From positions 49,411 through 113,410 of the forward strand of contig CAJOLJ010000013.1 in NCBI GenBank assembly GCA_905235445.1: DNA of 64,000 nt. Direction: 5' to 3'. Position 1 is the stretch's first letter. The number at the start of each line of letters is the position of its first letter. A program made the position numbers and the translations under genes. This document shows, in pieces, positions 1 through 64,000 of this stretch. The notes beneath the pieces are model-generated. The model ran no database searches. It was not told the origin of the DNA and saw nothing but the letters and a program-made list of their open reading frames with translations. This DNA is from an uncultured Bacteroidales bacterium. GTDB lineage: Bacteria > Bacteroidota > Bacteroidia > Bacteroidales > UBA932.

Positions 1-2
1 AG

Positions 3-608
3 TGGACCGACATGATGATGGAGTTCGTGCCCCTGTACGAGGGCTTCCTCACCTACGGAGGAATGGAGGTCCGTTCCATAGAGGCTGCAGCCCAGGGACT
101 TCTCGAGTCCCTCGACATGGAATACATCAACCAGGGTCCCGAGTTCATTGCATATCTCGCAAAGGAACTGGACGATTACGGTGTGCCCGTGATCCTTCCT
201 GCCGGAGGCCTTGGCTGCCACCTCAACTGTACGGAGTTCGTACCCGACATGCCGCACAACCAGTACCCTGCGGCAGCCGTGGGAGCTGCAGTGTTCATCG
301 CCGGAGGCATCCGGGGAATGGAGAGGGGTACGGTATCGGAGCAGAGGGAGCCTGACGGAACCGAGAGGTACGCAGAGCTTGAGCTCCAGAGACTCGCAGT
401 CCCCAGGCGTGTATTCACGCTCAGCCAGATCAAGTACTGCGCCGACAGGGTGAAATGGGTCTGGGACAACCGCAGCCTCATCGGAGGCCTCCAGTGGACG
501 ATGGAGCCTAAGGTGCTTCGCTTCTTCTTCGGAAGGATGAAGGAGATCGGTTACTGGCAGGAGCAGCTAGTCGAGAAATTCAAGGCTGACTTCGGGGACA
601 GTCTGTAA
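3..608 (+). CDS. tnaA: Tryptophanase / tyrosine phenol-lyase family (beta-eliminating lyase), C-terminal part; 5' end lies outside the window
   Basis: Open frame from base 3; PVILPAGGLGCHLN, GGIRGMERG, LQRLAVPRRVFTLSQ and EPKVLRFFFGRM match the tryptophanase C-terminal pattern. Confidence 0.8.
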   Translation, partial: WTDMMMEFVPLYEGFLTYGGMEVRSIEAAAQGLLESLDMEYINQGPEFIAYLAKELDDYGVPVILPAGGLGCHLNCTEFVPDMPHNQYPAAAVGAAVFIAGGIRGMERGTVSEQREPDGTERYAELELQRLAVPRRVFTLSQIKYCADRVKWVWDNRSLIGGLQWTMEPKVLRFFFGRMKEIGYWQEQLVEKFKADFGDSL

Positions 609-636
609 AATCTTAGCCATAGTATTATACTCCGAA

Positions 637-691
637 GGAACCGCTCCCGTGGATATGGCCATCCATCGAAGGGGCGGTTCCCGTGTTTTTT
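637..691 (+). terminator. Rho-independent-like terminator after the tryptophanase-family gene
   Basis: GGAACCGCTCC...GGGGCGGTTCC hairpin followed by a T run. Confidence 0.65.
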
Positions 692-781
692 GTCCCGGAT
701 GGTGTTGCTCTTTTCAGGCGTAAAGATTATTTTTGCCTCTTGAGGAATCAATAATCCGACATACACACAGTCACTCCCGTC

Positions 782-1249
782 ATGGAAGAACCCCAACTCA
801 ACGCCCACAACAAGGAAGAACATCGTCCAAGCCATAGCGCCGAGCACATCCTCAACCGGACCATGGTTGACATGTTCGGCTGCCCTCGTTCCCGTAATGC
901 CCACATCGAGAGGAAAAAGTCCAAGTGCGACTACCTTCTTTCACGCTGCCCCACACCTGAGGAAGTGAAAGCGATAGAGGACAAAGTGAACGAGGTCATA
1001 GAAATGGCGCTTCCCGTAAAAATATCCTTTGTCCCCAAAGAGGAGGCCGCCCACATGGTGGATCTCACGAAACTTCCCGAGGATGCCTCCCCCACTATCA
1101 GGATAGTCAGCATCGGGGACTATGACGACTGCGCCTGCATCGGGGCCCATGTCGGGAACACTTCCGAAATCGGTTCCTTCAAGATCCTCAGCCATGACTT
1201 TGGCGACGGGGTCTGGAGAGTCAGATGGAAAGTAACGCCAAAACCGTAG
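782..1249 (+). CDS. AlaX-like alanyl-tRNA editing protein (tRNA synthetase second additional domain)
   Basis: HSAEH (HxxxH) and CIGAHVGNTSEIGSFKI (CxxxH) editing-site motifs. Confidence 0.8.
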   Translation: MEEPQLNAHNKEEHRPSHSAEHILNRTMVDMFGCPRSRNAHIERKKSKCDYLLSRCPTPEEVKAIEDKVNEVIEMALPVKISFVPKEEAAHMVDLTKLPEDASPTIRIVSIGDYDDCACIGAHVGNTSEIGSFKILSHDFGDGVWRVRWKVTPKP

Positions 1250-1253
1250 CATC

Positions 1254-1673
1254 ATGAGACACAGACACCCCAAGGGCACGGACCGGTGGAAAACCGACAA
1301 CGAGAATTTCCTTGCCGAAAAGGCAAAGGAGGAAGGTGTGACCGTGCTGGAAAGCGGCGTCATAATGAAACCCCTTGAAAAAGGGCACGGGACCAAGTGC
1401 CCCACTCCATCAAGTGTCGTATATGCCCACTACACCGGTAAACTCATCGACGGGACCATCTTCGACTCCTCCAGGGGGGAAGCACTCCCTGCCCTTTTCA
1501 TCGTAAGGGAACTCATAATGGGATGGCAGATAGCCCTCGTAAGGATGCATGAAGGAGACAGGTACGAGGTGACGATCCCCGCCAAGTGGGGCTATGGTTC
1601 CATGAAGACCGAGGGCATTCCCGCCAACAGCACGCTCATATTCGACCTGGAACTGATAAAGATAGAAAGGTGA
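1254..1673 (+). CDS. FKBP-type peptidyl-prolyl cis-trans isomerase
   Basis: VYAHYTGKLIDGTIFDSS and IPAKWGYGSMKTEGIPANSTLIFDLELI. Confidence 0.9.
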   Translation: MRHRHPKGTDRWKTDNENFLAEKAKEEGVTVLESGVIMKPLEKGHGTKCPTPSSVVYAHYTGKLIDGTIFDSSRGEALPALFIVRELIMGWQIALVRMHEGDRYEVTIPAKWGYGSMKTEGIPANSTLIFDLELIKIER

Positions 1674-1729
1674 CCCTCCCCCTTTGACACTGCATACAGC
1701 GAACGATAACCGACAATAAATCAACTTCC

Positions 1730-2668
1730 ATGAAAATAAGAGCCCTACAGTTCCGCGAAGGCGGATTCTCCACCCAGCCTTTCGCCTTCGGCGGAGAGGA
1801 AGGACCCGAGAGGTTCGACATCTCCGTCAAGTACCGCTCCTGCCTTGCCAACTATCTCATCGACACTGGTGAAGAGGTCATACTGGTCGATACCGGCATC
1901 CCCGCGGGGACTCCCGAGGAGGTCCCGGACGAAAAGACCCTCATCTACACTGGCAAGGACATAGCAAGTTACATGGACGTTTTCGCCGCCCAGGGATACA
2001 AGCCTTCTGATGTCACGAAGATTCTCCTGACACACAAGCATCTTGACCATTCAGGTGAACTGAGGTCATTCCCAGGGGCAAAGATCTACGTCAATTCGGA
2101 AGAGTGTGGTGCAGCGGAACTCCAGGGCATAGGGAACATAGTACCCGTGGACTTCACCGACGGCCCCTACTGCAACTTCCCCGAGAGCCAGAAAATAGCC
2201 GAGGGCATTTACCTCATCAAGGCCAAGGGCCACACCAAGGGAAACAGCATCGTGATAGTTGAGGACGGGGGACTTTTCTACATGATTCACGGTGACATCA
2301 CATACACCGACGAGGCCCTGTACGAGAACAAGCTCTCGGTCGTGTACGATGACCTTCCCGCAGCAAGGGAGACCCTGGACCGGGTGCGGGAATTCATCTC
2401 CCACCATCCCACAGTCTACCTTTCCACCCACACCCCGCTGGGGCCCGAGAACCTGGAAGCAAAGAAGATAATAGACCTGGGTAACCCGTCAGAGACAATC
2501 CCTGTCGGCGAGGTGATTTTCAAGACAGCCTCAGGCAAGTATGTCTGCTCAGTGTGCGGCTACGTCTATGACCCAGGGGAGCATGACGGGGTTCCCTTCG
2601 AGAGCCTCCCCGATGAGTGGAAGTGCCCTCGCTGCAAAAGGCCGAAGGACAAGTTCAACAAGGCATGA
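1730..2668 (+). CDS. MBL-fold metallo-hydrolase fused to a C-terminal rubredoxin domain
   Basis: LLTHKHLDH (HxHxDH); C-terminus [39 protein letters not shown] is a complete rubredoxin with two CxxC knuckles. Confidence 0.9.
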
Positions 2669-2725
2669 CCCCACTCCCATCCTTCGGGGGTCGCCCCGCA
2701 ATTTCACCGAAAATTCCCCACTGCC

Positions 2726-3517
2726 ATGGACATCACTGAAATGATACTTACCCGAAAGAGTGTCCGCACCTTCGACGGGACCCCTCTTCGCAAGGAAGAC
2801 ATGCAAGATCTTCTGTCCTTTATGGAAAACATTCCCAACCCCTGGGGCATCCCGGTCAGGTTCGTCTATCTTGACTGCGAGAAGCACGGCCTCTCCAGTC
2901 CCGTAATCCGCGGGGAAGGGGCCTATGTTGCCGCCATGGTCCCGGAAGTGGAGCACTGCGAGGAGGCCTACGGCTACAGCTTTGAGAAGTTCGTCCTGCA
3001 TGCCTGGTCCATGGGGATAGGCACGACATGGATTGCAGGCACGATGAAAAGGGAGAAGTTCGAGAAGGCGGCGGGAAAGAAGGACGGGGAGATGATGATT
3101 GCCGTGACCCCGATAGGCTATCCTGCCCCTAGGAGGTCCACCGTGGAAAAGATTCTCCGCCAAAGCGTCAAGGGTGACGAGAGGAAGGCCCCCAGTGAGC
3201 TTTTCTTCGAGGGCGACTTCTCCTCTCCCCTTGCCGATGCCCCCGCCCTTGAACTTCTGGAGGTGGTCAGGTGGGCCCCCTCGGCTGCGAACAAACAGCC
3301 CTGCAGGGTAGTGAAGGTCGGAGGGAAGTACCATTTCTTCTGCTGCCACACCCAAGGGAAGCGGGGATCCTCACCCTGGGACATACAGATGGTCGACGTA
3401 GGGATAGCGATATGCAACCTCATGGAAGTGACGGAGGGGTCGGTGAGCTTCGAAGACCCCGAAGTAGCCGCACCCGAGGACACCGAGTACGTGGCCACCG
3501 TATCGGTAAAGCGGTAG
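2726..3517 (+). CDS. Nitroreductase family protein (tandem-type putative TM nitroreductase)
   Basis: ILTRKSVRTFDGTPL at N-terminus; LEVVRWAPSAANKQPCRVV in second half. Confidence 0.8.
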   Translation: MDITEMILTRKSVRTFDGTPLRKEDMQDLLSFMENIPNPWGIPVRFVYLDCEKHGLSSPVIRGEGAYVAAMVPEVEHCEEAYGYSFEKFVLHAWSMGIGTTWIAGTMKREKFEKAAGKKDGEMMIAVTPIGYPAPRRSTVEKILRQSVKGDERKAPSELFFEGDFSSPLADAPALELLEVVRWAPSAANKQPCRVVKVGGKYHFFCCHTQGKRGSSPWDIQMVDVGIAICNLMEVTEGSVSFEDPEVAAPEDTEYVATVSVKR

Positions 3518-3616
3518 ACGGCCCTGCCAACAGGCAAGCATAAGGACTTCCCCCGATGATGCGCTCCATCAAAAGGGAAAGTCCTTTTTCTTGTGTGTGC
3601 GAGATGCTTCGGGCAC

Positions 3617-5371
3617 CTACTTCGATGCGTACCTTGCGGCGCTCTCCCCCGCAATCTTCCCGAACACCACTATATCGGCCACGCCGTTCCCTCCAAGGCG
3701 GTTACCGCCGTGGACCCCGCCGGTAACCTCACCTGCCGCAAACAGTCCCCCTACAGGCACTCCTCCTGTAGTGAGCACAGATGCGCGGTCGTCTATGTGG
3801 ATTCCTCCCATAGTATGGTGGATAGCAGGCTTTACCTCAACGATATAGTATGGAGCAGTGGAAATGGGCCTGGGCATCTGGGTGGACGTTCGTCCGAAAT
3901 CCTCATCTTCCCCCTCGCCCTGGAAGGCGTTGTACCTCTCGACGCTCTGCTGGAGGGCCCCAGGGTCGATCCCTACTTTCCCGGCCAGTTCCCCGAGGGT
4001 GTTTCCTTCCGTCAAGAGTCCTTGGCTTACATAGGTTTCAATGGAGGAGAGGGATTTTCGAAGGTCCTGGTCGAAAAGGAGGAAAGCCGTGCCTCCCCTC
4101 TGCGAGAGGATTGCCCAGGACACGACATCCCGGGTCTGCAGTTCATTGACAAAGCGGTAGCCGTCCCGGTTCAGGAGTATCGCCCCGTTGCCACGGACAG
4201 CCTCTGTTATCATCAGGTTGTTTTTCACTTCCACGGTAGGATGAACCTGGATCTGGTCCATCTGGTAGAGCTCGGCGCCGAACTTGTCCACCCACTTGAA
4301 CGCATCCCCGGTAGCCCCGATGTGGTTCACCGTAGAGAAGCCGACAAGGTCAGAGCGGTATTCCGTCACCATGGAAAGGTTCGCCCCGAATCCCCCCGTG
4401 GCCAGAACGACGGCCTTGGAAAAGATGGTATATCTCTTCCCGTTCTCCAGCCTTACCGTGACTCCGCCTGCGGAACCGTCACGGCGGCGTTTGACGTCCG
4501 TCACGGTATTGCCGGTACGGATTTCAATGCCGAGTTCCGTGGCCTTGGCACTGAGCATTTTCATAAGATGGGGTCCTATCGCGGTACCGCCCTGGGGACG
4601 GTGGGTACGCGGAACGGAGCTTCCACCCATGAGGCCGACGCTAGTGAGGTCCGTCCCGAAGGAGGAGAGCCACTGCAGCGTAGGGGAGGCGCCCCGGACC
4701 AGGGTGCTGACAAGAAGGGGGTCATTCAGATAATGCCCGCCCTCCATTATATCCTTGTAGAACAGTTCCTCGCTGTCCTCAATTCCGAGAGCCTGCTGGA
4801 AAGGGGTACCGGCGGCGTTGATCCCGCCGGTGGAACTGTTGGTGTTGCCACCTATGTAGCTTCGCTTCTCAAGGACAATGACATGGCATCCCTGCGATGC
4901 AGCCTCGATTGCGGCGCTGAGGCCTGCACCTCCCGCCCCGACCACAACGACATCGCACGAAGTGTCCTCGTAATCCTTCACTTCCCGGTGCCTCCCGTAG
5001 GCCGCGTCAATGGCCATTCCCATGGCCTGCATGACTCCGTTGGAAGTTAGGGTCGCACCCGAGACGGCATCCACACCGTCCACCCCCTGGGCGGCTACGA
5101 TCCGGTTCACCATCTCTAACAGGGCCTCCTGGGCGAAGGAGGACTCGGACTGGGTCACGACCCTGGCACTTGCTATCGCATGGTCTTGAACGGTGAGGGC
5201 TACTTTTATCATGCCGCTTCTCCCTTCACCTATCCCTTCGTAGACCCCGTCGAACATCATCTCCTCCCCCTCTGTCACCTCATTCCCTGAGACGCAGCCA
5301 ACGAGTGTAGCCGTCACTGCCACAAGGCAGCAAAAGCATGATGTCAAATGACGGGTAATCCTATTATTCAT
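3617..5371 (-). CDS. Exported lipoprotein flavoprotein reductase (FAD-binding fumarate/urocanate reductase-like) with N-terminal FMN-binding domain
   Basis: Signal peptide ending LVGC; FMN_bind motif DAVSGATLTS; VVVVGAGGAGLSAAIEAA FAD fold; C-terminal GGIHIDDRASVL and GEVTGGVHGGNRLGGNG. Confidence 0.9.
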   Translation of the reverse strand: MNNRITRHLTSCFCCLVAVTATLVGCVSGNEVTEGEEMMFDGVYEGIGEGRSGMIKVALTVQDHAIASARVVTQSESSFAQEALLEMVNRIVAAQGVDGVDAVSGATLTSNGVMQAMGMAIDAAYGRHREVKDYEDTSCDVVVVGAGGAGLSAAIEAASQGCHVIVLEKRSYIGGNTNSSTGGINAAGTPFQQALGIEDSEELFYKDIMEGGHYLNDPLLVSTLVRGASPTLQWLSSFGTDLTSVGLMGGSSVPRTHRPQGGTAIGPHLMKMLSAKATELGIEIRTGNTVTDVKRRRDGSAGGVTVRLENGKRYTIFSKAVVLATGGFGANLSMVTEYRSDLVGFSTVNHIGATGDAFKWVDKFGAELYQMDQIQVHPTVEVKNNLMITEAVRGNGAILLNRDGYRFVNELQTRDVVSWAILSQRGGTAFLLFDQDLRKSLSSIETYVSQGLLTEGNTLGELAGKVGIDPGALQQSVERYNAFQGEGEDEDFGRTSTQMPRPISTAPYYIVEVKPAIHHTMGGIHIDDRASVLTTGGVPVGGLFAAGEVTGGVHGGNRLGGNGVADIVVFGKIAGESAARYASK

Positions 5372-5483
5372 GGAAAATCACTTTTGGTTTGGTTCACAGG
5401 ACCGCCTATCGCGGGCTGATACATAAGGAAACTCTTCCCGCTGAGCGGTGAACCGTGCACGTCAGCTCCTGGAGGGCAGGGTA

Positions 5484-6944
5484 TCAGTTGTCCCAGTTAT
5501 CGGACCTGAAAGGAAGGAGCGGGAAGCCAAGGGCATTGGCGCAGTTGCCTATGAGCCAGTTGCGGAAGCAGTAGCGAACCGCCACGGGTTCGGGGACCTC
5601 GGGGGAACTTACCCTCAGGGCCTGCCAACGGCCTGGAGCCTCCACCGCGGTGGCGGGATGGAAGACCCTGTCCTCCCCCGCGACCTCGAAACCTTCCAGT
5701 CCCTCCGTCCTGGCGAACCCGTCATTCATATTCTCAAAGGTGACGGTCAGGAATCCATCCCCCTTCTCCATGGCCTTGAACTCGGGGCAGAGTCCGCCGA
5801 AGGTGGTGATGGAATAGGTCTTGTTTAGGGCGAGGAAAGCGAGCCTCTCCCCTACCTTCCTCTTCTGGCGGGGATGGATCTGGTGCTTCTCGAAAGGATA
5901 GACGCAGTCGTTTGTCGTGATGATGCCGCTGTTGGGGATCTTCTTGGATGCCTTGTACTGCTGCTCACGGAGAAGGGCTCCCGAGATGCCCATTTCTCCG
6001 CCGTAATCGGCAAAGGGTGCGATTTCCACGATATAGAACGGGATATCCCCCTCCCCTTTCTGCTCCCTCCACTGGGATGCCAGGATGGCAAGACGATCGG
6101 AATACATGTCACCCGGATTGCCGACATTGGAGCAGCCCTGGTAGAAGATGATGCCCTTGACGGTGTAGTTGATGGTAGGATGGAAGGTGGCGTTGCCCCA
6201 GACCATGGAACGGTGATAGTCCATTGGGAACCTTTTGTTGATGGCCTCCTCGGTCAGTTCCTCATCGGTGTACTTCTCAAGGTTCTCCTTTGTAAGCCAG
6301 CTCTCGACGCGGGTTCCGCCCTTGTGGGCCTCGACTATTCCGACGGGAATGTCAAGCACGCTGTTGAGCACCCTGGCAAAGTAGTATGCCGTAGCACTGG
6401 ACCACTGGACATTCTCAGCAGTGCCTTTCTTCCACTGGCAATCCGCATCCTCCAGGGGGACCATCGAGGTCTTGGACTGGACACGGCAGATGTGGATCCC
6501 GGGATAGTTCTTTGCCTCAAGCAGGGTCTCCTGAAGTCCTTCCACGGGACAATTGCCGAACCCGCGCACCGGCATCTCCATATTGCTCTGGCCCGTTGCG
6601 AGCCAGACTTCACCGACGAGAACGTCCTTGAGCGTAATCTTGTCCTTGCCCTGCACGAAATCGATCGTATAGGGAATGTAGCTTCCCTTGGGAGTGGGGA
6701 CCCCGATCTTGAAGGCTCCGTCCTTGCCGGGAGTGACGCTGTAGGTCTTGCCGTCCCAGGAGGTCGTGACTTTGAGGGTCTTTCCCGGGGAGGCCCAGCC
6801 CCAGAGGTTCACATTGGAATTCTGCTGAAGAATCATATCGTCCCCCATGAGGTGGGACAGGCGGATCTGGGCATTGGAGAGAGTCGAGGCGCCCAGAAGT
6901 GCCGCCACGGCTACAAGTGAAAAGTGAAGAAGGAATCTTCTCAT
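5484..6944 (-). CDS. Sialate O-acetylesterase family protein (SGNH/SASA)
   Basis: Signal peptide; LATGQSNMEMPVRG block and IIFYQGCSNVG. Confidence 0.85.
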   Translation of the reverse strand: MRRFLLHFSLVAVAALLGASTLSNAQIRLSHLMGDDMILQQNSNVNLWGWASPGKTLKVTTSWDGKTYSVTPGKDGAFKIGVPTPKGSYIPYTIDFVQGKDKITLKDVLVGEVWLATGQSNMEMPVRGFGNCPVEGLQETLLEAKNYPGIHICRVQSKTSMVPLEDADCQWKKGTAENVQWSSATAYYFARVLNSVLDIPVGIVEAHKGGTRVESWLTKENLEKYTDEELTEEAINKRFPMDYHRSMVWGNATFHPTINYTVKGIIFYQGCSNVGNPGDMYSDRLAILASQWREQKGEGDIPFYIVEIAPFADYGGEMGISGALLREQQYKASKKIPNSGIITTNDCVYPFEKHQIHPRQKRKVGERLAFLALNKTYSITTFGGLCPEFKAMEKGDGFLTVTFENMNDGFARTEGLEGFEVAGEDRVFHPATAVEAPGRWQALRVSSPEVPEPVAVRYCFRNWLIGNCANALGFPLLPFRSDNWDN

Positions 6945-6990
6945 AGCTTCGTCTGTTAAATTATGTGAGTGTGTAAATTATTCGTTTCCA

Positions 6991-7830
6991 TCATTTTCCC
7001 TGAAAATCCCCGGAGGAGAACTCGAGCTGACCGATGAGGCCCTGATTCTTTTCCCGGTATACATACCCGATGGTGTACCCAAGTTCGATGGCCCGTCTCT
7101 CATAGACGGAAAGGACTAAAGAAGAGAGCATTCCCTCCCTGTCACGGAGCATTTCCCTGAAATTGTCCAAGCTGTCCTTGGGCAGGGTGCACAGGAAATA
7201 AAAGATTATTCTCCTCTCCCCCTCAAGCACCTCTATCCTCTGGATGCGGACCTGGGAATCGTTCTGTTCATCCTGGGCGGAAAGGGCTTCACTAATCGAG
7301 CGTAAAGAGGCGAGAAGTTCCTCCTCACCAAGTTCCGCCTCCACTTCGGCGGGATGCACCTCCAGGGCTTTGAGAAGGTCCTCCCCGCTGTCCGAGGCAT
7401 CAGTGCCCAAGGTGAAGAAAGTCACCTGCCGTCCGCCCTCCTCGAAGAACCAGACCTTGCCGCTGGAGCCTTGAGATGTGAAAGTGGTGAACAGGGTCTG
7501 CCGCTTCCCCACGGAGCGCCACTCAAGTGGACCTGTCCCCTCCGAGAAGGTCCTGTTGGAGAGAAGGGCTGTGCGGGCATAGTTCCCGAGGTCGTCCGCC
7601 TTGGGGGTCGACATCACCATGGCCATCCCCTTGCCGTCCGAGAGGAGAAGTCCGGAATAGAAGTATCCCTGGACAGGAGGCACGCTTTCCCTCCCGAAAG
7701 AGAACTCCTTCCAAAGGGAGGGGTCATAGTTCAAGGTGAAAGCATCGTTATGGATTCTTCCCTGCGCCCACAAAGGAGTGAATGCACAGAGAAAAAAGCC
7801 AAGGAGCAGGAATGCTTTCCTCATTCTCAA
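6991..7830 (-). CDS. Secreted protein of unknown function
   Basis: Signal peptide MRMRKAFLLLGFFLCAFTPLWAQG; no family recognised. Confidence 0.6.
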   Translation of the reverse strand: MRMRKAFLLLGFFLCAFTPLWAQGRIHNDAFTLNYDPSLWKEFSFGRESVPPVQGYFYSGLLLSDGKGMAMVMSTPKADDLGNYARTALLSNRTFSEGTGPLEWRSVGKRQTLFTTFTSQGSSGKVWFFEEGGRQVTFFTLGTDASDSGEDLLKALEVHPAEVEAELGEEELLASLRSISEALSAQDEQNDSQVRIQRIEVLEGERRIIFYFLCTLPKDSLDNFREMLRDREGMLSSLVLSVYERRAIELGYTIGYVYREKNQGLIGQLEFSSGDFQGK

Positions 7831-7925
7831 AGGAGTTGATTAGAAAGACAAAAAATGCACGCCCCACCGGGGACATGCAAATATAACTATTCTGAGTGAA
7901 AATAAACTTTGATGGGACAAAGGGA

Positions 7926-9887
7926 TTATTTCGTCATCACCTCGCAGCACTTGTCCAGGAGCAGGTCGTCCGCCGTGGATCTACCGACCCCGGTGTACTG
8001 GACCTCGTCCACTCCGTCCAGTTTGGAAATGGACTGGATGGTTTCCAGCAGTTCATTGTAGTCATGGACCTCATAATCTATGACGAAAGTGACGATTTCC
8101 TCCGTCTTCTGGGCGTTGAGGCCTTCAAGGGAGATATGGAAGTTCTCCACCAGGCAGTCAGCCACGTCCCGAAGCAAGTGGAAGCGGTCCACCGCTATGA
8201 CTACTATCCTGACAGGATAGGAGATGTCATCCAGTCTCTTGAAATTCACCGATATCAGCTGGTCCCCCTCCGCGGAGGCCTGGCGGATGACCTCGGAACA
8301 GCTCCTGGAATGGAGCACCGTGGTTCCGTCCGGTTGCTTGAACCCGATGATCGCATCGCCCGGAAGAGGATGGCAGAAACGGCACCTTCTCCACTTGGAC
8401 GCTCCCCTCTCCCCGAAATAGCCCTTCAGGGCTTTGCGGGCCTTGTATGTCCTGACGTATTCCATCCAGGAAGTGTTGGGGTCCACCTCATCGGACTTCT
8501 CGATGTAGACCATGTCCCCGCGGTGAAGTTCCGTGGAGAGCGGGGAAAGCTTCTTGTTTATGCGGGCGTACTTGGCATGCAGTCCGATCTCCGTATGCAT
8601 CTCGAACGCGAAATCCAGTGCGGTTGCCCCTTTCGGGAGGATGACAGGCTGCCCCTGGGGAGTGAAGACCAGGGTGTCCTCACTCGTGAGGGATGCGCTA
8701 ATGCCTTCCATCAGTGCGAACTGGTCCGAATTGTCGGCTATGTCCTTGAGGACCGTCGTGAACCTTTCCAGCCAGCTTCCGTCCCTTTCCACGATGCATC
8801 CCAGGCGGGAGTTCTTCACCATCCTCTCGGAGGAGATGTGCAGCTCCTCCCAGTTTCCCGAAGGGTTCAGGAACTTCACATGGAAACTCTGGTACCCGTT
8901 GTCCTTGGGGTTGTCGATATAGTTCGTAACGCTCCCGGCCCTTTCCTTGAAGACAGAGGAAAGCAGGGAATAGATGAGAATGGCGGTCTCCTTCTCGCTC
9001 GTTCCCGGCAGCGGGTCATAGATGACCCTTATCCACCTCTTGAACTCGACGCTCTGGAAATCCGCCCCTTCCTCCTGCATGTTGCGCCAGATGCTGTATG
9101 GCTTCCTCTGACGGACCTGCGTGTGCGCGGAAAATCCCCTGGAAGAGAGGAGAAAGTCTATTTCATTGGTGAAGGCATCCACGGAGTTGCGGGAACTCAG
9201 GTCCTCCTCCTTCAAGGCCGCCTCAATGCGGGCGTACTCGTTGGGACAGCGGTAGCGGAAGGAAAGGTTCTCAAGTTCGCTCTTAATCTTGTACAGGCCC
9301 AGTTTGCCGGCCATCGGGGCATAGAAAAAGTCGGTCTCCCCCGCTATCTTCATCTGCTTGGCCGGGCTCATGCTGGAGAGGGTCCTCATGTTGTGGAGGC
9401 GGTCCGCCAGCTTGATGAGCAGGGCACGGATATCATAGTGGACGGAATCGAGTATCTGCTTGAAATTGTCTATCTGCTTGGAGGCACGGTAACGTTCCTT
9501 CTGCTTCTTGGTGACTGCGTCAACGATGAACTGTACCTCCTCGCCAAACTCCTCACCGATTTCCTCGATGGTGGTATCGGTATCCTCGACAACGTCATGA
9601 AGGAGGGCGGCAATTACCGGATAGGTGTCCAGTTCCATATCCCCGGCGACAATCCTCGCAACGGCGAGGGGGTGGATGATGTAGGGCTCCCCGGAATGAC
9701 GTTTCTGTTGGCGGTGCTTTGTGGCGGCATAGACGAATGCATAGCGAAGCAGGCCGATCTCCTCCTCGTTGGGAATCCGCATTCGCATAATAGAGAACAG
9801 TTCCACCGCATCCTGGTAGATGTGATGTGGAAGGTCAAGGTCCCTTGTCGCCTGGAGGACCTCCCGTTGTGTTAAGCTGCGTACCAT
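7926..9887 (-). CDS. RelA/SpoT-type (p)ppGpp synthetase/hydrolase
   Basis: HD domain (SGEPYIIHPLAVA, AALLHDVVEDTD), synthetase block (NYIDNPKDNGYQSFH), TGS and ACT regions. Confidence 0.93.
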   Translation of the reverse strand: MVRSLTQREVLQATRDLDLPHHIYQDAVELFSIMRMRIPNEEEIGLLRYAFVYAATKHRQQKRHSGEPYIIHPLAVARIVAGDMELDTYPVIAALLHDVVEDTDTTIEEIGEEFGEEVQFIVDAVTKKQKERYRASKQIDNFKQILDSVHYDIRALLIKLADRLHNMRTLSSMSPAKQMKIAGETDFFYAPMAGKLGLYKIKSELENLSFRYRCPNEYARIEAALKEEDLSSRNSVDAFTNEIDFLLSSRGFSAHTQVRQRKPYSIWRNMQEEGADFQSVEFKRWIRVIYDPLPGTSEKETAILIYSLLSSVFKERAGSVTNYIDNPKDNGYQSFHVKFLNPSGNWEELHISSERMVKNSRLGCIVERDGSWLERFTTVLKDIADNSDQFALMEGISASLTSEDTLVFTPQGQPVILPKGATALDFAFEMHTEIGLHAKYARINKKLSPLSTELHRGDMVYIEKSDEVDPNTSWMEYVRTYKARKALKGYFGERGASKWRRCRFCHPLPGDAIIGFKQPDGTTVLHSRSCSEVIRQASAEGDQLISVNFKRLDDISYPVRIVVIAVDRFHLLRDVADCLVENFHISLEGLNAQKTEEIVTFVIDYEVHDYNELLETIQSISKLDGVDEVQYTGVGRSTADDLLLDKCCEVMTK

Positions 9888-10237
9888 GACACCAAAAGCA
9901 AAATGAATAAATATTCATAATGGTAAATCCACGATCGCTAATGGGAAAATACGTAGGAAAGAGCATACATTATGCCCTGAAATGCCCCTGAACAGGGTTC
10001 TGCGTAGTCTGAAGTCCCGTTTCCAGAAAATGGATTTCCACAAAGTTAACGCTTTTTATTCATTTTTACCCCATGATTGGCACTACTTGAAGTTAATTTT
10101 TGCCGAAAAAACGGCTCTTTCATGCCGATAATGCATGACAAGGCCAAAAAAGAAATGCCCCTTCCCGATGCAACCAGGGAAAGGGCACAAATAAAAAATC
10201 AAATAGGAGGAAACGTGGGTGAATACCTCTGCACTGC

Positions 10238-12052
10238 TCAGATCAGGTACCCGTATCCTTTCAGGATCTTTTTGAAGGCGGACATCTGGGTGCGCGGGAT
10301 CAGTACGAGTGAGCCATCCGCCCGAAGGATTATTTTGCGAAGGGAGGCATCGCCCGTGAGGAGGCGCCTAAGTTCCAGATTGTCCTCGGGTATCTTGTAC
10401 ATCACGTAATCATTTGCCATCGCCTCCAGAGGATAACAGCGGGCACTGATTTCCTTGAAGAACTCCGCCCAATTGGCAGGCATCTCATTCGGCACTAACT
10501 CCCTAAAGAACTTGACCTTCTTCTCGAACTCCTCCCTTGAGTCGCACCCGGAAAGGAAGGACTGGTAGGTAATCAGGTACTTGCCTCCCCCTATGGGGAC
10601 AGACATGTCCGAAAGAATCGACAGGTAGGGATTGTCCTGGGTGAGGGACTGGACAATGAGCCTCTGCCCGTCCAGTTCGAAGTAGGGCACCTTCTCCTCC
10701 TTGGGAAGTTCATATTTCCTGTCAATCCCGAGGGCATATCTGCCGAGGGCGGTCAGGCGGATGTACTTGAGGCCTTCAAGTGGTGTTGTCGGCACTCCTT
10801 CGGGATAGTGCGTTGCGATTTGCAGGAATCCCATCCCGTACATGGCCATGCAGATTCCTTTGATGATCTCGGTATCGAAAAGGACAGAGCCGGAGACGAG
10901 CCCAATGACATCCCCTGTGAAACTGTTCACAATGTAATTGTCATGATGGTCGATGATATTATTCTTGAGCAGCCATGTTTTCAGATGTTCTTCATACTTG
11001 TCCGCATGGATTATCTGCATCAGTTTTTCCACCGAAACCCACTTTGACAGGCCTTTGGAGAGGGCATCCGATATTGCCTTTGTCCATCCGCCAAGGTCAT
11101 TCTCCACGATCTTGTTTTTCCTGAGACCCGTAAGGAAAGGCATGAACACCCCGATGTAAGTCTGCAGGGAAAGGCTGCGGCACAAGCTTGAGAAAGCTTT
11201 CCTGGCGCACTCAGCGATATCGCCCTCGTCACTGGTACGGTAGCCTTCAATAAGGAACGGTAGGGAGTACGAGAAAGTATATACCTTCCTGTCCTGGACC
11301 TCGGCAGGCAGGTGCTCGGGAACCGAGAGCTGCTGCTGGATGGTGAGGACTTTCTTCGGGGCTATTGCGGTGGGCTTCGCCACCACGGAATACTTGTCCT
11401 GCCGCAGAATGCCCTTGAGGAGGGTATAGCTCCTGACGATATCAGCCTCGATGCTATGGACCTGCATCCCGGCGGGAAGGGAAGCTGTCAAAGCCTTCTG
11501 CATCTCGAATTCCCCCGGGAAAAGGGCATCGGCCAAAGAACGCTGGAACCCGTTTGGCATCTCCATGACATACTCGAATTCAAGCGAGTAATGACCGAAC
11601 GGCTCTATTTTGCATAGTTCGCACAGAGGCCCCTTGTCAAAGTCCCGATCGTATGAATAACTGCTGCTTTTTTCGGGCATGAGGTTCCCTGCACCTACCT
11701 CCTTCAGTTCCTCGGGGGTGACCCAGCCCTTGAGGGCTAAGAGCCCAAGTCCTTTCCTCTGCCACGCTGGCACATTTTCAAGGATGTTGGCCAGATTGCC
11801 TTTGCCCAGGATTACGAGGGCGATAAGCCTCTCGCAATCTACCCTGCACAGTCTGGAAGCCTTCCCGTCAAAGAAATAATCGGTAATTACCTCCCCGGGC
11901 CGTCCACCTACGAGAACAGCCCCGGGCCGGTAGTTCTTCATGATCTGCACGCAGAACTTCTTGAGAACATCAGCTGTAAATCGGCCCAGTACGTCTCTGC
12001 AGAAACTGAATGCCTTGTCACGGTCGGGAACGTTGAATACCTGTGAACTCAT
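10238..12052 (-). CDS. Protein of unknown function (604 aa), immediately downstream of the SNF2 gene
   Basis: Long ORF, 11-nt gap from the SNF2 stop; C-terminus (LRKIILRADGSLVLIPRTQMSAFKKILKGYGYLI) faintly resembles helicase-associated winged-helix ends. Confidence 0.75.
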   Translation of the reverse strand: MSSQVFNVPDRDKAFSFCRDVLGRFTADVLKKFCVQIMKNYRPGAVLVGGRPGEVITDYFFDGKASRLCRVDCERLIALVILGKGNLANILENVPAWQRKGLGLLALKGWVTPEELKEVGAGNLMPEKSSSYSYDRDFDKGPLCELCKIEPFGHYSLEFEYVMEMPNGFQRSLADALFPGEFEMQKALTASLPAGMQVHSIEADIVRSYTLLKGILRQDKYSVVAKPTAIAPKKVLTIQQQLSVPEHLPAEVQDRKVYTFSYSLPFLIEGYRTSDEGDIAECARKAFSSLCRSLSLQTYIGVFMPFLTGLRKNKIVENDLGGWTKAISDALSKGLSKWVSVEKLMQIIHADKYEEHLKTWLLKNNIIDHHDNYIVNSFTGDVIGLVSGSVLFDTEIIKGICMAMYGMGFLQIATHYPEGVPTTPLEGLKYIRLTALGRYALGIDRKYELPKEEKVPYFELDGQRLIVQSLTQDNPYLSILSDMSVPIGGGKYLITYQSFLSGCDSREEFEKKVKFFRELVPNEMPANWAEFFKEISARCYPLEAMANDYVMYKIPEDNLELRRLLTGDASLRKIILRADGSLVLIPRTQMSAFKKILKGYGYLI

Positions 12053-12063
12053 AATCTATGCGT

Positions 12064-14901
12064 TTATGATGTGAGAGAGTCTCCCAGCATGAATTCTATA
12101 TCCTCCTCGCTCAGGGACTTGGGCGAAAGTCCGTCCGAGGTGATGAGTCTGTCGAAAAGGTCCGCCTTCCTCTGCTGGAGGATGCGCATCTTCTCTTCGA
12201 TGGTGCCCCTGGTCACGATGGAAAAAGTCTGGACGGAGAACTTCTGGCCTATCCTGTGGAGGCGGCCAATCGCCTGCTCCTCGGCAGCCTTGTTCCACCA
12301 TGGTTCCGCTATGAATACGGTATCCGCCGCGGTAAGATTCAGTCCCACTCCCCCAGTCTTGAGTGTCATCAGAAGCACCTTGCAAGTGGAAGAGTTCTGG
12401 AACTTGTCGACCACCTCCTTTCTCGAAGTGGTTGCACCAGTCATGACGGCATACTCGATGCCTTCATCCGAGAGCCTTTCACCGAGAAGTTCAATCCCTG
12501 CAATGTAATTGAAAAAGACCACGCACTTGTGGCCGTTCTCCACGGCCTCGACAAGGGCGTCTCCGATAAAGGGTATCTTAGATGAATGAATGGTTCCCTC
12601 GCTTAGGCTCTCGGGGATGGATGCTATCCTCCGCAGTTCACCAAGTGCCTGCAGTATCTCGAAGCGGTTCCCCTCGATGCCACCTTTCTTGATGCTTTCC
12701 TTGATGCTACGGCTGAAATACCTCCTTTTCATCTCATAGAATGCGGCATGCTCCTCGTCCATTTCCACTATCATGGTCTGGTCCACTCTGTCGGGAAGGT
12801 CCTGGAGGACATCCTTCTTGAGTCGCCTCATGATGAATGGATAAATCTTTCGCCTCAGCTGGGCTGCGGCCTGGGAATCAAACTCTTTTTCGATGGGAAA
12901 GCCGTATCTTGACTCAAAGTCGGCGGGAGTGCCGAACATACCCGGAAGCAGGAAACGGAACAGGGAATAAAGTTCCCCGAGGTTATTCTCTATAGGGGTT
13001 CCGCTCAGGGCCAGACGATGCTCCGCCCTAAGTGACATCACCGCCTGGCTCGCCTGTGAAGTCATGTTCTTTATGTTCTGTGACTCATCCAGAATGACAT
13101 AGTGGAACTTCTTTCCGGAAAGCAGCTCGATGTCGTTTCTCACGATGGCGTAGGTAGTGAGCACCACCTGGGAGCTCATGGCATCGTCGAGGTTCCTGCC
13201 CTGCCCGTAGTAGAGGGATACTGAAAGCGAGGGGGCGAACTTCGACAATTCTGATTGCCAGTTGAAAAGAAGGCTCCGTGGCATGACAATGAGGGAAGGA
13301 GCCTTGACGCGGGGGTATACCGAACAGAGGACGGCAATGGTCTGTATGGTCTTTCCGAGTCCCATGTCATCGGCGAGGCATCCTCCCATACCGTTGTCAT
13401 AGAGGTACTTAAGCCACTTTACGCCCTCCTCCTGATACGGACGGAGCTTTCCCGAAAGTGACTTTGTCGGGACCTTTACGCTGGTAGATAAGCTGTTGAA
13501 CCCTTCATAGAAAGCCCTGCTTCGACGGATGATATCGCAGTCTGGCACCTCCTCCAGGAGGGATATGGTCTCCGGAAGGTCGAAGAACGATATGCCGCCC
13601 TCGGGGGTTTTCGGGCCGCGTCCGGCAAGGAGCCTCTCCACTCTTTTCACCCACTGCGGGTCTATGATTGCCCTGTTCCCGTCCGACAGGGAGATGTAAT
13701 GGTCCTTGTTGTACTGGGATAGGAAAAGGGTGAGAGGGAGCGTGTCACCCCCACCCAGCGATACGGTGCAGTCCCCTTCCAGGAAATCTATCCCGGAGGC
13801 TTCGGTAATCCTGAGTTTCGGGGAGAGGGGCTTCACCTTGAACGAAGTGAGTTTGTCGGTTCCGACAAGAACGTACTGACGTGCAAGCTCGGCCAGGCTT
13901 CCCAGGAGGAATGGGGAGGCGATCTTCCCATGAATCACAAAGAAGTTCCCGTCCTTGTACACTTCCTCCTTGGCCTCTGCCTTCCCATGGGTGTAGGAGA
14001 GAATTCTTTTCAGAAGTCCTGCCCCGTCAAGAAGTTCGGAGGCGTACTGGACTTTGCGGATGCCAATGCCCCCGCCAGGGAGTCGGACAGCCACCGTGGT
14101 CGGGGCGAAGTCATCCATGAAATTGGAGGGAACCTCCTCTATCGTCTGGGCCAGGTGAAGGAAAAGGGAACCTTCCCGGTCCACCTTCTCGAACACGATG
14201 GTCGGCCGCGTCGGTATCGCCGTATCCGAGTATACGGGAGGGACTCCGTCAATGCAGAAAGAGACATTCTCAAAATTGGAGAGGAACACGGACAGATAGG
14301 GAAGAAGCACTTCCGAGGAGAAGGGCTGAAGCATAAGTGGAAGCTTCGGGTAGTTCTCCCCGATGGGAAGAATCTCGACTATCCAGTCTCCCGCAATGGC
14401 ATAACTGTCCGTCAGAAGGCAGATGTCCTCCTCATCCACCTCGAGAGGTTCCCCCTCCACTGGTTCAAGGGAGAGCGAGGATAGGGCCCTTCGCTCCGAA
14501 GTGTGAACGATGTCCACATGGCAGCGGTACTTTCCCGGGGCCGGGCTAAGAAGACCCATTGCACAGTCCACCACATTCCTGCAGCGAAGCAGCTGGTAGA
14601 TAAGGTGCGGGTGCTCGTCAAGGAAGACTTCTTCCTTCCCGGTGTTCCAGGACATCTTCAGTGACATTTCCTCCCATATCGAGGAAAGGGAGCGGAGAAG
14701 GATGAAAGTGGCGTCAGAGTAATTCCTGTAGTCCGGTCTCACCTCCTTTCCCTTGGAGTCCACGACCTTGAGGGTTCCCCTCCACTGGGAAAAAGAGATC
14801 ATGAAAAAAATGTCCTTACCCAGGGCCGTGCCATTAGGGAGGGAGGAGAAAGAGGATTGCCGACGGACCTTGAAAGAGTCCAGGAAATTGTCGATATCCA
14901 T
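12064..14901 (-). CDS. SNF2-family DEAD/DEAH ATPase/helicase
   Basis: DDMGLGKTIQTIAVL, LDESQNIKN, GVGLNLTAADTVFIAEPWWNKAAEEQAIGRLHRIGQ. Confidence 0.93.
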   Translation of the reverse strand: MDIDNFLDSFKVRRQSSFSSLPNGTALGKDIFFMISFSQWRGTLKVVDSKGKEVRPDYRNYSDATFILLRSLSSIWEEMSLKMSWNTGKEEVFLDEHPHLIYQLLRCRNVVDCAMGLLSPAPGKYRCHVDIVHTSERRALSSLSLEPVEGEPLEVDEEDICLLTDSYAIAGDWIVEILPIGENYPKLPLMLQPFSSEVLLPYLSVFLSNFENVSFCIDGVPPVYSDTAIPTRPTIVFEKVDREGSLFLHLAQTIEEVPSNFMDDFAPTTVAVRLPGGGIGIRKVQYASELLDGAGLLKRILSYTHGKAEAKEEVYKDGNFFVIHGKIASPFLLGSLAELARQYVLVGTDKLTSFKVKPLSPKLRITEASGIDFLEGDCTVSLGGGDTLPLTLFLSQYNKDHYISLSDGNRAIIDPQWVKRVERLLAGRGPKTPEGGISFFDLPETISLLEEVPDCDIIRRSRAFYEGFNSLSTSVKVPTKSLSGKLRPYQEEGVKWLKYLYDNGMGGCLADDMGLGKTIQTIAVLCSVYPRVKAPSLIVMPRSLLFNWQSELSKFAPSLSVSLYYGQGRNLDDAMSSQVVLTTYAIVRNDIELLSGKKFHYVILDESQNIKNMTSQASQAVMSLRAEHRLALSGTPIENNLGELYSLFRFLLPGMFGTPADFESRYGFPIEKEFDSQAAAQLRRKIYPFIMRRLKKDVLQDLPDRVDQTMIVEMDEEHAAFYEMKRRYFSRSIKESIKKGGIEGNRFEILQALGELRRIASIPESLSEGTIHSSKIPFIGDALVEAVENGHKCVVFFNYIAGIELLGERLSDEGIEYAVMTGATTSRKEVVDKFQNSSTCKVLLMTLKTGGVGLNLTAADTVFIAEPWWNKAAEEQAIGRLHRIGQKFSVQTFSIVTRGTIEEKMRILQQRKADLFDRLITSDGLSPKSLSEEDIEFMLGDSLTS

Positions 14902-15034
14902 GCTTATCCAGTTTATTTCTGTCGAACAGTAAGTTAGGTGGTACTTGACAGCCTCTCACAAAGGAGAAAAGCGGCACTGTCCCCCTGCTTGGAGGGGAGC
15001 AGCGCCGCAAGTCAAGAGAGAGAGAACCGAGTGC

Positions 15035-16132
15035 TTACTTCAGGATCTCCGCAATCTTTGCATAGAGCTTTTCTCCCCTCAGGTTCCTTTCCAGGATGGT
15101 CCCGTCGGGTCCTATCAGAACAGTGGCGGGAATGGAGTTGACCCCATAGAGCTTGGCGGCCTCGCACTCCCAGTACTTCACGTCAGACATGTGCTTCCAG
15201 GGGAGGTCAAGTTTCTTTATGGCATCCTTCCAGGCCTGCTCATCCCTGTCGAGGGACACGCCCACGATCTCGAAGCCTTTCTTGTTGAAATCAGCGTAGG
15301 CCTTCTTCACGTTCGGCATCTCCCTGATGCAGGGTCCGCACCAGCTTGCCCAGAAATCCACAAGCACGAGAGAGCCCTTACCCGCGAAATCGGACAGGCT
15401 CACTTCCTTTCCCTCGGGGGTCTTGAGGGTGAAGTCGGTGAACTTCTGTCCGGGACCGGTAGCCACCTGCTTGGCGCAGTTCTCGGCAATGCGGTCATAA
15501 GAGTTGTTGCCTTCCTTTATCTCCTGGGGAATCTTTCCGATGAGGTCCGTCACCTTGTCGGGAGCCATCGAGTAGTAGTTACTCAGAAGGAGGGCGGCGC
15601 CGAAGCGGTTGGTGATGTTCTTCTCGATTGCCTGTGCCACGTTCTCGTCATAGGCCGCGTCAAGTTTGTCCGCCTCGGCCTGGATGGCAGCCTTGGCGTC
15701 ATCGGCTGCGTCCTTGAGGCTTTCCTCAAGTTCGGAGTACTTGGATGCTATGGCATCCTGGCCTTTGTTGAACTCGGCTGCGATGTCATTCAGGGGTGTC
15801 CCGGTAACGATGCTGCGTCCCTCGGAAGCCTTCACCATGGCGGCCTTGAGCTTTCCGTTCTCCTGGTAGAACTCAGCGTATGAAGCATTGGCCCTGTCGG
15901 AGATGGAGTAGATCAGGTACATCGGGGTCCCGTCAGCCTCGGGGGAGGTGAACTTGAATTTTCCGTCGGTAACAACGGCGGAGTCCACCGGCACTGCACG
16001 GGGATTTGCCTGGAGATAGACTACGTCTCCGTCGGCGGCGTGAGGGATGTTGCCCTCGAGGACATAGCCCTTGGGTGAGCATCCGACAAAAAGGAGCGCA
16101 CCGAGGGCGGGAATGATAAGTACTTTTTTCAT
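15035..16132 (-). CDS. TlpA-like thioredoxin-fold lipoprotein with N-terminal DUF4369-like region
   Basis: Lipobox LLFVGC; WASWCGPCIREMPNVKKAY; N-terminal GYVLEGNIPHAADGDVVYLQ. Start chosen at MKKVLIIPALG. Confidence 0.85.
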   Translation of the reverse strand: MKKVLIIPALGALLFVGCSPKGYVLEGNIPHAADGDVVYLQANPRAVPVDSAVVTDGKFKFTSPEADGTPMYLIYSISDRANASYAEFYQENGKLKAAMVKASEGRSIVTGTPLNDIAAEFNKGQDAIASKYSELEESLKDAADDAKAAIQAEADKLDAAYDENVAQAIEKNITNRFGAALLLSNYYSMAPDKVTDLIGKIPQEIKEGNNSYDRIAENCAKQVATGPGQKFTDFTLKTPEGKEVSLSDFAGKGSLVLVDFWASWCGPCIREMPNVKKAYADFNKKGFEIVGVSLDRDEQAWKDAIKKLDLPWKHMSDVKYWECEAAKLYGVNSIPATVLIGPDGTILERNLRGEKLYAKIAEILK

Positions 16133-16203
16133 GTCTTTGTGTGTTTTCATTATTCGATTAAGGGATTGGAGTAGATAAGTGCTTGACTTAGACTGGGGTG
16201 CCA

Positions 16204-18597
16204 CTACTTGGCATTTTCGTCAGCCTTGCACCAGCGGTCAAGCCACTCGAAGTAGGAACGGTGCCAGAAGAGGGCGTTCTGGGGCTTGAGGATCCAGTGG
16301 CACTCCTCGGGGAACACGATGAGTTTCGAGGGTACGCCCATCATCTGGGCTGCGTTGAATGCGGCCATGCCCTGGTCGTAAGGGATGCGGTAGTCCATCA
16401 TGCCATGGATGCAGAGGATCGGGGTGTGCCAATTGACGACATTGGCTGCAGGGGAAGAGGCGTAGTGCCTCCTGGCCTTGGGAGCGTTGCTCCAGGGGGA
16501 ACCGGCCTGCTGGAGGCCACCGAAGGTGACGCCGTCACCCCTTGGGCCGACTTCACCGGGAGTGTAGGAGTACTCGCTCAGTCCGCCGTTGTCCCAGTTG
16601 GGGAACCACATTTCCTCGGTCTCATAGTACATGTAAGTCTCGTCGAAGATTCCTGCGTGGGCTATGAAGCAGTCGTAGAGGTCCTTGTGGACCCCGGCAA
16701 GGTAGTAGACCGAGTATCCGCCGTAGGAAGCGCCGCAGGCTGCCATCTTGTCGACGTAGGGAGCCGCCTTGACTTCACGTGCCGCCTTCATGTAGTCCTG
16801 CATGTTCAGGCCCGGATAGTCACCTGATATCTGCTCGGTCCACTCGGGTCCGAAAGCGGTGGTGCCCCTGCGGTTGGGAAGAACGACTACGTAACCCTGG
16901 TTTGCCATGAGGTTATAGTTCCACCTGTAGGACCAGCCCTGCGAGAGGGTGCCCTGGGGACCTCCGAGGCAGATCTGGATGGCGGGATACTTCCTTGTCG
17001 CATCGAAATCCGGGGGAAGGAGGACCCAGGTCAGCATGTCCTTGCCGTCCACGGTCTTGACGTAGTGGGCCTCGGTCCTGTGCCCCTTGAGCTGGGAGAG
17101 GATGTGGGCGTTCTCGTGGGAGAGCTGCTCCACTTTGCCGCCCCCGACCACCGGGCAGTCCGCGTACAGATATCCTCCCGGTGCCAGGCGATGTCCGGTT
17201 GCGGGGTCAACCACCGACTCTTCGGTGCGGGCAGTAAGCGAGGAGGGGCCCTCTCCGGGTGTCACCTTCACTATTTCCGAGGGGAAATCCATGCTGGTAT
17301 AAGTACCTATGAGGCTTCCGTCAGGAAGGAAGGCAGCGGGGGAAGAGAAATCGAACCAGAGGTTCTCGGCGGTAAGGCGCTCTACCTTGGCCTCAGTGGC
17401 GGGAGTGCGGAAAATGCCCCCCAGTCCCTCTGCAAGGGCGGAGAAGTATACATACTTGCCGTCAGGGCTCCACTTCGGGGACTCGGCGTTGTATTTGAAG
17501 TTGGAAGTGAGGTCACGGGGCTTCCCTGCAACGGGATTCTCCCCGTCCTTGCCCTCGGAGAGGTCAACTGCCATGAGGCGGGTCTTGTCGGCCTCGTAGC
17601 CGTTTCTTTGCATGCTCACCCACACGAGGGTCTTCCCGTCGGGCCCCCAGACAGGGTCAGTGTCATAGCCGCCTCCCATGGGGATGAGGGTGGTCTTTCC
17701 CGTAGCGGGACAGAAAATGTAGATTTCCGTGTCGGTCGAGAAAGCGTACTGCTTGCCGGAGAGTTTCTTGCAGGCGTAGGCTATGTAGCGGGAATCAGGG
17801 CTCCAGGACAGCTGCTCCATGCCTCCGTAAGGGAGAAGGGGAAGCTCGAAGAGGACATCGTCCCCGCCAAGGATGTCGATGGAGTTCTCCTTGGTAATGG
17901 TCTTGCCGTCAAGTGCCGCCACGTAGGTGTGGGGAATCTCCTCGACCCAGCCGTCCCAGTGGCGGTACATGAGGTCCTCCGTCACATAGGCATTGGCCTT
18001 GTCGAGGGCGGGATCGATCTGGGAAGGGGTCTTGACGCCGCTTGGGACGGTGCTTATGTACATTATTGACTTCTCATCGGGAGAGAGTGCGAACTCCTGC
18101 ACACCCGCCTTCACATCCGTAATGGCGGTCTTCTTGCCAAGGGATGGCTTGTCGGTACCGAGCCCTGTGAGCGGGGCCTCATAGATCTGTCCGCCCTGCA
18201 GGAAACGGAGGGTCTTCCCGTCCTTGGAGAAACGGGCATTGGATATGCTCTTCCCCTCCCTGGTCAGCTGTATCTTGTCACCGCCGTCCACGCCCATAAG
18301 GAAGAGATTGCGGCAGGTCCTGTTGTCGGGAATGGAGGTGTACTGCACTCCGTACAGGATCCACTTCCCGTCAGGGGAAAGCTGGGGATCGGAAAGCCTT
18401 CCGAAACTGAGCAGGGCTTCCGGGGTCATGAGACCGTCGGAAAGGACTATGTCGCTTTGCCCGATGTAGGAGGGACCTTCGCCCTCGCAGGATGTTTTGC
18501 TTGAACAACTGTCCATAAGAGGTAGTACCGATAAAAGGAGGATGGAGGCCGTAACAAGGCTTAGGGCCTTTCCACGTGAAAATAAACGTATATTCAT
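16204..18597 (-). CDS. S9 family peptidase (prolyl oligopeptidase / acylaminoacyl-peptidase type)
   Basis: TolB/WD40-like propeller repeats; catalytic ACGASYGGYS; C-terminal Asp/His region (MMDYRIPYDQG, FPEECHWI). Confidence 0.9.
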   Translation of the reverse strand: MNIRLFSRGKALSLVTASILLLSVLPLMDSCSSKTSCEGEGPSYIGQSDIVLSDGLMTPEALLSFGRLSDPQLSPDGKWILYGVQYTSIPDNRTCRNLFLMGVDGGDKIQLTREGKSISNARFSKDGKTLRFLQGGQIYEAPLTGLGTDKPSLGKKTAITDVKAGVQEFALSPDEKSIMYISTVPSGVKTPSQIDPALDKANAYVTEDLMYRHWDGWVEEIPHTYVAALDGKTITKENSIDILGGDDVLFELPLLPYGGMEQLSWSPDSRYIAYACKKLSGKQYAFSTDTEIYIFCPATGKTTLIPMGGGYDTDPVWGPDGKTLVWVSMQRNGYEADKTRLMAVDLSEGKDGENPVAGKPRDLTSNFKYNAESPKWSPDGKYVYFSALAEGLGGIFRTPATEAKVERLTAENLWFDFSSPAAFLPDGSLIGTYTSMDFPSEIVKVTPGEGPSSLTARTEESVVDPATGHRLAPGGYLYADCPVVGGGKVEQLSHENAHILSQLKGHRTEAHYVKTVDGKDMLTWVLLPPDFDATRKYPAIQICLGGPQGTLSQGWSYRWNYNLMANQGYVVVLPNRRGTTAFGPEWTEQISGDYPGLNMQDYMKAAREVKAAPYVDKMAACGASYGGYSVYYLAGVHKDLYDCFIAHAGIFDETYMYYETEEMWFPNWDNGGLSEYSYTPGEVGPRGDGVTFGGLQQAGSPWSNAPKARRHYASSPAANVVNWHTPILCIHGMMDYRIPYDQGMAAFNAAQMMGVPSKLIVFPEECHWILKPQNALFWHRSYFEWLDRWCKADENAK

Positions 18598-18610
18598 ATA
18601 AAACAAGTAT

Positions 18611-19546
18611 TTACTTAGAAGGAGCGGAGCCTAGGGCCGCGAAATTGTTCAGATACACTTCCATCGCCTTCAGGTGCTCCGAGAGAACCCTCTGGCGAAG
18701 GGATGACGGTGAGACGACTTCTATCCTGTCCCCCCTCGAGCAGAGGTTCATGACGAAAGAGTCGTTGGGGATGAGGCGGTAGCGGAAAGTGCACTCCCCT
18801 ATCTGCTCCTGGGAAGAGTGGATGGGAAGGTCCCGGATGTACTCGCTCTCGCGGGGCGTGGTCTTTATGATGATCTCGACGGGCTCCTCGCCGTGGCTCA
18901 GGTACACACCGTAGCTGCCACTGAAAAGGCTGTCCAGGGTGAAGCCCTCCTCCAGGGTGAAGCCTTCCTCCGTCTTGTCCAATTTCAGGATACGGTCAAG
19001 GGCATACACCCTCACGGAGTCCCTCTGGCGGCAGAACGCCACCAGGTACCACCTCTTGTCGGACTCCTTGATGCCGTATGGAAGGACGTCCAGGGTCTCG
19101 GGCTCGTCCACGGAGCCGTATTTCCGGTAGGTAAGCTTGAGGGAGCGGCTCTCTTTCATGGCTTCGAGGATGGTACTGAGCCAGACATGCCCGGTGGGCG
19201 TGTTCTCGACCGCTATCCTTCCATTGAAATCCGTGTCCCTGAAGTTCAACAGATTTATTGTCGTGAAAGTCTGCAGCATCCATGAAACGAGGGGGTCGTT
19301 GCTTGTGAACTCCTCGCTCATGTCTATATAGTAGCGGCTGGTGCTCCGGTTGCAGGTTATCTTTATGCCAAAGTACTCCTCTATGTTCGTCCTGTGGAAG
19401 TTGAACGTACGGCGGGGATAGGGGGTATTCCATCTTTCCTCCCATTTCTGCGTCACTTCCTTGAGGGTAATCCCCTTGGGGTAGGCCTGTACCATCAGCT
19501 GGATGAGCCAGAGGTATTTGGTGAAAAGTTCTGATGCTGCCATCAA
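18611..19546 (-). CDS. WYL-domain transcriptional regulator
   Basis: N-terminal wHTH-like; DVLPYGIKESDKRWYLVAFCRQRDSVRVYALDRI is WYL-like. Confidence 0.85.
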   Translation of the reverse strand: MMAASELFTKYLWLIQLMVQAYPKGITLKEVTQKWEERWNTPYPRRTFNFHRTNIEEYFGIKITCNRSTSRYYIDMSEEFTSNDPLVSWMLQTFTTINLLNFRDTDFNGRIAVENTPTGHVWLSTILEAMKESRSLKLTYRKYGSVDEPETLDVLPYGIKESDKRWYLVAFCRQRDSVRVYALDRILKLDKTEEGFTLEEGFTLDSLFSGSYGVYLSHGEEPVEIIIKTTPRESEYIRDLPIHSSQEQIGECTFRYRLIPNDSFVMNLCSRGDRIEVVSPSSLRQRVLSEHLKAMEVYLNNFAALGSAPSK

Positions 19547-19616
19547 GTATTGTCGGGTTTACTGTTTGAACTATCTGATTTCATTGGGTGCGCCCCCTCC
19601 CTGGCGGGAGGGGCCC

Positions 19617-20513
19617 CTAGATGCGAAGGGACTCTTCTATCACCTTGCAAAGGAGGGACGTGAGAGCCCTGTTGCCGTTGTTCTCGCTGTAGAGGGCCAC
19701 TATGTCATATGAGAGGGCGGGAAGTGAAAGGGGCACCCGCCTCAGTGGCGCTCCCCCTTCCTGCACACAGAGAGGGGCCAGGTCGGGAAGAAGGGCCACG
19801 GTATCCTGGGCGCTCTGGGTGAAGCGGACAAGGGCGGGCAGGCTTTCGGAGCGAAGAGCCGTCCTGTTGAGTGCATCAACCCCGAGATGGGCTGCGAAAG
19901 GCTCCCACAGTGCAAAGCGGAAGGACGGGGGAAGGGTGGAAGGGCCCGCACCCCTTCCGGAAAGTTCCATGCCCTGGCGCCCAAGAGCGGTGAGGGTCCC
20001 CTCCGAGCAGAAGGCCCCCATCTCGAATCCCCCCAGCACCGTTCCCTCCATGCCCAGTCCAAGCTGTCCAGTCCCCTCCCTGCAATAAAGGCAGAAGCCT
20101 TCCTGGGTGGTCGGGAGGTCGGATGCGGTCTCCATTAGGGTAAAGCGAACGGCCGGCCTTGTGGAATGGATGGTGGAGAGGGCACGGGGAAGGACACACT
20201 CAAGGCAGAGGGCATCGGCGAGGATCACGTAGGGTGAAAGCAGCGTCCCGGAAGGGTCCTCCTTGAAGATTTCCCGCACCATGTCCTCGAGGGAGGTCAT
20301 CCTGGTGGCATACTCCATGAACACTTTCCCGGCCCCCGTAAGGGACACTCCCTGCTGGGTACGGTTGAAAAGCTTCACCCCCAGGTCATTTTCAAGGGTC
20401 AGGATATGATGGCTCACGGTGGACTGGGTAAGGGACAGGGAAAGGGCGGCCCGGGAAATGTTCCCGTACCTGGCAACTTCCATAAAAGCCTTTACCCTGG
20501 AATCCTCGAGCAT
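19617..20513 (-). CDS. LysR-family transcriptional regulator
   Basis: FMEVARYGNISRAALSLSLTQSTVSHHILTLENDLGVKLFNRTQQGVSLTGAG. Confidence 0.9.
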   Translation of the reverse strand: MLEDSRVKAFMEVARYGNISRAALSLSLTQSTVSHHILTLENDLGVKLFNRTQQGVSLTGAGKVFMEYATRMTSLEDMVREIFKEDPSGTLLSPYVILADALCLECVLPRALSTIHSTRPAVRFTLMETASDLPTTQEGFCLYCREGTGQLGLGMEGTVLGGFEMGAFCSEGTLTALGRQGMELSGRGAGPSTLPPSFRFALWEPFAAHLGVDALNRTALRSESLPALVRFTQSAQDTVALLPDLAPLCVQEGGAPLRRVPLSLPALSYDIVALYSENNGNRALTSLLCKVIEESLRI

Positions 20514-20653
20514 AGTGTGGGCGTGCAGAGAGCCCCAGCGCTTCTGCACAAGTGCAAAGTTACGGATTAATGCACATAAATGTGCAATGGTCCTGCACTT
20601 TTTGAGGATGTCAATACGACCTTATAAGTTACCCCAAAATGGCGTCACATCCG

Positions 20654-22519
20654 CTACCACTCCTCATCATCCGAGAGGACCGACGATGCCCTGTCCTCGA
20701 TTACGGTGGCATTCTTCCTGAAAAGACGGAAGGCCTCCATCCCTTCCCGGACCCTGTCATCCGAGGAAGCGCACTCACTGTCCAAGTCGAATAGCTTGGC
20801 ATTGGAAAGGACCCAGCATTTGATGCGGGCACGGGTGATTGCCACGTTCAGGCGGTTGGGACTGTAGACGAAGTCAAGGTGGGAGGACGTATCCTCGGGG
20901 TTCGAGATGGCGTAGGACAGGACCACGTAGTCCCTCTCCTGGCCCTGCATCCTCTCTATGGTATCGACGAATACGGAGTCTATCTCGTCCTCCGCAATGA
21001 CATTCCCGAGGACGAGCTGCCGCTTGATTTCCCGGACCTGGGCCCTGAACGGGGTGATTAGGGCGATTTCGCCAAGGGGCACACCGCTGCCCAGGAGCGT
21101 CGACACTATCTGCGCTGTCACCTTGGCCTCGAAGGGGGAGCGGCTCATGGCGTCGAAGACATGGTGAAGGAACAGGACCTCGTTGGTCGGGGAAGTGACA
21201 AGGTATGAGTACTCCGCCACTTCCTCAAATGAAGTGAAGCACTTATTGTCGGCGGGAAGTGCGGAGCGCAGCCTGGACCCGTATGAGAGGAGGGTGGGGA
21301 TGCGAACAAGCGAGGGGGAAAGCCTGTAGCTTAGGTCCAGCATCGTGCAGTTGTCGGGATACAAGTCCACGAGATGCTTGAAAATGCTCTTCTCGAAAAG
21401 GAAGTTCCCGCTCCCATGGGGCATGATGGGGTCAAGCTGCTTGTGGTCCCCCACCAGAATGACCCTGTCACTTACCGTAAGCGGGGGAAGTGAGAGCGGG
21501 ATGCTGAGTTGGGAGGCCTCGTCAATGATGGCCACGTCGAAGGTCCAGCCTTCCATTCTCTTGGTAGAGGGATAACATACCCCGTAGGGCGTCGCCCCTA
21601 CCGCTATCCCCTCGTGGGAGAGGCTCCTGTTTATGGCGTAACTGCCATGGGGGAACTTTACCTTGCGGACTATGGGCGCATCCTCGGGGATCTCCGCCCC
21701 CTGGTATTTGTCCCCGACCTTCACGATTTTCCCCTCGGGGTCGGGCAGGACCCTGGCAATGGCAAGGAGGCAGTTGTTTATGGCGGTATGGGTGGGACCG
21801 GTTATCAGTACGTTCTTCCCTTCTTCGAGCAGGCGCTTGACAATGAGGGCGATGGTGTAGGTCTTCCCGGTTCCGGGAGGACCCTGGATGAGGTGGAAAT
21901 GCCTACATCCGAGGCTCCGTCCTACGGCCTCGTCCTGGGAGGGATTCCCGCTAGGGGGCAGGGGAACTCTCCTCCCTTCCTCGGAAAGGGTCCCGCCGAG
22001 CAACTCTTCCATGAGAAGACCAAGGTAGCTCTCATGCTCGAGGCGGGAGGCCGCGGTCATAAGCATGCCCGCGGTTACCTGCGTGTTGGTTTCATTTATC
22101 TCCCAGCCGTCCCGGGGATAGTCCAGGGGGCTGATATGGCAATTTTTCAGATCGAAATCATCGGGAACGAGGGTCATCGTATCGATGCGGTCCTCCGATA
22201 TCACCATGGTAAATTTACAGCCCCGGTTGGATAGCAGGACCTTGGACCCGGCCCTCAGCTTGGAAATGTTGCCGGGGCATTTGACAAGGGCCCTGGAAAT
22301 GTACTTCTCATCCCGGTACTCCCTGCAGTACTGATTGGGGGGATAGGCATAGAAAGAGAACCTCAGGGACACATTCGCAATGGTGTGGCCCCGGTCGATC
22401 CTGTCACGAAGCGGGGATCCCATCATCTCATTGAATTCCCCTTCCTGGAGCCTCCGCTGGAGGTCTATGGCTTCCTTGAGGGCCTGGCTCAGGGATAAGT
22501 GGCTGTCTGAAAAAGGCAT
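20654..22519 (-). CDS. Superfamily 1B (Upf1/Dna2-like) helicase
   Basis: GPPGTGKTYTIALI (Walker A), VAIIDEASQ (motif II), LVGDHKQLDPIMP (III), MQGQERDYVVLSY, RLNVAITRARIKCWV (VI). Confidence 0.9.
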   Translation of the reverse strand: MPFSDSHLSLSQALKEAIDLQRRLQEGEFNEMMGSPLRDRIDRGHTIANVSLRFSFYAYPPNQYCREYRDEKYISRALVKCPGNISKLRAGSKVLLSNRGCKFTMVISEDRIDTMTLVPDDFDLKNCHISPLDYPRDGWEINETNTQVTAGMLMTAASRLEHESYLGLLMEELLGGTLSEEGRRVPLPPSGNPSQDEAVGRSLGCRHFHLIQGPPGTGKTYTIALIVKRLLEEGKNVLITGPTHTAINNCLLAIARVLPDPEGKIVKVGDKYQGAEIPEDAPIVRKVKFPHGSYAINRSLSHEGIAVGATPYGVCYPSTKRMEGWTFDVAIIDEASQLSIPLSLPPLTVSDRVILVGDHKQLDPIMPHGSGNFLFEKSIFKHLVDLYPDNCTMLDLSYRLSPSLVRIPTLLSYGSRLRSALPADNKCFTSFEEVAEYSYLVTSPTNEVLFLHHVFDAMSRSPFEAKVTAQIVSTLLGSGVPLGEIALITPFRAQVREIKRQLVLGNVIAEDEIDSVFVDTIERMQGQERDYVVLSYAISNPEDTSSHLDFVYSPNRLNVAITRARIKCWVLSNAKLFDLDSECASSDDRVREGMEAFRLFRKNATVIEDRASSVLSDDEEW

Positions 22520-22549
22520 GGCGCTATTGCATGTTGGTTAGTGAAATTG

Positions 22550-24211
22550 TCAGCATCTTGATTCCCAGGCTTCGATTATGTCCATCACTTCCCTGAGGCG
22601 ATAGTCCTGAAGACGGATGGAATAGGGCCTGTCGTAGGAAGGATGGAGCACAGCGAGAATCATTGAGGATATCTTTATGGAGTAGCACTTTTCCAGGATG
22701 TACCTGTAGAAGCTCTGCTGCAGTTCGTAATGGTAGTAGCTGGAGTTGTCAAGGTGCGAGAGGGGGCCGAGACCAGACCCGAAACCGTATTTCTTGGGAT
22801 AGCCGTCCACGATAAGGTGCGAACTTCTCTTCCAGTCCACCATGACATACTGTCCGTCGGGACGCCGGAAAAGGGCGTCCACGGTTCCTGCGATATCCGA
22901 CTCGGGAAGTTGGATGGGATACTCGGCGCTGTCGAAAAGCAGTTCCCTCTTCTTGATGCTGTCCTCGTAGAACTTCAGGAAATGCCCCATTTCCCTGGAG
23001 GAAGTGTCGCAGGGAAGTCCCTTGAGGAACAGCTCTATCTGACGGTGCATGTATGTTCCCTGGGCCGAGAAGAGGGCCAGCGTCTCACGGGCCTGCTCCT
23101 CCGTCATGGTGCCCTCCCCCACCTTGTGCCTTATGTAGGCCTCCTCGTCAAAGGGAGGGAAGAACTTGGAAATGAGGGTGGTCACCGATATCATGTGGGC
23201 GGACGGCCCTGCACCGGGAAGGGAGGAACGGTAGGTATGGCTGACCTCATCGAAGAGGAGGGTCGACTCTATCCTCCCGCTGAGGGGGTCGCCCACCGAT
23301 GCGGGAGCGGGATACTGGACGGGAGGGGCCTGGTAGATTTCCTGCGGCGGGAGATTCCGTTCCACGAGAGGTGCTCCTTCCCCCTCGCAGGGCTGATAGT
23401 CACATCCCAAGGGCGCACCGCCGGGATAGAGTTCCGCCTCCCCGTCCTTGCATATGACCCTCACGGTCCTTTGCCTTGGCGGGAAAATCTGGCAGGAAAG
23501 ATACTGCTCCCTCGCCATTCCCTTTTCCATCTCGCTAGCTGTGAAGGTATTCCATTTTGGGGCGGATGGAAGGAGCCCTATGGCGGAAAGAAGATTCTTC
23601 CCGGTCCCCTGGGAACCTCCACCCAGGCATAAATCCACTATCGCCTCGATTATGCTTACGCAGGAGGGGCAGTTTCGATGGACCTGGTGCTCGCTGAAGC
23701 GCACGACCACCCATCCCATCTCCCGGAAATAAGCGTCCCGAAGAGAGTCCTCATCGTCGTCCGTGCAGTGGGTGCAGATCCTGGAGATCCCGTCATAGGG
23801 GGCATCGATCTCGACATCGATATAGAGGCCTTCCTTCTCGCAGCATACCGCTGCCATGATCCCGTACGGGATGCTCCTCCCGAGAACGGGCAGGTGGCAC
23901 CCACTCCTGACAATCACCCCTTCCCTCTCCCCTTCCAGGCGGGATAGTCCCCCAAGAAGGGTGTCCCTGAGGTAGGGATAGGAGTCGCTTCTTCCTTCAC
24001 GGGGAAGAAGAAGCGGGGAGGCGCTGCAGGGAAAGAGCACGACGGGATACCTGTCCAGGGGAAGGGGAAGGTCACCCGGAGGGTTGTAGGATATCCTCGT
24101 ATGAGGTCCCTGGGAAGGGTTGGGAGAGGACACGAGGGTCCTGACCCCGGGGGACGGAGGGATACTTATATTATCCAGTGGAGAAGACAAAGGAGGGGGG
24201 CTTGGGAGCAT
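22550..24211 (-). CDS. Two-domain nuclease-like protein: N-terminal Vsr/DUF559-like region, C-terminal RecB-like PD-(D/E)XK region
   Basis: N-terminal half: YIDVEIDAPYDGI...RDAYFREMGWVVVRF with CTHC and CPSC pairs; C-terminal half: AGTVDALFRRPDGQYVMVDWKRS and QQSFYRYILEK. Confidence 0.7.
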   Translation of the reverse strand: MLPSPPPLSSPLDNISIPPSPGVRTLVSSPNPSQGPHTRISYNPPGDLPLPLDRYPVVLFPCSASPLLLPREGRSDSYPYLRDTLLGGLSRLEGEREGVIVRSGCHLPVLGRSIPYGIMAAVCCEKEGLYIDVEIDAPYDGISRICTHCTDDDEDSLRDAYFREMGWVVVRFSEHQVHRNCPSCVSIIEAIVDLCLGGGSQGTGKNLLSAIGLLPSAPKWNTFTASEMEKGMAREQYLSCQIFPPRQRTVRVICKDGEAELYPGGAPLGCDYQPCEGEGAPLVERNLPPQEIYQAPPVQYPAPASVGDPLSGRIESTLLFDEVSHTYRSSLPGAGPSAHMISVTTLISKFFPPFDEEAYIRHKVGEGTMTEEQARETLALFSAQGTYMHRQIELFLKGLPCDTSSREMGHFLKFYEDSIKKRELLFDSAEYPIQLPESDIAGTVDALFRRPDGQYVMVDWKRSSHLIVDGYPKKYGFGSGLGPLSHLDNSSYYHYELQQSFYRYILEKCYSIKISSMILAVLHPSYDRPYSIRLQDYRLREVMDIIEAWESRC

Positions 24212-24517
24212 ATCTGGGGGTGAGGGCGTGCGTGAGTGTCTACCGGTTTAGTGTGGAGGGGTGCAAAGCGGGACACACCCCAGCCGATACAAATATACGA
24301 ATTCCTCCCAAAAGGGGAAAATTCTCCTGGGGCGGTGTGAAGGCAAGGGCGCAAAAGAGAGGTCCCCCTTGAAAGTATGCACACGTTTTGCTAGATTTGC
24401 GAGACTTTTGCGGGAATTGTCATCAAGCTTGTGCGCCCACTTCCCCTGTGAACGTGGTCCATAGGCAAATCAATGCAAATCAATAAACAATCAATCTATA
24501 TACACAATCAAGTCAAG

Positions 24518-27343
24518 ATGAAAAGATTCTTTCTTATCTCATTTTTGCTCTGTCTGGGCTTCGGCCTTGGATTTTCCCAGGCACCCGGACAGTATCCTCC
24601 CCTGCCCCAGGACCCTTCCATAAAGAGAGGTTCCCTGCCCAATGGCCTGACCTACTACATCCGTCACAACGCCCTTCCCGAAGGCCGGGCCGAATTCTAC
24701 CTGGCGACCAACGTGGGAGCCATCCAGGAGACCCCGGAGCAGGACGGACTCGCCCACTTCCTGGAGCACATGTGCTTCAACGGGACGAAAAACTTCCCCG
24801 GCAAGAAGATACTGGACTACCTCCAGAGCATCGGAGCGTCTTTCGGACAGAATGTGAACGCTTCCACCGGCGTGGAGCAGACGGTGTACATGCTCAACAA
24901 TATCCCTCTGATTGACCGTTCAGTCATAGATACCTGCATCCTCATCATGCATGACTACTCCCATTTCGTGCTGAACGACCCTGCGGAGATCGACCTCGAG
25001 AGGGGCGTCATCATCGAGGAGAGACGCCAGAGGAGGAATGCCGCATGGAGGATGAACGAGAAGAGCCTGCCGTACTATTTCGGGGACTCGAAATACGCCA
25101 CCTGCACAGTCATAGGCACCCAGGAGAACCTCCAGACTTTCAAGCCCGAGAGCCTCACCGACTTCTACAGGACCTGGTACCATCCCGACATGCAGGCCAT
25201 CATCGTTGTGGGTGACGTGGATGTGGACTATGTCGAGGCCAAGATCGCGGAGATCTTCGCCGACATCCCCAAGGAAGAGAACCCCAAGCCCAAGGATGTC
25301 ATAACCGTCCCCGAGAACAAGGAACCCGTCGTAGGAATCGTCACCGACCCCGAGACCACCACGAGCGGCATCGAGGTCCTCTGGAAGAGTCCTGCCGTGC
25401 CCGAGGAACTCCGTTCCACCATCATGGGTCCCTTCCAGGATGCCTTGAAAAGCATCATAACCTGGATCATGGGTGAGAGGTTCGAGGATATCGCAGCCTC
25501 CCCCGAGGCCCCTTTCCTCAATGCCAGCATGTACATAGGGGACCTCTGCGAGACCATGGAAGCGGTGGATGCCAGCGTGATGTTCAAGGAAGGCGCCACG
25601 AAGGGCTTCGAGGCCCTCATGACCGAGATCGAGAGAATGAAGAGGTACGGCTTCTCCGAAGCGGAGCTCTCCAGGGCCAAGGCCGACATCCTGAGCAACT
25701 ACGAGAGCGCAGCCAAGAAGGCGGACACCCGCAAGAACGCCCAGCTCGTGAGCCCCATCCTCTCCGAGTTCTTCGACAACGAGACCTGCATGGATCCCCA
25801 GACGGAGTGGCAGCTCATTCAGCAGATTATGGGAAGCATTCCCCTCGAGGCCGTGAACGCCACCGTCGCCCAGATGATTACCGAAGAGAACATGGTCATC
25901 CTCTTCCAGGGTCCCGAGAAGGAAGGTCTCCCGAGCCCCACCGAGGCTGAGATACTTGACGTCCTCGCGAAAGTGCGCGCCACTGACATCGCCCCCCTCC
26001 AGGAACAGGAGATAGCAACCGACCTTCTGGATCCCGCCACCCTGAAGGGTTCCAAGGTGAAGAAGCAGAAAGCTGGATTCTATGGCAGCACCGAGTGGAC
26101 GCTCAAGAACGGCATGAAGGTCATCCTCCTTCCCACCGACTTCGAGAAGGACCGCATCTCCATCGAGCTGTACAAACAGGGCGGCACATCCCTTATCAGC
26201 GATGAGGACCTGAACAGCTTCGAGAGCAACATCTGGAGCTTGTTCATGCGCAACTGCGGAGTCTCGAAGTACACGTCCACCGAGGTGACCAAGATGCTCT
26301 CCGGCAAGAACGTCTCCGTATCCCCTTACTTCGGGGCCCTTCGCCACGGAATCAACGCCACCACGACGGTCAAGGACCTGGAAACCGGCCTGCAGCTGCT
26401 GTACCTGATGTTCACCGACCCCCGTTTCGATCCCAATGAGTACGAGCAGGGCATGAAGACCATAAATGCAGTGCTTCCCAACCTCGTGAACCAGCCGAAC
26501 TACATCCTCCAGAAGCAGATGTTCTCGACCGTTTACGGCGACAATCCCCGCAACGTGCTCATAAGCGAGGAGGTGGTAAACAAGGCATCCCTCGGGACCA
26601 TCGAGAAGAACTACCGCCGTCTGTTCGATTCCGCCAAGGGAGCTACCGCAGTGATAGTGGGTGACTTCAAGATCGACGAAATCCGTCCCCTCGTCCTTAA
26701 GTACCTGGGCAGCCTGCCCAAGGGAAAGAAGGCCACCAAGTGGGTTGACGACAACCTGGACATCGTTCCCGGGAACATCACCAACGACTTCAGCGTCGAC
26801 ATGCAGACCCCGATGACAACCGTGCTCGAGATCTACAAGGCCCCCGTTCCTTTCTCCGTGAAGACCGAGGTCGCCCTTGATGCGGCGCAGTACATCCTGA
26901 ATATGAGGTACGTGACCTCGCTCAGGGAGGATGAAGGCGGCACCTATGGCGCTTCCACCAACATAAGCCTCACCAATGCCCCCAAGCAGTATGCCCTCCT
27001 GCAGACCTTCTTCAACTGCAAGCCTTCCTCCACGGACCGCCTGCGCGAGCTTGCCGAGAAGGACCTCGTCGACCTCTCCGTCAACGGTCCCACCGAGGAG
27101 GAATTCGGTATGGCACTGAAGAACCTGCAGAAGACAATGCCAGAGAGAAAGATTACCAACAGCTTCTGGCTCAACGCCCTCCGTACCCAGGACCTCTGGG
27201 GTTACGACAACGTCGATGCGAGAGAGGCCGCAATCGAGGCCCTCACCGCAGACCAGATAAAGGACGCCGTGAAGCAGCTCCTGGACGGGGATAACCACAT
27301 TGAACTGGTCATGAGACCGGGAAACACCACCGAGGCTGAATAG
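24518..27343 (+). CDS. M16 (insulinase/pitrilysin) family metallopeptidase, exported
   Basis: Signal peptide MKRFFLISFLLCLGFGLGFSQ; HFLEHMCFNGT (HxxEH). Confidence 0.93.
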   Translation: MKRFFLISFLLCLGFGLGFSQAPGQYPPLPQDPSIKRGSLPNGLTYYIRHNALPEGRAEFYLATNVGAIQETPEQDGLAHFLEHMCFNGTKNFPGKKILDYLQSIGASFGQNVNASTGVEQTVYMLNNIPLIDRSVIDTCILIMHDYSHFVLNDPAEIDLERGVIIEERRQRRNAAWRMNEKSLPYYFGDSKYATCTVIGTQENLQTFKPESLTDFYRTWYHPDMQAIIVVGDVDVDYVEAKIAEIFADIPKEENPKPKDVITVPENKEPVVGIVTDPETTTSGIEVLWKSPAVPEELRSTIMGPFQDALKSIITWIMGERFEDIAASPEAPFLNASMYIGDLCETMEAVDASVMFKEGATKGFEALMTEIERMKRYGFSEAELSRAKADILSNYESAAKKADTRKNAQLVSPILSEFFDNETCMDPQTEWQLIQQIMGSIPLEAVNATVAQMITEENMVILFQGPEKEGLPSPTEAEILDVLAKVRATDIAPLQEQEIATDLLDPATLKGSKVKKQKAGFYGSTEWTLKNGMKVILLPTDFEKDRISIELYKQGGTSLISDEDLNSFESNIWSLFMRNCGVSKYTSTEVTKMLSGKNVSVSPYFGALRHGINATTTVKDLETGLQLLYLMFTDPRFDPNEYEQGMKTINAVLPNLVNQPNYILQKQMFSTVYGDNPRNVLISEEVVNKASLGTIEKNYRRLFDSAKGATAVIVGDFKIDEIRPLVLKYLGSLPKGKKATKWVDDNLDIVPGNITNDFSVDMQTPMTTVLEIYKAPVPFSVKTEVALDAAQYILNMRYVTSLREDEGGTYGASTNISLTNAPKQYALLQTFFNCKPSSTDRLRELAEKDLVDLSVNGPTEEEFGMALKNLQKTMPERKITNSFWLNALRTQDLWGYDNVDAREAAIEALTADQIKDAVKQLLDGDNHIELVMRPGNTTEAE

Positions 27344-27507
27344 TCCTCCCCGGGTCCTAAATGAGAAAAAGGCCGCATGCTCTCTCCTTGGGAGGGAGGT
27401 GCGGTCTTTCTTTTTGGTGCCAGGCGGAAAGCCGTGCCCCGGAACGAAAGGAGCCGGCCCCGCCAAGGGGGTCGGCTCGTCTATGGGGCAAATGCGTGTG
27501 GAGAGAA

Positions 27508-27681
27508 CTACTCCTCGGGTGCGATAGCGCCCATGGGGCAGACACCTGCGCATGTTCCGCAGTCTATGCAGACATTGGGGTCGATGGTGTAGACATCACC
27601 CTCAATGATAGCGCCGCTGGGGCACTCTCCCTGGCAGGTTCCACATGCGATGCATGTTTCCTCAGAAATCTTGTAAGCCAT
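27508..27681 (-). CDS. 2x[4Fe-4S] ferredoxin, 57 aa (below the ORF-track cutoff)
   Basis: Translated by hand: MAYKISEETCIACGTCQGECPSGAIIEGDVYTIDPNVCIDCGTCAGVCPMGAIAPEE; two CxxCxxCxxxCP motifs. Confidence 0.92.
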   Translation of the reverse strand: MAYKISEETCIACGTCQGECPSGAIIEGDVYTIDPNVCIDCGTCAGVCPMGAIAPEE

Positions 27682-28041
27682 TTTTCTAAATTAATTAAGT
27701 GATCCTATAAATTGTGTTACTTGTTGTCCAGCAGTGATGGATAGTGAAAAGAATACTTTCAGGAGCCTCTTTTCACAAATCCGTGCAAATGTAGTGAAAT
27801 TAGTTTTATCCGCAAACGGTTCGTTCATTGAGTGGACATTTTTGGGTGAGGGAGCGCCAGCGTCGGGCATTTTGCAGGCACTCTTCCCCTCATTCTTCCT
27901 CGAAAAGGGTGTCAGCCTCTTCGCCCCTCACACTATTAAAATCCGTGCCAAACTCTCCAAATCCACCCCCGTGGGAAGATTTCGGACCGCTTTTTGTATA
28001 AAGACAGATTTAGAGTTATATTCGGATCAATTCCACCCCAC

Positions 28042-29199
28042 ATGAAAAAGACATTTTCACATATGGCAGCAGTTAAATCAGGAAGCATCCAGGCCCTCCC
28101 CCTCCTACTATTGGGGGCTGCCCTGTCGCTTCTTTTCCCCACCGGGGCACGCTCACAGACCAAGACCCCTGACGGGCAGACAGTTTTCGAGAATACCGTA
28201 CAGTTCGACAAGACAGTACATGACTTCGGCAATGTTCTCCTGTCCGACGGGCCCCTTGTCTGCTCGTTCACGGTAAAGAACGTCTCCTCCAAGCCGATTG
28301 CCATCAGCGGAGTGACCTCCTCCTGCGGATGCACCAATGTGACCTGGACCAGGGAGCCCCTCGCCCCCGGCAAGAGTGGGACGATATCCGCCACATTCTC
28401 CAATGACCAGGGTCCATATCCTTTCGACAAGACCCTGACCGTCAGCATAGCGGGAGTGAGGGATCAGATTGTCGTGAGACTGCGCGGCAATGTCCACGAG
28501 AAGAAGAAGACCCTCAGCGAGATGTATCCCAAGCAGTTCGGTTCCTTCGCCATGGAGCAGACCGACATCAAACTGGGGAACCTCTCCCAGGGAGCCGTCA
28601 AGAGCGATGCCGCTTTCGTAGCCAATATCGGCAAGAGCCCCATCAAGGTGGAGTTCAAGGACGTGAGCGAGTTCCTGGAACTGAGCGTGTCCCCGAACCC
28701 CATTCCCGCAGGCCAGACCGCAAAGATTTCATACACGGTCACGGCCTCCCGAGAGCGCTGGGGCAAGAACTACTACTACGCCACCCCCGTTGTGGACGGG
28801 AAGGCCTACGCCAAGGACGCCATCGGGATATGGGCGGTGACGAAGGAGGATTTCTCCTCCATGAGCAAGGAGGAGAAAGCGAAGGGGGCCCTGCCCAAGT
28901 TCAAGAGCAGCTCCTATTCCTTCGATGTCATTTCCCCGGGAAAGGTAATCGAGGCGGAGTATGAACTGCAGAACGAGGGCAAGAGCGACCTCGTTATATA
29001 CAAAGTGGACACGGACATGCCTGACAAGACCAGGACATACCCTGTCCCCACCGTCAAGGCAGGGGGCTCGGGAAAAGTGAAAGTGTCCCTGGACACCAAG
29101 GACCTTCCCAAGGGTGAGACCCTCGTAATCATCACCCTGACTACCAACTCCCCCCTTCGTCCGATAGTCAACCTGTTCATTACAGGGGCCATAAAATAG
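28042..29199 (+). CDS. DUF1573 domain-containing exported protein
   Basis: Repeats of the type FGNVLLSDGPLVCSFTVKNVSSKPIAISGVTSSCGCTNVTW; start at MKKTFSHMAAV. Confidence 0.85.
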   Translation: MKKTFSHMAAVKSGSIQALPLLLLGAALSLLFPTGARSQTKTPDGQTVFENTVQFDKTVHDFGNVLLSDGPLVCSFTVKNVSSKPIAISGVTSSCGCTNVTWTREPLAPGKSGTISATFSNDQGPYPFDKTLTVSIAGVRDQIVVRLRGNVHEKKKTLSEMYPKQFGSFAMEQTDIKLGNLSQGAVKSDAAFVANIGKSPIKVEFKDVSEFLELSVSPNPIPAGQTAKISYTVTASRERWGKNYYYATPVVDGKAYAKDAIGIWAVTKEDFSSMSKEEKAKGALPKFKSSSYSFDVISPGKVIEAEYELQNEGKSDLVIYKVDTDMPDKTRTYPVPTVKAGGSGKVKVSLDTKDLPKGETLVIITLTTNSPLRPIVNLFITGAIK

Positions 29200-29233
29200 C
29201 GCCCTCCCATCCTGCAAGCAGGAGGACAAAGAC

Positions 29234-29270
29234 ACATCCCCCCGTGAAGCGGAAGCCTCCGGGGGGATGT
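29234..29270. terminator. Hairpin between convergent DUF1573 and DUF2490 genes
   Basis: ACATCCCCCCG...CGGGGGGATGT perfect 11-bp stem. Confidence 0.6.
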
Positions 29271-29299
29271 TCCCATCGTGGCCTATGGCACAGGCGCCT

Positions 29300-30151
29300 C
29301 TACAGCTTGAAAGTGTACGATATCCCTATTCCCAGGAAACATGAGTCCTCAAGGAAGAGATACGGGGCGTAGCCCGAGGAGTAGGAAGAGTCCTTCTTCT
29401 GTTTCCCGGAGGAGTTGAAATCGATGTCAAGGTCCCAGTTGAGGTCACTGACAAGGAAGATGTCAAGCTCGTTGCGGTGCTTTGTCTTGCAGGTCACGCC
29501 GGCACTTAGGCGAAGACGGTTTATGTACACGTCATTGTAGACGGGAGAGGTGCCCGCCCACCTGCCGTCACTTGTGGTATATACGAAGTAGGCGGGATTC
29601 ACCGCATTGAGGGTTGTGCGCAGTTCCGCGCTCGCATAAGGGGTGAGGGGGCTGTGGCGAATGTCATAGGAGACCTTGACCCTGGATTTCAGGGCCCATG
29701 CGAGCATGGGTTCCTGGTACACGTTGACGGAGGAGTCGTATGTCGAGTGGAGCCTTTCCCGCAGGGAGAGTTTCCACCTGTCCGCCTTGGTGGAGAGGGT
29801 CACCTCTGCGAAGGGGCGGAAGCGAGGGGTCCACTCCCCCTTCGGGGACTGGTTCATGATGAAGGATGCGCCCACTCCCACTTTCATCCAGGGAAGCACT
29901 TTGCCCTCAAGGCCGAGGGTGGTATAGGAACGCTTGAGTGTGGAGAAATTGTCCGTCAGGCGGACTTCCTCTTCCAGCTTGAGGCTGAGTTTCTTGGGAA
30001 CGATGGCCCAGTCAAGGCCGACAGATAGCCTTCCTCCCGTCTCGAAGGTGGGGTCCACCGTCGTATATTCTAGAGCCTTTGTCTGGGCCCTCAGGGCGGC
30101 GGGAAGGACAAGCAGCGCCGAGAGTGCTGCCACAATATATCTACTGGACAT
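29300..30151 (-). CDS. DUF2490-like outer-membrane beta-barrel protein
   Basis: Signal peptide; alternating beta-strand pattern, C-terminal GIGISYTFKL; overlaps the next gene by 11 bp. Confidence 0.7.
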   Translation of the reverse strand: MSSRYIVAALSALLVLPAALRAQTKALEYTTVDPTFETGGRLSVGLDWAIVPKKLSLKLEEEVRLTDNFSTLKRSYTTLGLEGKVLPWMKVGVGASFIMNQSPKGEWTPRFRPFAEVTLSTKADRWKLSLRERLHSTYDSSVNVYQEPMLAWALKSRVKVSYDIRHSPLTPYASAELRTTLNAVNPAYFVYTTSDGRWAGTSPVYNDVYINRLRLSAGVTCKTKHRNELDIFLVSDLNWDLDIDFNSSGKQKKDSSYSSGYAPYLFLEDSCFLGIGISYTFKL

Positions 30152-31013
30152 AGTCTTTTGCCTTTTGGAGTGTGTCTATGGTGTTGCTCTCCCCCTTGCC
30201 GAGGGTGTAGTAGACCTTTATGAAGGCGGAGTCCTTCAGGAAGTCCACGTGACCGACCTCAAGGTTGTCGACCCTCAGTCCAAGCCTTTTCTCGAGATCT
30301 GCGATGAGCTCTGCCCTCTTGTCGGGGGTGATTAGGTCTATCCTGTCATAGAGGACAAGTTTCGTGGAAGTGTGCCTCACTACCTTCTCCCCTTCCAGGA
30401 CCCAGATGACCGCGATGAGAAGAAGGTTCGTCACTGCGAGGATCCCGACACTGGGCCACGAGAGGACATAATGGGGATTGGCGCCGCCCTCACCCACCAG
30501 CTTGAAGATGGTGGACAGACCATTCGTCGCTGCGATGGCGATGACAACGAACATGTAGGTCATCTCCCTGATGGGGACGGTCTCGGTACGGTAGCGGATG
30601 ACCCCGAATATGGCGAACAGTCCCAGCGTGAGGCCGACCCCGACTTCGACGTTGCCCATCATGTAGAGCATCACGAGCATGGCGCTCGAGAAGACGAGGT
30701 ACGTGAAGTAGTAGTCCCTTCTCCTTGACTTCCTGTAGTACATGAAATGCACTATGAGCCAGCAAATGAGCAGGTTCAGGATGAACCTGATGGCAAGCTC
30801 GGTGAGACCCTGGGCGGGAGTCTTCACCGCGGAGGCTATCGTCTGTATATCGATGAGGTCATCGTCGGAGAGGTCGGTCTCCCCGAAGGAAGCAGCCTGG
30901 AGGGAGGATAGCTCCTCGGGAGTGAGGGAGCCTTCCTCCTGGGCGCGGAGCATGGGGGAGGCTGCGGATAGAGAGAGGAAGGATACTATAAGAAGTGTGA
31001 TGATTCTTTTCAT
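30141..31013 (-). CDS. DUF4956 family membrane protein
   Basis: Multiple TM segments; GLFAIFGVIRYRTETVPIREMTYMFVVIAIAATNGL. Confidence 0.85.
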   Translation of the reverse strand: MKRIITLLIVSFLSLSAASPMLRAQEEGSLTPEELSSLQAASFGETDLSDDDLIDIQTIASAVKTPAQGLTELAIRFILNLLICWLIVHFMYYRKSRRRDYYFTYLVFSSAMLVMLYMMGNVEVGVGLTLGLFAIFGVIRYRTETVPIREMTYMFVVIAIAATNGLSTIFKLVGEGGANPHYVLSWPSVGILAVTNLLLIAVIWVLEGEKVVRHTSTKLVLYDRIDLITPDKRAELIADLEKRLGLRVDNLEVGHVDFLKDSAFIKVYYTLGKGESNTIDTLQKAKDYVQ

Positions 31014-31030
31014 ATGAAGTAGTGACTGCT

Positions 31031-31852
31031 CTATGATTCTATGCTTTTCTGTGTGCTTTGTGGTATAATTGTGATCCTCTGTCCCGTCGTCTTTTCTATC
31101 GCATGCACCTTGGTGCGGAAGCGGTTTGACTTGACAAAGGGGTTCGTGAGGGTGGTGCCGATGCAGTATTTGCTGATGCGCACGGGCTTGACCCTGAGGT
31201 CCAGGAGGATGCCCTTCATCTCGGAAGGGACCCGCCCGTCCTGCTTGAGTTCTATTATTACCGCAGGTCCCAGGGATGCCTCCATCCCGGTATCGTGGTT
31301 CACGAAACGAAGGTCGAAGTCTATGGTGAGCCTCTCTGTCATGGAGCGGTTCACGAGTGTAATCCTCCGGAATATCGTCTCGAGGCGTGGCGCTATGTCC
31401 TGGGAGGTGTAGCGGGACTTTTCGGCGAGAAAAAGGGCCGCGGCGCTGTCGCAGCGGAAGTCCCAGAACTCATCCGGCGGGATTTGCATCCTCTTTTTCT
31501 TTGTGCGGCCCTTATTGTTCTTTCGCTTTATTTCCAGGAACGTGGCTCCCGAAGCGAGGTAGACCCGGGTCCTCACTTTCTGGCGGAGGGACCTTCTATT
31601 GTGATGGTCAAGGAACATCCCGAGTGAGGGGGTATCGTAGTACAGGGAGTTGTAGGGGCTTATCTTGGAGCCTTCCACGACAAGGGCCCTGTAGCCTTGC
31701 CTAAGCGCCTCCTCAAGGACCCTCTCAAGCACCCCTACGGAAGTCAGGTACTTGGTGTCGACCCTGTTCATGAGCTTGACACAGTCCATCTCGCCGAGAG
31801 TTATGGGGCCTATCTGTCCAAGGGCGCGGAAGCCTTCAACACTCTTTGTCAT
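31031..31852 (-). CDS. VTC-domain polyphosphate polymerase-like protein
   Basis: MNRVDTKYLTSVGVL, NSLYYDTPSLGMF, RRSLRQKVRTRVYL, FLEIKRKNNKGRTKKKRM. Confidence 0.88.
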   Translation of the reverse strand: MTKSVEGFRALGQIGPITLGEMDCVKLMNRVDTKYLTSVGVLERVLEEALRQGYRALVVEGSKISPYNSLYYDTPSLGMFLDHHNRRSLRQKVRTRVYLASGATFLEIKRKNNKGRTKKKRMQIPPDEFWDFRCDSAAALFLAEKSRYTSQDIAPRLETIFRRITLVNRSMTERLTIDFDLRFVNHDTGMEASLGPAVIIELKQDGRVPSEMKGILLDLRVKPVRISKYCIGTTLTNPFVKSNRFRTKVHAIEKTTGQRITIIPQSTQKSIES

Positions 31853-31865
31853 GATGCACTCCCCC

Positions 31866-32309
31866 CTACTGGTCCTCCATTATGTACTCGAAGTTCTTTA
31901 CGGTAAGGAGCTTTCCTTTCGCATCGTAGGTGTACTGGACTTTCTTGCGACCGAACTCATTGTACTCGAACTTCTTTATGGTCTGGAGTTTATTCTTCTC
32001 ATTGTACAGAAGTTCACGGGACACCTTGCCGCCGGGGCCGTGCTCGTATTTCTTGGTCCATTTGAGCCCGACGCTGTCGTACTCGCTCTCCTCTATCTTC
32101 TTGCCTTCCGAGTTGTAGATGGTCTTGTGGTCAAGTACCTTGCGGGAGGAACCCGCAGCGGTGTTCCATTCCTTGATGACAAGGTTCTTCTTGTTTATCT
32201 TTTCCACGGTCCCCCCGCTCTCCTGGGCGAAAGCGCCCAGGGAGAGAAGAAGGGTTGAGAGCAGTGCCCCGACGAGGGCGAGCGCCCTGTATATAGTATG
32301 TCTTTTCAT
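31866..32309 (-). CDS. Exported MORN/YwqK-like repeat protein
   Basis: Signal peptide; repeats of type YNSEGKKIEESEYDSVGLK, YNEKNKLQTIKKFEYNEFGRK. Confidence 0.7.
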   Translation of the reverse strand: MKRHTIYRALALVGALLSTLLLSLGAFAQESGGTVEKINKKNLVIKEWNTAAGSSRKVLDHKTIYNSEGKKIEESEYDSVGLKWTKKYEHGPGGKVSRELLYNEKNKLQTIKKFEYNEFGRKKVQYTYDAKGKLLTVKNFEYIMEDQ

Positions 32310-32368
32310 AATGGATTGTCACAATTAGTTATGGAAAAAGGTGTTTGCGTATGCCGGGGAGGAAGAGA

Positions 32369-35300
32369 TCAGTGGGGGCCTCCGCCACCGCCGCCGGGAC
32401 CTCCGCCGCCACTGTTACCGCCAGAGTAACTGGACAGGGACACGGAACTTCCCCCGCTTATGGTGCAGCCCACGATGCAGTTCCCATCAAGGGAAGAGGT
32501 TCCGCCGCTTGTCGAGACCCCCACCTTCAGGGTCGGGGTGGAGGAAGCGGATACGACAAGGGGTGTACCGGTGGTGACAGCAGCCTTGAAAGCGTAGGAG
32601 GTGGACCCTACAGTGAGGCCGTACCATTTGCCTGTGCTTACTGTGGAGGTGGAGTAACAGGCCTGGTTGAGGGTCGAGCCCCTCTCGAGTCCGCCCTGCA
32701 CGAAGAGCACCCCTCCCGAGAGGGTGAGCTTGAACTGGTCCTCGCTGTTCACGTCGATTCCGCATTCAGCCCCGCTGGTGCTGGCGGCCATCACGATGCC
32801 TCCGCTAATTGACATATTGCCGTTGGCGTCGATTCCGTCGTTGCCGGTGGATATACCGGCGATCTTTCCTCCGGATATCGTGAAGGTGCTGGAAGAGTTG
32901 ATGGCATCGTCAGCCGAGGAGTAGGCATAGACATCGCCTGCGGTCATGTTGATTACGCCCTTGCACTCTATGGCCTCGTCCTTCGAGGCGTTTACCACCA
33001 CTTTCGAACCGGCGAAGTTGAGGGTACCTGTGTAGTTGTAGGCCTTCGCGGAGGAGGAATTCGAGCTGTAGCCGGACCTGAGGAACTTGTTCCCCACCTT
33101 GATGCCCTTGGCGGAGACATCGTTGCTCTCGCTTCCTGTCACCTTGATACTTACGGTCCCTCCGTTGAAATTCGCAGTAGGGGTCTCACTCGCATCATCC
33201 ACGCCCACGCTTATTCCCTTGCCTCCGTTTCCGGAGTTCGTGATGGTGAGGGTTCCGTCGTTCATTATGAAGAGTTCGTCGGCCTTCACTCCTGCGGAGC
33301 CGCTGTATTCCCCGTCCTCGCTGTCATAGGCCGTGCCTCCGGTGACAGTCACTGTCGTCACTCCCCCGTTGAATACCACCAGGGAATCCGAACTGATGCC
33401 CTTCTTCATGGCGGCAGTAACCTTGGCAGTGATGGTTCCGGCGTCAACCTGTACGGACTCCTTGCCACGGATGCCGTGACCGGCGGATGAGGTGACACTC
33501 AGTGTGGGACTGTCCATCACCCTGACGTAGTCATCGGAAGTGATTGCTGCCTTTCCTGTCGCTGTTACCGTAAGGGAACCGCTGCCACTGAGGATGAGCT
33601 GCCCTTCGGAGAAGAATGCCGCCTTCTCGTCCTCGTCGGAGGGAGTGTCGCTGTAGGAGCTGCCGTCGGAGAGCTTGTTGGTGCCCTCGATCATGACGAA
33701 GGTGCGCTTGCCGCTCTGGACATTGATGGCTGCTCCTCCCTTGTTGGTTATGGAGACACCGTTAAGCAGGAGGGCCTGCTTCTTGGAACTGTACAGCTTG
33801 AAGAAGCCGTCCGCAGTCGTTCCGACGAGTTCGTACACGATGCACTCGTCCCCGGTATTGTTCACCGTGACATCGTTGCCGCTTACCGTGACGAAGCCGT
33901 TGGCATCGCCCGTGACAGTGGCGCTTCCGCTCGTGGAGAAGGTTACCGTTATCTTTCTCGTGAATGTAGTATTGACTATGTCATCATTCGAAGAAGGGTC
34001 GCCCGTACTGCCGTAGGTGAAGGTTCCCGCTCCGTCATCCCCGCTGCTTACGGTGAGGGTGTAGGATACCGTGGAGGCTTCATAGATGTCGCTTCCCTCG
34101 AATGTTGCGGATATCGTACTCTTGCCCTGAGAGAGCGGGGTCACTGCCCCGTCCGAGGAAATCGTGGCGACGGAAGTGTTGCTGGAAGAGTAGTTTACCG
34201 GAAGGTCGTAAGGATTTGTGAGGGTCGGGAAAGTGTTGCTCCCCTCAGTAGTGGCTGTGTATGCATCCTCGGACCATGCAAGGGAGCTCGCCACCTTTGT
34301 CACAGTGAGTGTGTAGGATGCGCTCCCCGCCTCATAGACGGAGGTGGAGGCACTGGATGCTGTAATGACCGTAGTTCCCGCCGAAACCACTGTCACCTCC
34401 CCCTCGGAACTTACTGTCGCTACCGAAGTGTTGCCGGAAGCGAATGTCACTGAGAGGGAATTGGGATTGGAGAGGGTCGGGAAGGTGTTGGCCCCGGCCA
34501 TCGAGGCGGTGCATGAGGATGCCGAGTAGGACAGTCCCGCCCCAGCCTTGTTCACAGTGAGGGTATAGGCGGCCTCGCCGCCACAGTATGTGTCAGTCTC
34601 CTGCGAAGTGGCCGTGATGGTCACCGAACCACCTCCCACGAGGGTCACCTCCCCGCTGGAGGATACGGTGGCTACCTGCTCGTTGCTGGAAGCATAGGCA
34701 ATTGCAAGTGAGTGTGGATTGGTGAGGGTGGGATAGGTATTCGAAGAGGACCCGATGGTGACCGTGCAGGAAGTGCTTGACCAGGCAAGACCGGGATCCG
34801 TCTTCGTGACGGTACCGTCCCCTACCGTCAGCACATAGAATGCGCTCACCGGGTCATACTCTTCCGTGGCCTCGCCAGTTGCAGTTATCGTCGTAGTTCC
34901 GAGGGCGACAAGTGTAACTGCCCCGCTCTCATCTATGGTTGCGACCGAGGTGTTGCTGGAAGAATATGCCACCGTGAGGGAATTAGGATTGGAGAGGGTC
35001 GGGAAAGTATTGTCCGGGGACCCAAGTACCGCGCTGCAAGTCTCGGAGGACCAGCTGAGGGTGGCGCTTGCTTTCGCTACCGTGAGGGTATAGGACACGC
35101 TGGCACCTTCGTAGACATCGGTTGCCTCGGCACTGGCCAGGATCGTCGCAGTTCCTGCCCCGGCAAGAGTGACGGCACCTTCCGAGGATATCACAGCGAC
35201 ACCCTCATCGGAGGAGGAGTAAGTGACGGGAAGGTTGTACTTGTTGGTGAGGGTCGGGAAGGTATTGTCCTGCCCAAGGGTGGCTGTGCACGTCCCCTCT

Positions 35301-35710
35301 GACCAGGACAAGCCTGCCTCGCTCTTTGATACCGTGAGGGTGTAGGAAGCGGAGGAAGCCTCATAGGAAGTGTTTTCCTCACTGGAGGCGGTGATTGTCG
35401 TGGTTCCGGATGAGACAAGGGTAATTGTCCCGTCCTGCGCTATTGTAGCCACGCCGGTCTCGGACGATGCAAAGGTTACATCCACACCGTAGGAGTTCGT
35501 GAGGGAAGGATAGGAGTTCTCTGAATTTATCGTGGCCGTATACGAAGAGGCGCTCCAAGAGAGTTCCGGGTCCACGAGGGACACTGCACTGGAGGAGGCG
35601 TCGTCCTCAAGTATGCCGTAGAGTTCATCCGTCCTGCAACCCTCTGCGCATAGAAGAAGGGTGGCAAGAAGAATTGCCACTCTCGTAGGTTTGGGTTTTA
35701 CGTAAGACAT
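32369..35710 (-). CDS. Large lipoprotein: six tandem Ig-like (Big2-like) repeats plus Cthe_2159-type carbohydrate-binding beta-helix region and Gly-rich tail
   Basis: Start MSYVKPKPTRVAILLATLLLCAEGC; six ~80-aa repeats ending SYTLTV; then VTVNNTGDECIVYELVGTTADGFFKLYSSKKQALLLNGVSITNKGGAAINVQSGKRTFV; tail GGNSGGGGPGGGGGGPH. Confidence 0.85.
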   Translation of the reverse strand: MSYVKPKPTRVAILLATLLLCAEGCRTDELYGILEDDASSSAVSLVDPELSWSASSYTATINSENSYPSLTNSYGVDVTFASSETGVATIAQDGTITLVSSGTTTITASSEENTSYEASSASYTLTVSKSEAGLSWSEGTCTATLGQDNTFPTLTNKYNLPVTYSSSDEGVAVISSEGAVTLAGAGTATILASAEATDVYEGASVSYTLTVAKASATLSWSSETCSAVLGSPDNTFPTLSNPNSLTVAYSSSNTSVATIDESGAVTLVALGTTTITATGEATEEYDPVSAFYVLTVGDGTVTKTDPGLAWSSTSCTVTIGSSSNTYPTLTNPHSLAIAYASSNEQVATVSSSGEVTLVGGGSVTITATSQETDTYCGGEAAYTLTVNKAGAGLSYSASSCTASMAGANTFPTLSNPNSLSVTFASGNTSVATVSSEGEVTVVSAGTTVITASSASTSVYEAGSASYTLTVTKVASSLAWSEDAYTATTEGSNTFPTLTNPYDLPVNYSSSNTSVATISSDGAVTPLSQGKSTISATFEGSDIYEASTVSYTLTVSSGDDGAGTFTYGSTGDPSSNDDIVNTTFTRKITVTFSTSGSATVTGDANGFVTVSGNDVTVNNTGDECIVYELVGTTADGFFKLYSSKKQALLLNGVSITNKGGAAINVQSGKRTFVMIEGTNKLSDGSSYSDTPSDEDEKAAFFSEGQLILSGSGSLTVTATGKAAITSDDYVRVMDSPTLSVTSSAGHGIRGKESVQVDAGTITAKVTAAMKKGISSDSLVVFNGGVTTVTVTGGTAYDSEDGEYSGSAGVKADELFIMNDGTLTITNSGNGGKGISVGVDDASETPTANFNGGTVSIKVTGSESNDVSAKGIKVGNKFLRSGYSSNSSSAKAYNYTGTLNFAGSKVVVNASKDEAIECKGVINMTAGDVYAYSSADDAINSSSTFTISGGKIAGISTGNDGIDANGNMSISGGIVMAASTSGAECGIDVNSEDQFKLTLSGGVLFVQGGLERGSTLNQACYSTSTVSTGKWYGLTVGSTSYAFKAAVTTGTPLVVSASSTPTLKVGVSTSGGTSSLDGNCIVGCTISGGSSVSLSSYSGGNSGGGGPGGGGGGPH

Positions 35711-36024
35711 TATACTTAGCTGTTGGTTTATCGTTGCCGGGTAAGGGAGAGGGAAAAGAAGTGAACGGCAACAAGTGAGCCCTCGGTCCTGGGACCTTGC
35801 TTCATTCCCGCATCTTATCTCGTACGCAAAAATAAAAAAGGGCTCCCCCGCAAAAGAACCCATTCAGCGAACACCCCCAATTACTCAGCGAAACCATGCC
35901 CGTAGGTAAGTGCCAGCACGGAAAAAGCCTCCTCCCGAAGATGGGGAAGAGGCCACGGGTGGTCTTGGCATTTTCTGCCCCTGGGGATCGGCCCAAGGGA
36001 GGAAAGCCACTCTCCGAAAGGAGA

Positions 36025-36909
36025 TTATTTCTTGTAAGTGTACTCCAGGGTATCGTCATCCGTCCTGTCGAACTCATCGGTGACGGTCAGGACAACCTTG
36101 AGGGTGCTGCCATCCTGTTCGCAGCCGTTGAAATCGGTCACGAGCTTGGAGAAGTTCAGGTTGGCACTGGTCTTGCCACTGAAAGAGTTGTCATTCAGCC
36201 CGAAATAACTCTTGACTCCGGAATCTTCGATGAGGTCCATCTTGTAGGGCGAGGAAGCATCGTTAGCGTCAATCTTGATGGTGAACTTGAGGAGGTCAGG
36301 AAGGTCGCTGGAGGTGGTGGTGACAGAAAGTATGGCGGTCTTCACCTTGCCGGGAGCCTTGATCTCGAATGTGTTGTTGTTCTTTACGCCCTTCACCTCG
36401 GGAGGTGCGACATAGCGGAAAGTGACCTTGCGGGTCGTGGAGAGTTCGGCCCCGTCGGTCACCTGGACCTCGAAGATAAACTGCTCGTCATCGGTGGCAT
36501 TCTCCGAGAGCTTGGCCAGGAAGGCGCTCAGGTTGATGGAAGCGGATGTGGCTCCGCCAATGGAAGATGTCGAGACTCCGAATGAGCTGGCGGCATTGTC
36601 GTCATTCATGAGGTCGAAAATCGCTTTCAGGTTCTTCGCGGAAGGACGGTGTGCCTTGATGTTGATCATGCCGCTTGCAAGCTGCACATACGTAGCATTG
36701 GGAAGGGTTACCGTAACCAGGAATTCTTCTATGCCATTGGGAGCTGTCACTTTCACTGTCCCGTCGAAGCTGCCGACAACAGGAATTGTCTTGTTCCACT
36801 CAAAGGGTGCCTCAAGCTTGGGGTCGCCCTTGGAAGTCTTCTTGCAGGAACTGGCTACCATGCAGAGCGAAAGCACTGCTAGGAGGGAATACAAAATGCT
36901 CTTTTTCAT
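36025..36909 (-). CDS. Lipoprotein of unknown function (beta-rich)
   Basis: Signal peptide MKKSILYSLLAVLSLCMVASSC; no family recognised. Confidence 0.7.
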   Translation of the reverse strand: MKKSILYSLLAVLSLCMVASSCKKTSKGDPKLEAPFEWNKTIPVVGSFDGTVKVTAPNGIEEFLVTVTLPNATYVQLASGMINIKAHRPSAKNLKAIFDLMNDDNAASSFGVSTSSIGGATSASINLSAFLAKLSENATDDEQFIFEVQVTDGAELSTTRKVTFRYVAPPEVKGVKNNNTFEIKAPGKVKTAILSVTTTSSDLPDLLKFTIKIDANDASSPYKMDLIEDSGVKSYFGLNDNSFSGKTSANLNFSKLVTDFNGCEQDGSTLKVVLTVTDEFDRTDDDTLEYTYKK

Positions 36910-37011
36910 TTTCTTCAGTAGGTTATGAATTATCTTGTTCATTCGGAATCCAGGAAGCGGGGAGAGGTCCCCTCCCCTCTCTTCCTGAGTTGTTGCAACG
37001 CTCTTCCTTCA

Positions 37012-39021
37012 CTAGGAGAAGAGTTTCTTCACCTGCTCGTATACGTTGGCTGCGGTGAAGCCCAGTTTCTCGTCCAGGACCTTGTAAGGGGCGGAAAATC
37101 CGAAGGACTCGAGTCCCCAGACCTTTCCGGAAGGTCCGACAAGACCCTCGAGGGTCACGGGAAGTCCTGCGGTAAGTCCGAAGGTCTTCACGCCGTCGGG
37201 GATGACGCTCTTCTGGTAGCAGGGGCACTGGGTGCGGAAGAGTCCCTCGGAAGGAGCGGACACTATCCTCACCTTGAGGCCGTCGCCACGAAGAAGCTCT
37301 GCACCGGCAACCAGGGTGGAAACCTCGGAACCGGAAGCGATCAGGACCACGTCAGGGTTCTCGTCCGAACCTTTGACGATGTAGGCACCCTTGGATGCAT
37401 CGTCCCAGCAGTTCCCCTCGGGCAGGGAGACAATGTTCTGGCGGGAGAAGATAAGGGCGGTAGGAGTGGTGGTGTTCTCCATGGCGAGACGCCATGCCAC
37501 CGTGGTCTCGTCCGCGTCAGCGGGACGAAGCACCAGCATCGAAGGAGCGCCGTGATGGTTGTGGAGTTTCTCCATCAGGCGGATCTGGGCCTCCTGCTCC
37601 ACGGGCTCGTGGGTAGGTCCGTCCTCGCCGACCCTGAAGGCGTCGTGAGTCCAGATGAACTTCACGGGAACCTCCATCAGGGCAGCCATTCTCACTGCGG
37701 GTTTCATGTAATCGGAGAATACGAAGAACGTTCCGCATGCGGGAATCACACCGCCGTGCAGCGCCATGCCGATGCACACGCATGCCATCGTAAGCTCAGC
37801 GACACCTGCCTGGAGGAAGGCTCCGCTGAAATCACCCTTCGTGAAGGAATGGGTCATCTTCAGGAAACCGTCAGTCTTGTCGGAATTGGAGAGGTCAGCC
37901 GATGCGACCACCATGTTCCCGACCTGCTGGGCCAGTTCCGAAAGGACGGTAGCGGAAGCGCCGCGGGTTGCAGCGCCCTTCTTCTGGACGACCTTGGTCC
38001 AGTCGATTTCGGGAGCCTTGCCGCTGAAGTAGGAAGCCATCTTGGCGGCTGCCTCGGGATTGGCGTCAGCCCATTTCTTGCAGGCAGCGTACTTCCCGTC
38101 AACTATCTCTCGGAGTTCTTTCTTCCTGTTCTCGTACAGGGCCTGTACCTCAGGGAAGATCTTGAACGGGTCATCGGGATCACCGCCGAGGTTGACAACG
38201 GTATTGCGGTAGGCGTCGCCTCCGAGGGGTGCGCCGTGGGTCTTGCAGGAATTCTCATAGGAAGAGCCGTCAGCCTTGCGGGCTCCCTTGCCCATGATGC
38301 AATGACCGATGATGAGGGTAGGCTGTCCTGTCCTCTCCTTTGCGGCATCGAGGGCGCCACGAAGCTCCACCACGTCGTTTCCGTTCACTTCCATCACCCT
38401 CCAGCCCCAGGCCTTGTATTTGGCGGCTGTGTCCTCGACGGTCACGGCAGAAGTCTCGGTGGAGAGCTGGATGCCGTTCGAGTCATAGAACATCACGAGA
38501 TTATCGAGTCCGAGGGCCCCGGCGAGACGTCCCGTACCCTGGGAAATCTCCTCCTGGATTCCTCCGTCGGAAATGTAGGCGTAGATTGTCTGGTCCATGA
38601 CGGGGAAGCGGGCCTGGAGGAACTTGGCAGCTATGGCCGCGCCGCAGGCGAAGGTGTGTCCCTGTCCAAGGGGACCGGAGGTATTCTCGATTCCCCTTTC
38701 CACACACCTCTCCGGGTGACCGGGAGTGGGGCTTCCCCACTGGCGGAACTCCTTCAGTTCATCAAGGGTGAACTTTCCTGCGAGGGCAAGCTGGGAATAG
38801 AGCATCGGGGACATGTGACCAGGGTCAAGGAAGAAACGGTCGCGACCTTCCCACGTGGGGTTCTCGGGATCGTAGATGAGGTATTCCGAGAACAGCAGGT
38901 TTATGAAATCCGCTCCTCCCATGGCACCTCCGGGATGTCCGGAATTGGCTTTTTCCACCATGGATGCAGCCAGAATGCGGATATTGTCGGCTGCAAGGTT
39001 AAGAGTCTTTACGTCGTTCAT
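37012..39021 (-). CDS. tkt: Transketolase
   Basis: ANSGHPGGAMGGADF, DPGHMSPMLYSQL, GPLGQGHTFACGAAIA, THDAFRVGEDGPTHEPVEQ. Confidence 0.95.
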   Translation of the reverse strand: MNDVKTLNLAADNIRILAASMVEKANSGHPGGAMGGADFINLLFSEYLIYDPENPTWEGRDRFFLDPGHMSPMLYSQLALAGKFTLDELKEFRQWGSPTPGHPERCVERGIENTSGPLGQGHTFACGAAIAAKFLQARFPVMDQTIYAYISDGGIQEEISQGTGRLAGALGLDNLVMFYDSNGIQLSTETSAVTVEDTAAKYKAWGWRVMEVNGNDVVELRGALDAAKERTGQPTLIIGHCIMGKGARKADGSSYENSCKTHGAPLGGDAYRNTVVNLGGDPDDPFKIFPEVQALYENRKKELREIVDGKYAACKKWADANPEAAAKMASYFSGKAPEIDWTKVVQKKGAATRGASATVLSELAQQVGNMVVASADLSNSDKTDGFLKMTHSFTKGDFSGAFLQAGVAELTMACVCIGMALHGGVIPACGTFFVFSDYMKPAVRMAALMEVPVKFIWTHDAFRVGEDGPTHEPVEQEAQIRLMEKLHNHHGAPSMLVLRPADADETTVAWRLAMENTTTPTALIFSRQNIVSLPEGNCWDDASKGAYIVKGSDENPDVVLIASGSEVSTLVAGAELLRGDGLKVRIVSAPSEGLFRTQCPCYQKSVIPDGVKTFGLTAGLPVTLEGLVGPSGKVWGLESFGFSAPYKVLDEKLGFTAANVYEQVKKLFS

Positions 39022-39288
39022 ATAAATAGTTAAAATTTCCGATTGCGGTTGTGTAGCTTGTCACTGGTTTTTTCGCTATCGTCACACAATTCACAAATTT
39101 AGGGATTCTTCACCCTAAAAACAAAGGATTGCGCCACAAAAAACCTTCCATGCTTATTTTCAGGTCCAAAAAGTGCTTGTGAAGGGGCACGTGGAAACAC
39201 TTTTTCCCATGGAATCACTACCTTTGTCTACATAATTCCCTATTTGGACAGGGAGGATAGGACCGGACATAACTGTTTTCACGGAAAT

Positions 39289-40116
39289 ATGAAAAAGATA
39301 CTTGTATCCCTTGGCGTTGCGGCCATGGCCGCGATGCTCGTTGCATGCTCCTGCACACAGGGGGCGAAGAAGGCTCCCAAAGCCCTCGTCCTTTATTATT
39401 CCCAGGGCGGCACCACCGAGGCAGTAGCCCTGGAAATAGCCTCGCAGACAGGCTCTGACATTGCCACGATTGAACCTGCGGAGCCCTATCCCTCCGAGTA
39501 CGGCGCCACCGTCCAGAAAGCCCTCTCCGACAGGCAGGCGGGGATCCTTCCCGAGGTCAAGCCCCTCGCCGTATCCCTGGATGGCTACGACATCATCTAT
39601 CTTGGCTACCCGATCTGGTTCGGCACCTGCGCTCCCCCGATGCAGTCATTCCTGAAGGCCAACTCCCTGGAAGGGAAGAAAGTGGTCCCCTTCTGCTCCT
39701 TCGGAAGCGGCGGGCTTGAAAAGAGCATCGAGGACCTGGGGGCCGCAGCCCCCGGTGCAACCATCCTGGAAGGCTACGGAGTGAGGGCCGCAAGGAAAGA
39801 TGCCATCCACTCGGAAGTCACCCAGTTCCTCAGGGAGAATTCCCTCGTGGAAGGGGAATACGAAGTCCTTCCTCCCTACGGCGAGAGTACCGAGGTGAGC
39901 GGGGAGGACGCCACACTGTTCAACGAGGCAGTCGGGGACTATCCCATGCTGAGGGCCGTGGCGAAGAAGGTCTGCAAGAGGAGCACATCCGAAGGGACGG
40001 ACTGCCTCTTCGAGGCTGCGAGCCTGGACAGGGACGGCAAAGAGAACGGGACCGTCAAGGTCATCGTCATCGCCCCCGAGGGCGGGGAGCCCTATTTCAA
40101 GAGGGTGATAAGGTAG
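39289..40116 (+). CDS. Flavodoxin-fold lipoprotein
   Basis: Lipobox MLVACSC; ALVLYYSQGGTTEAVALEIA FMN loop; YLGYPIWFGTCAPPMQSFL. Confidence 0.85.
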   Translation: MKKILVSLGVAAMAAMLVACSCTQGAKKAPKALVLYYSQGGTTEAVALEIASQTGSDIATIEPAEPYPSEYGATVQKALSDRQAGILPEVKPLAVSLDGYDIIYLGYPIWFGTCAPPMQSFLKANSLEGKKVVPFCSFGSGGLEKSIEDLGAAAPGATILEGYGVRAARKDAIHSEVTQFLRENSLVEGEYEVLPPYGESTEVSGEDATLFNEAVGDYPMLRAVAKKVCKRSTSEGTDCLFEAASLDRDGKENGTVKVIVIAPEGGEPYFKRVIR

Positions 40117-40151
40117 CTCTGCCTGAGCAAGAGCGCCTCCGACAGAGAATG

Positions 40152-40190
40152 GGGATATCCTGCATGTGGAGTGGGATATCCCTATTTTTT
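40152..40190 (+). terminator. Terminator after the flavodoxin gene
   Basis: GGGATATCC...GGATATCCC 9-bp stem followed by TATTTTTT. Confidence 0.65.
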
Positions 40191-40193
40191 AAT

Positions 40194-40237
40194 TTTTTAT
40201 CGAAATTTTTAGTAAAATTATTGTTTTTCGATAAAAA
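40194..40237. promoter_or_regulatory. Perfect 12-bp inverted repeat just upstream of a TAACTTTG -7-like element
   Basis: TTTTTATCGAAA (40194-40205) and TTTCGATAAAAA (40226-40237); TAACTTTG at 40242-40249. Confidence 0.4.
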
Positions 40238-40284
40238 GTAATAACTTTGCCCCTGCAACATAACCTCAAAATAACCCTATAGTC

Positions 40285-41115
40285 ATGGTAAGTACCGCTT
40301 CAATTATCCTCATGGCCTTGGACATGGTCCTTGGCGTGGGGATCCCCCTGTTTCTTGGGATGTACCTCGTAAGGAAATGGGGTCTCCCCCTTCGCACCTT
40401 CCTCATCGGGTGCGCCACCTTCATCGTCTTCGCCCTCATCCTGGAAAGCATAATGCACCGCCTGGTCCTGGGAAGTGAAGTTGGAAAGACTATACAGGAT
40501 TCCACACTGTACCTGGCCCTCTATGGAGGGCTCGCCGCAGGAATTTTCGAGGAAACGGGGCGCCTTGTCTCAATGAAAGCCTTCCTCAGGAAACAGTACG
40601 ACGATGACGGGAACGCCATCATGTACGGTGCCGGACACGGCGGGGTCGAGGTGCTGTTCGTCCTGGGCTTCTCGATGCTGGGTAACCTCATGATCGCAGT
40701 GCTTTCAAATACCGGCAACCTGGACCTTTTGACTGCCAAGATGGATTCCGCACAGGCCGAATCTTTCTCAAAGGCCATCGTGGCCCTGCAGGATATAAAG
40801 CCCACCACTTTCCTGGCAGCCCCGCTGGAAAGGGTCAGCGCACTGATCCTTCACATCTCCCTGTCGGTACTTGTCTGGATTGCCGTGACAAGAAGGAAGA
40901 TACTTCTTTTCCCCCTTGCGGTCCTTCTTCACGCAGGCATGGACATGGGTGCCGTGGCACTTAACAAAGGCGGAATGAACGTATTCCTCCTCGAGGGCAT
41001 AATCCTCCTCATTGCCCTCGGTTGCGCTCTTATTGCCTACCTTGCTTGGAAGAAAAACTCTCTGTCTTTCCGGAGGGTTGAAAATCCCGGCGATACCTCC
41101 CCCAAGACGGATTGA
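40285..41115 (+). CDS. YhfC-family intramembrane metalloprotease-like membrane protein
   Basis: IFEETGRLVSMKAFL, MYGAGHGGVEVLFVLGFSML, VLLHAGMDMGAVAL. Confidence 0.8.
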   Translation: MVSTASIILMALDMVLGVGIPLFLGMYLVRKWGLPLRTFLIGCATFIVFALILESIMHRLVLGSEVGKTIQDSTLYLALYGGLAAGIFEETGRLVSMKAFLRKQYDDDGNAIMYGAGHGGVEVLFVLGFSMLGNLMIAVLSNTGNLDLLTAKMDSAQAESFSKAIVALQDIKPTTFLAAPLERVSALILHISLSVLVWIAVTRRKILLFPLAVLLHAGMDMGAVALNKGGMNVFLLEGIILLIALGCALIAYLAWKKNSLSFRRVENPGDTSPKTD

Positions 41116-41134
41116 CGCACTGCTACACCAAATG

Positions 41135-41171
41135 AAGGCTTCCTCCCCGCTTGGGAAGGAAGCCTTTGTAT
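41135..41171. terminator. Hairpin between convergent genes
   Basis: AAGGCTTCCT...AGGAAGCCTT followed by TTGTATTTT. Confidence 0.6.
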
Positions 41172-41210
41172 TTTCATTCCGCAGGAGAAGTCGGGCCCCC
41201 CTCTCCTCTC

Positions 41211-43481
41211 TCAGATGGCCTCAAGGACAGCCTGCTGCCCTGCCAGCCAGACCATGTCTCCCACACGCAGGGCATCGTCCGGGGACGGATTGGTCTCCAG
41301 TTGACCGTCACGAAGGTTACAGATGACCATGCAGCCCTTGGAGCGAAGCGAAAGTTCCCTCAGTGTCTTGCCAACCATCGAGGAATCCTCGGTAAGTTCC
41401 ACAGGAATCACCTTGAAGCCTTCGTCTTCCTTGGAAAGGCCATGGCCCTCGGCGAGGTTCACATCGGTGATCTCGTCTTTCATCAGTTCACGGAAAGTGG
41501 CGAGCTGGGCGTCGGTACCTACGGCCAGCAGACGGTCGTAAGGATAGATGGGCGTGTCTCCGGAAGGGATCAGAAGCGATAGGTTTCCCCTCTGGATCTT
41601 TATTATGTTCACGTCCGCTTGGTGACGGAAAGGAAGGTCACGCAGCAACCTGCCTGCGTACTTGGACTCGGGTGCAATGTTGACTGCCTCGATGTGGACA
41701 TTGTAACGTTCGAGGTTCTCCCTTACGGTAGCGGTGATGGGAGATCTCCTCTTGTCCCTCTTCTCGGTCTCGGAGAGGTTCTCGAAGAAGCGTTTCTCGA
41801 GGTTGGTGGAGCCTCTGAGCACCCGGCTGAGCGGGATGGCGGCGAGCAGGAGCACTCCCGCAATGATGGCGACCACGACCCACGAGAACTCGAAGTGGGA
41901 GGTAATGGCCCCGAAAATGAACACAAACGCTATGAGAATCCTTATCACATTGAGGGACAGGATGCCCCAGCGGTTTGCATGGCGGTTTTCGGCCAGTATG
42001 GTTGCGCTCCTTTTCATCTGGGAGCTAGTATGGGTGAGACCGAAGAGGAAGGGGGTCATTACGGCAATTGTCGCACCCACCTCAATGAGACTCCGTGCGG
42101 TTTTTCCCAGGGCGGGGAAAAACTTTTCCACATAACCATCCAGCAAGGAGGCGGAAGAGAGGCTTATGGCAAGAAGGAGGATCCCGTAGAGGACAACCCT
42201 CAGGAAATAATGCTTCAGATACTCTTTCCACTGGTTCTTTTCCTCACCTGTCTGGGCCTTGAAGTCATCGGTGGTGGAAGAGTTGACTTTTTCCAGGAAT
42301 GACTTCGGAAGGCGCTCGTGCAGGAACCGGCTCACCGGGTCCGCAGCCTTGATCATATAAGGGGTAGTGAATGTCGTTATGACCGATACGGCGATTATTA
42401 CAGGGTAGATGAAGTCCCTCATCACGCCCATCGAGCACCCGAGGGATGCGATGATGAATGCGAACTCGCCGAGCTGCGCCAGGGTGAATCCCGAATGCAC
42501 CGCGGTATCGAGGCCGGCTCCTGCAAGCAGGGCTCCCGTGGAGGAGAAAATGAGGATGCCGACCATGGCGAATACGGTGATAAGCAGTATCGGAAGCCAC
42601 TGTGCCGCAATGACGCCCGGATCGACCATCATACCTACGGAAACGAAGAAGATGGCACCGAAGAGGTCCTTGATGTGCGTCAGCAAATGCTCTATCTTCT
42701 CGCCCTCCAGGGTCTCGGAAAGGATGGAACCCATAACGAACGCACCCAGGGCGGAGGAGAATCCCACCGACTCCGCTATGGCCACCATGCCGAAGCAAAG
42801 GCCGATGGAGACGATGAGCAGGGTCTCGTCGTTGAGGAGTTTCTTGACTTTCTTCAGGGCCGTGGGGATGAGGTAGATACCCACCACGAACCATAGTATC
42901 AGGAAGAATACGAGCTTGCCCAGGGCCAGCAGCATCTGGGTTCCCTCGAAGTGGCCGGTAGCGGCCAGGGTGGAAAGAAGGACCATGAGGAGCACGGCCA
43001 GCAGGTCCTCGACCACGAGGCTTCCGAAAATGAGCGGTGCATAGGGCTTGTTCTTAAGGCCCATGTCCCCGTAAGCCTTGATTATGATTGTCGTGGAGGA
43101 CATGCTCAGAAGACCCCCGAGGAAGATTCCTTCCATAGTGCTCCAGTTCATGAGCTGCGCGAGGATGATACCCACGACAAACATTCCCAGGCACTTTATC
43201 CCCGCCATCATCATGGCTCCGCTTCCCACCTTGAGAAGCTTCTTGAAAGAGAACTCAAGACCCAGGGCGAAAAGCAGGAAGATGATTCCGATTTCAGACC
43301 ACTGGTTCACTGATTCGGTGCTGGCGATCGAGAACAGCCCCAGATGAGGTCCCACCACGAAGCCGGCTATGATGTATCCAAGGATCAGTGGCTGCTTGAG
43401 GGCTTTTGAGAGAATGGTGAATACACCTGCCGCAATGAGGATGACGGCCAGGTCCTTGACCAAATTAAGTTCTTCGGGCAT
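41211..43481 (-). CDS. CPA2-type cation:proton antiporter with TrkA-C domains
   Basis: Many TM segments; IIAGFVVGPHLGLF; C-terminal ATVRENLERYNVHIEAVNIAPESKYAGRLLRDLPFRHQADVNI and a second TrkA-C-like unit; start at MPEELNLVKD. Confidence 0.88.
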   Translation of the reverse strand: MPEELNLVKDLAVILIAAGVFTILSKALKQPLILGYIIAGFVVGPHLGLFSIASTESVNQWSEIGIIFLLFALGLEFSFKKLLKVGSGAMMMAGIKCLGMFVVGIILAQLMNWSTMEGIFLGGLLSMSSTTIIIKAYGDMGLKNKPYAPLIFGSLVVEDLLAVLLMVLLSTLAATGHFEGTQMLLALGKLVFFLILWFVVGIYLIPTALKKVKKLLNDETLLIVSIGLCFGMVAIAESVGFSSALGAFVMGSILSETLEGEKIEHLLTHIKDLFGAIFFVSVGMMVDPGVIAAQWLPILLITVFAMVGILIFSSTGALLAGAGLDTAVHSGFTLAQLGEFAFIIASLGCSMGVMRDFIYPVIIAVSVITTFTTPYMIKAADPVSRFLHERLPKSFLEKVNSSTTDDFKAQTGEEKNQWKEYLKHYFLRVVLYGILLLAISLSSASLLDGYVEKFFPALGKTARSLIEVGATIAVMTPFLFGLTHTSSQMKRSATILAENRHANRWGILSLNVIRILIAFVFIFGAITSHFEFSWVVVAIIAGVLLLAAIPLSRVLRGSTNLEKRFFENLSETEKRDKRRSPITATVRENLERYNVHIEAVNIAPESKYAGRLLRDLPFRHQADVNIIKIQRGNLSLLIPSGDTPIYPYDRLLAVGTDAQLATFRELMKDEITDVNLAEGHGLSKEDEGFKVIPVELTEDSSMVGKTLRELSLRSKGCMVICNLRDGQLETNPSPDDALRVGDMVWLAGQQAVLEAI

Positions 43482-43740
43482 AACGAACTTTTTTAATTCT
43501 TGTATTGGAAGTGCGTAAATCGTACTGTGTGCTGCGGTGCCAAGTGGGTCCCCCCACATAAGCACAAACTGATTTTTCGCTGCAAAAATCGTGCTTTTTC
43601 CGATGCGCAGGTCAATTTATTAAGAGGAAAGAGGGTGCACTGACAAAATGCCCCAGGAAAAAAGTAGCATCTTTTTTGCAGCACCCTCTGCCCGGGTGGC
43701 ATGTTGCCACCCTTGCGAACACACACTTTCATCTCTTCCA

Positions 43741-44877
43741 ATGGAAACATACCGAGGAATAAGATACGGCACCGCGCAAAGGTTCGGGAAACCTTCCCTG
43801 ACCCCGCTCGGGGAGGATTTCATATTCGACCCCTCCCTTCACACCTCTACGCAGTACTGCCCCCAGATTCCCTCCCGACTGGACAGCGTGATGGGGGACC
43901 TTCGCCATAGCGACCCCTCCGAAGTCGGGGAGGACTGCCTGCGAGTGAGCATTTTCACCCCGTCAAGGGAAGGAAGCTACCCGGTTCTCGTCTGGATCTG
44001 CGGCGGGGCCTTTGTCACAGGGAGCGGGGAATACCCCTGCTATGGAGGCGAGAGGCTATCGGAAGAAGGGGGGATCGTGGTAGTGAACATTTCCTACAGG
44101 GTCGGAGTATTCGGGTTCCTGTACCAACCCGAGAAGGACAGCGTCAACCTGGGGATCCAGGACATGGTCTGCGCCCTGAGGTGGATAAAGGACCATATCG
44201 CCTCCTTCGGCGGGGACCCTTCCAGGATAACCGTCTGCGGCCAGTCGGCGGGAGCCTATGCCATCGGGAACATCATCGCCATGAATACCGCTCTCTTCAG
44301 CAAGGCCATCATGATGAGCGGCCCCTACACTATGGGGGCGAGCGGGAGGAAAGGCCGAAGAATCCGTGACGAGTGGTTCTCCTTCCTCGAGAAGGATACC
44401 CCCATAAGGATGCTCATAGCCCAGGGGGACGTTATGAAAAAGGAAGGCGGGGCCCTTCCCATCTGCCCGGTGGGGATGGAGATGTTCCCGAAGAGGAAAA
44501 ACGCTCCATACAAGGCCCTTACGGAAGTTCTTCTCACTAGCCAGAGAGACGACTCGGCCCCCTATGTCAAGAAAAGGGCCCTATGGGGGATTTCCACGAT
44601 GGCGGCATTCACTCTCCCCATGTACCTGTACTCCTGGGCGCTTAGGCGCTGCGGGGTCAGGACAAGGACCAGGATACTCTCATGGAGGCACTCTGAAGGA
44701 CGCTTCGGGGCGAGCCACACCATGGAAGTCCCGCTTCTTTTCGGGACCTATGACAGGTGGAAAGACGCACCCATGCTCAGCGGCGTCACCCAGGAGGAGT
44801 TCGAGAGGGAAAGCAAGTCCTTCAGGGAGTACATCGTCTCCTTCGTGAAGGGTGGGCTCACCTCTCTCCAGCAATAG
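43741..44877 (+). CDS. Type-B carboxylesterase family protein
   Basis: VLVWICGGAFVTGSG oxyanion region; ITVCGQSAGAYAIG nucleophile elbow; start METYRGIRYG. Confidence 0.85.
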   Translation: METYRGIRYGTAQRFGKPSLTPLGEDFIFDPSLHTSTQYCPQIPSRLDSVMGDLRHSDPSEVGEDCLRVSIFTPSREGSYPVLVWICGGAFVTGSGEYPCYGGERLSEEGGIVVVNISYRVGVFGFLYQPEKDSVNLGIQDMVCALRWIKDHIASFGGDPSRITVCGQSAGAYAIGNIIAMNTALFSKAIMMSGPYTMGASGRKGRRIRDEWFSFLEKDTPIRMLIAQGDVMKKEGGALPICPVGMEMFPKRKNAPYKALTEVLLTSQRDDSAPYVKKRALWGISTMAAFTLPMYLYSWALRRCGVRTRTRILSWRHSEGRFGASHTMEVPLLFGTYDRWKDAPMLSGVTQEEFERESKSFREYIVSFVKGGLTSLQQ

Positions 44878-44926
44878 TACATTCACTTACCAAAACAAAG
44901 ATTGAAACACACATACATATAATATC

Positions 44927-45493
44927 ATGGATACTGCGGAATTTTACGTCAGCACCCCCACTCCCCTGCCCCCTTCGGAGTATGGCTCCCCTACCAGGCA
45001 GGCGATATATGAGAGACTCTCTTCACTTGGCATCCCCTTCCTCCGGGTGGATACCGGGGACGGCACCACCATGGAGGCCTGCATCCCCATCGGGCGGAAA
45101 CTGGGTTCCCCCGTGGTGAAGACGGTCTTCCTTACAAACCGCCAGCATACCCGCTTCTACCTATACGTGATGCCCCCGGACAGGCCCTTCGAGACCAGGC
45201 CCTTCTGCGACGCACTGGGCGTTGCCAGGGTATCCTTCGCCTCCGGGGAGCAGCTGCTTGAGATGCTCGGCACACCCCGCGGGGCGACAACCGTCCTGAG
45301 CCTTGTAAATGACCCCGACCGCAAGGTGGAACTAATCCTCGACGAGGGGATTGCCTCCCAGCGGTACATCTCCTGCACGGACGGGACTACGACCGGGTTC
45401 CTGAGGATGGAGGTGAAGGATCTCACGGAGAAATTCCTTCCTTCTACGGGACATCCCTATGTCAAGATCGACTTATCGGACGGACTTTTATAA
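44927..45493 (+). CDS. Prolyl-tRNA deacylase-like (YbaK/ProX) editing protein
   Basis: KTVFLTNRQHTRFYLYVMPPDRPFETRPFCDALGVARVSFAS; PRGATTVLSLVNDPDRKVELILDE. Confidence 0.85.
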   Translation: MDTAEFYVSTPTPLPPSEYGSPTRQAIYERLSSLGIPFLRVDTGDGTTMEACIPIGRKLGSPVVKTVFLTNRQHTRFYLYVMPPDRPFETRPFCDALGVARVSFASGEQLLEMLGTPRGATTVLSLVNDPDRKVELILDEGIASQRYISCTDGTTTGFLRMEVKDLTEKFLPSTGHPYVKIDLSDGLL

Positions 45494-45505
45494 AGTCCGA
45501 TTTTT
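45481..45505 (+). terminator. Terminator hairpin overlapping the stop codon of the ProX-like gene
   Basis: CGGACTTT-TAT-AAAGTCCG followed by ATTTTT. Confidence 0.7.
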
Positions 45506-45547
45506 CCGTATCTTTGCAACTCGGGAACAATCCCGACACACTATCCC

Positions 45548-47536
45548 ATGGCATCAAACAAAGGCGACAAAGATTTACTCACATCTCCCCAGCCTGGAGC
45601 GGGAGGCCCCGAGGCGGCCTCCGTGTACGACGAAAGCCAGATCCGGACCCTCGAGGGCCTGGACCATATCCGCCGTCGTCCAGGCATGTATATCGGAAGG
45701 CTCGGAAACGGGGACAACCCCGATGACGGAATATACGTACTCCTCAAGGAAATCGTGGACAACTCCATAGACGAGTTCTCCATGAATTTCGGTAAACTCA
45801 TCATCGTGAACATCGAGGACAACTCCGTCTCGGTCAGGGACTTCGGTAGGGGCATTCCGCTTGGAAGCGTCGTAAGGGCCACAAGCCAGCTCAATACCGG
45901 CGGCAAGTTCGACGACGCTGCCTTCAAGAAAGCCGTGGGACTCAACGGAGTGGGAACCAAGGCAGTCAACGCCCTCTCGGAGACTTTCTACGTGGAGTCC
46001 TTCCGTGACGGGAAGTCAGCCTGGGCCCTGTTCGAGCACGGGGAACTGAAGGATGAGGGAACCAGGGAAGGCCTCTCCGAGAAAAACGGTACCCTCGTCA
46101 AGTTCCGCCCGGACAGCGAGCTCTTCGGTCGCTTCAACTACAACCTCGACTACGTTAAGAAGATGGTCAAGGACTACTCCTACCTGAAGAAAGGCCTAGC
46201 CATCAACTTCAACGGGACCGTCTACAAGAGCGAGAACGGGCTTCTGGACCTCGTGAGCGAGAACCTCACCGAGGAGCCCCTGTACGCTCCCATCCACATT
46301 GAGGGAAAGGACATCGAGATCGTCCTCACCCACGGCAATGCCTACGGCGAGAACATTTCCTCCTTCGTGAACGGCCAGAACACCCGCAACGGAGGGACCC
46401 ACCTGGCAGCCTTCAGGGAGGCCGTGGCCAAGACCCTGAAGGAGTTCTTCAAGAAAAACTACGATCCCGCCGACTGCCGCCAGGGCCTCGTGGGGGCAGT
46501 CAGCATACAGATCCAGGAACCCAATTTCGAGGGCCAGACAAAGACCAAGCTGGGGTCCATCTACATGTGGGAAAAGCAGGAAAGGGACGCCGAGGGGAAG
46601 GTGGTCCGCGACAGCGACGGAGCCCTCAAGATTGACAGGGGCCCTACCATCCGTGCCTTCATAAACGACTTCGTTTCCAAGAACCTTGACAACTACCTCC
46701 ACATGCACAAGGAGATAGTGCCGGTCATCGAGGAAAAGATAAAGGCCTCCCAGAAGGAAAGGGAGGATATCGCCGGAATCCAGAAGAAGACCCGCGAGAA
46801 GAACAAGAAGGCCAGCGTGTACAACCGCAAACTGCGTGACTGCCAGATCCACTACAACGACAAGGTGTCCAAGGACAAGGAGGAGTACAAGGAGATGTCC
46901 TCCATTTTCATAACCGAGGGCGACTCCGCATCGGGAACCATCACCAAAGTGAGGCAGGCGAAGTACCAGGCGGTTTTCTCCCTCAGGGGCAAGCCCGCAA
47001 ACTGCTACAAGGACAGCCGCAGGAAAATAGCCGAGAACGAGGAACTGAACCTTCTCATCTCCGCCCTCGGGGTGGAGGACGACCTGGACGACCTTCGCTA
47101 CAACAACATAATCGTGGCGACCGATGCAGATGACGACGGCATGCACATCCGCATGCTGGTGCTCACTTTCATCATGAAATACTACCCCGACCTCATCAGG
47201 CGAGGCCATGTCCACGTCCTGCAGACTCCCCTTTTCAGGGTCCGCAACAAGAAAAAGACCCTGTACTGCTACTCCATCGAGGAAAGGGACCAGGCCGTGT
47301 CGCAGCTCAAGACCGGAGTGGAGATCACCCGCTTCAAGGGTCTCGGAGAGATATCTTCCGAGGAGTTCGTGGACTTCATCGGGGAGAACATGAGACTGGA
47401 CAGGGTGCAGCTCGCCGATGAGGAGAGCCTCTCGGACATAATGGAGTTCTACATGGGAAAGAACACGATCGACCGCCAGAACTTCATCATTTCCAACCTG
47501 CGAAGCGAGCAGGAACTGGAGGACATAGACATCTAG
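45548..47536 (+). CDS. Type IIA DNA topoisomerase B subunit (ParE/GyrB)
   Basis: RRRPGMYIGRLG-type GHKL region, FVNGQNTRNGGTHLAAFREA, IFITEGDSASGTITK (TOPRIM), IIVATDADDDGMHIRMLVLTF. Confidence 0.93.
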   Translation: MASNKGDKDLLTSPQPGAGGPEAASVYDESQIRTLEGLDHIRRRPGMYIGRLGNGDNPDDGIYVLLKEIVDNSIDEFSMNFGKLIIVNIEDNSVSVRDFGRGIPLGSVVRATSQLNTGGKFDDAAFKKAVGLNGVGTKAVNALSETFYVESFRDGKSAWALFEHGELKDEGTREGLSEKNGTLVKFRPDSELFGRFNYNLDYVKKMVKDYSYLKKGLAINFNGTVYKSENGLLDLVSENLTEEPLYAPIHIEGKDIEIVLTHGNAYGENISSFVNGQNTRNGGTHLAAFREAVAKTLKEFFKKNYDPADCRQGLVGAVSIQIQEPNFEGQTKTKLGSIYMWEKQERDAEGKVVRDSDGALKIDRGPTIRAFINDFVSKNLDNYLHMHKEIVPVIEEKIKASQKEREDIAGIQKKTREKNKKASVYNRKLRDCQIHYNDKVSKDKEEYKEMSSIFITEGDSASGTITKVRQAKYQAVFSLRGKPANCYKDSRRKIAENEELNLLISALGVEDDLDDLRYNNIIVATDADDDGMHIRMLVLTFIMKYYPDLIRRGHVHVLQTPLFRVRNKKKTLYCYSIEERDQAVSQLKTGVEITRFKGLGEISSEEFVDFIGENMRLDRVQLADEESLSDIMEFYMGKNTIDRQNFIISNLRSEQELEDIDI

Positions 47537-47610
47537 GTCCTCCCTTATCATTTTACTGTACGGACTCCCCCGCCGAGGGTGGGTCCCCCATAACGAAAGA
47601 AAGATAAATT

Positions 47611-48195
47611 ATGTCCCCTAAATTCTGCGGATGGCTCCTACGGAAGCTCGGCTGGACCACTGACGGAGGGCCCTGCCCCGACAAAAAGGCCATCATCCTC
47701 GGTGTCCCGCACACCTCCGTCTGGGATTTTGTGATATCATACCTTTTCTATACCCAGTTCGACAAGGTGGCCCACGTGATGGTAAAGAAGGAGTTCTTCT
47801 TCTGGCCCGTGGGGGCGTTCCTCAGGGGATGCGGCTGCGTCCCGGTGGACCGCTCCAATGCGGCGAGCCTGGTGAAGAGCCTGATCGAGCAGATGAACAA
47901 GGACGAGGAGTTCGTCCTGGCCATCGCTCCCGAAGGGACCCGCAAGCCCGTCCGCAAATGGAAGACCGGCTATCACCTCATTGCCACCCAGGCCAATGTC
48001 CCCGTGTACCTCGGTTACTTCGACTGGGGCCGCAAGCACGTGAGTATCGGAAAGCCCTTCACCCTCACGGGCAACGCCCGGGAGGATACCGAAAGGATCC
48101 AGGCCGAATACGAGAAAATGAAACTGAGGGGAAAGCATCCCGCGAAGTACATAACCGGATACGAGGATGCCCCCGCTTCCGGGGCCGGGGAGTGA
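47611..48195 (+). CDS. 1-acylglycerol-3-phosphate acyltransferase-like (PlsC family)
   Basis: GVPHTSVWDFVI (HxxxxD), FVLAIAPEGTRKPVRKWKTGYHLIA. Confidence 0.85.
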   Translation: MSPKFCGWLLRKLGWTTDGGPCPDKKAIILGVPHTSVWDFVISYLFYTQFDKVAHVMVKKEFFFWPVGAFLRGCGCVPVDRSNAASLVKSLIEQMNKDEEFVLAIAPEGTRKPVRKWKTGYHLIATQANVPVYLGYFDWGRKHVSIGKPFTLTGNAREDTERIQAEYEKMKLRGKHPAKYITGYEDAPASGAGE

Positions 48196-48272
48196 TTCCC
48201 GCCCTAGTTCCCACATCCCCCCCTCTCTCCCACACTACCGGATGGGACAGCGGGGCGCCTAACTGATAATCC

Positions 48273-50024
48273 ATGGTAAGGACTCTCACTAAACTTCTCA
48301 ACAGGAAGGAAAACTACATAAACACCCTTTCCCGCCTGTTTGAATACGCGACATCCACTTTTCCAAAGCGGCAGATGTCCTGCTATGTGGACAAGTCCGC
48401 AGGCTACACCTACGGGGAATTCCGGCAGAAATGCCTTTCCCTGTCCCACCTCATGTCCCGCTTCGGCATAAAGGCCGGGGACAAGGTGGCCATACTCTCC
48501 CAGAACATGCCCTCCTGGACGGTGGCGATGTTCAGCACCGTTCCCTTCGGCAGGGTAATGGTCCCCATCCTTCCCGACTCCTCACAGAGCGAGGTCTCAA
48601 ACATACTGACCCACTCCGGCGCAAAGGTGCTGTTCGTATCCAATAGGCACCTCCCCAAGATAACGCAGGAATGCATGGACTCCCTCGTCCTCGTTTTCGA
48701 CATAGAGACTCTCTCCATCATCAAGAAGGACGACGAGTCCTACACCTGCGAGGGCTGGGTAAAGGAGCCGCAGCCGGATGACCTTGCTGCAATCATATAC
48801 ACTTCGGGCACTTCCGGCAATGCCAAGGGGGTAATGCTCTCCCACAGGAACTTCTGCCAGAACATAGTTGCGGCTTCCAAGGCACAGCCCGCCGGGAAGA
48901 AGGACAGGTGGCTGTCCATCCTGCCCATGTCCCATGCCTATGAAATGGCCCTGGCACTGCTGTATCCCATCTACGCAGGTGGGTGCGTCTACTACATAAA
49001 GAAGCTGCCCACCCCGAAGATCCTCATGGACGCCATGAAAAAGGTGCGTCCCACCATCATGTGCGCGGTTCCCCTCATAATTGAGAAAGTGTACAAGTCG
49101 GCAGTGGTCCCCACCATCAACAACAGCCGCATACTTTCCTGGATGAAGGAGCACACCCCGAGGATTCTGTACTGGATGGTCGGAAAGAGACTGTACCGGA
49201 GCTTCGGCGGGAAACTGCGTTTCTTCGGTGTCGGAGGCTCCAAGCTCGACCCAGTTGTCGAGGAGTTCCTCCTCAAGGCCCGTTTCCCCTACGCCATCGG
49301 CTACGGCCTTACCGAAACAGCCCCGCTCATCACCAATGCGGTCGTCGGAAAGACTGTCATAGGTTCGATCGGTGTCCCTGCATACAACATAGAGGTCAAA
49401 CTGGGCAACATAAATCCCGAGACCGGCGAAGGAGAGATCTGGACCCGCGGGGACCATGTCATGCTCGGCTACTACAAGGATCCCGAGAGGACACGCAGTG
49501 CCATAACCGATGACGGATGGTTCCGCACCTCCGACCTTGCGACGGTTGACAAGAAGGGCCGCTACTACATTAAAGGCAGACTGGGCAACATGATCGTAGG
49601 TTCCTCCGGAGAGAACATCTATCCCGAGGAAATCGAGCAGGTCATCAACGCCTTCGACGGAGTCGATGAGTCCCTCGTGATGGAGAGGGACGGAAAACTC
49701 GTGGCCCTCATAAAGTTCGACGAGTCGGTGCTCGACTGGAGGCAGGAGGACGAGGACAAGTTCTTCGAGACCCTGGAGACCAGGAAAAAGGCAATTCTCG
49801 ACTACGTCAACAAGCACGTCAGCAAGCAGTCCAAGGTGAACGACGTCGAAGTGATGAAAGATCCCTTCGAGAAGACAGCCTCACAGAAAATTCGCCGCTT
49901 CAAGTACAAGGGGGCCAAGGGTGACTCCGTGAGAGTGGAACAGCAGAGGGCTGCAGCCTCGACCGGGGACGTGCCCCCCACCGGGGAAGGAGGGGAAAGC
50001 GACAAAAATGCAGGAGAGCCGTAG
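48273..50024 (+). CDS. AMP-dependent long-chain fatty acid-CoA ligase-like
   Basis: AAIIYTSGTSGNAKGVMLSHRNF; YGLTETAPLITN; TSDLATVDKKGRYYIKGRLGNMIVGSSGENIYPEEIE. Confidence 0.93.
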   Translation: MVRTLTKLLNRKENYINTLSRLFEYATSTFPKRQMSCYVDKSAGYTYGEFRQKCLSLSHLMSRFGIKAGDKVAILSQNMPSWTVAMFSTVPFGRVMVPILPDSSQSEVSNILTHSGAKVLFVSNRHLPKITQECMDSLVLVFDIETLSIIKKDDESYTCEGWVKEPQPDDLAAIIYTSGTSGNAKGVMLSHRNFCQNIVAASKAQPAGKKDRWLSILPMSHAYEMALALLYPIYAGGCVYYIKKLPTPKILMDAMKKVRPTIMCAVPLIIEKVYKSAVVPTINNSRILSWMKEHTPRILYWMVGKRLYRSFGGKLRFFGVGGSKLDPVVEEFLLKARFPYAIGYGLTETAPLITNAVVGKTVIGSIGVPAYNIEVKLGNINPETGEGEIWTRGDHVMLGYYKDPERTRSAITDDGWFRTSDLATVDKKGRYYIKGRLGNMIVGSSGENIYPEEIEQVINAFDGVDESLVMERDGKLVALIKFDESVLDWRQEDEDKFFETLETRKKAILDYVNKHVSKQSKVNDVEVMKDPFEKTASQKIRRFKYKGAKGDSVRVEQQRAAASTGDVPPTGEGGESDKNAGEP

Positions 50025-50108
50025 GCTTACACTTGAGACTAAGCCCCCCCTCTGCAAGGGCTGGGAGGGGGTGGTAGGAGGAAAAGTAACCGCTAAAACA
50101 TAGGCAGA

Positions 50109-51785
50109 ATGAAAAAGTTCCTTTCACTTCTGGTGGCCATTTCCACCATCACGCTACTATCCTGCGGTGGCGGCGAGGACGACGGGGACATTACCCCCAC
50201 CATACCCCCGAAGGACGACACCCAGGAGCAACAGCCGGACACTCCGACCGCTCCGCCATCCGACCCTGATGTAGTGTATACGATAGATGCCAGCGGGACC
50301 TCCGGGAAAATAAGCGAGTACATCTATGGACTGAATGTCAGTTATGATTTTTCGCACAGCGGGGAGGACTATTCCACCATGGTGCGATTCGGCGGGAACC
50401 GCACGACAGGCTTCAACTGGGAGAATAACGCATCGAATGCCGGTTCGGACTGGCACCACTCCAGTGATGACTTCCTGGTAGGGTACTCTATCAAAGGCTC
50501 AGAGAGGAACGCTCCTGGCTCCGTAGCCTCTACCTTCATAAAGAACTGCCTTGGCAGCGGCCAGGTCCCCCTTTTCACCATACCCATCGCCTACAAGGTA
50601 GCGGCAGACATGAATGGGGAGGTAGCAGAGGGTGACGAGTCCAGGTGGGTGGCGAACCTTCCCTGCAAGGGGGAGGAATTCTCCCGGACACCTGACCTTG
50701 GGGACGGGAAAGTATTCCAGGATGAGTGCGTGGACTTCCTCACCTCCGTCGCCGGAGGCGGCGGGAAGATATTCTACTGCCTTGACAACGAGCCCGGCAT
50801 ATGGCACTCCACCCATCCGAGGATAGTGCCAGAACATATATCCTGCGCCGAGTTCATAGACCGCAGCATCGAGTTTGCAAGCGCGGTAAAGGATGTGGAC
50901 CCGCTGAGCACCGTCTTCGGGTTCGTGGCATTCGGGTACTCCAGCTACATGTCCTTCGCCGGGGCCCCCGACTGGGACAAAATCAAGTCTGAAAGCAACT
51001 ATGACTGGTTCATTGACTACTATCTAGAGAGCATGGCAAAGGCCTCGGAGGAGAAAGGGAAGACACTCGTGGATGTCCTGGACCTTCACTGGTATCCGGA
51101 GGCGAGGGGTGATGAGAGGATCTGTTCTTCCACGGCGAATTCTCTCAAGGACAAGAAAGCCCGCTTGCAGGCCCCCCGTTCCCTGTGGGACGACACTTAC
51201 AAGGAGGACAGTTGGATAACCGCTACATCCTCAAATTACTTCCTTCCGATCCTGCCGAAGATTCTTGAGTCAATCAGGAAGTACTCCCCCACCACGAAAC
51301 TCGCCTTCACCGAGTACAGCTACGGCGGGTTCGATGACATAACAGGGGCGATAGCCCTTGCCGAAGTCCTCGGAATCTTCGGCAAGTATGACATCTATGC
51401 AGCCTCCCACTGGGGCTCCCCCGGCTCCTACGGGGATGCGGCCTTCAAGCTGTACCGGGACTATGACGGCAATAAGTCCTCTTTCGGGGAGTGGAGGCTG
51501 GAATCCTCCATGTCCGGTTCCTGGGAAAACACCGGGGTGTTCGCATCCGCGAGCACGGAGAGTGCCGATGAGATCCATGTGATAGTGACGAACAAGAATA
51601 TGGATGAGCCCCTCGAGGGAAAATTCGTAGTCTCTTCAAATAAGAACTACACCACCGCCACTCCCTATTACGTGAACGGGGTGTCCTCTTCCATAAGGAA
51701 AGTGGACCCCATAACAATCCAGGACAACACCTTCCAGTACAACATACCGGCCCTCAGTGCAGTGCATATCGTGATATCGAAATAG
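50109..51785 (+). CDS. Glycoside hydrolase family 44-like secreted lipoprotein
   Basis: Lipobox ITLLSC; VRFGGNRTTGFNWENNASNAGSDW, YCLDNEPGIWHSTHPRI, DVLDLHWYPEA. Confidence 0.8.
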   Translation: MKKFLSLLVAISTITLLSCGGGEDDGDITPTIPPKDDTQEQQPDTPTAPPSDPDVVYTIDASGTSGKISEYIYGLNVSYDFSHSGEDYSTMVRFGGNRTTGFNWENNASNAGSDWHHSSDDFLVGYSIKGSERNAPGSVASTFIKNCLGSGQVPLFTIPIAYKVAADMNGEVAEGDESRWVANLPCKGEEFSRTPDLGDGKVFQDECVDFLTSVAGGGGKIFYCLDNEPGIWHSTHPRIVPEHISCAEFIDRSIEFASAVKDVDPLSTVFGFVAFGYSSYMSFAGAPDWDKIKSESNYDWFIDYYLESMAKASEEKGKTLVDVLDLHWYPEARGDERICSSTANSLKDKKARLQAPRSLWDDTYKEDSWITATSSNYFLPILPKILESIRKYSPTTKLAFTEYSYGGFDDITGAIALAEVLGIFGKYDIYAASHWGSPGSYGDAAFKLYRDYDGNKSSFGEWRLESSMSGSWENTGVFASASTESADEIHVIVTNKNMDEPLEGKFVVSSNKNYTTATPYYVNGVSSSIRKVDPITIQDNTFQYNIPALSAVHIVISK

Positions 51786-51963
51786 GAGGGCGGGGAGAAG
51801 AGCATTGCCCCCCCCGGAAGGCCTTTTACCGTGGTGCTTTGCGCCCCCTTGATCCGGCCACAGACAGCGAAGAACCCCGGTTCCCAGAGTCATCCTAAAA
51901 CAATAGCCCGCAGACAGACCATCCTGCCTACGGGCTGAACTTACTATCGGATCCGGAATGGGA

Positions 51964-52413
51964 TTACTCTTCCGCTACGATTTCGAACTTGAATGTTCCC
52001 TTGACTCCCTTGTAGCACTTGACCTCAGCCTCGTACTCACCGAGAGCCTTGACATCCTCGGAGATGACGGTAATGTCCTTCTTGTCGACATCGATGCCGG
52101 CAGCCTGGAGGGCGTCAGCAAGCTGTGCAGCAGTGACGGAACCATAGATCTTTCCGTTTTCGCTTACCTTGGCGGCAACCTTCACGGAAGTCTCGGAGAC
52201 CTTCTTTGCGAGAGCCTCGGCCTCAGCCATGAGCCTTGCCTCCTTGTGAGCGCGCTGACGCACTGTCTCTGCGTGCTGCTTGAGGGCGGAGGGGGTAGCG
52301 GGGATAGCGAAGCCCTGGGGAACGAGATAATTGACGGCGTAACCGTCCTTTACTGTGACGATATCGTCAACATGACCGAGATTGGCCACTTCTTTCTTAA
52401 GTATAATCTTCAT
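51964..52413 (-). CDS. rplI: 50S ribosomal protein L9
   Basis: MKIILKKEVANLGHVDDIVTVKDGYAVNYLVPQGFA. Confidence 0.97.
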   Translation of the reverse strand: MKIILKKEVANLGHVDDIVTVKDGYAVNYLVPQGFAIPATPSALKQHAETVRQRAHKEARLMAEAEALAKKVSETSVKVAAKVSENGKIYGSVTAAQLADALQAAGIDVDKKDITVISEDVKALGEYEAEVKCYKGVKGTFKFEIVAEE

Positions 52414-52430
52414 GACAGTATCTCCTCTGA

Positions 52431-52712
52431 TTATTTAAGAAGGTCGGTAACGTAAGGAAGGAGGGCGAGGGAACGGGCACGCTTGACGGCCTGGGCAACC
52501 TTGCGCTGGAACTTGAGGGAAGTACCGGTGATGCGGCGGGGAAGGATCTTGCCCTGCTCGTTGAGGAACTTCTTGAGGAACTCAGGGTCCTTGTAATCGA
52601 CGTATTTGATGCCTGCCTTCTTGAAACGGCAGTATTTCTTCTTCCTGACCTCTACCGTAGGAGGGTTGAGATAACGGATCTCGCTGTTGTTCGTTGTAGT
52701 AGTTGTTGCCAT
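52431..52712 (-). CDS. rpsR: 30S ribosomal protein S18
   Basis: [56 protein letters not shown]. Confidence 0.97.
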
Positions 52713-52723
52713 AATTCTATCTC

Positions 52724-53074
52724 CTACTCGTTGTTAGCCTTTGCCTGGCGGTTAGCCCTTCTCTTCTGGGCATATGCGATGGAATTCTTGTCCAGAGCGA
52801 CAGTGAGGTAGCGGAGAATGCGCTCATCCCTGCGATACTGGGTCTCGAATGCTGCGACCAGCTGAGGGTCGGCTTTGAACTCGATCAGGTAATAGAACCC
52901 TGACGTCTTGTGCTGGATAGGGTAGGCGAGCTGCCTCAGGCCCCAGTCCTCTTCGTACACAATCTCACCACCGTTGTCCTTGATGAAATTGACGTACTTG
53001 GCAACCGCTTCCTTCATCTGGGCATCAGACAAAACGGGAGTTGCAATGAAAACGGTCTCGTACTGTTTTACCAT
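52724..53074 (-). CDS. rpsF: 30S ribosomal protein S6
   Basis: [23 protein letters not shown]...[25 protein letters not shown]. Confidence 0.97.
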
Positions 53075-53331
53075 TTGGGTTTGTAATTTATTGTATGATA
53101 ATTAATTAAAGTCCTTCTAGGACATTTTGGCCGCTAAAAGGACTGCAAATTTAGGAATAATTTTTTGTTTTCCAAGACCTTCCCGAAGAATTAATTTTCT
53201 TTCCTGGGAAACCCGCATCAAAACAAAATGTTTACTATAGCCCCGGTCGCTATCTTTTTTGCTACGCATCACATAAGGTGCTGCGAAACTTTCATCCGTT
53301 AGACTTGTGTCATGCCCCCCGCACACGCAAA

Positions 53332-53359
53332 AGCACCGAAAACGTCATTTTTCGGTGCT
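53332..53359 (-). terminator. Hairpin downstream of pepD-like gene
   Basis: AGCACCGAAAA-CGTCAT-TTTTCGGTGCT perfect 11-bp stem, T-rich on the minus-strand 3' side. Confidence 0.55.
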
Positions 53360-53475
53360 GAAATGTGGTGTTTTTGACCTGATCCTACCTCTTGTGGTTC
53401 AATTAAGAACTGCTTTGAACGTTGTTTTAGATGCAGGGTGTCATATTCATTCCCGGGGATCTGTCCGGAGCCCCG

Positions 53476-54930
53476 CTACTTGGTGGGCACGGCCGCAAGC
53501 ACAGCCTTGAGGTACTCCCATGTCCTCGCTACGGAGGCAATGTTCACCTTCTCGTCCGGGGAGTGGGGATACTTGATTGTGGGTCCTATGGATACCATCT
53601 CCCAGTTGGGATACTTGGCCCCCATGATGGCGCACTCCAGTCCGCCGTGGGTAGCCATGATCTTCATGTCACGGCCGTAGACCTTCTTGAACATATCCAT
53701 CATGACCTTATTCATCGGGGTGTCCAGTTTGGGTGTCCAGCCGTAGTACCCGCCCTTTATGGCGATCTTCGCACCGGCGAGCTCGAAGAGGCAGCGCATC
53801 CTCTCGGCAAGGTATGCCTTGGAAGTGTCCACTGCGCTACGCATCAGGGAATGGACCAGGATATGTCCGTTTGAGGTCCTTACGATAGCCATGTTGGTGG
53901 AAGTCTCGGTGAGGCCTTCCATGGTGCGGCTCATCCTCACGACTCCGGCGGGGCAGGCAAGGATTGCCTTGACGGCACGGAGCATGACCTCGGGATCGAT
54001 GACCTCGGCGGGAACGTCCACCGCCTCGACGGCAAGGCTGGCACCCGGGTCGGAGTCAATGTACTCAGCCTTCACATCAGCGAAGATGCCCTGGATGATT
54101 TCCCGGACCTTCTTCATCTTGCGGGGAGGAACGGCTATGACTGCACTGGCCTCGAAAGGAATGGCATTGCGAAGCGACCCTCCATTGAAGGAAGCCACAC
54201 CGACTCCTGCCTTCTCGATGAGAGGAAGGAGGATGCGTGCGACCACCTTGTTGGCATTGGCCCTATAGAGGCTGATGTCCATTCCGGAATGTCCTCCCTG
54301 AAGGCCGCTGACGGTGAACTTGCAACCTTTGTAGCCCTTCTGGACGGGGGAGGTCGAATACTTGAAGTCAGCCACGGCATCGAGTCCTCCGGCACATCCG
54401 ACGCAAAGTTCACCCTCTTCCTCGGAATCGAGGTTGATGAGGATGTCTCCCTGGAGCACGCCGGGCTTGAGGGAATTCGCACCTGTCATGCCGGTCTCCT
54501 CGTCATAGGTGACAAGCACCTCGATGGGGCCGTGGGCAATGCTCTCGTCTTCGAGGACGGCAAGTCCCATGGCGACGCCGATTCCGTTGTCGGCACCCAG
54601 CGTGGTACGGTCTGCGGTCACCCACTCCCCGTCGACGTATGCCTTGATGGGGTCGGTGAGAAAGTCATGTGAGGAATCCGAAGTCTTCTGGGGAACCATG
54701 TCCATGTGGCCCTGGAGGATCACTCCCCTCATGTTCTCGCAACCGGGGGTAGCCCCCTTGCGGAAAATGATGTTGCCGGTATCGTCGCGGAAAACCTCGA
54801 CTCCGTGTTCCTCCCCCCACTTGAGGAGATATTCCTGGACCTTGCCCTCATGCTTTGAGGGGCGGGGAATCTGTGTGAGCCCGTAGAAGTTCTTCCAAAC
54901 GATCGTAGGCTCCAAATCTTTGATGATCAT
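53476..54930 (-). CDS. pepD: Aminoacyl-histidine dipeptidase (PepD-type M20)
   Basis: GVILQGHMDMVPQK, TTLGADNGIGVAMGLAVLED, VTYDEETGMTGA, LINLDSEEEGELCVGCAGG. Confidence 0.93.
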   Translation of the reverse strand: MIIKDLEPTIVWKNFYGLTQIPRPSKHEGKVQEYLLKWGEEHGVEVFRDDTGNIIFRKGATPGCENMRGVILQGHMDMVPQKTSDSSHDFLTDPIKAYVDGEWVTADRTTLGADNGIGVAMGLAVLEDESIAHGPIEVLVTYDEETGMTGANSLKPGVLQGDILINLDSEEEGELCVGCAGGLDAVADFKYSTSPVQKGYKGCKFTVSGLQGGHSGMDISLYRANANKVVARILLPLIEKAGVGVASFNGGSLRNAIPFEASAVIAVPPRKMKKVREIIQGIFADVKAEYIDSDPGASLAVEAVDVPAEVIDPEVMLRAVKAILACPAGVVRMSRTMEGLTETSTNMAIVRTSNGHILVHSLMRSAVDTSKAYLAERMRCLFELAGAKIAIKGGYYGWTPKLDTPMNKVMMDMFKKVYGRDMKIMATHGGLECAIMGAKYPNWEMVSIGPTIKYPHSPDEKVNIASVARTWEYLKAVLAAVPTK

Positions 54931-54963
54931 ACTTTTTGATTAAAGGATAGTGTTATGTTGCAA

Positions 54964-55935
54964 TTATTGTTGTCGCACGGATGCAGTCGCGCTATTTGCT
55001 GCCGCTTTCTTTGCCGGGGAGGGTGCATCCCCGGGCTTCTTCCACCGCCTGTGGCTCCAGAGGTAGTTGAAGGGATTTCGCCTGATGTCCTCCTCCAGCA
55101 TCCCCGCATACACCCTCACGATATCTTCCGTCCCCATCTTGGAGGCATCCTCGCAGACCTCCCTGAAAGTGACTTCGTAGTGTCCCCTCTCCTTTCTGTC
55201 GAAACTCATATACAGGACACTCATGTGTAGCTTCCTGGAAAGGGCCGCGGCACCTGTCATGAAACGGGTCTCCTGGTTCATGAACGACGGTACGGTGCAG
55301 TATGCTGCGCCCCTGTACGGGTACTGGTCCACCGGGAATATGTACAGGTTCCTCTCCCCCCGGTGTGAAAGGGCGTAGCGCAGTATCTGAGAGGACTCCA
55401 GGTATCCGCCGTAGTCGGGCGGAAGCGGGGCTGTCCTGTTCTCCCTGAGAAAATCGTCCCAGAAAGGGCTCCTGAGCCTCTTGTAGACGACCTTCGGCTT
55501 GTCGGGGGTTACCGGCAGGGTCCCGTCCTCCCCTCTCATCGCCTCAAGCAGTCCCGAAGTGAGTTCCCAGTTCCCGAAGTGGGAACAAAGGAGCATCACG
55601 TCTCCCCTGGATAGGGCCCCCGTAAGCATGGGGGCATTCGTCACCTTTGCAATGCCGGTCTTCCTGATCTTTGCGGGGTCCCTGTCAGTCCCCCCGAACC
55701 ACATGGCCTCTGCGAAAAGCTCCCCGAAGTGCTTGTAGAAGTCCTTCCGAAGGGCCCTTACCTGCTTGTAGTCCAGCTCCGGAAAACATCTCGACAGGTT
55801 CATCGTAACGACATCCCTCCTGTAATGGAGGAGTTCGGAGGCAATCCATCCGACTGCTTTACCACATTTATAATGGAAAGACAGCGGCAGCCTCTGGAGT
55901 GGCCTGAAAAATAGAAGGAATGTCTTTGCGCCCAT
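54964..55935 (-). CDS. Lysophospholipid/lipid A biosynthesis acyltransferase (HtrB/LpxL-like)
   Basis: LLCSHFGNWELTSGLL (HxxxxE-type), FPVDQYPYRGAAYCTVPSFMNQETRFMTGAAALSRK. Confidence 0.88.
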   Translation of the reverse strand: MGAKTFLLFFRPLQRLPLSFHYKCGKAVGWIASELLHYRRDVVTMNLSRCFPELDYKQVRALRKDFYKHFGELFAEAMWFGGTDRDPAKIRKTGIAKVTNAPMLTGALSRGDVMLLCSHFGNWELTSGLLEAMRGEDGTLPVTPDKPKVVYKRLRSPFWDDFLRENRTAPLPPDYGGYLESSQILRYALSHRGERNLYIFPVDQYPYRGAAYCTVPSFMNQETRFMTGAAALSRKLHMSVLYMSFDRKERGHYEVTFREVCEDASKMGTEDIVRVYAGMLEEDIRRNPFNYLWSHRRWKKPGDAPSPAKKAAANSATASVRQQ

Positions 55936-56189
55936 GCGTTCATAGCGAGGGTAAGCACCTCACGGATGACAAAACTACAAAAAAGGTCCGACAATACATA
56001 ATCATATCCGCGGGAGAGTCCCGAAGGGAAGAGCCCCCCAAGAGTGAACCCAATTTGTATTTTTCGGACGGGTTTACTAATTTAGCATTTTCTTGGGGAG
56101 CAACCCCAAGGGGGCGCACACATCAATGACGAATAAATATTAAAATATAAATTTCAATATTATAAACTACACAAACCCTTAAGAACCCT

Positions 56190-57749
56190 ATGTTTAAAGG
56201 ACATCCCAAAGGTTTACTGGCCGCCGCTCTCAGCAACATGGGAGAGAGGTTCGGCTACTACATCATGAATGCTGTGCTCGTGCTGTTCCTGTGTTCGAAG
56301 TTCGGACTTTCGGACACCAGTGCGGGACTCATCTATTCCATTTTCTATTCGGGAATCTACATCCTCAGCCTCGTCGGAGGAATCATCGCCGACAGGACTT
56401 CCAACTACAAGGGCACCATCCAGAGAGGCCTCATCATAATGGCCCTCGGCTATGCGCTGCTGTCCATCCCGATCCTTGCGACACCCGCGAACAAAGCCGC
56501 CCTGCTCTCCTTCACCTGCGTGGCCCTGTTCATGATCGCATTCGGCAACGGCCTTTTCAAGGGCAACTTGCAGGCCATCGTGGGACAGATGTACGACAAC
56601 CTGGAGGCTGACGCAGCCAAGAAGGGTCCCGAGGCGCTTGCCCAGGCAAAGGACAAGAGGGACTCCGGATTCCAGATCTTCTACGTCTTCATCAATATCG
56701 GAGGACTCATCGCCCCGTTCGTAGCCCCGCTCCTCAGGCAGTGGTGGCTAGGTGTGCACGGCCTTCGTTACAATTCCCAGCTCCCCAAACTCTGCCATGA
56801 GTTCATAAATACCGGGAACGTTCCCGCCAACCTCGTTTCCCAGGCTGCCGATGCCGGGATGACCCTCGACCCCACGAACCTCGATGCAGTCGGGACTTTC
56901 TGCACCAACTACCTGGATTACTTCAATTCCGGGATACACTATTCCTTCATAGCATCCGTCGCAGCGATGCTCATTTCCCTTATCATCTTCCTCGTCACCA
57001 AGAAGGTATTCCCCACTCCCGGAAAGAAGGCGCAGGTTGTGTCCGTCGAATACACCCAGGAAGAGAAGCGGGCAATGGCCAAGGAAATCAAGCAGAGGAT
57101 GTACGCACTCTTCGCCGTGCTCGGGGTAGTCATCTTCTTCTGGTTCTCCTTCCACCAGAACGGACAGAGCCTGTCGATGTTCGCCCGTGACTTTGTCAAC
57201 ACCTCCTCCATCGCCCCCGAGATCTGGCAGGCGGTGAACCCGTTCTTCGTGATTGTGCTGACCCCTGTCATCATGTGGTTCTTCGCGGCCCTGACAAAGA
57301 AGGGAAAGCAGATTTCCACTCCCCGCAAGATAGCCTACGGCATGGGCATCGCCGCCATGGCATACCTGTTCCTTTCACTCTTCTCCTTCAAGATGGGCTA
57401 TCCTTCCGCAAACGACTTCCTCGGCCTTCCCACCGATGCGCAGAATGCGGTCAAGGCGGGACCTTGGGTACTGATAGTGACTTACTTCTTCCTCACAGTG
57501 GCGGAACTCTTCATCTCCCCTCTCGGACTTTCCTTCGTATCCAAGGTCGCTCCCAAGAACATGCAGGGCCTCTGTCAGGGCCTGTGGCTGGGTGCCACCG
57601 CAGTAGGCAACCTCTTCCTCTTCCTCGGTCCCAAGATGTACAACGTCATGCCTCTTGGATACTGCTGGGGAGTATTCCTGCTGCTGTGCCTGATATCTAT
57701 GGGCGTAATGTTCGGAATGGTCAAGTGGCTCGAGAAAGTGACAAGCTAA
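56190..57749 (+). CDS. POT/PTR-family peptide MFS transporter (copy 1)
   Basis: MFKGHPKGLLAAALSNMGERFGYYIMNAVLVLF; GRQ-type POT signature region; FFWFSFHQNGQSLSMFARD. Confidence 0.93.
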   Translation: MFKGHPKGLLAAALSNMGERFGYYIMNAVLVLFLCSKFGLSDTSAGLIYSIFYSGIYILSLVGGIIADRTSNYKGTIQRGLIIMALGYALLSIPILATPANKAALLSFTCVALFMIAFGNGLFKGNLQAIVGQMYDNLEADAAKKGPEALAQAKDKRDSGFQIFYVFINIGGLIAPFVAPLLRQWWLGVHGLRYNSQLPKLCHEFINTGNVPANLVSQAADAGMTLDPTNLDAVGTFCTNYLDYFNSGIHYSFIASVAAMLISLIIFLVTKKVFPTPGKKAQVVSVEYTQEEKRAMAKEIKQRMYALFAVLGVVIFFWFSFHQNGQSLSMFARDFVNTSSIAPEIWQAVNPFFVIVLTPVIMWFFAALTKKGKQISTPRKIAYGMGIAAMAYLFLSLFSFKMGYPSANDFLGLPTDAQNAVKAGPWVLIVTYFFLTVAELFISPLGLSFVSKVAPKNMQGLCQGLWLGATAVGNLFLFLGPKMYNVMPLGYCWGVFLLLCLISMGVMFGMVKWLEKVTS

Positions 57750-57793
57750 CGCCCCTGGAATCAACAACTTAATTTTTCATACAACACATCATC

Positions 57794-59467
57794 ATGTTCA
57801 AAGGACAACCAAAGGGCCTGTTCGCACTGGCGCTCGCAAACACCGGTGAGAGATTCGGCTACTACACGATGCTAGCCATTTTCATGCTGTTCCTCCAGGC
57901 CAAGTTCGGCCTCGGACAGGCGGCGGCAGGCCAGATTTACGCCATTTTCCTGGCTGCGGTATACTTCATGCCGGTAGTCGGTGGATGGCTCGCAGACAAG
58001 ATCGGATTCGGGAAGTGCGTAGTCACCGGAATCTGCATTATGTTCCTCGGCTATGTATTCCTGTCCATCCCGACCGGGGCCAATACCGCTGGGATGGTGC
58101 TCATGTTCGGTGCCCTGGCTCTCATCGCAGTGGGAACCGGACTTTTCAAGGGGAACCTCCAGGTCATGGTCGGCAACCTCTACGACGACCCCAAGTACGC
58201 CGCCAAGAGGGACTCCGCATTCAGCCTCTTCTACATGGCCATAAACATCGGAGCGATGTTCGCCCCCTCCGCAGCCACGGCCATCACCAACAAGTTCCTC
58301 GGCAAGGCCGGCCTCATCTACAAGGCTGACATCCCGGCCCTCGCCCATCAGTTCCTGGACGGGACCATCACCCCCGAGAACGGGGACAGGCTCGCCGCTT
58401 TCGCCAAGATGATGCCAGGAAGCGATGTCCAGGCCATGGACCTGGGCGCTTTCAGCAGCTACTACATCGAGCATCTCTCTTCCTCCTACAACATGGGGTT
58501 CGCCGTGGCATGCGTCTCCCTGATTGTCTCCATCGCAATCTACTTCTCCTGCAGGGCTTGGTTCAAGCACGCTGACGTCAATGCCAAGCAGAAGGCCAAG
58601 GCCGACACGAACTACGTGGAGCTCACCCCCAAGCAGACCAAGGACCGCATCGTCGCCCTGTGCCTGGTATTCGCAGTCGTGATCTTCTTCTGGATGGCAT
58701 TCCACCAGAACGGGTCTTCCCTTACCTGGTTCGCACGTGACTACACCCAGAGCCAGGCCGTGGGATGGACAAGGATAGGGTTCAACATCTGGGCCCTTGC
58801 CCTCATCGCAGCTTCCGTATACACGATTTTCGCCACTTTCCAGTCAGAGAAGAGCACTAGCAAGATCATCTTCGGAGGCATTACGGCGGTTCTCTGGATA
58901 GGAGCCTACATGATTTTCAGGGGCCTTCCCAATCCCCTGGACATCTTCCCCCAGCTCTTCCAGCAGTTCAACCCGTTCTTCGTCGTTGCCCTCACCCCGG
59001 TGAGCATGGCGGTTTTCTCGGCCCTCGCCAAAAAGGGCAAGGAGCCTTCCGCACCAGCCAAGATCGGGCTCGGAATGTTCGTCGCCGCCCTAGGCTACCT
59101 GGTCATGATATTCGCATCCCTGGGACAGGCCTCCCCTGCCCAGCTTAACGGAACGGTATCCCCGGATCCCGTGGTTCCCACGTACCTGATGGGAACATAC
59201 CTGGTCCTGACATTCGCCGAGCTTCTGCTCTCCCCGATGGGCATCTCCTTCGTCTCGAAGGTCGCCCCGCCAAAGTACAAGGGCCTGATGATGGGACTGT
59301 GGTTCGCCTCGACAGCCGTCGGCAACTACCTCAGTTCCATACCCGGACTTCTGTGGAAGGCAGTTCCGCTGTGGGCCAACTGGGCCATCCTGATGGGACT
59401 TTGCGTAATCGCAGGTGTCGTGATGTTCAGTATGCTCCGTAAACTTGAGGCCGCAACAAGCGAATAG
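57794..59467 (+). CDS. POT/PTR-family peptide MFS transporter (copy 2)
   Basis: MFKGQPKGLFALALANTGERFGYYTMLAIFMLF; FFWMAFHQNGSSLTWFARD. Confidence 0.93.
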   Translation: MFKGQPKGLFALALANTGERFGYYTMLAIFMLFLQAKFGLGQAAAGQIYAIFLAAVYFMPVVGGWLADKIGFGKCVVTGICIMFLGYVFLSIPTGANTAGMVLMFGALALIAVGTGLFKGNLQVMVGNLYDDPKYAAKRDSAFSLFYMAINIGAMFAPSAATAITNKFLGKAGLIYKADIPALAHQFLDGTITPENGDRLAAFAKMMPGSDVQAMDLGAFSSYYIEHLSSSYNMGFAVACVSLIVSIAIYFSCRAWFKHADVNAKQKAKADTNYVELTPKQTKDRIVALCLVFAVVIFFWMAFHQNGSSLTWFARDYTQSQAVGWTRIGFNIWALALIAASVYTIFATFQSEKSTSKIIFGGITAVLWIGAYMIFRGLPNPLDIFPQLFQQFNPFFVVALTPVSMAVFSALAKKGKEPSAPAKIGLGMFVAALGYLVMIFASLGQASPAQLNGTVSPDPVVPTYLMGTYLVLTFAELLLSPMGISFVSKVAPPKYKGLMMGLWFASTAVGNYLSSIPGLLWKAVPLWANWAILMGLCVIAGVVMFSMLRKLEAATSE

Positions 59468-59498
59468 CCCTCTACCTTCATAATGGAAGGACAACCAT

Positions 59499-59548
59499 AC
59501 CCGGGACCCCAAGGCCAGAGGCTGGCCAGAAGGCCCCGGGTCCTTTTT
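59499..59548 (+). terminator. Terminator after POT copy 2
   Basis: ACCCGGG...CCCGGGT arms with inner GGCCAGAGGCTGGCC hairpin, then TCCTTTTT. Confidence 0.6.
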
Positions 59549-59695
59549 CCTACGTCAATGGACCCAATGTTGGGATAGTGGCACAAAGTGAAGTCAAACA
59601 CTTTACAGACAATCACTTCCCGTCCATAGGCAGGAAAGGGATGGCAGTGGAAGGAGGGAACGCAAAGAAAAATAATCAAAAAAATCGGCGAAAAG

Positions 59696-59726
59696 TTTGC
59701 AGATAACTGAAAAGTACCTATATTTG
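59696..59726 (+). promoter_or_regulatory. Bacteroidota-type promoter for tRNA-Phe
   Basis: TTTG at 59696-59699, 19-nt spacer, TATATTTG at 59719-59726; fits TTTG-N19-21-TAnnTTTG. Confidence 0.75.
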
Positions 59727-59744
59727 CAATCCCAAACAAAAAAT

Positions 59745-59817
59745 GGTGCTGTAGCTCAGGTGGTAGAGCAATGGACTGAAAATCCATGTGTCGCCGGTTC
59801 AACTCCTGCCAGCACCA
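59745..59817 (+). tRNA. tRNA-Phe (GAA); 3' CCA not encoded
   Basis: GGTGCTG/CAGCACC acceptor arms, GTAGCTCAGGTGGTAGAGC D-arm, anticodon arm ATGGA-CTGAAAA-TCCAT, GTTCAACTC T-loop. Confidence 0.95.
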
Positions 59818-60044
59818 CTTTTTTTTATGCCCGGAAGTGTCGCTATCGTGCGGCACTTTCTTTTTTTTGCCCCCTCTCCCCGAAGGACAATATTTGTTTC
59901 CAGGAATTGCAGGAAGAAACCCCTATCTCTGCGATATGATTCAAAGAAAAGCATACTCAGCTTTCGGCATTTTTTGACTCTTTTTCAAATTTGGTGAAAC
60001 GTGCATTTTCCCAGGCAGTGCCCATACCCTCAAGTTTTACATAC

Positions 60045-60135
60045 TCCGTACCCCTAGAATGCGATTAATCGCCCCTAGAACGTATCCTAGGGGCGAAATG
60101 TTAATTTCGCAAATTTCCGAAATTTGTAGTACGGA
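60045..60135. other. Multi-hairpin intergenic element with a closing stem
   Basis: TCCGTAC(60045-60051)/GTACGGA(60129-60135) enclosing GCGATTAATCGC, CGCCCCTAG-N8-CTAGGGGCG, CGAAAT-GTTA-ATTTCG and CAAATTT-CCG-AAATTTG. Confidence 0.6.
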
Positions 60136-60188
60136 CCCGGTTTTCTACGGCATGACTAAAAATTTGAATAAGACCTCATTGTAATCAT

Positions 60189-61022
60189 TCATTCACCTTT
60201 CAAGAAAGCCTCAATTTTCTTTCTCTTCGCCTCCTGATATTCCTCAAACTAGTGCCCCCTTTCGATGATAAACTCCTGAATCTGTTCCATCATCAGATGA
60301 AAGGACGTTGCGAGGAACTTCGGGATCCCATATTGCCCTGTACGGTAATGCTCCTTACTGTTTGCAATTCCCGCAAGTACATTGTCAAAGGCTTTTCTCG
60401 GGTCAGTCCCGCCTTTTATAAGATCATTATTGAGTTGTTTCAACCTCTGACTCCGACGTGCCCTATATACATAACGTAGCTTTAGTAACTCTGGAGCGAG
60501 ATTCTTCTTAAAACAGTAGTACAGCCATATCTCTATACAGGGATTGCTGATTATCCATTGGCTATAGTCAACCTTCGCTTTCTGAGATAGTATCTTTACC
60601 AACTGTGCTTCAAATTCATCCACGTCAGTCACTAGAAATACCTTATCTACTTTACTCAGCCTATAATCTTTGCCTTCAACCGTTATCGTACCCCGTTAGC
60701 GCCCCCGTTGCCATATCTCATCCATCTGATAAGGCTGTAAGCCCTGTCCCTCTTTGCTTTGGAAGAGAACTTGAACACATGAACTCAGAATCTTGTCATT
60801 CCTCAAAGCTTGGAAATACACCTTCTCTCTGGTCGTCCCTCCTGATAACACGTACACAATAGCAGGTACCAGCACCGCTTTACCCTTTTCATGTTCCTTT
60901 GAATAGGGCGTTTGGACACCGGTTGTTCCTTGCTTTTGTTGTTTATTAGGAACCACCGCTATAGGCTTACGCAGAGGAGTCTTCCCTGGTTGCTTTTGAT
61001 ATGTAAGATTGTCCGAGGCCAT
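60189..61022 (-). pseudogene. RloB-like protein gene interrupted by in-frame stop(s)
   Basis: Upstream ORF has LSGGTTREKVYFQALRN; TAA at 60696-60698; same frame continues TITVEGKDYRLSKVDKVFLVTDVDEFEAQL...IISNPCIEIWLYYCF; TAG at 60249-60251; same frame continues FEEYQEAKRKKIEAFLKGE to TGA at 60189. Confidence 0.75.
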
Positions 61023-62149
61023 CAGAAATTGAGTGTTCCAATAAACGGGATTGCCCCAAATCTACCTGCCATATACCCATTCTCAATGCTTATTGTATTA
61101 TGAATTTTGAAGTCATTCAAAGAGTATGGATGGCTCTCTCCATTAACTTTCTCCACAAACCACACCTCATCAGGCCGCATAAATGCCTGATCCAAGATGC
61201 AAGTCTCGTGAGTGGAGAAGATTAATTGACCATTAGTCTCTTTATCAGCGAAATAACGTACCAATTCCCTCACAAGATGAGGATGAATACTGTTATCCAA
61301 CTCATCTACAACTATGGTCGCACCTTCATAAACGGCACTATAAAGATATGGAGCCAAGATAAGAAGACGTACTGTTCCATCCGATTGCGATTGGATATCC
61401 ATATCGCGCGAATAGCCTTCAACGCCTGCCTGCTTAAATACAAGCTCACTCACTTTTCTTATTCCCTTTTCCAATGTTATTGCAGACACATTTCTATTAT
61501 TGACAATCTTCGACAGCACCATGTCATCCGGCATCTTATCTGACTTAGATTGTATATTATTATCTTGGGGATTAGCCGCCAGCCATTTATCAAAGTTCTC
61601 CGTCTTAACCTCTATACCATTTAGGCCCAATCCTATCTCCGAAAACATGTCCGTGGCAAACTTCAGTTGCTTAGGATGATTCTTCAACTTCGTAATAATG
61701 TCTGGTTGGAAAGAATTCAAACCGGCAACAATTAGTTTCTCCCTAAACCATTTCTGGGATGAGATGATAGCTGTATGATTCAACAATTGCACGTTGCTGT
61801 TGATTGTAAACAACGAGGCAAAAGGATGCTCGCTAATCCAGTTATTGACAATTCCCCCCATCTCTTGGGTGATATCATCTTTGAGGATTACTTTATGGGC
61901 CGTTCGTTCAAATATAGTAATGCCCGGATTATGAGTTCCAGAGGTCTTGAGGATTTCTTTCTGAATTCCCTCTTCTGATATTTCAACCGAATACAGATAC
62001 ACCTCTTTATCTTCTGCTTCAAATTCAACTGCGAGGAAAAGAGGCTCCTCTGTTGTCTGAGGTTTTAAACAAAACATCCAGCTATTAATATTATCAGTCC
62101 TTAAGAACTCGTCATCCAAGACCAATCGTCTGACAAAACTTATACTTGA
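61022..62149 (-). pseudogene. RloA-like AAA15/AAA21 ATPase, 5'-truncated; no Walker A retained
   Basis: TIVVDELDNSIHPHLVRELVRYF (Walker B) and GQLIFSTHETCILD; frame reads SSISFVRRLVLDDEFLRTDN right from the IS end; TGATG overlap with the RloB start. Confidence 0.75.
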
Positions 62150-63203
62150 AAAGGGACCATTTTGTGCATAGCACTTGGTCAGAATCTTTGAAAATTCAAT
62201 GTTAGTAAACTCTCTAGATTCTTCTGATACTTGCAGTTCAGTTCAGAGAAGAAAGACCGTATAGTTTCGTGAAACTCTTTTACTGTAGGAAAGTACTTCC
62301 CATAAAGAATGGTTTTCTTGGCGAATCGCCAAACGCGCTCTATGATATTCAAGTTCGGCGAATAACTAGGCAGAAAAATTATTTGTATATTTATTTCTGG
62401 GCTCTTTGCATAATCTTCTACCGCCTGACAATGCTGATACCTTGCATTGTCCATTACCATGTATATCTTTTCACCGGGACCATATTTTTCTCGAATCTTC
62501 TTTAACAAGTCTTTAACTACATTGGCATCGATATAGGTTGTGTTCTCGATGTGGGTGAAATCCTTGGAAGTAGCATCGACCGATCCCAAGACATTAATCC
62601 TGTTTCGTCCAGCTCCAGACTTCAGGAACTTTCGAGTTTTACACCATGCGTTAGTGACGAATGCGCCTAGCACAAAGTGGCAGGCGTCAGAGAAAAGAAG
62701 GTGCGCCTTGCCATCGTTCACCTGCAGGAAGACGGTCTCTTCCATTTCTTTAAGCCACGTTTCTTGAGCTTCAGGATCTGCCTTACCAGGAACATGCCCC
62801 ATCCGGATGAATTTGTAGCCACACTGATGGAGGAAATGCCTCACCTGGGTTAAACTCCTGTCAATCTGGAAATCCTTTGCCAAAAGTTCCCTCACATACT
62901 GCGCATTTGGCGGAGCAACTTCTTCAATCTTCGCATCAATCTCATCTCTTTTTATCATCATCACGCTCTGCCTCTTGTACATATGTTCACTCAAGAATCT
63001 GCATATGCTTCCAGAGTTTATCTCGTTAACCCAATTACGCAAGCTGTTCCTAGAACAGTCACAAAGCTCGCAAATCTTGTCGTAGGTAAAATCTGGCTCA
63101 GTCATGAGGGTGTAGATTGCACGGCATTTTTTCATTATACGTGTTTTTGAATAATTCACACGAATAATGAGATGTTTTAAAATGGTACTCCCCTACCTTT
63201 TCA
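62147..63203 (-). mobile_element. IS630-family insertion sequence (candidate boundaries)
   Basis: Transposase ORF flanked by candidate imperfect TIRs: TGAAAAGGGACCATTTT (62147-62163) and, reverse-complemented, TGAAAAGGTAGGGGAGTACCATTTT (63179-63203). Confidence 0.65.
62179..63159 (-). CDS. IS630-family transposase (DDE)
   Basis: N-terminal HTH; HLLFSDACHFVLGAF, KIYMVMDNARYQH, FLPSYSPNLNIIERVWRFAKK. Confidence 0.92.
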   Translation of the reverse strand: MNYSKTRIMKKCRAIYTLMTEPDFTYDKICELCDCSRNSLRNWVNEINSGSICRFLSEHMYKRQSVMMIKRDEIDAKIEEVAPPNAQYVRELLAKDFQIDRSLTQVRHFLHQCGYKFIRMGHVPGKADPEAQETWLKEMEETVFLQVNDGKAHLLFSDACHFVLGAFVTNAWCKTRKFLKSGAGRNRINVLGSVDATSKDFTHIENTTYIDANVVKDLLKKIREKYGPGEKIYMVMDNARYQHCQAVEDYAKSPEINIQIIFLPSYSPNLNIIERVWRFAKKTILYGKYFPTVKEFHETIRSFFSELNCKYQKNLESLLTLNFQRF

Positions 63204-63323
63204 TCATTTAGTGTTGTACAATAGTGATAAACAGGTTTATTATACAGTACAAGTACCATTCTTTCTACCGTTTTCTCACATTTATCAACCATGAAAACAC
63301 GAAATAAAGGTTGATTTGTCACT

Positions 63324-63365
63324 TGCCACAATTGGCAAATATGTACTTCCCAACTTGGGAAGTAG
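63324..63365. repeat. Two adjacent dyad-symmetric sites
   Basis: TTGCCA-CAAT-TGGCAA (63324-63339) and TACTTCCCAA-C-TTGGGAAGTA (63345-63365). Confidence 0.6.
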
Positions 63366-63412
63366 TGCATTTCCCTTATCACATTTTATCGGTAGTGATT
63401 AGCTGTTGATAA

Positions 63413-63909
63413 TCAAAGTTTATCGCTCACCTCGGTCTTCTTCGCGTGTTTGAGGTTGATGCTGGTCTTGCCGAAGCGCCAGGTGAGACCGATGCGGAAT
63501 TGGCGGGAGCAGTACCAGGATTCGTTATGTTGGTAGTAGTTCTCGGCGTATGTGTCCCGCGTAGGGCCATAATACCGGTTCTGGAAGGGCATGACAGCCG
63601 TAGCAGTCAGGATAAGCCGGTTCTGGAGGAAGCCTTGCCTCAGGCCCAGGGAGTACACATAGTCAACACCGTGATAGGTGCGCTGGAGGGTAGTTTCCCC
63701 GCCGGAGATGCTGCCGGAGGTGAAAGCCCTCGCCCCTTTCCAAAGTACAACGTTGGTGCTGAGGTCAAAGGCCCATTCCACACCGACATTCTTCTGGTCC
63801 AGCGACGGCGCATAGAAGTAATTGTAGCCTACCTTCGCCGAAGACTGGAGGCTGAAACGCTGGCCAGGATTCCAGTTGAAACTCACCATCTGGTCGATAT
63901 GGTGTGACC
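63413..63909 (-). pseudogene. C-terminal beta-barrel fragment of a TonB-dependent receptor-like protein (outer membrane beta-barrel family)
   Basis: HIDQMVSFNWNPGQRFSLQSSAKVGYNYFYAP...ILTATAVMPFQNRYYGPTRDTYAENYYQHNESWYCSRQFRIGLTWRFGKTSINLKHAKKTEVSDKL; upstream frame becomes short repeats, no plug domain. Confidence 0.65.
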
Positions 63910-64000
63910 GGCAAGGAGCCGTGCAGTGATTTTGGAAAGCAGAAGTGCAGTAAGATTGGCAACAATCGTACAGTGTTTTCGGCAACAACCGTACAGTGAT
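63910..64000. repeat. Degenerate tandem array of 23-24 bp units running off the window
   Basis: GGCAAGGAGCCGTGCAGTGATTTT / GGAAAGCAGAAGTGCAGTAAGATT / GGCAACAATCGTACAGTGTTTTC / GGCAACAACCGTACAGTGAT...; GG(C/A)AA and G(T)(G/A)CAGT conserved. Confidence 0.65.

Follow-up and report, generated by a model that had tools for sequence, protein, structure and literature searches.

Two adjacent genes in a 64,000-nucleotide stretch of DNA from an uncultured Bacteroidales bacterium (here called the window) encode a putative nuclease and a putative helicase, raising the questions of whether they form a single DNA-processing machine and, if so, whether that machine serves in defence or in repair. The original prediction described two minus-strand genes with a 30-nt gap, and both open reading frames have this strand and spacing. 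The first gene of the pair (22550 to 24211) encodes a nuclease of 553 amino acids and the second (20654 to 22519) an SF1B helicase of 621 amino acids, the nuclease gene being upstream in the transcript. A promoter scan at the pair gave nothing above chance. No such module is named in Pfam, NCBIfam or PADLOC, and literature searches on DUF559 and anti-phage activity, on Dna2-like bacterial modules and on PLuB gave no description of the pair. With the anti-phage models of PADLOC 2.0, the nuclease matched only Cas4, at 15.6 bits, while the helicase was matched in its motor region only, the best of these matches being MkoA of Mokosh (155 bits).

An accessory locus with an empty counterpart

The pair lies in a stretch (20550 to 24472) between a LysR gene (19617 to 20549, minus strand) and an M16 peptidase gene (24473 to 27343, plus strand). 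These two flanking genes adjoin directly in all five same-genus genomes examined (L193 to L197), and a search of about 36 further genomes of the genus, many of them incomplete, did not detect the pair; hence, it is accessory in this genus. No transposase, convincing target-site or direct repeats, or mobile-element ends were detected at the edges of the pair, and its GC content and codon usage resemble those of the flanks, indicating that the insertion is old or was derived from a similar genome. No defence genes stand next to the pair in the window, nor is there a defence island. Contig C15 of the host genome encodes an AddB-like protein and an AddA-like protein as a pair of its own, so the module comes on top of the housekeeping enzymes for end repair. 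This result, together with a motor of the AAA_11/AAA_12 type encoded by a separate gene, agrees with the earlier view that the pair is not a housekeeping RecBCD or AddAB enzyme.

The helicase

The second gene had been described as a complete Upf1/Dna2-type SF1B helicase, and this assignment was confirmed. The protein contains the Pfam domains AAA_11 (3e-27) and AAA_12 (6e-31), and its motor residues in motifs I to III were invariant in 33 homologues. Motif I (Walker A) reads GPPGTGKT (residues 213 to 220; 21860 to 21883, minus strand) and motif II reads DEAS (residues 333 to 336; 21512 to 21523, minus strand). In a sequence search of the PDB, the best matches were the Dna2 entries 5eaw, 5eax and 5ean (4e-33), followed by Upf1, Sen1 and Ighmbp2. 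A Foldseek search with the AlphaFold model, which was built from 33 sequences and had a pLDDT of 86.2, again placed Dna2 at the top (5ean, 1e-35) with Upf1 and Ighmbp2 close behind. SF1B motors of this family are 5′-to-3′ translocases, and this polarity would be expected of the present protein.

The two halves of the nuclease

An AlphaFold model of the nuclease built with 48 homologues (pLDDT, 85.5; pTM, 0.85) exhibited an alpha-beta-beta-beta-alpha-beta core in both halves with high confidence, so that a PD-(D/E)XK-type fold is present in each half of 22550 to 24211. No PDB chain matched the nuclease by sequence. The C-terminal domain (residues 309 to 553; 22553 to 23287, minus strand) is of the RecB/MGME1 type, having the core fold and all of the H, D, D-x-K and QxxxY motifs (H389, E393, D445, D459-W-K461 and Q498-Q499...Y502). 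Residues H389, D445, D459, K461, Q498, Q499 and Y502 were identical in 59 of 59 nuclease homologues and E393 in 58 of 59. The phage exonuclease family phrog_298 matched residues 309 to 534 by sequence (6e-19), bearing out the RecB-like core of the original prediction, and PDDEXK_1 was matched by 17 of 48 homologues. The nearest structure to this half in Foldseek was human MGME1 (4e-7), followed by AdnA, Cas4, RecE and Dna2; phage exonucleases were also matched. None of the cysteine columns of the domain is conserved (the maximum being 31 of 59, in a column where the window has Glu), and there is no Fe-S set. MGME1 itself is described as a bidirectional, single-stranded-DNA-specific exonuclease (PMC11551736) in which a helical arch spans the strand (PMC6237815).

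The N-terminal domain (residues ∼54 to 196; 23624 to 24052, minus strand) resembles Vsr/DUF559, an assignment that draws on fold, column counts and a subthreshold DUF559 match to residues 147 to 188 (20.0 bits, against a Pfam cut-off of 20.6). DUF559 was matched by 30 of 48 homologues, with E values of up to 0.01. In the AlphaFold model the elements follow the order H82-95/E99-136/H154-164/E168-173/H174-196, and in the alignment the relatives exhibit the pattern PYEPD...IDIEIDEPYDG...TH...RD...GWxVIRF. The EPD motif, whose acidic residue is the presumed metal ligand, reads GIM in the window nuclease (PYGIMAA), with E134, D136, R158 and D159 being kept. Among the 59 homologues, the Asp of EPD was present in 23 of 23 orphan-type relatives but in only 18 of 36 rows of the helicase clade. 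As this conserved Asp has been lost, the N-terminal domain of the window protein is probably a pseudo-nuclease; the loss reads as the signature of a degenerate nuclease, and the domain would be catalytically dead. For the second Vsr/DUF559-like nuclease region that had been predicted, the PD-(D/E)XK-type fold stands, but a working nuclease is not supported. The idea of two active nuclease domains in one protein is weakened accordingly for the window protein.

The same region contains the sequences CTHC (146 to 149) and CPSC (181 to 184), which had been proposed as pairs that could bind zinc. Cys146 and Cys181 were found in 0 of the other 58 homologues and Cys149 was variable in the helicase clade, while Cys184 was kept in 58 of 59. 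The zinc proposal fails because Cys146 and Cys181 occur only in the window protein; the four cysteines are not conserved as a set, and a zinc site was rejected. A linker region (residues ∼197 to 308; 23288 to 23623, minus strand) joins the two domains and consists of conserved W...EK...RE.YL helices followed by disorder (residues 267 to 307; pLDDT, <50).

Some features of the relatives lie outside this common architecture. An N-terminal membrane helix is carried by many nuclease relatives (L068, L069, L098 to L100, L146 and most of L101 to L120), one of which (L146) also has a vWA domain; there is no membrane helix in the window nuclease. Many cyanobacterial plasmid proteins whose function is unknown (plasmid matches H3 to H21) have the DUF559-like N-terminal domain but no RecB domain.

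Co-occurrence and phylogeny of the pair

When 84,980 species genomes were scanned, 146 nuclease relatives were recovered, of which the best 80 were kept together with one viral contig. These 80 loci are those that matched the window best, and the counts that follow do not, therefore, describe a random sample. Group A comprised 36 nucleases, including that of the window, and in 31 of the 36 the helicase gene was next to the nuclease gene on the same strand. A full-length helicase orthologue was present elsewhere in all five genomes with a non-adjacent group A nuclease: in four of them with 44 to 45% identity and E values below 1e-164, and in G001 (same contig as L097) as an unlinked gene with 41% identity (5e-147). 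In group B (L101 to L124 and kin) the nucleases were full length, a membrane helix being present in many, and the helicase gene was not next to them; in group C only the RecB-type domain, of about 260 amino acids, was present. At 1e-10, no helicase was matched in seven of eight genomes from groups B and C, and the remaining genome gave only a weak match. The two genes are, therefore, a real two-gene module, paired far above chance across Bacteroidota and beyond. Neither of the two outcomes that would have refuted the original prediction, a half of the nuclease without a PD-(D/E)XK fold or genes that do not co-occur in other genomes, was observed.

Possession of the helicase mapped as a single change on the nuclease tree, on which the branch dividing the two groups was weakly supported. 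Nuclease and helicase distances were correlated with an r of 0.97, a mirror-tree correlation that is partly due to shared ancestry. In a sample of 395 genomes of the phylum, the group A nuclease was found in three (G000, G350 and G389) and the helicase in those three and G438. The row of the window on the nuclease tree was a long branch, indicative of fast evolution. In one subclade (L087 to L096, L146 and L148) the gap between nuclease and helicase genes was −1 to +1 nt. Its members belong to a number of Bacteroidota families, to a Chlorobiaceae bin, to a Pseudomonadota bin that was possibly mis-binned and to a tailed phage; this taxonomic spread is a pattern of horizontal movement. Chlorobiota were nested among Bacteroidota on the nuclease tree. 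Scans of viral contigs with single proteins detected nothing, while the scan with an alignment detected the one phage. A search of phage records gave one weak helicase match (MT835580), the neighbourhood of which was without a nuclease homologue.

A 123-amino-acid gene for a four-helix bundle resembling 23S rRNA IVP lay between nuclease and helicase in four loci from rumen species (L070, L072, L082 and L086), and a 287-amino-acid gene lay between them in L080. In a Chlorobiaceae bin (L062, 5930 to 7956), a group B nuclease gene was broken by a frameshift beside transposition genes.

Neighbourhoods of the relatives

Gene names in the neighbourhoods of the relatives, other than those from the family scans, were read from translations. 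In L091 (19 to 6021) the order was hsdM-hsdS-nuclease-helicase, the type I genes hsdM/hsdS ending 3 nt before the nuclease gene. A reverse transcriptase gene and a 211-amino-acid gene were directly upstream of the pair in two species (L093, 423 to 6512, and L094, 200 to 5560), possibly as a four-gene operon. Genes for AbiE, Fic and VapC were present around L146, and in the tailed-phage contig, which has tail and capsid-type genes, the pair began 47 nt after a gene for a YqaJ-type nuclease (L148, 9150 to 13342). Group B nucleases were found near Mrr, Eco57I, MmeI and GmrSD genes. The helicase-only copies were located in a type I restriction-modification and DarTG-like island in G438 and in a type III restriction-modification island in G024. 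In the latter (L032, 9165 to 14349), the partnerless helicase homologue abuts a 1,133-amino-acid SF1 helicase beside the type III restriction genes.

PADLOC family counts per 108 proteins were 369 for the paired loci, 474 for the orphan clade and 60 for arbitrary regions. This enrichment is suggestive rather than a formal test, as there is redundancy among the families and as defence genes (pAgo and DISARM-type) were also present in the arbitrary control regions. A defence role for the pair is plausible and is suggested by the neighbours of its relatives.

A proposed nuclease-helicase machine and its possible roles

Helicase-coupled nucleases recur in repair, as in AddAB, RecBCD and Dna2, and equally in defence against phages, as in Hachiman, AbpAB and Gabija. 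From the observed folds, motifs, co-occurrence, gene order and empty site, we infer that the pair probably acts as one nuclease-helicase machine, an accessory and horizontally moving DNA-degrading system most likely directed against invading DNA. The two proteins would form a physical complex, in which the helicase would load on single-stranded or end-containing DNA, unwind it and feed the strand to the MGME1/RecB-type domain for degradation. The Vsr/DUF559-like domain, having lost its acidic residue in the lineage of the window, would probably serve as a platform for binding DNA or the partner. The target would be phage or plasmid DNA, with the AddAB-like repair enzyme of the host working alongside. 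A more specific version can be put forward tentatively: that the pair is an undescribed immune system of two genes that has spread horizontally in Bacteroidota and Chlorobiota. Its Dna2-like helicase would be the sensor of DNA ends and the driver of an MGME1-type nuclease, and the degenerate Vsr domain would have a regulatory role; membrane anchoring, as in several relatives, would place the nuclease where incoming DNA arrives.

Defence is placed first but not firmly, because the window has no defence neighbour and because, in a lineage of rumen Bacteroidales, the pair is present in a fixed core locus (GldH-nuclease-helicase-EF-P-LpxD), a setting that fits repair or domestication. The main rival is, therefore, a chromosomal repair or replication-flap enzyme without a defence role, i.e., a bacterial functional equivalent of either Dna2 or an MGME1-helicase combination. 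The retention of the helicase even in species where it has been relocated, the fold matches to the repair enzymes MGME1, AdnA, RecE and Dna2, and the YqaJ-type recombination nuclease beside the phage-borne pair are all consistent with such an enzyme. Against it stand the rarity of the pair, which nearly all genomes of the genus and most of the phylum lack, the empty site, the nesting of Chlorobiota among Bacteroidota and the presence of an AddAB-like pair in the genome, and we consider a pure repair role less likely. RNA or R-loops could be the substrate, as Upf1 and Ighmbp2 fit the helicase almost as well as Dna2, and the best PADLOC match of the helicase is to MkoA. However, a system in which a Upf1-like RNA helicase and a nuclease cut transcripts or RNA:DNA hybrids is improbable given that Dna2 ranks first in the sequence search as well as in the structure search and that the nuclease groups with DNA-specific exonucleases. 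That the genes are independently useful and share an operon by descent without forming a joint machine, as might be suggested by the orphan full-length nucleases (L101 to L124) and the helicases without a nuclease (G024 and G438), is very improbable in view of the five separate genomes that keep both genes unlinked, the single change on the tree and the near-zero intergenic gaps across genera.

Comparison with known systems

Eukaryotic Dna2 combines a RecB-like nuclease and an SF1B helicase in one polypeptide, with a four-cysteine Fe-S cluster around the nuclease, and its activity is 5′-flap/RPA-dependent DNA degradation. The pair shares with Dna2 the SF1B motor, by best sequence and fold match, and the order in which nuclease precedes helicase. 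In contrast to Dna2, the pair is encoded by separate genes in the window and in the 31 adjacent loci, no fused ORF being found, and its nuclease lacks the Fe-S cysteines, is nearer to MGME1 and phage exonucleases and has the extra Vsr-like domain. The original prediction of a split Dna2-like module, therefore, holds for the adjacency of a Dna2-type helicase and a RecB-like nuclease; membership of the Dna2 family was rejected. By analogy, the module would work like a split Dna2 or AddAB without belonging to the Dna2 family. The MGME1 and phrog_298 exonucleases have the same C-terminal fold and the motifs GT..H...E, D, DxK and QxxxY, likewise with no conserved Fe-S cysteine set, but here the nuclease domain is joined to a Vsr-like domain and has a helicase partner.

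The closest working analogues are Hachiman HamAB and AbpAB, each being a nuclease and a helicase encoded by two genes. In both, the helicase senses DNA damage and controls the nuclease, and AbpA has one live and one dead nuclease domain, as proposed for the window nuclease (PMC12278908, PMC10732053). Their helicases, however, are SF2 Ski2-like and their nucleases are of the DUF1837/Cap4 type, and no homology to the pair was found. Mokosh (MkoA/MkoC) also has a UPF1-like helicase with a nuclease but the nuclease domains listed for it are PLD-like and NERD (PMC10952713), and it consists of very long proteins, of which only the motor region matches the helicase of the pair.

The pair would add to these systems an arrangement unnamed in the family libraries searched, in which the motor is a Dna2-type SF1B helicase and the MGME1-type nuclease is a separate protein. 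The constant association of the two genes, the orphan nucleases and the second nuclease domains, intact in some relatives and degenerate in others, would offer a natural series for asking how nucleases come under helicase control. AddAB, RecBCD and AdnAB similarly couple a helicase to a RecB-type nuclease and process DNA ends, but their motors are UvrD-type (SF1A) and fused to the nuclease. A fusion of another composition was observed among the loci of the relatives: in L125 (6325 to 12561), a UvrD-like helicase, a DnaQ-like exonuclease and a RecB-type domain form one protein of 1,147 amino acids, and the gene for a second Upf1-like helicase follows 21 nt later.
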